31,194 nucleotides of DNA, taken from positions 1 through 31,194 of the IMG/VR virus record IMGVR_UViG_3300045789_000649; one strand, written 5' to 3'. The position numbers and the translations under genes were made by a program. Position 1 is the first letter of the stretch; every line of letters begins with the position of its first letter. Below the pieces are notes generated by a model. It was given only the letters and a program-made list of their open reading frames with translations. It did not search any database and was not told where the DNA came from. Below are positions 1 through 31,194 of the stretch, piece by piece. This DNA comes from a virus.

Positions 1-38
1 ACAATGATGGGCCAGTATTCTTTAATCATGTCAGGCAT
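1..38 (-). CDS. Start of a small membrane protein gene, cut by the window edge (lysis-type)
   Basis: Only the first 12 codons are visible, beginning MPDMIKEYWPII on the minus strand. The ATG at 38 is preceded by GAGG at good spacing, and it follows the stop of the gene at 70-303. A short polar N-terminus running into Trp-Pro-Ile-Ile is typical of single-pass phage membrane proteins of the Rz/holin-accessory kind, which lie at the end of the late operon. The rest lies outside the window, so the function is an inference from position and these few residues. Confidence 0.5.
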   Translation of the reverse strand, partial: MPDMIKEYWPII

Positions 39-69
39 TGGCTTCCTCAATTGCTTTTTTGAAACATTG

Positions 70-303
70 TCATGCCGCGCTCGCCAGCATGATAGCCGCC
101 GGAACAAAGCCACCGATGACCGTGGCCAAGGCATCCATGAATTCCGGCGTTCCGTGCCCAAGGGCATCCCATCCCTCTTTGGCCGCGCCGACTACCAGAG
201 CCGCCAAGACGCCCGCGAAAGGCTCCCCAAACGCCAGAATAGCGGCAACAGACACCACAACCCCGAGGATGAAGTGCATAATCTTATCAGGTGCAAAGGG
301 CAT
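70..303 (-). CDS. Small membrane protein, DUF2279/VanZ-like, possible lysis-module protein
   Basis: This 77-residue protein has two hydrophobic stretches (about residues 8-36 and 53-74) separated by an AAKEGWDALGHG segment. That layout, with DKIMHF near the N-terminus and a K-E-x-x-D turn, recalls VanZ/DUF2279-like membrane proteins found in phage lysis modules. I chose the ATG at 303, two bases after the stop of the upstream gene (TAG-CC-ATG), over a TTG at 324 that would overlap it. It sits at the distal end of the late operon, just before another membrane gene, which fits holin or holin-accessory work in the inner membrane. That function is inferred; only the membrane topology is seen. Confidence 0.6.
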   Translation of the reverse strand: MPFAPDKIMHFILGVVVSVAAILAFGEPFAGVLAALVVGAAKEGWDALGHGTPEFMDALATVIGGFVPAAIMLASAA

Positions 304-305
304 GG

Positions 306-2396
306 CTATTGCTGCGCCACCCAAGGAGCGCGCGCAGATATGAATGTTGTCACTGGGTCAGCGTCATATGCCACACGCTTAAGGTTGCGGAATGTAGACC
401 GCCCCGAAGATGTGCCAGCTTGGATCACACCGCCATCTGCATCTATGGCGGTCACATTGCTTGATGTGCCGTAGAGTGTGCAGGCGGCGCGTGGTTGGAA
501 CAGCACCTTTTCGTCCTCGTAGCTTTTGGCGATCTGGTCGGCTGGTGGGGCTGTGGCCCCGATGCGCCAGAGGGCCATACCCCCAAGAACTGGATTTGAA
601 GCTGCACCAGAGAACCTACCAGTTCCAACATACAATGATGGCAAGCCCGTCCCGCTGAAATTGTATGGCCTTGTGTGGGTGCTAATCTGAATTCCGTTTA
701 CATAGTAACGCAATACGCCACCGGAAATAACGACACAAACAAGATGCGGAATGCCTACAGCGTAAGTGACCCCACTATCGTCTAACCCAAGTGCGGTTTG
801 GAACTGCCACTTTCCAGAATTTGCAAGGACAGCCCAAGACCCATTCGTGCCAACGCCAGAGCCATTGTCAGACCGCTGGATAATCCTTTGCGTTCCATCA
901 CCAAGAGTGACCCACCCCATCACACAGAAATCGCCCGTCCCGAAGTCAAGATCGGGATTGTAGGGCTGCTCAAGATAGTTGGACGCGCTGAACCCGCTAT
1001 AGGCCACAAGTTCCGCGCCAGTTGCAACGGGTGTGCGCGGGAGCGTGCCGTGAACTGCTATAGGGTTGTTGTTGTAGGATCTGTCATTGTCGGCAACTCT
1101 GACTGAAATATTATCAAGCGTCGAAGTACCGTTAGTAAACTCGCGCAAGGAAATGTAGGCTACGGTTGACGCGGCAACGAACGAAAAACTGTACGAACCG
1201 ACTGTTGACAGATCACTATAGTAATTGCTGCCCGCTAGGGTTCCGCCCATGTAGAAATGGATATTACCGCCCGCCGCCGCCGCCAATACATCGTAAGACA
1301 CGACATACGTTTTCCCGACAACGGTTGTTATCGCTTGGCTTGCGTGGCCTATCCCGACACCATCGGAGATCACGTCAAGCGCGCCGCTTGCGTTCCAAGA
1401 GATTGAACCGCCTGATGTTCCGCTATCTGTCCATCCGCTTATGTCAGTATCAAACGTCCCATTCGTGACAAGCTCGCCACCCACCAAATCATCCGTGTTG
1501 GTGTCGGATAAGAACGCGCCCTTGATATCACCGACCATCCACCCTGTGTTGTAGTCAGCCGCAATGTAAGCGAACAAGCTACCGCCGTAGCCCAAGGGGT
1601 TGAACGCGCCCAAAAAGAATAACCCATTGCCGCCACCGATGGATAAGGCGTTACCCGCGCCCGCAGAAGCTGGCGAACCAAGTGACGGAAGATTGGTTGC
1701 TGAATGGGCGGCGTTATCCACCTTGTAGGAATATGCGAATCCATCTGTGCCGTAGGCAGATTGGGGTACAATAGCAGCTATGCTATTTCCGTATCTCAGC
1801 CATAGGTTGTCGTCAGCATCGAAGTAAACCAAGTCCACAGAGTTGCTTGAATTAGCACTATCAACCACCGTCCCCGCCCCCGCAGGCCCGTCGATAATGC
1901 TCACGCCGACAGACATGGCAACCGCAATGGTGGGGGCGGTTAACCCAGTGGCTCCATCAATAGGCGCGCCATCTAGTATCGTCATAGCTACATCATGCAC
2001 GGAGTTTGATACAATCGCAGGCGTTGTTGCTGTGGAATAGTCAACCGTAATGGCGTAATCGTCGTTCACAGCGTCGAAAACAACAACACCCGAACTGGTT
2101 CCGATTACGATCTTGCCATTCATAGCCGCTACAGAAGAGGGTGAAAGTCCAGAGAGAGAGACCGTGCGATCCAGCGTAATGTCTTCACTGGTCGCGTCAT
2201 AAATCAGCGCATCCGATGATGTGACAACAACTAGCACCACCTCAGGAAAACCGACCCGCCACGCCCCGCCATCGCTATCAAGGCGCGTGTCATAGATAAA
2301 CCCGTCAACAGCCGTGATCCCCTTGGACGCCAAGTCCAGCTTGCGGTATAGCGCCCACTTGTCGAGGGTTCCCATTACTTTAATCTGTCGGACCAT
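306..2396 (-). CDS. Large tail-tip or receptor-binding protein with carbohydrate-binding and LamG-like regions
   Basis: The protein has 696 residues. The N-terminal 300 or so residues are rich in short beta strands, like a propeller or repeat domain. At about 312-440 a segment starting ELVTNGTFDTDISGW matches the look of CBM_4_9-type carbohydrate-binding modules. At about 480-640 a segment with YNPDLDFGTGDFCVMGWV and a YYVNGIQI strand resembles a LamG/concanavalin-like fold. Such lectin-like modules are usual in tail proteins that touch host glycans. The start at 2396 has GAGGTG about four bases upstream. It follows the other tail genes and precedes the lysis genes, the normal position for host-recognition proteins. 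There is no gpJ-like or NlpC/P60 protein in the window. The role is inferred from domains and context. Confidence 0.7.
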   Translation of the reverse strand: MVRQIKVMGTLDKWALYRKLDLASKGITAVDGFIYDTRLDSDGGAWRVGFPEVVLVVVTSSDALIYDATSEDITLDRTVSLSGLSPSSVAAMNGKIVIGTSSGVVVFDAVNDDYAITVDYSTATTPAIVSNSVHDVAMTILDGAPIDGATGLTAPTIAVAMSVGVSIIDGPAGAGTVVDSANSSNSVDLVYFDADDNLWLRYGNSIAAIVPQSAYGTDGFAYSYKVDNAAHSATNLPSLGSPASAGAGNALSIGGGNGLFFLGAFNPLGYGGSLFAYIAADYNTGWMVGDIKGAFLSDTNTDDLVGGELVTNGTFDTDISGWTDSGTSGGSISWNASGALDVISDGVGIGHASQAITTVVGKTYVVSYDVLAAAAGGNIHFYMGGTLAGSNYYSDLSTVGSYSFSFVAASTVAYISLREFTNGTSTLDNISVRVADNDRSYNNNPIAVHGTLPRTPVATGAELVAYSGFSASNYLEQPYNPDLDFGTGDFCVMGWVTLGDGTQRIIQRSDNGSGVGTNGSWAVLANSGKWQFQTALGLDDSGVTYAVGIPHLVCVVISGGVLRYYVNGIQISTHTRPYNFSGTGLPSLYVGTGRFSGAASNPVLGGMALWRIGATAPPADQIAKSYEDEKVLFQPRAACTLYGTSSNVTAIDADGGVIQAGTSSGRSTFRNLKRVAYDADPVTTFISARAPWVAQQ

Positions 2397-2411
2397 TCGG
2401 CACCTCGATCT

Positions 2412-2864
2412 TTATTTTGCGCTGAAGGTAAAGCCGACTGACACGATTGCATCGACCGGCTTGCCATCTGAGGGCATGATTTGAATGAAGGCGTTACCGT
2501 GGCGCGCCTGAAAGCCGCCAATCGGGACGATATCGCCAAAGTGAATTGCCACCGTGCGCCCATCGATCGGGTAGAGCGCAGCACCAGCAAACAGCCCAGC
2601 ATCGCCATTTGCCCACTTCACGACAGGCAGGAAGGCCGTGGCCGCGATAGAGCCGCGCCCGTAGCTGTTGCGGTATGCGCCGATTGACCAATGCAGCGGG
2701 TCGCGCTCCCATGTGGCGAAAACGCCGGGGTTGATTTCCTCATAGCCGCTGGCCCCGATGTGCCGAGACCCCATGAGGATTGAATACCGATCAGGCCCCG
2801 CCGCAGATGGGCTGGCGAACAGCACCGCAACCGCGATTGCAAAAAGCTTGCCCAAGCGGATCAC
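2412..2864 (-). CDS. Exported beta-barrel-like protein encoded in the tail operon
   Basis: This 150-residue protein begins with a clear signal peptide (MIRLGKLFAIAVAVLFASPSAA, written here only to show the basic start, hydrophobic core and small-residue cleavage site). The mature part alternates polar and hydrophobic residues and contains NPGVFATWERD and YRNSYGRGS, a pattern seen in small outer-membrane barrels, before ending VGFTFSAK. It starts inside an ATGA overlap with the upstream gene. A secreted envelope protein is odd among tail genes, so it may be a same-strand moron that alters the cell surface of the infected cell. Lipid A-modifying barrels (PagL/PagP-like) look superficially similar, but I see no catalytic signature to assign one. 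Confidence 0.6.
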   Translation of the reverse strand: MIRLGKLFAIAVAVLFASPSAAGPDRYSILMGSRHIGASGYEEINPGVFATWERDPLHWSIGAYRNSYGRGSIAATAFLPVVKWANGDAGLFAGAALYPIDGRTVAIHFGDIVPIGGFQARHGNAFIQIMPSDGKPVDAIVSVGFTFSAK

Positions 2865-3718
2865 TTGCGGATCCCATACATGCGGATCGTGCCTGAGGTG
2901 ATATCCTCGCTATCGAACATGAACCGCACAGCGTCCGTTTCCTCTAGGGCTTTTCGGCAACCGTCACCCCGGAAATAGTTTAGCGCGGATGTACCCAATG
3001 CTGAGTTGTATTGCGCCCATGTGGGGAAGCTTGACGCGCACCCCTTAAGGGTTACTTCTGCCCCGCCAATCTGGCCAAAGCCAAGGGACAGCGACAAGTC
3101 TACCCCATTTCCATCGGTTGCACTGCCGCCCTCTTCCTTGGAAGAATAGTCGGAAGCACCGCTATCATATGTCGAACCGCCGTCCGAGCTAAACCTCATA
3201 ATAAGAGAGGAGGATAAGCCTGAATTTACGATATCATCTAAGACGAAAATGTAAGACCCAAAGGTATCGTTATCCATTGCCGTGAAATCAAGGTAGGCAC
3301 TCTCATCTGCGGCTTGCGAATCCAGCAAAACCATTGTGCCGTGCGCCTCGACAGCGCCTTTCAGCTTAACTGGGCTGATCGGCCCCTCGCCTGTTGATGT
3401 ACCTGCGTCCCAATCCTCTTGGGAAATCGCCTCATATTCGGTGATCTCAACCGCCTCGAACCCATCCTCTTCATCGTTCACGCCAACAACAGCGCCCGCA
3501 AGCCCTGTTAATGGCAGGTCAAAAAGGTTGGCCGCAACCGCCGCCGCTTGAATGGTGACGTTTTGGTCAACCACCCAATCGATAACCTCCGCCATTTCCG
3601 GCGCTAGATTTTCAGTCTGCCAAGCAAGGTATGAATCGACGTTTGCATCAAACACCGTATCGGTCTGCCCTTTGGCCGGGACATCACCTGTGTATTGGGT
3701 AATTGTTGGGGTTGTCAT
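2861..3718 (-). CDS. Tail fibre-like or minor tail protein, unknown family
   Basis: The protein has 285 residues, is acidic, and is rich in Gly, Ser, Asp and Ala, as phage fibre and tip proteins often are. Residues 1-60 (TITQYTGDVPAKGQTDTVF, then a helical SYLAWQTENLAPEM segment) resemble the N-terminal part of phage tail proteins that attach to the virion. The middle and C-terminal parts carry short beta strands around SSDGGSTYDSG and GTIRMYGIRK, reminiscent of a jelly-roll head domain. It is coupled by 4-nt ATGA overlaps to genes on both sides. Its place after the tape measure supports a tail-tip role; a precise function cannot be seen. Confidence 0.6.
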   Translation of the reverse strand: MTTPTITQYTGDVPAKGQTDTVFDANVDSYLAWQTENLAPEMAEVIDWVVDQNVTIQAAAVAANLFDLPLTGLAGAVVGVNDEEDGFEAVEITEYEAISQEDWDAGTSTGEGPISPVKLKGAVEAHGTMVLLDSQAADESAYLDFTAMDNDTFGSYIFVLDDIVNSGLSSSLIMRFSSDGGSTYDSGASDYSSKEEGGSATDGNGVDLSLSLGFGQIGGAEVTLKGCASSFPTWAQYNSALGTSALNYFRGDGCRKALEETDAVRFMFDSEDITSGTIRMYGIRK

Positions 3719-4617
3719 AAGCTCTCCACCTCAAGTGCAACTTTGGAATTCCCGACCCCTTCAGCAGTCGTTTGCGCAGATCGAACAATTCCGTAGACCG
3801 AAAATTCTGGATGATTGCTTTGGCCCGAGAAGATTGTCGCGATCCCGTCGATGTCACTGATCAGACGCCAGAAGGGATCCCCCTCGTAGTCAGTCAAAAC
3901 CACGTTGTAAGAGATTGTCGCGGAAGCCGTGCGGCGCAAAAGCGAGGTTAATGTCCCTTCGGTTTTCTTAACCGAGCGGCTCTTCAGGCTGCGCCCTGTG
4001 CCAACAGTCACTCTCCCGAAGCTTGACACGATACCAAGCCCGATCGCGCTTACTTCCGCAGTTCCGCCCGATCTCGATATGGTGATTTCAATCACCGCGC
4101 CCTTGGGAATATTCACGTCAAAGTTCAGATATTTGCGCTCGAACGATTGCGGCAGGAACATCCAGCGCCAAAATGATCCGCTATAGCCAGCGGCATCCTG
4201 CAGGTCATAGTCGATGTCGCAAACATCGCCCGTTGTATCCTGAGTTCCGACAATGCGGATATTTGTGGCCGAAAGCCCGAACATGGCAATTCCGGAAATG
4301 CGCGTCAGCCCTTCCAGCGTGTAGGTGATGCTTTCTGCGTTGCTCGTAACCGTTTCAATCACTCGGTATTTGTCAGCTCCGAACTGCATATCAAAGGCAG
4401 CAAAGCGATTTGCAGGACCAACATTGAACCAATCAGACGCGGTTTCGCTGGGCTCTTCTGTTGTCGTTGCCGCGCTAACCTCATAAAGCACCTCGCCCAC
4501 GCGCGCCTGATCCCCGAGGTTATATGTTCCGGCTGTCCATTCCGTTTCCAGATCCACATTCGAAGCCGTGATATTTTCCGCCCCGATCAGGATAGGCGCC
4601 ATAATTTGCAGCGTCAT
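3715..4617 (-). CDS. Minor tail protein with N-terminal CBM5/12-like segment
   Basis: This 300-residue protein directly follows the tape measure gene, with an ATGA overlap. Residues 28-65 (WTAGTYNLGDQARVGEVLYE, then Thr/Glu-rich sequence and a closing DWFNVG) match the pattern of short carbohydrate-binding modules of the CBM5/12 kind, which recur in phage tail proteins. The rest looks like beta-rich structural protein, with FWRWMFLPQSFERKYLNFDV in the middle. In other siphophages this position is held by distal tail or tip proteins (DUF2460-like in Rhodobacterales phages), but I do not see that signature. A tail-tip assignment is therefore an inference from order and composition. Confidence 0.62.
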   Translation of the reverse strand: MTLQIMAPILIGAENITASNVDLETEWTAGTYNLGDQARVGEVLYEVSAATTTEEPSETASDWFNVGPANRFAAFDMQFGADKYRVIETVTSNAESITYTLEGLTRISGIAMFGLSATNIRIVGTQDTTGDVCDIDYDLQDAAGYSGSFWRWMFLPQSFERKYLNFDVNIPKGAVIEITISRSGGTAEVSAIGLGIVSSFGRVTVGTGRSLKSRSVKKTEGTLTSLLRRTASATISYNVVLTDYEGDPFWRLISDIDGIATIFSGQSNHPEFSVYGIVRSAQTTAEGVGNSKVALEVESL

Positions 4618-7600
4618 AGTGTGGCCTCCACTGCCAAAAGAACCTGCTCTTCGCTGCTATCCGCTGTTTTTCCAGTATTTGCCGCCGTGATCTCGGAAGT
4701 GCTTTGCAGCATGTCTAGCCGCGCATTCATCGCCCGCAGCTCGACCAGCATTTCAGCCTGAGACACCAGCGGCGCATAATCGATGCCACTGTTTGCCCGC
4801 GCCATGCCGCGCCGATAATCGACACCCGTTGCGAACGCATCCTCATCAACCGCAGAATTCAGCGCGCCAGAGAGCGTGTTCGCCGCCTCAGTCACACTGT
4901 CGAACGCAGGCGCGAGCATGATAAGCTGCGCCGCAAGGTCGCTATCCCCGCCAAGCATGGCAGTATCGACCAAATCGCGGAAAGCAGCATGGGTCTCTGG
5001 CACAAAGTTGATGCCAAGCCCGGTAAGGCTTTCAGTCAGCCGCGCAGTCGCGTTCGCAAGCTTTTCATTGTCGCTATAAAACGCATCATAATAAGCCGCC
5101 GAGGCCGAGGTGAAATCATCCAGAGAGCCAAACAGATTGGCAAACTCATCCGCAGCATCAGCCCCCGCCAACGACACATTGAAAGCGCTGAAGCCAAGAT
5201 CGCGGAAGGCATCATTCACTGTGCCAAGCGCCGTGCTAAGCCGCGTCAGAGCATCATATGCCCCCTCGCCAGCCGCCATAAATTCATCAAGGCCGAAAAT
5301 CTCTTCGGCCATCGCATCGCCAAGCCCTTGCAGCGCTTCCAGAACAGCCGCTTCCTTGGCCGCATCATCAAGGTCTTTAAGCGATACGCTGAACTCATGG
5401 CTGAATCCGGTGAGCACATCAGTAGACAGTCCAAGACTATCGATCGCACCGATCACGCTTTCCTGAATACCAAAGACAGCAGCAGTAAATGGAGCCGCCT
5501 CATCATCTGAAATGTCGCTGTACTTAAAGCTGGTGCGCTTGCTTAGCCCCCAAAATTGCGATGTCTGGATCTTCTCGAAACTCTCGAACATGGCATTTTC
5601 CATGTCGATCGTTGCACGGATCCCGGCATCAAGAAGCTTTGTCTTTTTCTGGAAGAAGCTGAACACGCCCGCGACAATGCCAATCACAGGAAGCGCGGCA
5701 CCGATAGATGCGAGAATACCACCACCAGCTGCAGCTGCGTTTGCCCCAACGCTAAACAACCCGCCAAGCCCGCCCCCTGTGCCAAGCGTAGAGGATAGCG
5801 TCTGGCCCAGACCACCGAGGAATCCTGTGCCCCCCGCAAGGCTGCTAAATCCCGCAGCAAGGCCGCCAGAGCCGAACAGCGAAGCCCCTTCGCCAAAGCC
5901 ACCAAGGAGCTTGCCACCCAGCCCGGACAGCAGCCCACCGCCGCCAGACGCAGCCTTCCCCGCGACCGATGTCCCGCCAACACCAAGCGCGATCTTGATC
6001 GGGTTTGCGATTGCAGTGGCAATCATCTTGGAAACCATCTGCTGAAAGGCACTAAGCATGCTGCTTGTGAACGTGCTGAAGTCCTTGAACCCGCGCGCGG
6101 CCCAATCCCCCAACGCGCTCGCAGCGCTGTCGATCGCGCTGACAAGCGGCCCCTTGATCGTATCGGATGCCTTCTTCGCCCCTTTGGAAACCTTATCCCC
6201 TGCGGTCGTTCCTGTGCCGCCAAGCGTAGAGACCACTGTATCTGTCGTTTCCGCCGCTTCGCCCGCGGCATTCATCGCCTCACGCAGACGCCCCACAGAT
6301 TTCAGCGGAAGGCCAGCAAGATCCCGAAGCGCCGTGGCCGTGGCCTCATGGCCAGCCGCGACAGACTTGGCATTCTCCGCAGCATGCCCCAATGCAGAAG
6401 CCCAAGCCTGCGTTGCCATAGTGTCGATCTTAAGATCCGAACCGATTAACTCGGATATCTCATTCAGCGGCGTACCGATCTTGCTTACGAAGTCAGCCCA
6501 CTTCTGCCCGAGATAGGCAATCCCCGAAGCCCAGATCCCTTTTACATCCGCAACCAGCCCACGAAACGACTCTGCGAATGCAAGAGCATGCAAGCGCATA
6601 GCCGACCAAACCTCGCGCGCGACATCTCCGATAAGGACCATCGCCTCGCCAAATCCACCAGCCCCCTTCACAAGATCCGCGAACTTCGCAATCAGATACC
6701 CTGCCCCAACAACAAGCGCGCCGATGCCGGAAGTGATCAAAGCCGTTTTCAAAGCAGCCAAAGCCCCAACAAGCGAAAATGTCGAGATTGTTGAAAGAGC
6801 CAGCGCACCAACATAGCGAACACCGAAAGCCGTAACAGCAACGCCCGCGCTGTAAGTAATCACATCAAGATTGCTGATCAGACCATCGATCACCGTGCGC
6901 AGAAGCCCGCCCGCGCGCATGGAATCATTGAAGCCAACAACCAACGATGTCAGCGCCGGGGCAAGCTCTCCGCTGATCCGGTACCCGATACCTTGAACCG
7001 CTGTCGATGCATCCCCAAGCGCGACCCTTAATCCCTTCAAGGATGAAACCGTGCTCGCGCTCATAACGCCGCCAAGGCTCGCAGCATTCTCCCCGAGCCG
7101 CGCCATCTCCACCCCGCCATCCCGCAGCAGCGGGATAAGCGCAGTTGTGTCCGAGGCCATAGCTTCAAGGTAGAACGTCATCTCCTGCTGGCTCGCACCA
7201 GCCTTTTGCAGAGAATCCACATAAAGCTGCAAAGATTGCGGCCCCGACAAACCCTTGAAGGCGTCTGCTGTGATGCCGATTTTGGGCGCGATCTTCTCGA
7301 AGAAATCAGCCATCGGGCCGCCGCCTGTGGTCAGAAAATCACCCACGCGGTCATTCACATCTTTCAGAATATCGGCCAGCTTTTCCTGCCCGATCCCAAC
7401 GCTCTTCGCGCCAGCAGCCCACTGCTGGAACTCGCCGGTTGATGCGTTTGCTACTTGCGAAAACCTGCTGATTTCAGCAGCGGTCTCTGAAGTCGCAACG
7501 GTAAGCGAAACTAATGCCGCACCGACTGTCGCAGCTGCTGCGCTTACCGCGAGAAATTTCGTCCGCATTCTTTTAATCGGATCATCGAGACGCTTCACGC

Positions 7601-7667
7601 CGCGCTCAAATTGAGCAGAGTCGAGACCGAGATTTACTCTAAGCGCACCAATCACACTTTTCGACAT
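4614..7667 (-). CDS. Tail tape measure protein
   Basis: At 1017 residues it is the largest gene in the window. It has the usual features: a helical N-terminus (VIGALRVNLGLDSAQFERGV), a hydrophobic segment near residue 50, a long run of hydrophobic helices around 260-330, a Gly/Ala-rich central stretch, another hydrophobic block around 640-670 (IGAALPVIGIVAGVFSFF) and a helical C-terminus. Tape measure proteins set tail length and line the tail tube. By the usual rule of about 1.5 angstroms per residue this suggests a flexible tail near 150 nm. AAGGA lies upstream of the ATG at 7667. It follows the tail chaperone pair, as expected, but is separated from it by an inverted moron gene. Confidence 0.92.
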   Translation of the reverse strand: MSKSVIGALRVNLGLDSAQFERGVKRLDDPIKRMRTKFLAVSAAAATVGAALVSLTVATSETAAEISRFSQVANASTGEFQQWAAGAKSVGIGQEKLADILKDVNDRVGDFLTTGGGPMADFFEKIAPKIGITADAFKGLSGPQSLQLYVDSLQKAGASQQEMTFYLEAMASDTTALIPLLRDGGVEMARLGENAASLGGVMSASTVSSLKGLRVALGDASTAVQGIGYRISGELAPALTSLVVGFNDSMRAGGLLRTVIDGLISNLDVITYSAGVAVTAFGVRYVGALALSTISTFSLVGALAALKTALITSGIGALVVGAGYLIAKFADLVKGAGGFGEAMVLIGDVAREVWSAMRLHALAFAESFRGLVADVKGIWASGIAYLGQKWADFVSKIGTPLNEISELIGSDLKIDTMATQAWASALGHAAENAKSVAAGHEATATALRDLAGLPLKSVGRLREAMNAAGEAAETTDTVVSTLGGTGTTAGDKVSKGAKKASDTIKGPLVSAIDSAASALGDWAARGFKDFSTFTSSMLSAFQQMVSKMIATAIANPIKIALGVGGTSVAGKAASGGGGLLSGLGGKLLGGFGEGASLFGSGGLAAGFSSLAGGTGFLGGLGQTLSSTLGTGGGLGGLFSVGANAAAAGGGILASIGAALPVIGIVAGVFSFFQKKTKLLDAGIRATIDMENAMFESFEKIQTSQFWGLSKRTSFKYSDISDDEAAPFTAAVFGIQESVIGAIDSLGLSTDVLTGFSHEFSVSLKDLDDAAKEAAVLEALQGLGDAMAEEIFGLDEFMAAGEGAYDALTRLSTALGTVNDAFRDLGFSAFNVSLAGADAADEFANLFGSLDDFTSASAAYYDAFYSDNEKLANATARLTESLTGLGINFVPETHAAFRDLVDTAMLGGDSDLAAQLIMLAPAFDSVTEAANTLSGALNSAVDEDAFATGVDYRRGMARANSGIDYAPLVSQAEMLVELRAMNARLDMLQSTSEITAANTGKTADSSEEQVLLAVEATL

Positions 7668-7735
7668 AAGCTAAATCCTTGTAGCGACCCCAAAACCGTC
7701 CTAGCGTCTCAGGCTGGGGCAGAAGCGGAGAATTT

Positions 7736-7852
7736 ATGATGGTAAGATTAATCGACGCACCGGCCGGAAACGCCGGGGTTGATGCGGCGCCTACATTCCG
7801 GCGCAACTTAAAAACAAGATGCACACGCGGATGGCGCTACATTTTACTTTAG
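7736..7852 (+). CDS. Possible 38-residue Arg-rich plus-strand ORF before the moron
   Basis: A short plus-strand ORF begins at an ATG-ATG pair preceded by GCGGAG at suitable spacing. It encodes a basic peptide ending TRGWRYILL, and its TAG lies 19 bases before the next plus-strand gene. It lies in the 204-base gap between the tape measure start and the moron. The same stretch contains GC-rich inverted repeats around GGCGCC, so it could instead be only the leader and promoter of the moron. I recognise no family. The ribosome-binding site and the spacing are the only positive evidence. Confidence 0.25.
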   Translation: MMVRLIDAPAGNAGVDAAPTFRRNLKTRCTRGWRYILL

Positions 7853-7871
7853 GACAGAGAGGATAATCAGA

Positions 7872-8243
7872 ATGAGTGACAACTTAAAATTGGCGCTGAT
7901 AGCGCTGGCGCTTCTTATCATGGCCCCATTCATAATTTTATTCAGGTCAGTTACACCGGAACCCAAGCAGATCTCCCAAGCAGAGAAAGACGCAGGAATT
8001 TTGCGCATCGCATGTAGAGACGAGATTAGCCGAGCATTGCATGATCCATCATCCGCAGAATGGGGCATTGGTAACGATGGCTGGTTCCAAACATGGCCGG
8101 TCAGCGATGACGGGAACAACTTGACCGCTACAGCCACATTCAGAGCCAAGAACGCCTTCGGCGCGCTGGTTAATGCCAGATATCAATGCTCAGCCGTTAG
8201 GATCGACGGAATGCTTTCCTTAACCAGCATCAAGAAGCGCTAA
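7872..8243 (+). CDS. Membrane-anchored moron protein with a DPSSA/NAFG domain
   Basis: This 123-residue protein has one N-terminal hydrophobic segment (about residues 6-25) and then a soluble domain that would lie in the periplasm. The domain has a Cys at CRDEI, the motif DPSSAEW, a TFRAKNAFGALV strand and a second Cys at YQCSA, so a disulfide is possible. It lies on the strand opposite to its neighbours, between the tail chaperone and tape measure genes, and GAGAGG precedes its ATG. Its TAA overlaps the TAG of the convergent chaperone gene (shared CTAA at 8240-8243). Similar features occur in the lipoprotein at 23130-23498. The orientation and lone envelope location suggest a lysogeny-expressed moron, perhaps for superinfection exclusion. 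That function is inferred. Confidence 0.75.
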   Translation: MSDNLKLALIALALLIMAPFIILFRSVTPEPKQISQAEKDAGILRIACRDEISRALHDPSSAEWGIGNDGWFQTWPVSDDGNNLTATATFRAKNAFGALVNARYQCSAVRIDGMLSLTSIKKR

Positions 8244-8518
8244 CCTTTAGACCTCAAAGCCAGAGCAATAAACGCTCCCCGCGCCCGCTCCTGGTTTGCC
8301 TCATCAGATTCAGGCTTGGCCTCATCCGCTTCAAGCTTATAGGAAGGCATGTTTTTTGGGTCATGCTGCGCAAACGAGATCAATCTCGCCAACTCGTAAT
8401 TTCTGATCCGCGCCGCTTCATGCTCGATGTCATCCTGCTTCCGGCTCGCCTCGACAATGCGAACAATCTCTGCAGGCGTAAGCTCCCAAAAAAGCGGATA
8501 GTCTAGGCGCGCGGACAA
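8240..8518 (-). CDS. Tail assembly chaperone, distal (T-like) frame, reached by -1 frameshift
   Basis: The frame encodes a helical region (SARLDYPLFWELTPAEIVRI, then a charged helix) like the distal half of lambda G-T type chaperones, which load on the tape measure before tail assembly. It has only a TTG start, with no good ribosome site. Reading upstream, the frame stays open without a stop to 8599, the end of the slip site in the preceding gene. It lies in the -1 frame relative to that gene. The natural product is therefore most likely a fusion of both genes. Its stop codon overlaps the stop of the opposing moron gene. Confidence 0.75.
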   Translation of the reverse strand: MSARLDYPLFWELTPAEIVRIVEASRKQDDIEHEAARIRNYELARLISFAQHDPKNMPSYKLEADEAKPESDEANQERARGAFIALALRSKG

Positions 8519-8538
8519 CCACGCGCCCAGAAGGTTTT

Positions 8539-8913
8539 CTATGTAGTCGGCGCGCTCGCCTCGGCGGTTGCGGGTTTTCCCGCCCGGACCTTTCCCGGCT
8601 TTTTTTCCTCATCATCAGACGGGAATGCAAGCGCCGCAGCCTCCGAGATTTTTTCAAGCGCCTGGGCGAACCCTGCCTCATCCATCAGATCGCCCGCCGC
8701 TTCTGGCGTCATATCTTCAAGATGCGACACGCCGGCCCAGAACAGATTGCGCATACGGCGCACATCGCTCTGATTGGCTTGAAGCGCCGCGATGCCTTCA
8801 AGGAAAGACTCGCCAGTGTGGTCCTGATAGCGAACCATCGCGTTTGTGTTGACCCGAACAATGTAATCAACACCGCCCACAGTAAGCGTCACGCCGCCGC
8901 GCTTGCTGTTCAT
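8539..8913 (-). CDS. Tail assembly chaperone, proximal (G-like) frame
   Basis: The protein has 124 residues. It starts at the ATG at 8913, which overlaps the stop of the tail tube gene (TAATG); a TTG at 8940 is less likely. The N-terminus is beta-rich (GGVTLTVGGVDYIVRV), followed by helices and a low-complexity charged C-terminus with DDEEKKPGKV. This is the layout of the first tail chaperone between tube and tape measure genes. Codons GAA AAA AAG near its end form the slip site A AAA AAG, so a fraction of ribosomes should shift to make the longer chaperone. Confidence 0.85.
   Translation of the reverse strand: MNSKRGGVTLTVGGVDYIVRVNTNAMVRYQDHTGESFLEGIAALQANQSDVRRMRNLFWAGVSHLEDMTPEAAGDLMDEAGFAQALEKISEAAALAFPSDDEEKKPGKVRAGKPATAEASAPTT
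8599..8605 (-). promoter_or_regulatory. Programmed -1 frameshift site A AAA AAG
   Basis: The minus strand reads GAG GAA AAA AAG CCG in the chaperone frame, which gives the canonical heptamer A AAA AAG. Slipping by -1 makes the next codon GCC and leads through an open frame (AGKGPGGKTR... to SARLDYPLF) into the gene at 8240-8518. I traced this frame codon by codon and found no stop. This heptamer is one of the best-known slippery sequences in bacteria (as in dnaX), and -1 shifting is usual for this gene pair in siphophages. Confidence 0.85.
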
Positions 8914-9353
8914 TAGCTCGCAGCCGTACCGCGCGTCCAATCAACACCGCCTGTTGTGCGGATATCGATTGTAAGCCCAACAAGTGCGCCAACATCATTC
9001 CCCTCGGGCTTGGGTGTCGGGAACCCCCGGAACTCAAACACATCGCCCGTAGATTGCGAGGGCTGCGGCTTGAGTGTGCAGCGATAATAGATCGGAGCCG
9101 TTTCGGCCTGGTCAGCGAGCTGCTGCTCATAACCTGCCGCCGTATAGCCAGCAGGAACACTGATGACACCGGCATCCTTCAGGCCCTTAACATATTCCTT
9201 GAAGCCGTCAGCGCTGTCCAGCGAAGTCGCTTCAAGATAGTCGGTTTCGACAAGCGGGATTGCGATGCCCTTACATTCTGGAATCGCAGCGAATGTGACG
9301 CCATCGGTAGAGCGCTCGACTGTCGCTCCATAAGAAATGATTTGTTCGCTCAT
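8913..9353 (-). CDS. Major tail tube protein
   Basis: This 146-residue protein has the usual tail-tube plan: a beta-rich start, a long loop region (SLDSADGFKEYVKGLKDAG, then VISVPAGY) and a closing GALVGLTIDIRTTGGVDW strand, as in gpV-like tube proteins of siphophages. Tube proteins stack as hexamers around the tape measure to form the DNA conduit. GGAGG lies five bases before the ATG at 9353. It is followed at once by the chaperone pair and preceded by the DUF3168 tail-completion gene, the standard order. No C-terminal Ig-like extension is present. Confidence 0.85.
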   Translation of the reverse strand: MSEQIISYGATVERSTDGVTFAAIPECKGIAIPLVETDYLEATSLDSADGFKEYVKGLKDAGVISVPAGYTAAGYEQQLADQAETAPIYYRCTLKPQPSQSTGDVFEFRGFPTPKPEGNDVGALVGLTIDIRTTGGVDWTRGTAAS

Positions 9354-9362
9354 AAGAGCCTC

Positions 9363-9749
9363 CTAAGTTGCAGTGAAACGGACCATGAAGTCCATTGAAA
9401 CGCGGTAGGGCCGCTCCGCTTCATTTGATCCGCCCTCACGCCCATCACGCGAGCCCGCGTGAAAAACGCCCTGTATCGCGCCGCTCTGATAGCCGTTCAA
9501 AAGCGACTTAACTGCGCGAGACAATTCTTTCGCGGCCCCATAGGACACCGCATAGCAATCAACCTGGACCCGAAACTCCGGGACGCCGCTCGGGCCCTGC
9601 AGGGTGAAATCATCCACATCGCTGATCGCGTTCAGCACGATGCCGGGGAATGGATCGCCTTGCGGGTATGCCCCGAAGTTCACCCGATCATCGACAAGAC
9701 CAGAGACACCGCTGTCAGCCAACAGCAGCGCACGTATTAGTTCTTCCAT
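9363..9749 (-). CDS. DUF3168-type tail completion/terminator protein
   Basis: The 128 residues match the DUF3168 pattern: an N-terminal helix (MEELIRALLLADSGVSGLV), a DRVNFGAYPQGDPFPGIVL segment, and a later VDCYA strand followed by a helix containing AKELSRAVKSLL. Proteins of this family cap the tail tube or join it to the head; the Rhodobacter gene transfer agent has one in the same position. It lies immediately before the tail tube gene. The identification rests on motif recall and gene order. Confidence 0.85.
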   Translation of the reverse strand: MEELIRALLLADSGVSGLVDDRVNFGAYPQGDPFPGIVLNAISDVDDFTLQGPSGVPEFRVQVDCYAVSYGAAKELSRAVKSLLNGYQSGAIQGVFHAGSRDGREGGSNEAERPYRVSMDFMVRFTAT

Positions 9750-9755
9750 AATGCT

Positions 9756-9950
9756 TCAGCCTTTCGACACCGCGCGCGGGACTACACTCACAACCAGGCC
9801 ACGCTGCACCCATGCCATAAGCGCATCACCAATCCTGCGCCCTGTCGCCTCGCTACGAACGAAAGGCGCAACGATATGAATTACAACTCTGGCAACCGCG
9901 ATACGAAAACGCGGCATCTTTACTGTGATCGCTTCAATGCATTTCGCCAT
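9756..9950 (-). CDS. Small basic protein in the head-tail joining cluster, unknown
   Basis: This is a 64-residue basic protein with a hydrophobic centre (FRIAVARVVIHIVAPFV) and no recognisable domain. I chose the ATG at 9950 because AAGGGGG stands about six bases upstream. Starts at 9965 (ATG) and 9971 (TTG) are possible but poorly served. It lies between the HK97 gp10-like and DUF3168-like genes, where other siphophages may have an additional small connector or stopper. The tight spacing on both sides supports its being translated; the function is unknown. Confidence 0.55.
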   Translation of the reverse strand: MAKCIEAITVKMPRFRIAVARVVIHIVAPFVRSEATGRRIGDALMAWVQRGLVVSVVPRAVSKG

Positions 9951-9971
9951 CAGATCCCCCTTCATGGCCAA

Positions 9972-10442
9972 CTAACCCTTCGCCAGCTTTGCGGCCTTGC
10001 GCTCTGCCCGCGCCATAGACTTTGCGAATTCATCCCAAAGAAGGCGACCCAATCGATCCAGCGTGGCCTGCCCCTCCTGATCCCAAGCAGGCCGCATGAA
10101 AGGCTGCGGCGCTGTTCTGTAAGTGCCGAACTCAACCAAATGACCATGCCGGCCACCATCCCCGAGGTCGTAAGAGGGGCCCGCAAAAACTTCGACCGAC
10201 GATCGATCATCGCGAAACATCTTGTTGTGTATCCCCTGCTGGCGCTTCGCCAACTTTGTGGACACCGCCATCGATTTTTTCAGCCCACCTGTTCTCTCTG
10301 GGGCCAATGTCTCCGCCAGATCAGCAAGCGGCGTTGCCGCCTTTATCAATGACCGCCGCAACACTCCCTTGCCCGCTGCCTTTGACAAATCCTCAAGTGC
10401 CTTTTCTAAATCAGAAAAGCCCTCAACTTTGACTGTTGCCAT
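9972..10442 (-). CDS. HK97 gp10-like head-tail connector/tail component
   Basis: The protein has 156 residues, starting MATVKVEGFSDLEKALEDLS. The conserved pattern of HK97 gp10-like proteins is visible: a first helix with L-x-x-L, then AETLAPERTGGLKKSM (residues about 45-60), and a late HLVEFGT followed by PQPFMRPAW. The family contributes to neck and tail-completion structures. The ATG at 10442 has a strong GGAGGT six bases upstream and overlaps the end of the upstream gene by 20 bases. The longer reading frame to 10565 is not needed. Confidence 0.85.
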   Translation of the reverse strand: MATVKVEGFSDLEKALEDLSKAAGKGVLRRSLIKAATPLADLAETLAPERTGGLKKSMAVSTKLAKRQQGIHNKMFRDDRSSVEVFAGPSYDLGDGGRHGHLVEFGTYRTAPQPFMRPAWDQEGQATLDRLGRLLWDEFAKSMARAERKAAKLAKG

Positions 10443-10770
10443 TACTGACCTCCGCCCCAGCTGTGATTTCCAAGAGATCATTCCGGCCAACTTCCTTGAT
10501 GCCGAAGATCTCATACGAAACGCCGCGATAAACGATGCAATCCTTTGGCGTGAGCTCGCGCGCAAACGAAGAAGATCGGATCTGGAACCGCGCTGTCAGC
10601 GTTGCTGAAACACCGTCTGCCCGCGCCTTCTCCCCGTCACTTACATCAGTTTTTTTCGCCCAGACCATTCCGCCATAAGCAGCCCATTTCTTGACATTAG
10701 AAAACCCATCATCCTCAACCGTGAAACGCTCAAACGAAATGCGCCTGTCAAATTCGCCCGCCCCCATCAT
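10423..10770 (-). CDS. Phage head-tail adaptor (head closure) protein
   Basis: This 115-residue protein carries the head-tail joining pattern: GEFDRRISFERFTVEDDGFS near the start, a central W-A-K-K strand, ARFQIRSSSF, then DCIVYRGVSYEIFGIKE. This matches the SPP1 gp16/HK97 gp9-like family of small beta-barrel stoppers that plug the connector after DNA packaging. The ATG at 10770 overlaps the upstream stop as ATGA. It is followed by the gp10-like gene, the normal order. Confidence 0.85.
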   Translation of the reverse strand: MMGAGEFDRRISFERFTVEDDGFSNVKKWAAYGGMVWAKKTDVSDGEKARADGVSATLTARFQIRSSSFARELTPKDCIVYRGVSYEIFGIKEVGRNDLLEITAGAEVSNGNSQS

Positions 10771-11303
10771 CCGCGCCACACCCGATAAGGAGCCAAGAGG
10801 GAATGATACGCCATCGGAAGTGCTGAAGCATTTGTCCCGACAACCACAGATTCACGGTTTAAATATAGCGTCCCGACATGCAGCAAGATCGCCGCTTTGA
10901 TTGCCGCCGGGGCCTCATCTTCGCCAGCAACAAACTCGACAGTCACAGAGCCAGAAGGCCAAGCCGCACCACTATTCAACCGCAAGAATGGCCCCCGCCC
11001 GTCCTTCAGCTGCTGATAATCCTCAAATGCCCCGGCTTCGCTGGTAACGCTGACAACCGAAGAAACAGGGCCAAGAGGCAAAACCAAATCGCCCGAAGCA
11101 ATCTCGTATTCCTGCGACCATGTTTGCGCCATAATGCAGCGGCCAAGCGTACCGCTGACCCCGTCCAAATGGCCCGTTGCCGCAGAGATCAGCGCCGCAA
11201 CCAGAGTATCCTCATCATCACTATCCACGCGGCAATGAAGCTTTGCCTCTTCAAGTGAAACAGGCGTTTCAGATGGCGGAGCAATTAAAACAGGTGAAAG
11301 CAT
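10767..11303 (-). CDS. Head-tail connector protein (HK97 gp6-like)
   Basis: The protein has 178 residues and is mainly helical at both ends. It opens with APPSETPVSLEEAKLHCRVD, the hallmark start of phage gp6-like connector proteins, followed by D-x-D-x-x-L and ISAATGHLDG. Its C-terminal helix (IKAAILLHVGTLYLNRESVV) is also typical. Members form a ring beneath the portal. The ATG at 11303 lies inside the 3' end of the preceding frame by 19 bases, and its own end overlaps the adaptor gene by ATGA. Confidence 0.85.
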   Translation of the reverse strand: MLSPVLIAPPSETPVSLEEAKLHCRVDSDDEDTLVAALISAATGHLDGVSGTLGRCIMAQTWSQEYEIASGDLVLPLGPVSSVVSVTSEAGAFEDYQQLKDGRGPFLRLNSGAAWPSGSVTVEFVAGEDEAPAAIKAAILLHVGTLYLNRESVVVGTNASALPMAYHSLLAPYRVWRG

Positions 11304-11878
11304 TTAGCCGCCTCGCTTAATGTCATTTTTGGATAAGCCGTAAGGCTTGAAACAGGGCTGGCGTTCAAAACCTCAACCCCAATATGCAACAGATCAACCG
11401 CCGCGCCATCCATCGCCGTGGCCCATTGTCTGATCTTTACTTTGCTCGGGTTTGTCAGCCCGCCCGTATGATCGCCATGCCAATGGGATCCGCCAGCAAG
11501 CGTCATATCAAAACCGATCAGGATGATCCGGCTTGCGCCAAAACAGGCAGCCAGATTTACAGCCTGGAACCCGCTGTTCTTGGCAGACCCGATGCATCTG
11601 TCGAACTGCATGCGATTCTCTTTGCGCATAGGAACCGCGTAAACGTCCGCGCTGCGTGATGCCGAAACCTTCAACCCGTCGAAATGTTCAGGCGCTTCCT
11701 TGCGCCACCAGATCGCGTCTGCCGCATATAATACATCCGCCCAAGGCGCTAATCGCCAGGATGAATTGACCGCTAGGACTTTGCAGCGGCCTTTGATTTT
11801 TTCGACGCCCGCCCCTTTGGCGCTGGGGCCGCTGGCGATGACTGCACAGGTTTGTCCTGTCCAGTCTGGCCATCCACC
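11285..11878 (-). CDS. Rossmann-like phage protein without a normal start, probably made by frameshift
   Basis: The minus-strand frame is open from 11914 to 11285. It shows strong coding character well upstream of its first standard start (TTG at 11674): WTGQTCAVIASGPSAKG, then VNSSWRLAPWADVLYAADAI and W-W. Further down are IILIGFDMTL and SHWHGDHTGG. The GPS and GFDM/HWHGDH motifs recall Rossmann-type phage proteins near DUF115/MptE-like families, whose N-terminus normally begins close to the ASGPS motif. No ATG, GTG or TTG exists between 11914 and 11674. The frame is -1 relative to the overlapping gene at 11773-12057, which has a C CCT TTG slip site. It may be a fusion product, start at a non-standard codon, or reflect an indel. 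Confidence 0.65.
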   Translation of the reverse strand, partial: GGWPDWTGQTCAVIASGPSAKGAGVEKIKGRCKVLAVNSSWRLAPWADVLYAADAIWWRKEAPEHFDGLKVSASRSADVYAVPMRKENRMQFDRCIGSAKNSGFQAVNLAACFGASRIILIGFDMTLAGGSHWHGDHTGGLTNPSKVKIRQWATAMDGAAVDLLHIGVEVLNASPVSSLTAYPKMTLSEAAKCFHLF

Positions 11879-12057
11879 AAAGGGGCCGCTTTTGTCTCCA
11901 TCACATAGGCCGCCTTATTCAGCGGCGCTGGCTCGGATTTGACAAGAACCCCGCGGCTAACGAGATGCGCGACATCATTAGGACGCGCCGTGCGCTTGTC
12001 GCCAACCCGGTATTGTTTATCACCGAAATGCTCACGTGCTACGATGTAATCTTCCAT
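11773..12057 (-). CDS. Small protein downstream of the capsid gene, with Ala/Lys-rich tail
   Basis: This 94-residue protein starts at the ATG at 12057 behind a near-perfect GGAGGT. The first 45 residues (MEDYIVAREHFGDKQYRVGD, then ARPNDVAHLVSRGVL) look like a compact beta-helix fold. The last 40 are Pro/Ala/Lys-rich and end SKKSKAAAKS. Genes of this size directly after the major capsid gene are often small head-completion proteins, but I do not recognise a family. Its 3' third overlaps the Rossmann-like frame, and C CCT TTG lies at codons 58-59. Confidence 0.65.
   Translation of the reverse strand: MEDYIVAREHFGDKQYRVGDKRTARPNDVAHLVSRGVLVKSEPAPLNKAAYVMETKAAPLVDGQTGQDKPVQSSPAAPAPKGRASKKSKAAAKS
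11878..11884 (-). promoter_or_regulatory. Candidate -1 slip site C CCT TTG
   Basis: In the frame of the 94-residue gene the minus strand reads GCC CCT TTG GTG, giving an X XXY YYZ heptamer CCCTTTG. After a -1 slip the next codons are GGT GGA TGG CCA GAC TGG, which run open into the ASGPS-containing frame. A weak ACAGG/CCTGT hairpin lies about 20 bases downstream. A second run, TCG AAA AAA TCA, further along could also slip. Function is inferred from the lack of a start codon for the downstream frame. Confidence 0.4.
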
Positions 12058-12115
12058 AGTACCTCCGATCAATTCACAGAGAGGGCAAGTCACCCTGCCC
12101 CCCTTAGAAAATTGA

Positions 12116-13321
12116 TTAAGTCACGTTGCCAAAGTCGCCAGTGATAAACGCTTCAGGGCGATAAACGGTAAGAGCAAGACGCTCTTCCGCAAGGATCGTC
12201 ACAAGGTTTTTGGTGAAGTCATCATTCTCATAACCGACCTCAACGCGAGCATCCCAACGGTCCCAAAGCTGCGCACCCATCGCAAACGCACCGGTAAGGA
12301 ATTTGTCCACCGACATGGACTGCGTTTCAACAACAGGCAAACGCCAGAGCATCGGAGTAGAGCCACCCTGCGGATCGCCAATGATGTGACGCTTATCCGC
12401 ATCCTTGGTCAGCTCGATGCGCGCCCAATCAATCGGATGCATAACGTGGCCAGTTGCAGGATATTCCGCCAGCACTGCCTGAAGCATTGCAAGGCGCATC
12501 TTGTCGATCGGCGTTTCATCTGAAACCGCAAACTCGGCGGAATACGCGCTGGCCTGCGTCACGATGCCATCGAGATTCTGGCCTGTGCCGTCACCGTTCA
12601 AAATCTGGTTTTCTTCTTTCAACGCCAGACCGTAGAGTAAACGCCCATCAATGTGGCCGCGAAGCTGGTCAACATCATCCAAAGCCTGACGGGACACTTT
12701 CATCCAATGCGCAACGACTTTGGCAACGCTGGTCTTTTCGGCCAGCTTGATATCAGACTCGCCTTTTTTTACGCCCTCGGCGACCATGCCCGCGTTATTC
12801 GTGAAGCCGGTTTCTTGGATCCATGAGATCGATGCTTCGGACATTTGTCCCTGCGTCAGCAAATCACGGATTGTCATGCGGCGCTCCGGCCCCGTGACAA
12901 TGCCAGGAAGCCGCTGGCGATCAGCCCCGGGGCCAACAGAACCGGCTGCGTCAGTTGTCGCCATAGTAAGTGTGGCCTTGAGGCAGAGATCAGCCTTACC
13001 TTGGCGCGGCCCCTGTGCCAGCCAAGATTTGACATTTTCGTCATTCACGAAACGAGCGCCAAGCGTCTTGGCTTCCACTTCATCAACGTCGCCACCGCGC
13101 GCCATTTTTTGCGCCATCTCTTTGACTTCTTCAGTCAGCTCATTGAGCTTAACAAGCGCAGCGTCAGCGTCATCTTTCATCTTTTCGGTGACTTTTTCAC
13201 CGGACTTAACTTTTCCAAGCGCTTCTTCGGCGATCGCTTTCACCGCGTCTGTGGACTTGGAGAAGTCAGCCTTCAGGTCAGCGGCCATTTGCTCCGCTGT
13301 TTTCACATCATCTCGTGCCAT
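12116..13321 (-). CDS. Major capsid protein, HK97 family
   Basis: The protein has 401 residues. About 1-100 form a charged coiled coil (AEQMAADLKADFSKSTDAVK onward), the delta/scaffold domain of HK97-type capsid proteins. After it comes the core fold, with a GPGADRQRLPGIV strand, DLLTQGQMSEASISWIQE, VSRQALDDVDQL, ILNGDGTGQNLDGI, and MHPIDWARIELTKDAD followed by the P-loop-like GGSTPMLWRLPVV. These are classic marks of the family. AGGAG precedes the ATG at 13321. The prohead protease lies just upstream and probably removes the delta domain, with the cut expected near residue 105. Confidence 0.95.
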   Translation of the reverse strand: MARDDVKTAEQMAADLKADFSKSTDAVKAIAEEALGKVKSGEKVTEKMKDDADAALVKLNELTEEVKEMAQKMARGGDVDEVEAKTLGARFVNDENVKSWLAQGPRQGKADLCLKATLTMATTDAAGSVGPGADRQRLPGIVTGPERRMTIRDLLTQGQMSEASISWIQETGFTNNAGMVAEGVKKGESDIKLAEKTSVAKVVAHWMKVSRQALDDVDQLRGHIDGRLLYGLALKEENQILNGDGTGQNLDGIVTQASAYSAEFAVSDETPIDKMRLAMLQAVLAEYPATGHVMHPIDWARIELTKDADKRHIIGDPQGGSTPMLWRLPVVETQSMSVDKFLTGAFAMGAQLWDRWDARVEVGYENDDFTKNLVTILAEERLALTVYRPEAFITGDFGNVT

Positions 13322-13347
13322 TTTTTTGGCTCCTGTGTTTTAGGGAT

Positions 13348-14025
13348 TTATTTGCAGAGCGCCTTCAAGAGGTCTGCTGCTGTCGGTGCCGCTTTGGCGG
13401 GATCACCCCGCCCGTTCAGGTGGAGACGCACGGCACGCTCCGCCTGTGAATTCGAGAACCCCAAGCCCTTGAAGAATGTCTCGAATTCGCGCCCTTCAAG
13501 CTGGTCCCCAGCCTTGAGCCGTTCCGTTAATTCGTGTGATGCTTTCGCAGCCTTAACGCTGCTGATTGTTGCACCTTCATTCGCGCCGATCGACACGACA
13601 GAAACCTCCATCAGGTCCAGCTTTTCAAGCGTCCAGACGCCGCTATCGGCATCGACAGAATATTCCTTGATGCGGTAGCCGATCGAAAGCCCGTCGATGT
13701 CGCCTTCTTTCAAAAGCGCATAAGCCTCCTTGGCGCGCTGAACGCCCATATTCAGCTTACCGTGCATCATCAGGCCGGCGTCATCTTCAGCAGCGTCTAG
13801 CCACTTGCCGATCGGCTGGCTACGGTCATGCTGCCAAAACATCTTTGGCATTGTGCCTTTGGCCTTGTGATCGGCCAGACTGTCAGAATACGCGCCCTTG
13901 GCAATCACATCACCATAGCTGTCTGGCTCTCCGTCAAACGTGCTGCCATATCCTTCAAATTCGCCGCTGTCCTTAAGGGACTTAATATGCATGACGGGGG
14001 AAGCCGCCTTAAACATCATTGTCAT
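13348..14025 (-). CDS. Prohead protease, HK97 family (S78)
   Basis: This 225-residue serine protease shows GYGSTFDGEPDSYGDVIAKG near its start, the catalytic His in FWQHDRSQPIGKW (H66), and the catalytic Ser in LMEVSVVSIGANEGA (S142). The usual P-A-N after the Ser strand is G-A-N here. Such proteases mature the capsid by cutting the delta domain and then destroy themselves. I chose the ATG at 14025, behind GGAGG, giving MTMMFKAASPV. It overlaps the end of the portal gene by 17 bases. The longer frame to 14103 would run further into the portal gene. Confidence 0.92.
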   Translation of the reverse strand: MTMMFKAASPVMHIKSLKDSGEFEGYGSTFDGEPDSYGDVIAKGAYSDSLADHKAKGTMPKMFWQHDRSQPIGKWLDAAEDDAGLMMHGKLNMGVQRAKEAYALLKEGDIDGLSIGYRIKEYSVDADSGVWTLEKLDLMEVSVVSIGANEGATISSVKAAKASHELTERLKAGDQLEGREFETFFKGLGFSNSQAERAVRLHLNGRGDPAKAAPTAADLLKALCK

Positions 14026-15214
14026 TTCCTGCCTCCGTGATAGGAACATTTTGCATCTGCATTCGCGGGACTTCCCCGCCAGCCACAGGCGGCAAATTCT
14101 CAAGCCCCCTAACTTCGTTGATTGTGTACCAGCCGTTTTTCAGGCCAGAAGCGTAGAACGCCGACCGCGCCGCGCTATCGCCCCGAAGCAGCCCCTCAAG
14201 AGCAAATTCGATATGCACATCCGCCGCGCGATCCGCTGGCGTCAAAAGCTGCTTTTCAAGAGCCTGCTCGATCCGCTTCAATCGGCGGCGAAGCGTAAAC
14301 TTCTGGAAGCCGAGCGTCTGCTGCTCCAAGCCCTTGCCCCAGCTTGTGCTGCTTTCCGTGTGTCCGATCATATGCGGAGGAACACCAAAGAATCGGCAAA
14401 TTTCCTCGACTGAAAACTTACGGCTTTCCAGCATTTGCGCATCTTCCGGCGCAAGAGTAAGAGACTGCCAAGTAGTGCCACCCTCCAATATCAAAGGCCG
14501 ACCTGCGTTCACTGCTCCGATAAATTTCTCAGCCAGACGTGTTTCTGCGATCTCGCGGTTTTCAGGACTCAAGAAGTCCGCGAATGTCAGCGCGCCGCTT
14601 GGGCGCATCCCGTTTTTGAAGGTTGCAGATGCTGACTTTTCTACAGCCCGCGCCAGCCCGAAAGAATTGCGCGCGAACTCAAGCGTAGACATGCCGCCAA
14701 GCGGGTTGCCGCCAAAGCCTCGGATATGCAAAACATCCTTGTCAGTCGCCTTGCGCGCATTCTTCCCTTCCGTCCATGAATACTCGATTTCGCCTGTCTT
14801 CAGACGCTTCGCCTTAACCAAAGAATTTATGGGCAGCAAACTTGTTACAAGGCCGCCATCGCGCATCTTTTCGGCATAGGCATTGCCGCGCAGCTCAATC
14901 GCGCCCGCCATAAAGTCCCAAAAATCTACAGCCGTTTGATCATAATTCGGGCTGTCATGCAGGACGCGATAGAGCGGATGATCTTTAGCAATTTCTCTGC
15001 CCGCGCCGCTGCCACGGTAAACCATCAAAGGCAGAGACGAAATTGTACCCGCCAGCAAATTTGTGCAGCCCCAAACAGCCGAAAGCGAAAGGGCAGTCTT
15101 GTCGTTTACAGTTTCGCCAGCATCCGAGGTGCGGCCAAGGTCAGGCAATCCGTTATGGTCAGACAGATCCAGCCTTTGAACGAAAAACGATTTTACGCGG
15201 TCCATTAGTTTCAT
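14009..15214 (-). CDS. Portal protein, HK97 family
   Basis: This 401-residue protein matches HK97-type portals: AVWGCTNLLAGTISSLPLMV (helix and wing), YRVLHDSPNYDQTAVDFWDF, GNAYAEKMRDG, a VLHIRGFGGNPLGGMSTLEF region, and the EEICRFFGVPPHMIGHTESS motif followed by EQQTLGFQKFTLRRRLKRIE. The portal is the dodecameric ring through which DNA enters and leaves the head and to which the terminase docks. It starts within an ATGA overlap with the large terminase gene. The order terminase-portal-protease-capsid is the standard one. Confidence 0.95.
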   Translation of the reverse strand: MKLMDRVKSFFVQRLDLSDHNGLPDLGRTSDAGETVNDKTALSLSAVWGCTNLLAGTISSLPLMVYRGSGAGREIAKDHPLYRVLHDSPNYDQTAVDFWDFMAGAIELRGNAYAEKMRDGGLVTSLLPINSLVKAKRLKTGEIEYSWTEGKNARKATDKDVLHIRGFGGNPLGGMSTLEFARNSFGLARAVEKSASATFKNGMRPSGALTFADFLSPENREIAETRLAEKFIGAVNAGRPLILEGGTTWQSLTLAPEDAQMLESRKFSVEEICRFFGVPPHMIGHTESSTSWGKGLEQQTLGFQKFTLRRRLKRIEQALEKQLLTPADRAADVHIEFALEGLLRGDSAARSAFYASGLKNGWYTINEVRGLENLPPVAGGEVPRMQMQNVPITEAGNDNDV

Positions 15215-16971
15215 TGCGCACCAGCCAGCGCGGCAAAGTAGCTATCCATACCTGCGTCCTTTTCATCTTCGGCAACCTGCCCCAGCGGCCAGAGTGCATT
15301 GATCAACGCCGCGATGCCGTCGATCTTATCCTCGGGGGCCAACTTTGCAGGGTAGATGAAGTCACCGCCCTGCACTTGTTTCATCAGTGTGTTGCTCGCC
15401 ATCCAGGTCAGGACGGGGTTGCCGTCATTGATGAGCCGGCCATCTTCAACAGCAGCAATCAGCGCATGGAATGGCGCGTTCAAATTTGACGCGCGGGGCC
15501 GGAGCTCGACAGCACTCAACCCTTTATCATCCCAAGTCGCCGCCATCTGGTTTGCGAACATCGGGTCATAGATGACCATCTCTACGTCTAACTGGGGCAG
15601 ATCAGCCCAACCCCAAACATCATCACCAACACCGGCAAGCTGAAGAACCAATGCTTCAACAATGTGCAGATCCAACTCTGCTCCTGGCGTTGTGTGGACA
15701 AAGCCATCTCTAGCCCACGCCCAGAAATGTTCGTTCCCCGGAGCATCTACGATCTTCTGCGGCAAGAAGTGCCAGCTGAAAACGCGATATGTCCGCCCGA
15801 CAGGGATGATCACATCGACGCTGGAAAAGTCATGCCGCGTTGCAAGATCGACACCGATATAAGCTTTGTGCCCGGCGAAATCCGAAAGCTGCATTTCAGG
15901 ATCTTCAGCAGCACGCCACGCATCCATATCGATGGCCGAGGCTCCGACACTCGTCCAGATATCCAAATGCTTGCGTAAAAACTCGCCCATCGCAGCAGGG
16001 CTTGCCGCAGCCTTCTTCCACTCGTCCTGCATATACTGCAAAGACTTTGCCGCATGCAGGCTCGGGTTTGCCTTCTCCCAAGTCGATGCTTCCCCAGGGT
16101 CATCCCCTTCATCGGCCTCGAAGATCAAACCGAAATAGCTTTCGTCTTCATGCGCGCCATCCAGAATGCGCTGCAAATACTTTCGCTGCTCGTAGCAAAT
16201 GCCTGCCGTATTGTAGCCCGCCGTGGTGATCGCAATCAGCAACGGCTGCTCGCGCGCACCCAAAGCAGATGCCATTGAATCCCACACATCGCGCTTATCA
16301 TGCTCGTGCAGCTCATCAACGATCGCGCAGTGCGGGTTCTTCCCGTCTTTGGATTTTGTCTGGCTTGCGATCGGCTGGAACAAAGCCGCCGGATCCGCAG
16401 TTTTTATCTTATGCTCTTCGACGTGCAGCCCAAGCAATTCTTCCAAGCCCATCCCATAGGCTCGACCTGTCTGGGCCATCACGCGCGCGCAATCAAAAAC
16501 AATGCGCGCCTGTGCGGTTGATGATGCGGCAGAATACACCTTAGCACCAGGCTCTCCATCCGGCCCCAAGAAATACAACCCAACACCAGCAAGCAAAGTG
16601 GACTTACCGTTCTTGCGCGGTACCTCGACATAAGCTGTGCGGAACCGCCGGTTGCCGCTGACCATATGGCGCCACCCGCCGATCTGCGAGATCAGGAATG
16701 CCTGCCACCCCAGCAACGTAATATTTTCATTACGCGCCGCCCATGCACCTTCGATGTGCGGCAGCGCCTCAATGAAACCACACATATGCTCGGCAGCTTC
16801 AAAATCGAAAACGAACGGGAACTGATCCGTTCCCGCCCGCTTCAAGTCCTTCTTAAAACGCTTGCAGGACTGTTTGATCCTCTTACAACTTGGGATCTTA
16901 TTGGAAAGGACATCCTCGACCCAGGCCAGCGCCCGCTTTGTAATCGGAGCCTCGACCGATGTATCCAGCAC
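15211..16971 (-). CDS. terL: Terminase large subunit
   Basis: This 586-residue packaging ATPase-nuclease has a Walker A-like VPRKNGKST at about 117-125, a Walker B-like CAIVDELHEH at about 215-224 and the ITTAGY coupling motif near 249. The nuclease half begins with IGVDLATRHDFSSVD around 365, and later acidic residues lie at YDPMFANQ. It belongs to the HK97/P27-associated terminase group. The start at 16971 is GTG, three bases after the small-subunit stop, without a strong ribosome site, so it is probably coupled. It makes the DNA ends and drives packaging through the portal. Confidence 0.95.
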   Translation of the reverse strand: MLDTSVEAPITKRALAWVEDVLSNKIPSCKRIKQSCKRFKKDLKRAGTDQFPFVFDFEAAEHMCGFIEALPHIEGAWAARNENITLLGWQAFLISQIGGWRHMVSGNRRFRTAYVEVPRKNGKSTLLAGVGLYFLGPDGEPGAKVYSAASSTAQARIVFDCARVMAQTGRAYGMGLEELLGLHVEEHKIKTADPAALFQPIASQTKSKDGKNPHCAIVDELHEHDKRDVWDSMASALGAREQPLLIAITTAGYNTAGICYEQRKYLQRILDGAHEDESYFGLIFEADEGDDPGEASTWEKANPSLHAAKSLQYMQDEWKKAAASPAAMGEFLRKHLDIWTSVGASAIDMDAWRAAEDPEMQLSDFAGHKAYIGVDLATRHDFSSVDVIIPVGRTYRVFSWHFLPQKIVDAPGNEHFWAWARDGFVHTTPGAELDLHIVEALVLQLAGVGDDVWGWADLPQLDVEMVIYDPMFANQMAATWDDKGLSAVELRPRASNLNAPFHALIAAVEDGRLINDGNPVLTWMASNTLMKQVQGGDFIYPAKLAPEDKIDGIAALINALWPLGQVAEDEKDAGMDSYFAALAGAQ

Positions 16972-16974
16972 GAT

Positions 16975-17424
16975 CTAGCCGCGTTTCTTTTTGCTCAATG
17001 GCGCAAATGGAGTGACAACATTTTTGCCGCCGCCCGGATCTGTTGGCAAATTATCCAGCGTATCCATAAACGATGTCTGTGAAGACTTCCCGCTTTTGGC
17101 GCGCGCATAAGGCGTGGCCAGCAATTCCCGCTCCAAGGTCAGCAGCTTGTTTTCATGGAAGGCGCGCGTTTGCTCCTTACCAGAAAGATAATTGCTCGCA
17201 GTCGCCTGGAACTCTTCCTTCGAGATCTCCGCAGAAAGCTTTTCATATGCGCTGCGATGGACCGCATAACGCACAACCATCCCGAAAACAGATTCGGACA
17301 AATGACGCTCGCGGCGCAACTCGGCAAGCAGGGCCTCGCCATGCTTGCGCTCTGCATCCTTGAAATGCTCCGGCCAACCACCCAAAAGGGAGACCAGCCG
17401 ATCGATTGATGATGCTTCAGCCAT
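16975..17424 (-). CDS. terS: Terminase small subunit (P27-like)
   Basis: The protein has 149 residues and is largely helical. It includes RHLSESVFGMVVRYAVHRSA and a charged linker, then LERELLATPYARAKSGKSSQ, which resembles the late segment of P27-type small subunits. It recognises the packaging site and regulates the large subunit. An exceptionally strong run of Gs (GAGGGGGGGG) precedes the ATG at 17424. It is followed directly by terL. The 70-base gap upstream, after the HNH gene, is a likely place for the cos site. Confidence 0.8.
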   Translation of the reverse strand: MAEASSIDRLVSLLGGWPEHFKDAERKHGEALLAELRRERHLSESVFGMVVRYAVHRSAYEKLSAEISKEEFQATASNYLSGKEQTRAFHENKLLTLERELLATPYARAKSGKSSQTSFMDTLDNLPTDPGGGKNVVTPFAPLSKKKRG

Positions 17425-17469
17425 TAGACCCCCCCCTCAAACTTACGCGCGGAAAAATCTCATTTCCCA

Positions 17470-17483
17470 CGCCGGTACCGACG
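17470..17483. other. Candidate cos-region palindrome between HNH and terS
   Basis: The gap 17425-17494 contains a near-perfect palindrome centred on GGTACC (CGCCGGTACCGACG). In cos-packaging phages of the HK97 type the cos site lies between the HNH gene and the small terminase gene. Nothing else in the gap looks functional apart from the G-rich ribosome site of terS. This is a positional inference only. Confidence 0.25.
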
Positions 17484-17494
17484 ATTGAGGTTGG

Positions 17495-17890
17495 CTAGTT
17501 TTGCCTACCCCCCCTATATCCAGCCCGCCGTTCTTGGCGCTGCTTTTTACCATCATGGCAAGACTTGCAGAGCGATTGCAGCTTTCCAAACCAGAACAGC
17601 GCATGATCGCCTCTATGCGGAATGATATGATCAGCCACCGTTGCGGCTTGCCGTGAATGATCAGGGCACATTGCACACAACGGATGGGCTGCAAGCTGCT
17701 TCTTGCGCCGCCCTTGCGGACCACACCAAGCCAGCCGCTTATACCACTTTCGATATTCTCGATCGGAGCGCTTACCGTCAGATGACCTGTCGCGCTCCTT
17801 CTTGTCCTGCACAGCATGCGCCTTGCAGTAGGTAGAACCGAGATCGATCAATCGGAAACAACCTGAATGCGCGCATGGCTTCTTAGGCAA
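17495..17890 (-). CDS. HNH endonuclease (HK97 gp74-like)
   Basis: This 131-residue protein has an N-terminal zinc site (CAHSGC with a later YCKAHA), a basic linker, the second Cys pair CAMC, and the HNH core VADHIIPHRGDHALFW followed by LQSLCKSCHDGKK. HNH proteins adjacent to terminase genes in HK97-like phages assist the terminase in cutting cos ends. The start is TTG at 17890, the first available in frame, giving MPKKPCAHSGC. No clear ribosome site is seen. Its position next to terS supports a packaging role over a homing role. Confidence 0.9.
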   Translation of the reverse strand: MPKKPCAHSGCFRLIDLGSTYCKAHAVQDKKERDRSSDGKRSDREYRKWYKRLAWCGPQGRRKKQLAAHPLCAMCPDHSRQAATVADHIIPHRGDHALFWFGKLQSLCKSCHDGKKQRQERRAGYRGGRQN

Positions 17891-17971
17891 GCAACGCGCG
17901 CGCCGCTTCGCAGATCGGGCTTTCCCCGAATGTCAGCATATCGCGCCTCACAATGTTCAGATGATCGAAAT

Positions 17972-18012
17972 ACAAAAGCGCCCGAACCGTTTCCGGCGGG
18001 CGCATTTGTAGA
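17972..18012 (-). terminator. Intrinsic terminator between the regulator and HNH genes
   Basis: On the minus strand the stem GCGCCCG/CGGGCGC, with a loop of about a dozen bases, is followed by TTTTG. It lies in the 171-base gap between the early-side gene at 18062 and the late genes starting with HNH. It would end early transcription at this point, so late expression would need antitermination or a separate promoter nearby. I could not identify a convincing late promoter in the gap. Confidence 0.6.
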
Positions 18013-18061
18013 TAATAATGACACTACTGCATCCGGTTGACTTAGTTGTCCAGATTTATTT

Positions 18062-18865
18062 TTAGGACGCGGTTCGATCAAAGCGGCTCGCCGCGCCATA
18101 AGCCACCGCCTTGATCCTGCCAGAGCGAACAGGGCCAGCCATCCGATCAAGCGCTGAGGCCAATGCCAAATAGAGCGAACGGACATTTTGGCCGCGCACT
18201 GACCAGCCGTATTTCTTGAGGATCGCGGCAGGCGGTAAACCCGCCAAACAAACATTATCGACCAACATGCGATCTGTGATCAGAATGCTTGAGCGCTTAG
18301 ACGGGCGCACCCGAGATAGCGCAACACCATCACCGATACGCGCGCGCAGGCGATCCAACTCCATTCCGCCAGCCAAGTAGCCATCCATGAAATCGCCGCC
18401 CGTGCCGCCGCCCAATGCCTCGAGCGAAGCGCACTTCATCCCGCCTGCATCTTGACGCTCAACCAAATTGCAGTAAGTGCGCCCCATGTCGATTTGGCCC
18501 GCTGTGAATGGCGCAGGCTTTTTAGCGCGCTGCGCCGCCGCTTCCATCAGATCGAAAACATCAGCAACCTTCATCGTGCTACGGCCAAGCGCGCCCGAAG
18601 GCTTAGCCTCGAACTCATCGCCGCCCTTTGGGTAAAACGCTTGCCCAGAAAACACACCAACAGGCCCGCGCGCAGGGGCGACTGGAGCCTCATCCCCACA
18701 TTCTTGCGGAACCAAGCCGCGCGCCTTAACCGCAGCGATCCGCTCCAACTCTATCTTAGCATCAGCAAGCACTTTGGCCTTGTGAGCCGAAACGCGCGCA
18801 TTCCCATCGCCATCAACCGCGATCACGACCCCGGCATTTAACTCATCGATTGATACGTGCTTCAC
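18062..18865 (-). CDS. Unknown protein with HTH-like C-terminus, possible late-gene regulator
   Basis: This 267-residue protein has a charged N-terminal half (VDGDGNARVSAHKAKVLADA onward), a linker, and a conserved-looking C-terminal half from about residue 118: FTAGQIDMGRTYCNLVERQD, a Gly-rich GGGTGGDFMDGYLAGG, and LVDNVCLAGLPPAAILKKYG, which reads like a helix-turn-helix. Proteins like this recur in Rhodobacterales prophages, but I know no proven role. It is coupled by ATGA to the gene before it, ends just before a terminator and sits upstream of the late operon. A late activator or antiterminator is therefore plausible but unproven. Confidence 0.55.
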   Translation of the reverse strand: MKHVSIDELNAGVVIAVDGDGNARVSAHKAKVLADAKIELERIAAVKARGLVPQECGDEAPVAPARGPVGVFSGQAFYPKGGDEFEAKPSGALGRSTMKVADVFDLMEAAAQRAKKPAPFTAGQIDMGRTYCNLVERQDAGGMKCASLEALGGGTGGDFMDGYLAGGMELDRLRARIGDGVALSRVRPSKRSSILITDRMLVDNVCLAGLPPAAILKKYGWSVRGQNVRSLYLALASALDRMAGPVRSGRIKAVAYGAASRFDRTAS

Positions 18866-19440
18866 AGCGCCACTCCCTCAAGCTTGGATATCTCTTCACA
18901 GCGCGCAATCGCCGCCGCCCGCTTTGAGCGCCAGCTTGCGCTCTCAGCGTCTAACGTTTGGCCGCGGGCTAAAGCCAACTGCAAACCCTCATAACGGCGA
19001 ATTGGATCATGCGCCTCGGAGCGGATTTGATTGAGAACATACGATCCCGGCCAAACCCGATGCGCCCGAACATGCCGCAACAATTCAGGAGCCCAACCGC
19101 CCTCGAGCGCCTCGACCCCCAATTTGCTGGCAAAGACCGCGCGGATAAGCGGCGAAGCATCATCGCTTGGCGCTTGGAAATCACCCGCCCAATCGAGGAT
19201 ATTTTTAGCGATAGGAAAGCGATCCTTGTCTTTGCCGCCTGCCCGCTTTGCCGCCTGCTCAGCGAGCGCCGCCAAATTGAGATCGCTCATGTAGGCCAGC
19301 TTCTTGCAAAGATCATCGACCATCTCGCCAAACTCAGCTTTGGTCAACGACCCCGGCTTTGCCAGCCCCGCCAGTTTTAGCGGTTTGATTAGAAATTCAT
19401 TCACGCGCTTCTCGCCCGCTGCTTGCTCTGCTGCATCCAT
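18862..19440 (-). CDS. Possible replication accessory (helicase-loader-type) protein
   Basis: The protein has 192 residues and is mostly helical. It includes AEFGEMVDDLCKKLAYMSDL, DRFPIAKNILDWAGDFQ and an ELLRHVRAHRVWPGSYVLNQ segment. I recognise no named domain. It lies downstream of the DUF1376-like gene and a repeat-rich 200-base gap, so the order mimics lambda O-ori-P. That makes a helicase-loader or other replication role reasonable as an inference only. GAGG precedes the ATG at 19440, and its end overlaps the next gene by 4 nt. Confidence 0.5.
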   Translation of the reverse strand: MDAAEQAAGEKRVNEFLIKPLKLAGLAKPGSLTKAEFGEMVDDLCKKLAYMSDLNLAALAEQAAKRAGGKDKDRFPIAKNILDWAGDFQAPSDDASPLIRAVFASKLGVEALEGGWAPELLRHVRAHRVWPGSYVLNQIRSEAHDPIRRYEGLQLALARGQTLDAESASWRSKRAAAIARCEEISKLEGVAL

Positions 19441-19563
19441 TTTTCTGCATCCTCTTTTCTAAGCAATCCGAACCCATCAAAAGGGCCGTTCGGTTTCGTT
19501 TTTTTGCAGCGCCAACGGAAAGGTTTTTTATTCTGTTTTCTATTGTGCTGTCCTATAGGGCAA

Positions 19564-19644
19564 TTTCAGTAATGTTGCTGAAATCTGCTGAAATATTTCA
19601 GCAACATGACAGTTCATTTCAGTTTGTTTTCAGTTTGTTTTCAG
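19564..19644. repeat. Cluster of seven TTTCAG/CTGAAA repeats with a 13-bp inverted repeat, candidate origin
   Basis: TTTCAG occurs at 19564, 19596, 19617, 19628 and 19639, and its complement CTGAAA at 19578 and 19588. The last three direct copies are exactly 11 bases apart (one helical turn), each followed or preceded by TTTGT. Arms ATGTTGCTGAAAT (19572-19584) and ATTTCAGCAACAT (19595-19607) form a perfect 13-bp inverted repeat with a 10-base spacer. The cluster lies between two putative replication genes and touches the stop of the upstream one. The flanking sequence at 19490-19560 is T-rich. This suggests an iteron-type origin. Confidence 0.6.
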
Positions 19645-20297
19645 CGATCCCGCCCGCGTTTTGATTGCGGAAAATGAGCAACTTCGCCCGTGTAGCCAAT
19701 GCACTCAGTCATCGCGATCCGCAGGTTATCTGGCGTCATATAGAGATCAGAGCTTTCGAAGAATTCGGCCAAGACATGAATGACGCGATCATCTTTGATG
19801 ATATTCTCTTCAATATTCAGATCAGCCATCTTCTTGCGAATACGCGATTTGCGCGTAGCAAGCCGCGCCGCTTCACGTGCACCATCTCGGCCACGCTTGC
19901 GCTTGAACATCTCTTCAACAATACCCTGCAAGAATCCGGGATGGCCTAAGCGCGTTGTGACCTCGCCCGTTCGATCATCTTCAACCGAAACTGAAACCCA
20001 GCCACGCATGACGCCCACACGCTCCGCCTGCCATTCCCCTACCGATCCAAAACGCGCCAGTGTCGCAAGCTCAATGTCGCAGTCGGGCAAGGTGCCTGCT
20101 GGGTCTTGCCGCATTGCCTCCGACCAAAGAATAACCGCCGTTCCCAAGTCAGCGCGCCGCCCCTCCATAACTGCCAAAGCCACAAACTTTGACGCCAAGA
20201 ACCGATGGCCGAAAAATGGAAACCAATCATGATTTGACAACGTGTCGCCACGCTTTAATGGCCAGACAATGTAGTCGATGCGTTCCGAATCCGGCAT
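19641..20297 (-). CDS. DUF1376-like replication (replisome organiser) protein
   Basis: This 218-residue protein begins with HDWFPFFGHRFLASKFVALA, then ADLGTAVILWSEAMRQDPAG, TLPDCDIELATLARFGSVGE and W, the pattern of DUF1376 proteins (a winged-helix-like replication module). The middle is basic (RKRGRDGAREAARLATRKSR) and the C-terminus helical. Such proteins bind the phage origin and recruit helicase machinery. I chose the ATG at 20297, overlapping the upstream stop as TGATG, over the GTG three bases earlier. The repeat cluster begins at its 3' end, so the protein may bind there. Confidence 0.72.
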   Translation of the reverse strand: MPDSERIDYIVWPLKRGDTLSNHDWFPFFGHRFLASKFVALAVMEGRRADLGTAVILWSEAMRQDPAGTLPDCDIELATLARFGSVGEWQAERVGVMRGWVSVSVEDDRTGEVTTRLGHPGFLQGIVEEMFKRKRGRDGAREAARLATRKSRIRKKMADLNIEENIIKDDRVIHVLAEFFESSDLYMTPDNLRIAMTECIGYTGEVAHFPQSKRGRDR

Positions 20298-20929
20298 CAC
20301 TTAGCCCTCGCCATCACGCGAGGCCCAACGGCCCGCTCAATTTTTGTAAGGCGATTTCTAAACTCTTCCAGCTCAGTCATTTTCGCCAAAAGCGGCCCCA
20401 TTGCGCGAGCCTGAAGGTCAGCGAAAATCGCTTCGCCCTTCGCGATCACGGCGTCCAAGTCCGCCCGCAACGCGGCCATGTCTTGATTGCTTCCAGCAGG
20501 CCCAAAGAACTCTTCGCGTAGCTGCGCAACCCACCCCGGCATTACCTCCAAAACCTCTGCAACGGTTTCGTCAGTATCGCCACGGCGATAGCACCCAGAC
20601 TCTCGATCATAAACATCACGCAGCAAATCCATGATCTCAAATTTCTGGGTGCGCGTTGGTTCTCTTGGCGCAGGCGCGCGAACGCCCTGCGATCCCTGTT
20701 TTTTGTCTATCATACCATCCGCCTTTCTCTTTGCCTCGCAAGCCGCGCAACGCAGACGCTTGCCAATGTAGGTCCAGCCAAGCCTTTGAACCTTGATTGC
20801 CGCTTGGCCTTCGCCATCTTTTCCGTCTTTTCCGTGCATGGCAGCCACCACTTCAACGCGCTCGCAATCATCGCAAACACATTGCATGCGTGGCGCGCCG
20901 CGATCGCTGCGTATGGGATCAAATGCCAT
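20297..20929 (-). CDS. Zinc-ribbon-containing protein, unknown
   Basis: The protein has 210 residues (start at the ATG at 20929; a GTG at 20956 is possible). Two Cys pairs, CVCDDC near residue 17 and RCAACEAKRK near 62, should bind one zinc ion. After a linker there is a helical domain containing QKFEIMDLLRDVYDRESGCY, DETVAEVLEVMPGWVAQLRE and EFFGPAG, which resembles a small helix-turn-helix, then a coiled coil to the end. It is a recurrent prophage type in this group. A DNA-binding or regulatory role fits the folds seen. It is tightly packed with its neighbours. Confidence 0.6.
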   Translation of the reverse strand: MAFDPIRSDRGAPRMQCVCDDCERVEVVAAMHGKDGKDGEGQAAIKVQRLGWTYIGKRLRCAACEAKRKADGMIDKKQGSQGVRAPAPREPTRTQKFEIMDLLRDVYDRESGCYRRGDTDETVAEVLEVMPGWVAQLREEFFGPAGSNQDMAALRADLDAVIAKGEAIFADLQARAMGPLLAKMTELEEFRNRLTKIERAVGPRVMARAK

Positions 20930-21320
20930 TTTCGCTGCCCTCTCGAGTAACTTCACGCCGCATCCGATCTCGATGCCAGGCGGATTGAATTTGCGTCACA
21001 TGCCGCCGCGCAGCGCGCGTTAGATTGCGCACCCCGTCATCGCGCTGCTCATATTTACCCATGCGCCAAACCAAGGAAGAGAGCGCTAATCGATGCCCCC
21101 ACTTACGGAATTCAGCAACACCAGCGCGCTCGCATTTCGTGCTGCAGTAAATCTGCCAACTGCGGCGCGGCTCAAATGCGGCCCCGCACTCCGGGCGGAA
21201 ACAAATGCCAGCTTGCCAAGGTTGCGATTCAGCCAATTCGCGATAGGCGAAAGTGCGAAAATCCTCTGGCTCGTCTTGCCGTGCCACGGCATTGGCGCTC
21301 GATGGAAGCAATAAGGTCAC
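20919..21320 (-). CDS. Small zinc-finger protein
   Basis: This 133-residue protein has the zinc-binding pattern CFRPECGAAFEPRRSWQIYC followed by STKCERA, i.e. C-x4-C, then C-x3-C, which resembles CGNR/treble-clef fingers of phage proteins. The C-terminal third is highly basic (RNLTRAARRHVTQIQSAWHR). The start is a GTG at 21320 that overlaps the upstream TAG by one base (TAGTG). It lies in the early operon next to another zinc protein. It probably binds nucleic acid; nothing more specific is visible. Confidence 0.6.
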   Translation of the reverse strand: MTLLLPSSANAVARQDEPEDFRTFAYRELAESQPWQAGICFRPECGAAFEPRRSWQIYCSTKCERAGVAEFRKWGHRLALSSLVWRMGKYEQRDDGVRNLTRAARRHVTQIQSAWHRDRMRREVTREGSENGI

Positions 21321-21631
21321 TATGCGGCCCGCCGCTTTTTTGTCTTTAGCGCCGCTGTTTTCTGCGCCGCTAAAATGGGGAGGATGCCATCTAAGATGTA
21401 GTCGCCATCAAGGCCCGCCAAAGCGCAAACCATGTAAAAATCCTTAGACCCCATCCATCCTATCGCTCGCCATTGATCCGCCTTTCGAAGGTTTTTACCC
21501 TGCCCGGTCCAAGAGATATCAAGCGCCGCTTTCAATTGTTCATGCAGCACCGAAGCCCAAAGGTTGCGCATCCGTTGATCGGGGCTATCCGAAGCCCTGC
21601 ATTCGACTTCTTCGTCAGGATAAGAGCTCAT
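21320..21631 (-). CDS. Early-operon protein of unknown function
   Basis: The protein has 103 residues, with a helical centre (NLWASVLHEQLKAALDISWT) and a segment reading WRAIGWMGSKDFYMVCALAG, followed by LDGDYILDGI. The S-x-D-F-x-x-V-C-x-x-A-G pattern recurs in small proteins of alphaproteobacterial phages, but no function is known to me. It ends with a Lys/Arg-rich tail. It is joined to the next gene by a one-base overlap and to the preceding gene by ATGA. Confidence 0.6.
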   Translation of the reverse strand: MSSYPDEEVECRASDSPDQRMRNLWASVLHEQLKAALDISWTGQGKNLRKADQWRAIGWMGSKDFYMVCALAGLDGDYILDGILPILAAQKTAALKTKKRRAA

Positions 21632-21879
21632 CCGCCAACCTCGTCAAAATGATGCGCAAGGCGGCGTAGTTGCGTTCCCATTCCCGCGCCGATAACGCCC
21701 GTAAACAGAACCTTGCGATCCGATTTTTTCAAAGCCTCACCTGCGATCAGCGCGAAAGTTGCGCCATTCTTTGGATGATCGACAATTTCAAACGTGATCT
21801 GCCCAACCTTGAAACACTCGCGCTTGAAAGTTTCAGGATCAGGATGCCGCCCAATTGATTTTGCAGAATGAGAACTCAT
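21628..21879 (-). CDS. Small early-operon protein, unknown
   Basis: This 83-residue protein begins MSSHSAKSIGRHPDPETFKR. The start at 21879 overlaps the stop of the double-HTH gene (TGATG) and has GGGGGGTG just upstream. The body has strands VGQITFEIVDHPKNGATFAL and a helix near the end. No family was recognised. The strong ribosome site and tight packing support translation. Confidence 0.6.
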   Translation of the reverse strand: MSSHSAKSIGRHPDPETFKRECFKVGQITFEIVDHPKNGATFALIAGEALKKSDRKVLFTGVIGAGMGTQLRRLAHHFDEVGG

Positions 21880-22364
21880 CACACCCCCCACGATTTGCGC
21901 ATCGCGCGGTTTTCGATCTGCGCCAATTCCGCCATTGTGTGCGCCTTAGCAGGCACTGATGGCGCAACAACGCGCATCTGCTTGGATACAGCGCGCCGGG
22001 TCGCCTTTGGCTTGGCCGCAACGCGCCGCCGAGAAGAGAGAGGCCTTAGCCGCCGTTTCTCCAAAAACTTTATTGAATTGGCCTGCGCGCGCCGCCCGAC
22101 AATATACTCCGACACTCCAAGCAATCGCCCCGTAGCAGTCTTTGTCATCCCCGCCGCCGCACAGCGCGCAATCTCCTGAATATCGACCTCGACATTGCGA
22201 GGCGCACTCACACCCTTGAACTCAAGACCATACTCGATGACCCAATCACGGATAGTGCGCTGCGCCACCCCAAGCAAAACCGCCGTTTCGGTTTGCGTCA
22301 TGCCCGCCGCTGCACACTTCGTGCAGTACGCAAGCCTAATCGCCAAAAGCCAACGCGCGCTCAT
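21879..22364 (-). CDS. Double helix-turn-helix DNA-binding protein
   Basis: The protein has 161 residues and contains two copies of one HTH unit. The first is CAAAGMTQTETAVLLGVAQR and the second is CAAAGMTKTATGRLLGVSEY, 48 residues apart. Both have the order C-A-A-A-G-M-T, then T, L-L-G-V, as in Trp-repressor or sigma-like HTH units. The C-terminal 60 residues are basic and probably unstructured. The likely role is binding to a repeated or palindromic DNA site in early phage regulation. It is joined to its neighbours by ATGA and TGATG overlaps. Internal duplication is clear; the target is unknown. Confidence 0.75.
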   Translation of the reverse strand: MSARWLLAIRLAYCTKCAAAGMTQTETAVLLGVAQRTIRDWVIEYGLEFKGVSAPRNVEVDIQEIARCAAAGMTKTATGRLLGVSEYIVGRRAQANSIKFLEKRRLRPLSSRRRVAAKPKATRRAVSKQMRVVAPSVPAKAHTMAELAQIENRAMRKSWGV

Positions 22365-22900
22365 TTTGAGCGCCCCGCGCGATCTCTCAGCTCATACTCA
22401 GACCCTTCGCGAATGATATGCACCGGGACATTGTGGCGAAGCGCCCAAACGGCCTCCTGCCAAACGCCGATGCTACGATCCCATCCTGCAATCGGCGGAA
22501 TGATCACCGAACTCGATGCGCGCAAAATGGGCATGCACCAATTCATCCAAAAGGAATGATCGAGCGGCCCAACGGTATGCGCCCCATCAACATCCATCAT
22601 GGCAACCGCTTGCGCGATTGGCGAAATCGCCGAAACCCCATTCACCGCACAATGCAGCACCCATTTTGATGCTTGGCGCGCCATATCATCGGAACGCACC
22701 GCGCTCCAAATTCCGTTCAGATCAACCGCCTCGCGGCTGTAGGGCGTGGCCAGATAAGCCAATCCGCCGCGACAAAACGAAACTGCATCAATGAAGGCGG
22801 CAGATGGAAACAGAAGGCTCGCGCCCGAATACTGATCGATCAAACGCGGCCAATCCGGCTCGTCTGGCCACTCTCTAAATCCTGCAAACTCAGCACCCAT
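22361..22900 (-). CDS. DUF1937 family protein (nucleoside deoxyribosyltransferase-like)
   Basis: This 179-residue protein shows LAYLATPYSREAVDLNGIWS, then CAVNGVSAISPIAQAVAMMD, LDHSFWMNWCMPILRASSSV, and IAGWDRSIGVWQEAVWALRH with NVPVHII. These are the motifs of DUF1937, which resembles the nucleoside 2-deoxyribosyltransferase fold. The N-terminal 45 residues are an extension. A strong GGGGG lies before the ATG at 22900. It may act in nucleotide metabolism during infection, but the activity is inferred from fold likeness only. Confidence 0.8.
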   Translation of the reverse strand: MGAEFAGFREWPDEPDWPRLIDQYSGASLLFPSAAFIDAVSFCRGGLAYLATPYSREAVDLNGIWSAVRSDDMARQASKWVLHCAVNGVSAISPIAQAVAMMDVDGAHTVGPLDHSFWMNWCMPILRASSSVIIPPIAGWDRSIGVWQEAVWALRHNVPVHIIREGSEYELRDRAGRSK

Positions 22901-22922
22901 AATAGCCCCCTAACCATGAGAA

Positions 22923-22950
22923 CGAGCATGCAGCCCTCGCCACATGCTCG
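22923..22950 (-). promoter_or_regulatory. Leader hairpin upstream of the DUF1937 gene
   Basis: An 8-bp perfect inverted repeat, CGAGCATG and CATGCTCG, with a 12-base loop lies about 22 bases upstream of the DUF1937 start. It is not followed by a T run on either strand, so it is more likely an RNA structure than a terminator. The rest of the gap 22901-23129 contains a CGGCAAATGCCG palindrome but no clear promoter. Confidence 0.35.
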
Positions 22951-23129
22951 CCCCCAACTGGAAGGACGGGGAGGCACATCAAGCAGGCCACCACGCCCCC
23001 CCCGGTATGGTGCTCAACGGCGGCATTTCTGCCCTCGCCTGCATGTTCGTAATTTCTGCGCGCTATGGACAATCGGCAAATGCCGCGCATAACTTTGCGC
23101 AGACATTTACGAGTAGAATAGGATTCGCG

Positions 23130-23498
23130 ATGAAACGACTTGCCACAATCGCCACATGTGTCGCCCTCGCGGGTTGCGCCTCCCCTGTTGTTCATACAAA
23201 GCGCTTGGCCATGTCGAACGCCCAAATCAACGAAATCAAGAATGTGACGCGTCACAATCTGAAAGACCCGGAATCCGCTCAATTTCGCGATATCCGAAGA
23301 ACCGAATTCCAACGCCAAGACGGAACCAGCAACACCCTTGTTTGCGGCGAAATCAACGGCAAAAATGCTTTTGGCGGATACGTAGGGTTCAGCACCTTTA
23401 AGGGCAACTTTAAAGGCAACGCTTTTCAGCTGCATGGAATCGGTGATCGCGACAGCGATTGGCTCTATGTGGCGATGTGTCAAGCGGGCGGGCAATAA
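23130..23498 (+). CDS. Lipoprotein moron with a DPESA/NAFG domain
   Basis: This is a 122-residue plus-strand gene within the minus-strand early operon. It has a lipoprotein signal: basic MKRLATIA, a hydrophobic core and the lipobox LAGC (Cys16). The mature part has NLKDPESAQF, then VCGEINGKNAFGGYVGFSTF and a closing AMC, so two Cys residues could pair. The same motif order occurs in the membrane-anchored protein at 7872-8243. Its stop lies five bases from the stop of the convergent CII-like gene. The ATG at 23130 marks the signal peptide; the frame extends upstream but looks non-coding there. It is likely a lysogenic conversion or superinfection-exclusion protein at the outer membrane; the function is inferred. 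Confidence 0.78.
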   Translation: MKRLATIATCVALAGCASPVVHTKRLAMSNAQINEIKNVTRHNLKDPESAQFRDIRRTEFQRQDGTSNTLVCGEINGKNAFGGYVGFSTFKGNFKGNAFQLHGIGDRDSDWLYVAMCQAGGQ

Positions 23499-23503
23499 CT
23501 TCA

Positions 23504-23962
23504 TCATGAAGCCGCCCCTTCAATAGCCTTGATTGCGGCGGCTTCCAGCGCCGCGCGCGCCAATCCAAGCGCATGCATCGCCTCGTCAATTTCCTTGATG
23601 GCTTGCGCGCCTTCATCGGCCGAACTTGATTGCTCAGCCGCCAAAATCGCCGCGATCGCCTCGCCGCTTTCGCGCGCAATCAGGCCGGACTGAACAACCA
23701 AATTATCGCCCACAGCAACAACCCGCCCCTCCAACCGACGCGCCAATAAACGGGTAACGGGGAAGCTTCCAGAGGCATCCTCAAGCGCTATAACATCGGC
23801 CAAAGTCCAATCCAGAACGCCCGAGATTTTCTTGCTAATCGTGCCCTTGCTCGCCCCGCCGCCCCACCGGGCATTGATCGTTTCAGCAACCGCATCAAAA
23901 CAGCCAAACCAATCCACGATCGATTTCATATGGGCGCGAGAAATCTTGCGAAGATCAGACAT
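23504..23962 (-). CDS. CII-like transcription regulator
   Basis: The protein has 152 residues, starting MSDLRKISRAHMKSIVDWFG. Residues 10-75 resemble phage CII-type regulators: FDAVAETINARWGGGASKGT, then ISKKISGVLDWTLADVIALE and SFPVTRLLARR. The C-terminal half is a helical, Ala-rich region. CII-type proteins activate lysogeny promoters or regulate early genes. GGGAG lies before the ATG at 23962, which overlaps the upstream small gene by 8 bases. Position at the head of the leftward operon fits this role. The family assignment rests on pattern recall. Confidence 0.65.
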   Translation of the reverse strand: MSDLRKISRAHMKSIVDWFGCFDAVAETINARWGGGASKGTISKKISGVLDWTLADVIALEDASGSFPVTRLLARRLEGRVVAVGDNLVVQSGLIARESGEAIAAILAAEQSSSADEGAQAIKEIDEAMHALGLARAALEAAAIKAIEGAAS

Positions 23963-24134
23963 CAGCAACTCCCGCGTTGCGCTTCACTCGAGCTGGCAAA
24001 ACCTTGCGACCATACGCCGCCATTTGCTCTGCGATCCCTTGGGCGAGGCGCGCCTCGATCACGGCCAAAATTCGCTGCTCGGAAGACGTCAGAACCATCT
24101 CGGTATCAATTTTGGGTTGCTGAAGATCAGACAT
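23955..24134 (-). CDS. 59-residue early protein upstream of the CII-like gene
   Basis: This short gene is easily missed because it is below 60 codons. It starts MSDLQQPKIDTEMVLTSSEQ behind a GAGG site and continues through a helix (RILAVIEARLAQGIAEQMAA) to RVKRNAGVADV. It overlaps the CII-like gene by 8 bases in the sequence ATGTCTGA, so the two are probably translated together. No family was recognised. The charged helix and position suggest a small regulator or partner. Confidence 0.65.
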   Translation of the reverse strand: MSDLQQPKIDTEMVLTSSEQRILAVIEARLAQGIAEQMAAYGRKVLPARVKRNAGVADV

Positions 24135-24216
24135 GAAAAACCTCGTTTTCTATGCGCGCATCAAATGGCGCGGCACAATTGGGATATGAAACTGGATTGG
24201 GAGCACAAACCGCCAT
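24127..24216 (-). CDS. Possible 29-residue leader ORF of the leftward operon
   Basis: The ORF starts at an ATG at 24216, downstream of AAGGCGG, and reads MAVCAPNPVSYPNCAAPFDA, then a short acidic end. It ends within the ATG of the next gene in exactly the same ATGTCTGA 8-base overlap that joins the next pair of genes. That repeated junction is the main reason to think it is translated. It would be the first ORF of the leftward transcript. It has two Cys residues and no recognised family. Confidence 0.4.
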   Translation of the reverse strand: MAVCAPNPVSYPNCAAPFDARIENEVFHV

Positions 24217-24254
24217 CAGCCAACCGCCTTCAGGTTTGCCAAAGAAGAAAACTT

Positions 24255-24287
24255 GATGCACAATTTGCTCTTAGCGAATTGATTATA
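24255..24287. promoter_or_regulatory. Leftward early promoter with two overlapping operator-like sites
   Basis: The minus strand has a perfect TATAAT (24282-24287), pointing to the leftward operon; no good -35 box was seen. Across it lies TCTTAGCGAATTGATTATA (24269-24287), which agrees with 13 of 19 positions of the phage operator in reverse orientation. GATGCACAATTTGCTCTTA (24255-24273) carries the exact CAATTTGCT core. Repressor binding here would block the leftward early transcript. A plus-strand TATAGT (24284-24289) could serve the BRCT gene. Confidence 0.5.
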
Positions 24288-24303
24288 GTGAAAGGTAATC
24301 CGC

Positions 24304-24906
24304 ATGACGCTGCACACCCGATACAACCGCGCCCGCCTAGACGACCGACAAGTCACAGAGTTAATGGGCTTAGCGCGCGGGCTCATTGCCGATGGCGAAC
24401 TGAATGATACCGAAATCGAATACTTGGAAGCATGGCTTGCGGCGACAGAGGGCATAACCAGCAACCCCATAATCGCAGACATGGTGCGCCGAATAAACGA
24501 AGCCCGCGCAGACGGAATTATCGACGAGGACGAGCGCGAAGAAATTGCCGAAGTCCTAAAAGCATTTTCAGCCTCAGATTTCGAACTTGGCGAAGCGCTA
24601 AAATCGACAACCTTGCCGCTCTGCGCGCCGCCACCCGAAATCGACTTTTCAGACCGCCGCTTCACCTTCACAGGAACATTTGTATATGGATCGCGCAAAG
24701 ACTGCGAACTGGCTGTCATCGAGCGAGGGGCAAACGCGGGGTCAATCCGCAAAGACACCGATTTTTTGGTCATCGGGGAATATGCCTCCGATAACTGGGT
24801 GCAATCATCATATGGCCGAAAAATCGAAAAAGCCGTTGAGTACAGAGACATACGAGGCTTACCGCTGCGCATCATCAGTGAAGCCCATTGGCAGTCATAT
24901 TTGTAA
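24304..24906 (+). CDS. BRCT-domain protein with acidic helical N-terminus
   Basis: The protein has 200 residues. Residues 10-95 are acidic and helical, with the repeated pattern ARGLIADGELNDTEIEYLEA and EARADGIIDEDEREEIAEVL, which looks like a TerB-type or EF-hand-like helical pair. Residues 115-200 are a BRCT domain: RFTFTGTFVYGSRKDCELAV, GANAGSIRKDTDFLVIGEYA, then YGRKIEKAVEYRD and a final SEAHW. BRCT domains of this kind resemble the one in bacterial NAD-dependent DNA ligase and bind DNA ends or nicks. AAAGGT lies before the ATG. It is on the plus strand next to the immunity genes, with an operator at its promoter, so it may be expressed in the lysogen or early. Its role is not known. Confidence 0.72.
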   Translation: MTLHTRYNRARLDDRQVTELMGLARGLIADGELNDTEIEYLEAWLAATEGITSNPIIADMVRRINEARADGIIDEDEREEIAEVLKAFSASDFELGEALKSTTLPLCAPPPEIDFSDRRFTFTGTFVYGSRKDCELAVIERGANAGSIRKDTDFLVIGEYASDNWVQSSYGRKIEKAVEYRDIRGLPLRIISEAHWQSYL

Positions 24907-24919
24907 AAACCCAAACGCA

Positions 24920-25186
24920 TTATGCCGCCCCCTCAGTCACTGCTTGCGGCGGAGCGGGCGGCAAAAAACCAGACAATGCGTTCTTTTTTGGAACCCGGGA
25001 CCAACGGAACAAATGATCAGGCGTCGCTATATGCCGCTCCACACACAAAGCTCGGATGAACGGATACCAACCAGCCGGAAATGTACCCTCCTTAATAGCA
25101 CGAGACACGTCCTGAGGGCGGAATCCGAGCCGTGAAGCTACTTCGTGCCGGTCGATTAATTCAAGAAATTCGCGAATGTTCATCAT
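24920..25186 (-). CDS. Cro-like DNA-binding protein
   Basis: This 88-residue protein has an N-terminal HTH: REFLELIDRHEVASRLGFRP followed by QDVSRAIKEGTFPAGWYPFI, then ERHIATPDHLFRW. This is the pattern of small Cro-like regulators in prophages that recognise the same operators as the repressor. It is divergent from the repressor gene, with two operators between them. A TTTACA/TATTTT promoter is predicted to start transcription at or next to the ATG, and no ribosome site is seen, so the mRNA could be leaderless. Two adjacent ATGs (25186, 25183) are candidate starts. It ends 13 bases from the convergent BRCT gene. Confidence 0.75.
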   Translation of the reverse strand: MMNIREFLELIDRHEVASRLGFRPQDVSRAIKEGTFPAGWYPFIRALCVERHIATPDHLFRWSRVPKKNALSGFLPPAPPQAVTEGAA

Positions 25187-25192
25187 GCGACA

Positions 25193-25220
25193 AAAATAAG
25201 CAATTTGCTTAGTTTGTAAA
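25193..25220 (-). promoter_or_regulatory. Predicted cro-type promoter, covered by operators
   Basis: On the minus strand TTTACA (25215-25220) and TATTTT (25193-25198) are separated by 16 bases. The 19-bp operator at 25195-25213 fills the spacer and the -10, and the next operator touches the -35 side. The predicted start is near 25186, the ATG of the Cro-like gene. Confidence 0.5.
25195..25213. promoter_or_regulatory. Phage operator, cro side
   Basis: The site AATAAGCAATTTGCTTAGT is a near-palindrome around AATTT and matches the 19-bp family seen at 25219, 25798 and 25828. Its centre is 24 bases from the next copy. It lies in the predicted cro promoter. Likely bound by the small XRE repressor and the Cro-like protein. 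Confidence 0.75.
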
Positions 25221-25237
25221 TACGCAATTTGCTAAGT
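25219..25237. promoter_or_regulatory. Phage operator, repressor side
   Basis: The site AATACGCAATTTGCTAAGT matches the operator family. It overlaps the -35 side of the cro promoter and a TTGCTA that could be the -35 of the repressor gene. One site could therefore control both divergent genes. A weaker TTCGCAAAAT half-site follows at about 25245. Confidence 0.75.
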
Positions 25238-25270
25238 GCTGAAATTTCGCAAAATAGATAGTATTAGACC

Positions 25271-25531
25271 ATGTTAGAAGAACGCGAAGACAGCATAGAA
25301 GCAGTAGCAGCCAGATTGAAACGGGTGAGAGAAATCTTAAACCTGTCCAAAAAGGAATTTGCTGAAAAAGCCGAATTAAGCGAGCAGGTCTACGGTCCAT
25401 TTGAAAATGCTCGCCGCGAGCTATCATTAACTGCAGCAAAGAAACTTCGGAAGACTTACGGCTTACCCCTTGAGTTCATGTATTTCGGGAAGATTTCTGA
25501 CCTTCCGCACAGAATTGCAATCGAGTTGTAG
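25271..25531 (+). CDS. XRE-family phage repressor (CI-like), short form
   Basis: This 86-residue protein consists almost only of an HTH_XRE domain: VAARLKRVREILNLSKKEFA, then ELSEQVYGPFENARRELSLT, and the end GLPLEFMYFGKISDLPHRIA. Short repressors with this ending are common in alphaproteobacterial prophages. There is no LexA/CI-type peptidase domain, so it should not be cleaved through RecA; induction would need another factor. No ribosome site is visible before the ATG, as is also known for lambda cI made from its maintenance promoter. It faces away from the Cro-like gene across two operators. Confidence 0.75.
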   Translation: MLEEREDSIEAVAARLKRVREILNLSKKEFAEKAELSEQVYGPFENARRELSLTAAKKLRKTYGLPLEFMYFGKISDLPHRIAIEL

Positions 25532-25626
25532 TCAAGCCCATCGACCAGATCAGCCCAAAAATCTAAGGGCAAGCCAGACCGATTGCGGGCATCTTTTAGC
25601 ATATCAAGAATTATTTTTTCAGCCAC
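25456..25626 (-). CDS. Possible 56-residue ORF antisense to the end of the repressor gene
   Basis: On the minus strand a GTG at 25626, behind GGAG, opens a frame reading MAEKIILDMLKDARNRSG, LDFWADLVDGLDYNSIAILC and GRSEIF to a TAA at 25456. It overlaps the last 76 bases of the repressor gene in antisense and occupies part of the 345-base gap after it. The amino-acid mix looks reasonable, but overlap with a real gene and no recognised family make this uncertain. It could also be a chance frame. Confidence 0.25.
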   Translation of the reverse strand: MAEKIILDMLKDARNRSGLPLDFWADLVDGLDYNSIAILCGRSEIFPKYMNSRGKP

Positions 25627-25797
25627 TTACAATCTCCACAATTAGAACATTAGCAGAACATTAATGATCTGCGAAGACACAAAATGTGCCTCTTCGCGCC
25701 GCCGACAGTATCCACTAGTTGATCCATCTCCCCCTAATAGCCATCGAGCAATCTGCGACTCACTTTATGCCCAGAATTCGACAGTAAGAAAATCATG
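25532..25797. other. Gap after the repressor gene with direct repeats and a hairpin
   Basis: No convincing plus-strand gene is present. The stretch holds a direct repeat AGAACATTA at 25644-25652 and 25655-25663 (11-base period), and an imperfect hairpin GCGAAG...CTTCGC at 25671-25697 with an inner CACA/TGTG stem and an AAA loop. Neither has a T run that would mark a terminator. The left part carries the possible antisense ORF. The right end leads into the operators of the rightward operon. Confidence 0.4.
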
Positions 25798-25816
25798 AAT
25801 ACGCAAATTGCGTATT
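25798..25816. promoter_or_regulatory. Phage operator, rightward operon, distal copy
   Basis: AATACGCAAATTGCGTATT is a perfect 19-bp dyad around its central base and is the best version of the operator family. It lies 30 bases (centre to centre) from the next copy, upstream of the rightward early promoter. It probably defines the recognition sequence of the repressor and Cro-like proteins. Confidence 0.8.
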
Positions 25817-25823
25817 AATTCTC

Positions 25824-25852
25824 TTGCAATACGCAATTTGCTTAGTTATGCC
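25824..25852 (+). promoter_or_regulatory. Predicted rightward early promoter
   Basis: TTGCAA and TATGCC stand 17 bases apart, just upstream of the first gene of the rightward operon (ATG at 25877, GGAGGT at 25865-25870). The match to consensus is moderate. Its support is the operator between the boxes and the strong gene start downstream. Confidence 0.4.
25828..25846. promoter_or_regulatory. Phage operator, rightward operon, proximal copy
   Basis: AATACGCAATTTGCTTAGT matches the operator family. It fills the spacer between a possible -35 TTGCAA (25824-25829) and -10 TATGCC (25847-25852) of the rightward early operon. Repressor bound here should shut the promoter. Confidence 0.75.
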
Positions 25853-25876
25853 ATCCGTACAAACGGAGGTAAAAAC

Positions 25877-26140
25877 ATGCAAATCGACCCAAGATTAATG
25901 GCCGCGCGCCGGATTACGGGCAACCCAGCAGGGCAGAATTATCACCCCGCAATCTATGCCGCTTCGTGGATATTCCTCGCCCAGAACAAGGGCATAAAGA
26001 TCAACCTTGAGCGCATCGCAACGCCAGCTCACGCGATCAAACGTGAAGCGCCTCAAGCTTTTCAGCACAGCCCAATCAGCGAAAACACCCGCAGCCGCAT
26101 CCAAGCGCGCGCCCTCGCCATCCGCGAGGCCACAGCATGA
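25877..26140 (+). CDS. First gene of the rightward early operon, unknown
   Basis: This 87-residue protein starts MQIDPRLMAARRITGNPAGQ behind a perfect GGAGGT seven bases upstream; the longer frame from 25808 would run through the operator and is rejected. The middle reads YAASWIFLAQNKGIKINLER and the C-terminus is basic and helical. No family was recognised. As the first product under an operator-controlled promoter it would appear early after infection or induction. Its last bases overlap the next gene by ATGA. Confidence 0.65.
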   Translation: MQIDPRLMAARRITGNPAGQNYHPAIYAASWIFLAQNKGIKINLERIATPAHAIKREAPQAFQHSPISENTRSRIQARALAIREATA

Positions 26141-26388
26141 TCGAAGATCGCCGCGAGACATTCGCCGCCGCCCTGAGCGGCCTATCCCCAGATGCGCTTT
26201 ATGACGCCTTCGCAAACGAAGCCATTGAGTCTGGCGGATCATTCATTGTCCCGCGCCCCGGCGATACTTGGTCGGGCGGCTTGGTTGAGATTTTTATGCA
26301 TGGGATCACCGGGCGCGGCGCAGACACCGCCAGCGCTATGCAGGATTGGCGCGATGCCGCGCGCCGCATGTGCGAGGTCGCAGCATGA
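26137..26388 (+). CDS. Small early protein, unknown
   Basis: This 83-residue protein has an acidic helical start (MIEDRRETFAAALSGLSPDA, LYDAFANEAIE), a beta segment around SGGSFIVPRPGDTWSGGLVE, and a helical C-terminus (MQDWRDAARRMCEVAA). It is linked on both sides by ATGA overlaps, which supports translation as a unit. No known domain is seen. Such short coupled genes often encode host-takeover proteins, but there is no direct evidence for that here. Confidence 0.6.
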   Translation: MIEDRRETFAAALSGLSPDALYDAFANEAIESGGSFIVPRPGDTWSGGLVEIFMHGITGRGADTASAMQDWRDAARRMCEVAA

Positions 26389-26612
26389 TTGATGCAAGTG
26401 AAATCGATTTCGGCGGCGAGCTTTCCTCAGCGGAAGCAAGGGAGTTGGCTGATGCATTGAACGAAGCCCTTGATTCAATGGCTCTTTCAGGAAGCAACAT
26501 TGAACCGATGCAAGCAATCGCTGCGCTGCACTTGGTGGCATTGCGCGAAGTCGCACGACAATACGCCCTTGAGAAAATGCTGCGCGCGCCCGCGCAAAGC
26601 GGGGCCGACTGA
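26385..26612 (+). CDS. Small acidic helical early protein, unknown
   Basis: This 75-residue protein starts MIDASEIDFGGELSSAEARE at an ATG that overlaps the previous stop as ATGA. It is acidic and helical throughout (LADALNEALDSMALSGSNIE, then MQAIAALHLVALREVARQYA). The longer frame from 26346 is rejected because it runs through the previous gene. No family was recognised. The stop is followed immediately by the ATG of a tiny membrane ORF. Confidence 0.6.
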   Translation: MIDASEIDFGGELSSAEARELADALNEALDSMALSGSNIEPMQAIAALHLVALREVARQYALEKMLRAPAQSGAD

Positions 26613-26696
26613 ATGCCCGAAGACTGGATCATCCCAACAGCAGCGATCAGCAGCATCTTCCTGATCGCCATCTATTTCGCTGCGCGCTGCATCTAG
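26613..26696 (+). CDS. 27-residue single-pass membrane microprotein
   Basis: The ATG follows the previous stop directly (TGA-ATG). The peptide is MPEDWIIPTAAISSIFLI, then AIYFAARCI: an acidic start, about 19 hydrophobic residues and a basic-Cys end. This is a complete transmembrane span with N-out or N-in topology undetermined. Its immediate coupling to the upstream gene and clean hydrophobic design argue for a real product. A terminator-like hairpin lies 60 bases downstream. Confidence 0.55.
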   Translation: MPEDWIIPTAAISSIFLIAIYFAARCI

Positions 26697-26754
26697 CCCG
26701 CGCCGCACCCGAAACTGCCAGCGCGCCTAGCTTGTCCGAGCGGCGCGCCAACTA

Positions 26755-26792
26755 GCCCGGTCAATTCCTCCCAAATGATCGGGCCTTTTATT
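26755..26792 (+). terminator. Intrinsic terminator or attenuator in the rightward operon
   Basis: GCCCGGTCA (26755-26763) pairs with TGATCGGGC (26776-26784) as a 9-bp stem with one G-T wobble and a 12-base loop, and is followed by CTTTTATT. This is a textbook intrinsic terminator on the plus strand. It would reduce or end transcription after the first four small genes unless antitermination operates or another promoter follows. Confidence 0.7.
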
Positions 26793-26819
26793 CCAGAATC
26801 CCACTCGCGGGATCGCCCG

Positions 26820-26852
26820 GCCCGGCTGCTCATGGGGATGTCGCAGCCGGGC
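26820..26852 (+). promoter_or_regulatory. Strong hairpin after the terminator
   Basis: GCCCGGCTGC and GCAGCCGGGC form a perfect 10-bp stem with a 13-base loop. There is no T run after it. It lies about 20 bases upstream of the next start codon at 26873. It could be an RNA stabiliser, an antitermination element or a translation-control hairpin. Confidence 0.45.
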
Positions 26853-26872
26853 AGATGAAAAAGGAAAGCCCA

Positions 26873-27025
26873 ATGGCACACCACACCCGCCCAAGCATAT
26901 CGAAAAGACTCTGGCGCAAGCTGTGCTGCGCGCTTGGGTTCCACAAATGGCGCCCAGTCTCAAAGATGCCAATCGAGGTTTGCTGCCATTGCGCCCTGCA
27001 AATAGCGGCGCGTCACGATGTCTAA
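26873..27025 (+). CDS. 50-residue basic zinc-finger-like protein
   Basis: This small gene starts at an ATG with AAGGAAAG upstream. The peptide is basic and reads MAHHTRPSISKRLWRK, then LGFHKWRPVSKMPIEVCCHC and ALQIAARHDV. The His-x-Trp followed by Cys-Cys-His-Cys recalls small phage proteins with a single zinc site (F-H-x-W...C-x-x-C). It overlaps the next gene's start by 8 bases. It is too short to classify further. Confidence 0.55.
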   Translation: MAHHTRPSISKRLWRKLCCALGFHKWRPVSKMPIEVCCHCALQIAARHDV

Positions 27026-27290
27026 GCCCCGCCAGCGGCTCTGCGATATGCCGCCCGCCCAGCAGGCAGGCATATTGTGTAACGACACCCGCTTTCAGAA
27101 TTTTGCAGCCACCCGCTGCGGCATGCCCGGCCAGCAATTCAGCGCCACCGCCGCCGCAGAATACCTGCGCAACGTCTGCCAGATCGATAGCCGCCGCGCC
27201 CTCAATTGCAGCGGCCCCGCTCAATCCCGCCTCCAAGCCCTGCGCACCGAATTTGATGCATGGGCTGGCCGCATTCAATCACCTCGATAA
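27018..27290 (+). CDS. Small conserved phage-type protein (unknown function)
   Basis: The protein has 90 residues: PAQQAGILCNDTRFQNFAAT, then AAAEYLRNVCQIDSRRALNC and a C-terminal RTEFDAWAGRI helix. The A-G-I-L-C-x-D-x-x-F and Y-L-R-x-x-C-x-I-x-S-R patterns recall small proteins near recombination genes in many prophages of Proteobacteria. I know no demonstrated function. It overlaps the preceding gene by 8 bases. Confidence 0.65.
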   Translation: MSKPRQRLCDMPPAQQAGILCNDTRFQNFAATRCGMPGQQFSATAAAEYLRNVCQIDSRRALNCSGPAQSRLQALRTEFDAWAGRIQSPR

Positions 27291-27337
27291 GCAGGCCAAC
27301 CCGGCCAACCCTAACCCACGAAAGGAACTATCCAGTG

Positions 27338-27763
27338 ATGACCAAGCACCAACCTCCAACCGAAATCGCAAAGCGCGCCGAGCCGCATGATCCTTACAAA
27401 ATGCGCTCCCTTGAGCAGATTCTAATGCTGTTTGATGACGGAGATTTTCTAGCCAAGCTTTTAGAAGGCCACAAAACCCTCCAACTCGACCTGCTTGAAC
27501 ACAAAGCAGAGCACGGGACAAAGGGCTGCAGCGGCAGCATGACACTGCAAGTGAACTACGCTGTCGGAAAATCTGGCGATGTAGCAATGGGCGCGACCGT
27601 CAAATTCAAAGCCCCAGCCAAGCCGCCATCAAGCGCAGCGGCATACATCAACGATGATGGCGAGCTCACATTATACAGCCCCTTCATGGCCAAGATGCAC
27701 CAGCCCATCCGTGATGTCAGCGATCACGACCCAGAGACAGGCGAAGTGCGCGACATCGACTAA
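27338..27763 (+). CDS. Early protein upstream of the DUF2303 gene, unknown
   Basis: The protein has 141 residues from the ATG at 27338 (a GTG lies directly before it; AAAGGAAC is upstream). The N-terminal half is helical (MRSLEQILMLFDDGDFLAKL). The C-terminal half is beta-rich and charged: SMTLQVNYAVGKSGDVAMGA, then DGELTLYSPFMAKM and DHDPETGEVRD. This gene type commonly precedes a DUF2303 gene in prophages, suggesting the two act together, perhaps on single-stranded DNA. That is an inference. The frame's earlier start at 27260 overlaps the preceding gene and is less likely. Confidence 0.65.
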   Translation: MTKHQPPTEIAKRAEPHDPYKMRSLEQILMLFDDGDFLAKLLEGHKTLQLDLLEHKAEHGTKGCSGSMTLQVNYAVGKSGDVAMGATVKFKAPAKPPSSAAAYINDDGELTLYSPFMAKMHQPIRDVSDHDPETGEVRDID

Positions 27764-27796
27764 CCCCATCAAACCCAAAAACAGGAAAGCAAAACA

Positions 27797-28804
27797 ATGG
27801 CAACCCCTACATACACCGAAGACTTCGCGGCGACCTCAGGAAAAAACGTCGCTGAAACCGTGCACGATATTATGGCCGACATGGGCCATCACAAAGAGAT
27901 CGCGCCGCTCGATGATCCGAGCCCCACCAAGGCCCACATGATCACGATCCCAAAAGGCCGCGAGGTCAAAGACCTAACAGAAATGAATCGCGCAGCCGCC
28001 GAATACATCAAGCCCGCGCGCCGCCGGGGCACCGCGCGCATTGACGATCTTCAAAGCTTGATAGCCTGGGCAAATCGCTTCAAAGGCGAAACATCTGCCC
28101 TATTTGCCAAACCCGATATGTCAGCCCCAACGCTGACCTGCATTGCGGATTACCATGCCGAAGGCCCAGCCGACATTTCCAACGTTCTAGGCGACCCATC
28201 AGCCCGGCACTGCCAGCACCGTGCGATCTATAATTTTCCACTTTCCGAAGAATGGAAAGCTTGGATGCGCGTTTCGGGTAAGCCACTGGACAAGGATGAA
28301 TTGGGCGAATTTATCGAAGCGCAAGCCAAAGACATTATGGACCCGACACCCGCCATTATCAGCGGCAAGGACGCTGATAAGAATGCGCCTTGGGAAAATC
28401 GCCTCATTCAAACCGCGCAAAAGATTGAAGGCCGCTACGGCCAGCTGACGCAATTGCTGGCCATGTCGAAGAAATTCCAAGTCTTTGAAACCAGCGACCT
28501 CAAGGTCAGCACCAACCGAGACACCGGCGAATCTGAAATTCAGTTCTTGAACGAACACAAATCCGCAGATGGCAAACCACTCAACATTCCAAATCTCATC
28601 ATCATCACCATCCCGGTTTTCATGGGCGGCGATCCGTATCGCATGCCAGTGCGCTTCCGTTACCGCAAACAGGGCGGGCAAGTGAAATTTATCCTGTCGG
28701 TCTACAATCCTGAAAAGTCGTTTGAAGCAGCTTTCAAGGAAGCAATTAAAAAGGCCACAAAGGAAATTGGCCTGCCGACATTCATGGGCTCCCCTGAATC
28801 CTGA
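27797..28804 (+). CDS. DUF2303 (YfdQ-like) protein, likely recombination/DNA accessory
   Basis: This 335-residue protein shows the DUF2303 pattern: HMITIPKGREVKDLTEMNRA, RRRGTARIDDLQSLIAWANR, then FALFAKPD-like text (SALFAKPDMSAPTLTCIADY), HRAIYNFPLSEEWKAWMRVS, and the C-terminal NLIIITIPVFMGGDPYRMPV and RFRYRKQGGQVKFILSVYNP. E. coli YfdQ belongs to this family, whose biochemical role is unproven. The common neighbourhood of recombination and single-strand-binding genes suggests a function in phage DNA metabolism. No RecT- or Beta-like annealing protein is visible in the window. Confidence 0.85.
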   Translation: MATPTYTEDFAATSGKNVAETVHDIMADMGHHKEIAPLDDPSPTKAHMITIPKGREVKDLTEMNRAAAEYIKPARRRGTARIDDLQSLIAWANRFKGETSALFAKPDMSAPTLTCIADYHAEGPADISNVLGDPSARHCQHRAIYNFPLSEEWKAWMRVSGKPLDKDELGEFIEAQAKDIMDPTPAIISGKDADKNAPWENRLIQTAQKIEGRYGQLTQLLAMSKKFQVFETSDLKVSTNRDTGESEIQFLNEHKSADGKPLNIPNLIIITIPVFMGGDPYRMPVRFRYRKQGGQVKFILSVYNPEKSFEAAFKEAIKKATKEIGLPTFMGSPES

Positions 28805-28813
28805 TCTCTTTTT

Positions 28814-28837
28814 CTGGCCCTTGGAAACAGGGGCCAG
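28814..28837 (+). promoter_or_regulatory. Hairpin between the DUF2303 gene and the next gene
   Basis: CTGGCCC and GGGCCAG form a 7-bp stem with a 10-base loop in the 61-base gap. No T run follows, so it is not a standard terminator. It may separate expression of the two gene groups. Confidence 0.35.
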
Positions 28838-28865
28838 CGATGGAAATCAGAAGGGAGCCTGAAAG

Positions 28866-29135
28866 ATGCCAGCCATTATCGCCAACTCACAGCAACGCGG
28901 CCTTGAAAACGCCCACTCAAAGAGCAAGAGCCGCCTGCGCAATTCCAGCACGGGCGAGCTTCTTCACCTTTCAGGCGAAGGCACCACGCGCGATGTGCAT
29001 CAGTCTTGGCTTGGTCACAAACATCAGGCGGAGATCCTAAAGCAACGCGCACTTGCTCGAGGCGAAAGCTGGCCCTTCACATTGATTCCGCGCGCAATTC
29101 TGGACCTGAAATCGAAAGAGACTGCAAATGTTTGA
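28866..29135 (+). CDS. Small basic early protein, unknown
   Basis: The protein has 89 residues, starting MPAIIANSQQRGLENAHSKS with GGGAG upstream. It continues through SRLRNSSTGELLHLSGEGTT and WLGHKHQAEILKQRALARGE, ending with a short Pro/Leu segment. It is basic and polar without a recognisable domain. It overlaps the DUF5131 gene by 8 bases (ATGTTTGA), so the two are probably coupled and may work together. Nothing else can be concluded from the sequence. Confidence 0.6.
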   Translation: MPAIIANSQQRGLENAHSKSKSRLRNSSTGELLHLSGEGTTRDVHQSWLGHKHQAEILKQRALARGESWPFTLIPRAILDLKSKETANV

Positions 29136-30042
29136 TCAATCTAAAATCGAGTGGACGGACTTCACTGTAAATTTCTGGGAAGGTTGCCAGAAAGTCGGCC
29201 CCGGCTGCGATAACTGCTATGCCGAAGCCCGTGATATTCGCTTTACAGGGGGATCACATTGGGGGCCAAACGCGCTGCGCCGCAAAGTCAAAGGCGGGAT
29301 CGCAAAGCTGCATAAGATCAATCGCGATGCGCCCAAATTCAAAGCCGAGCATGGCCACTGGCCGCGCGTGTTTTGCTCCAGCCTATCCGATGTGTTCGAC
29401 AACGCCGTGCCTGAAAGCTACCGACTTGAAGCTTTCCCTGAAATTGAAGCCTCCAAAAACTGCCAAATTCAACTGCTAACGAAACGCATAGGCAATGTGG
29501 AAAAGCTGATCCCCTATGATTGGGCAAACAATAGAAATGACGGATGGCCTTCGCATGTTGGCCTGATGATCACAGTTGTGAACCAAGCAGAGGCCAACCG
29601 CGATATCCCTAAGCTACTGGCCATCAAGGCGCGGCTTGGAATCCCTTGGATTGGGATAAGCTATGAGCCAGCTTTAGGGCCGCTCTATTTGAGCCTTCTT
29701 AGTGTTGGCGCGCGCGGCGAAGGTCGCGTTGTAGGTGATACCTATGACGCACTTACTGGTTTGGCTGTGTATAGCACAGCCATCGGATATGTCCGCCGCC
29801 CAAATGGCCCAACCCTAGATTGGGTAATTTGCGGAGGCGAAAGCGGCCCAAATGCCCGCCCCATGCATCCCGATTGGGCGCGATCCATCAGAGATCAATG
29901 CGCGGCCAGCGGCACACCGTTTTTCTTCAAGCAGTGGGGCGAGTGGGCACCCCGCGATAATATTCCTGCTGTTTTCCGAGTTGGAAAGAAAGTAGCGGGA
30001 CGCCTGCTAGACGGGCGCGAATGGAACGAGGTGCCAACATGA
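29128..30042 (+). CDS. DUF5131 family (phage Gp37/Gp68-like) protein
   Basis: The protein has 304 residues and carries the DUF5131 signature: the start IEWTDFTVNFWEGCQKVGPG followed by CDNCYAE (Cys at about 20, 27 and 30, spacing C-x6-C-x2-C), RVFCSSLSDVFD, then NCQIQLLTKR, and the end WVICGGESGPNARPMHPDWA with PFFFKQWGEW. The three-Cys cluster is like an iron-sulfur site of a radical-SAM-related enzyme; the family's reaction is unknown. A segment of about 30 residues near 200 (GARGEGRVVGDTYDA) looks like a loop insertion. It overlaps the ASCH-like gene by ATGA. Confidence 0.85.
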   Translation: MFDQSKIEWTDFTVNFWEGCQKVGPGCDNCYAEARDIRFTGGSHWGPNALRRKVKGGIAKLHKINRDAPKFKAEHGHWPRVFCSSLSDVFDNAVPESYRLEAFPEIEASKNCQIQLLTKRIGNVEKLIPYDWANNRNDGWPSHVGLMITVVNQAEANRDIPKLLAIKARLGIPWIGISYEPALGPLYLSLLSVGARGEGRVVGDTYDALTGLAVYSTAIGYVRRPNGPTLDWVICGGESGPNARPMHPDWARSIRDQCAASGTPFFFKQWGEWAPRDNIPAVFRVGKKVAGRLLDGREWNEVPT

Positions 30043-30860
30043 CCCGTCAAATCCCCATGCTTTTCAGCCCCGCCATGATCGAGGCGCTACTTGCTGGCCG
30101 CAAGACCGAGACGCGGCGCATTTTGAAGCCGCAACCGGAAAGCTTTGCTACAAGTCCCGGCGTTGAGTGTGAGATTTACCCGCTCCATATTGAAGGCGAG
30201 ACGCGGCCACGCATTGCCATGGGGAAGGACGGTTCCGGCGTTCTGACCGCACAAAAATGCCGCTGCGCACCCGGCGACCTGATTTGGGTGCGCGAGGGCT
30301 GGCGCATTGGGGCTTGGCGCACTGAACAGTGGTCGCGCGGCCCCGGTGAATGCGATGCAGATGTTGCGATTGATTATCTTGCCGACAATTACGCCAGAAA
30401 AGAGTGGCTACAAGGAGACGATCCTGAGATGATGTTGCGTCTGGTGGATCAGTCCCGTGCGGACGCCGAAACTGATGGACGGTTTAAACCGGATGCAGAA
30501 TTTCAATACTGCTGGCCACCCGGTGATAGCCCTTGCCGGAAACGGCCTTCTATCCATATGCCCAAATTTGCAAGCCGCCTGACCCTGCGCGTCACGGGAC
30601 ACAATATCGAGCGGCTGCATGACATCAGCAGCAGAAGTTGCCTAGCGGAAGGCGTCCAGCCGGTCCAAGAAATCCTGCAAGCAATAAGCGCAGCGCATTC
30701 AGAAAAACACAGGCGCGACGAATACCACAGGGCGCACGTTGCGGCATATCGAAGCCTATGGAACCGCATCAACGGCGCTGACGCATGGGACGCGAACCCT
30801 TGGGTTACTGTCACCAAGTTTGAAGTGATCCGCCAGAACGTGCTGGAGGTGGCATCATGA
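30039..30860 (+). CDS. ASCH-like phage protein
   Basis: This 273-residue protein follows the DUF5131 gene with an ATGA overlap. It starts MTRQIPMLFSPAMIEALLAG and continues RKTETRRILKPQ, the usual ASCH beginning; CAPGDLIWVREGWRI forms the next strand, IHMPKFASRLTLRVTGHNIE and LHDIS the core, and YRSLWNRINGADAWDANPWV the end. ASCH domains resemble PUA folds and are thought to bind RNA or nucleotides. A central insertion (about residues 95-165) is acidic. The tight link to DUF5131 suggests a joint nucleic-acid modification step; this is an inference. Confidence 0.8.
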   Translation: MTRQIPMLFSPAMIEALLAGRKTETRRILKPQPESFATSPGVECEIYPLHIEGETRPRIAMGKDGSGVLTAQKCRCAPGDLIWVREGWRIGAWRTEQWSRGPGECDADVAIDYLADNYARKEWLQGDDPEMMLRLVDQSRADAETDGRFKPDAEFQYCWPPGDSPCRKRPSIHMPKFASRLTLRVTGHNIERLHDISSRSCLAEGVQPVQEILQAISAAHSEKHRRDEYHRAHVAAYRSLWNRINGADAWDANPWVTVTKFEVIRQNVLEVAS

Positions 30861-31120
30861 GCGCATTAAGAGACGAGCTTGGGATTGACGAACTGTTTGC
30901 GCGCATAGACGCACTCACCGAAGAAGTACGCGCGCTAAAAACCTATACCGGACCTGAGCTATTCACGGTCTACCAAGCAGCGGAAATGTGTGGCAAAACA
31001 CCTCGCACCATCGCCCGATGGATTAAGGACGGGAAATTTACAGTGCAACGCAACGGGAAAACGCCACTCATCCCACGCGATGAAATCATCCCAATCGCTC
31101 AGCAATTTCGCCAGCGGTAG
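30857..31120 (+). CDS. Excisionase-like MerR/HTH_17 protein
   Basis: This 87-residue protein has an N-terminal coiled segment and then an HTH: LFTVYQAAEMCGKTPRTIAR, WIKDGKFTVQRNGKTPLIPR. This is the HTH_17/excisionase pattern, a winged helix that binds att DNA and turns the integrase towards excision. It sits next to the integrase gene, with convergent ends. The start overlaps the preceding gene by ATGA. A different HTH regulator is possible, but location favours excision. Confidence 0.75.
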   Translation: MSALRDELGIDELFARIDALTEEVRALKTYTGPELFTVYQAAEMCGKTPRTIARWIKDGKFTVQRNGKTPLIPRDEIIPIAQQFRQR

Positions 31121-31194
31121 CATCGTAATAAGTCAGCAGCTGTGAAATGTTTTTATGCCCAACGATCCGCGCCAAATCGAGAACCTCAACGCGC
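31086..31194 (-). CDS. int: Tyrosine-recombinase integrase, C-terminal end only
   Basis: The last 35 codons of a minus-strand gene enter from the right edge: VEVLDLARIVGHKNISQLLT, then YYDATAGEIAERLG and a stop. The GH (box II histidine) followed by L-L-T-Y-Y, with the catalytic tyrosine, is the end of the tyrosine-recombinase domain. Such integrases insert the phage at an att site. The gene overlaps the tail of the excisionase gene by 35 bases in convergent orientation. The rest of the gene and attP lie beyond the window. Confidence 0.85.
   Translation of the reverse strand, partial: RVEVLDLARIVGHKNISQLLTYYDATAGEIAERLG

Follow-up and report, generated by a model that had tools for sequence, protein, structure and literature searches.

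Candidate programmed -1 frameshift fusing a predicted sialyltransferase-like domain to a small post-capsid gene in diverse phages

Organization of the capsid-proximal locus

The window analyzed here is a 31,194-base virus record. Its minus strand encodes, in order, terminase, portal, a gene in the protease position and an HK97-type major capsid protein (12116-13321; PF05065, E 1.2e-58), followed by a small gene A, an open frame B and a gp6-like head-tail connector or adaptor. The connector gene (10767-11303; PF05135, E 4.4e-07; phrog_442) has its own ATG and overlaps the end of B. Gene A (11773-12057, minus strand, 94 aa) is preceded by a GGAGG ribosome-binding site (12062-12066) and runs from an ATG at 12057 to a TAG at 11773; it matches phrog_14535 (E 3.6e-11). 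AF2 modeling of A yielded a folded N-terminal domain of about 40 residues (pLDDT 89-95 for residues 1-40) followed by a low-confidence, disordered linker, with only weak Pfam matches to DUF7210 and DUF7302.

Frame B (11285-11914, minus strand) is open from stop to stop for 209 codons and lies in the -1 frame relative to A. Its conserved part starts near 11850, yet its first ATG, GTG or TTG is the TTG at 11674, downstream of the ASGPSA and WRLAPWADV motifs. Within A, and in its X_XXY_YYZ phase, lies the slippery heptamer C_CCU_UUG (11878-11884), followed after 5 nt by a predicted stem-loop (11833-11872; MFE -34.3 kcal/mol over the 70 nt from 11873, z -2.93; z -3.47 over 90 nt). Slippage at this site would use B from the heptamer to its stop (11285-11884), giving a predicted A-B transframe product (11285-12057) of 257 aa, in which 60 residues of A are joined to 197 of B (junction ...KAAPL/GGWPDWTGQTCAVIASGPS). 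An earlier note had reported the start-less frame and heptamer and proposed a possible -1 frameshift; the frame, its missing start and the heptamer were confirmed. The heptamer alone could be chance in a single genome (probability about 0.16 by codon shuffling of A), but it is not chance across the family, as described below.

Frame B encodes a confidently modeled domain

B matches phrog_4603, labeled alpha-2,3-sialyltransferase, over its full length (E 1e-50), and relatives match PF01973 MptE-like (49 of 55 members). The model of B built from window positions 11884-11288 has a mean pLDDT of 93.8 and a pTM of 0.91, with the first core strand starting at residue 12, just after the proposed junction; together with the profile match, this indicates that B is not a chance ORF. 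In Foldseek searches the best solved match was CstII (1ro7; prob 1.00, E 1.2e-3, TMq 0.57), the GT42 sialyltransferase of Campylobacter (1ro7/1ro8), followed by a Pasteurella and, more weakly, human sialyltransferases. CstII was also the best PDB profile match, although only weakly (E 0.025). The earlier description of the frame as Rossmann-like is right in outline. The GPSL motif, [TN]SG helix and L-x-G-x-D strand align in order with CstII and PF01973 MptE-like, whereas identity is 11% and the HWHGDH motif is peculiar to the phage family. Invariant residues comprise the GPS motif, N40, D56, G124, D126 and HWH..H; the NSG motif is nearly invariant. A metallo-beta-lactamase match for HWHGDH (NCBIfam, E 0.025) was rejected as below cut-off and inconsistent with the fold. 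Assignment of B as a glycosyltransferase of the CstII/GT42 fold remains an inference; that B is a glycosyltransferase we regard as somewhat more likely than not.

Relatives share the missing start and the -1 overlap

The closest relatives, loci L007 and L008 (61% identity), keep CCCTTTG in the same phase, as does Tetraselmis viridis virus S20 (TVS20, 40%), in which a TGA in frame B directly precedes CCC TTT, so that the shift cannot occur earlier. Pseudomonas phage D3 carries C_CCA_AAG in orf6.5 before orf7, and this CCCAAAG is present in 92 of 92 D3-like loci. Psp6 has T_TTT_TTG, which is further upstream and less certain.

To test the arrangement across the family, we scanned IMG/VR and, once, GTDB genomes, using sub-family alignments because an alignment of seven distant B proteins was too divergent for a contig scan, and retained 162 loci non-redundant at 85% over 120 residues. 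Of these, 97 have no start before the GPS motif; 93 of the 97 have an ORF of 70 aa or more at -1, against 20 with one at +1. The other 65 have some start codon, 20 of them with the -1 ORF as well. An A-domain profile, built without reference to frame, found A beside B in 102 loci: 101 overlapping at -1, none at +1, none as a separate upstream gene and one in the same ORF as B. Among the 101 loci, 86 have no start at all and 12 more have none within 75 nt of the motif. By contrast, 45 loci with their own B start have no detected A; B homologues with their own ATG include P1 PmgO, PAJU2 ORF010 and enterobacterial relatives. The iterated A profile drifted and does not recover the window's own A, although it recovers that of L007 (57% identical in A), and the window was therefore placed through L007 and the PHROG hits. 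The arrangement is clustered but widespread on the B tree (112 frameshift rows, 43 own-start, 13 changes; FastTree, many weak branches), and the loci share ancestry, so counts are not independent events. The ORF upstream of A matches the HK97-type capsid (PF05065) in 90 of 93 loci.

Slippery heptamers are enriched and turn over between lineages

In the A linker, strict X_XXY_YYZ heptamers occur in 63/101 loci against 21.2+-3.9 expected from codon shuffling. Heptamers ending in AAA or UUU (NNN.AAA/UUU) occur in 53/101 loci against 6.4+-2.4 expected (maximum 15 in 1000 shuffles), and in only 9 and 6 in the other two phases. Common types are GGGAAAA (15), CCCTTTG (14), CCCTTTA (7), AAAAAAA (6), AAACCCT (6), CCCAAAG (4) and GGGAAAC (4). 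The remaining 38 loci lack a strict heptamer; most of these carry a weaker C_CCY or similar tetramer, mostly C_CCU or C_CCC at the same place, and one locus, L415, has neither. In E. coli, C_CC.U_UU.G is frameshift-prone and under-represented, C_CC.A_AA.G is the strongest motif measured, and C_CC.Y tetramers shift (PMC4066793). Different heptamers sit in sister lineages, suggesting replacement under selection and making the family a natural series for measuring frameshift rules outside E. coli.

A downstream stem appears selected in part of the family

General downstream folding energy over all loci was only weakly low (z -0.73 vs about -0.35 in controls). We then tested a specific stem pairing with the GPS-motif codons: in a large clade, the 5' arm GGCCGCTGGCG pairs with CGCCAGCGGCC of the GPS codons. 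As both arms also encode conserved B residues, comparison was made with sequences that keep the B protein and its codon usage. Mean z was 2.54+-0.25 in that clade, 1.54+-0.21 over all loci with near slip sites, -0.12+-0.25 for loci with distant, far-upstream sites and 0.26+-0.18 for own-start loci. A stem thus appears selected in part of the family, not all of it, and is well supported in one large clade only. A recurring A C-terminal tail, SSASPAAPASPQTT (for example locus L353, 2331-2597), is simply the frame-0 reading of the codons for B's VVCIASGPSL, so its conservation need not mean function in A.

Conservation switches frame at the heptamer and natural fusions join at the same point

Between the window and L007, upstream of the heptamer A is 9/12 identical and B 5/12, whereas downstream A is 8/14 and B 12/14. 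Pooled over 92 non-independent pairs, the same switch is seen (0.188 vs 0.134; 0.401 vs 0.508). Moreover, two relatives, L251 and L037, encode A and B as one ordinary ATG-started ORF after the capsid gene. Upon alignment with predicted slip products of relatives, the junctions coincide: L251 reads ...YQTKVLRDRP-RDGRWDTVVCIASGPS, and L343 by slippage ...YQTKVIRDRP-LANRWRTVVCCASGPS. The A part of L251 is found by the profile (E 3.6e-7); for L037 the profile is not significant and the case rests on its likeness to L157. L300 and L321 are weaker candidates.

A programmed -1 frameshift as the best explanation

Although protein and ribosome-profiling evidence is lacking, the computational data strongly support a programmed -1 ribosomal frameshift, which we hold with high confidence. 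In this reading, most ribosomes read A to its own stop, whereas a fraction, with P-site Pro-tRNA on CCU and A-site Leu-tRNA on UUG, slip back one base onto CCC UUU at C_CCU_UUG, helped by the stem-loop just downstream, and continue in frame B to yield a minor A-B fusion.

ALTERNATIVES

Separate translation of B from a non-AUG start inside A, or by re-initiation after A, is unlikely. An in-frame ATC lies just before the motif in the window, and SD-like 4-mers precede some near-cognate codon in 14 loci; however, 44/101 loci have no CTG, ATT, ATC, ATA or ACG either before the first strand, and A's stop lies past the start of B, so re-initiation would have to move backwards. Nor does this explain the strict -1 phase, the heptamers or the in-frame fusions. 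RNA polymerase slippage is plausible only at the A7-type runs (AAAAAAA in 6 loci); CCCTTTG, CCCAAAG and GGGAAAA are not long homopolymers, and a phase-specific X_XXY_YYZ preference is a ribosomal signature. Initiation of B at TTG 11674 resembles public annotations of D3, U7, 5399, phPA-G, TVS20 and Psp6, in which B starts downstream of or inside the conserved N-terminal part, but it would remove the first core strand and the invariant GPS and N40 residues, which own-start homologues include. A sequencing or assembly indel, or a recent mutation creating a pseudogene, could not be excluded from one contig without reads but is refuted by the relatives, since the missing start recurs in 97 of 162 loci from many assemblies, nearly always with A at -1, finished isolate phages (D3, Psp6, TVS20) show the same overlap, and B stays intact and conserved.

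Possible role and comparison with known recoding sites

Fold searches of A gave only weak matches (ribosomal L9 N-domain, GINS B domain, YqbF; all E > 0.5). We infer that A belongs with small proteins encoded after capsid genes, as suggested by the weak match to YqbF (2hjq), which probably lies by the capsid gene of the B. subtilis skin element. A, encoded directly after the capsid protein, would tether B to the head or head assembly, where B could act, for example by modifying a virion surface, while slippage would keep the enzyme-bearing form scarce; head tethering remains tentative. It is likewise possible, but not more than that, that proteobacterial and environmental siphophages use this locus to mount a few copies of a sialyltransferase-like enzyme on a head-associated adaptor, so that virions or assembling heads carry or receive a glycosyl modification. 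Downstream genes in relatives include methyltransferases and glycosyltransferases, which fits a surface-modification module. In TVS20 (L002), a second gene annotated as a B-like alpha-2,3-sialyltransferase (4419-5096) sits in the same gene cluster, next to a glycosyltransferase and a methyltransferase. In L049 (2495-3997) and L161 (1363-2454), B continues in frame into further domains that look like other glycosyltransferases by eye.

In the records examined (D3, U7, 5399, phi1, phPA-G, TVS20 and Psp6), B is annotated from a start downstream of or inside the conserved N-terminal part, or omitted, and no joined CDS is shown. For orf7 of D3 (L004, NC_002484.2, 2322-3040) and its D3-like homologues (also L460, L461, L462 and L463), the annotated start lies downstream of the conserved N-terminal part, or the gene is missing (phi1), because the frameshift is not recognized. 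A second deeply conserved site, next to the capsid gene and carrying an enzyme-like domain, would mean that reference genomes such as D3 are misannotated, and would offer a specific handle on the unknown small post-capsid proteins and on phrog_4603. The earlier note's statement that this gene pair is not a known frameshift site is consistent with the papers that could be searched: the recoding review (PMC5009743) covers Ig-like extensions and tail genes and has no sialyltransferase or glycosyltransferase case in the part examined, and the main texts of Antonov 2013 and PRFect 2024 do not mention this pair, although prior notice in supplements or subscription papers cannot be ruled out.

Frameshifting in phage morphogenesis is known mainly from tail chaperones and Ig-like extensions. 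In T7 10B and the T3 and A2 Ig-like domains (Fraser et al. 2006; PMC5009743), a fraction of a capsid or tail protein gains a C-terminal domain by frameshifting, and in-frame versions exist in relatives. Here, the donor is a small gene after the capsid gene rather than the capsid protein itself, the appended domain is modeled as alpha/beta and sialyltransferase-like rather than Ig-like, and a single locus is conserved across about 100 non-redundant lineages. In the tail assembly chaperone frameshift (lambda G/GT; Xu et al. 2004), -1 slippage in a structural-module gene of siphophages likewise makes a minor C-terminally extended product from an overlapping ORF without its own start, but that site lies between the tail tube and tape measure genes and serves tail assembly, whereas the present one lies between the capsid and connector genes. 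The window also contains a separate, probable site of this classic type (8240-8940, minus strand), where the gene at 8539-8940 carries A_AAA_AAG (8605-8599), GGGAAAG and GGGAAAA (8581-8575), and the next frame (8240-8518 and upstream) continues at -1.
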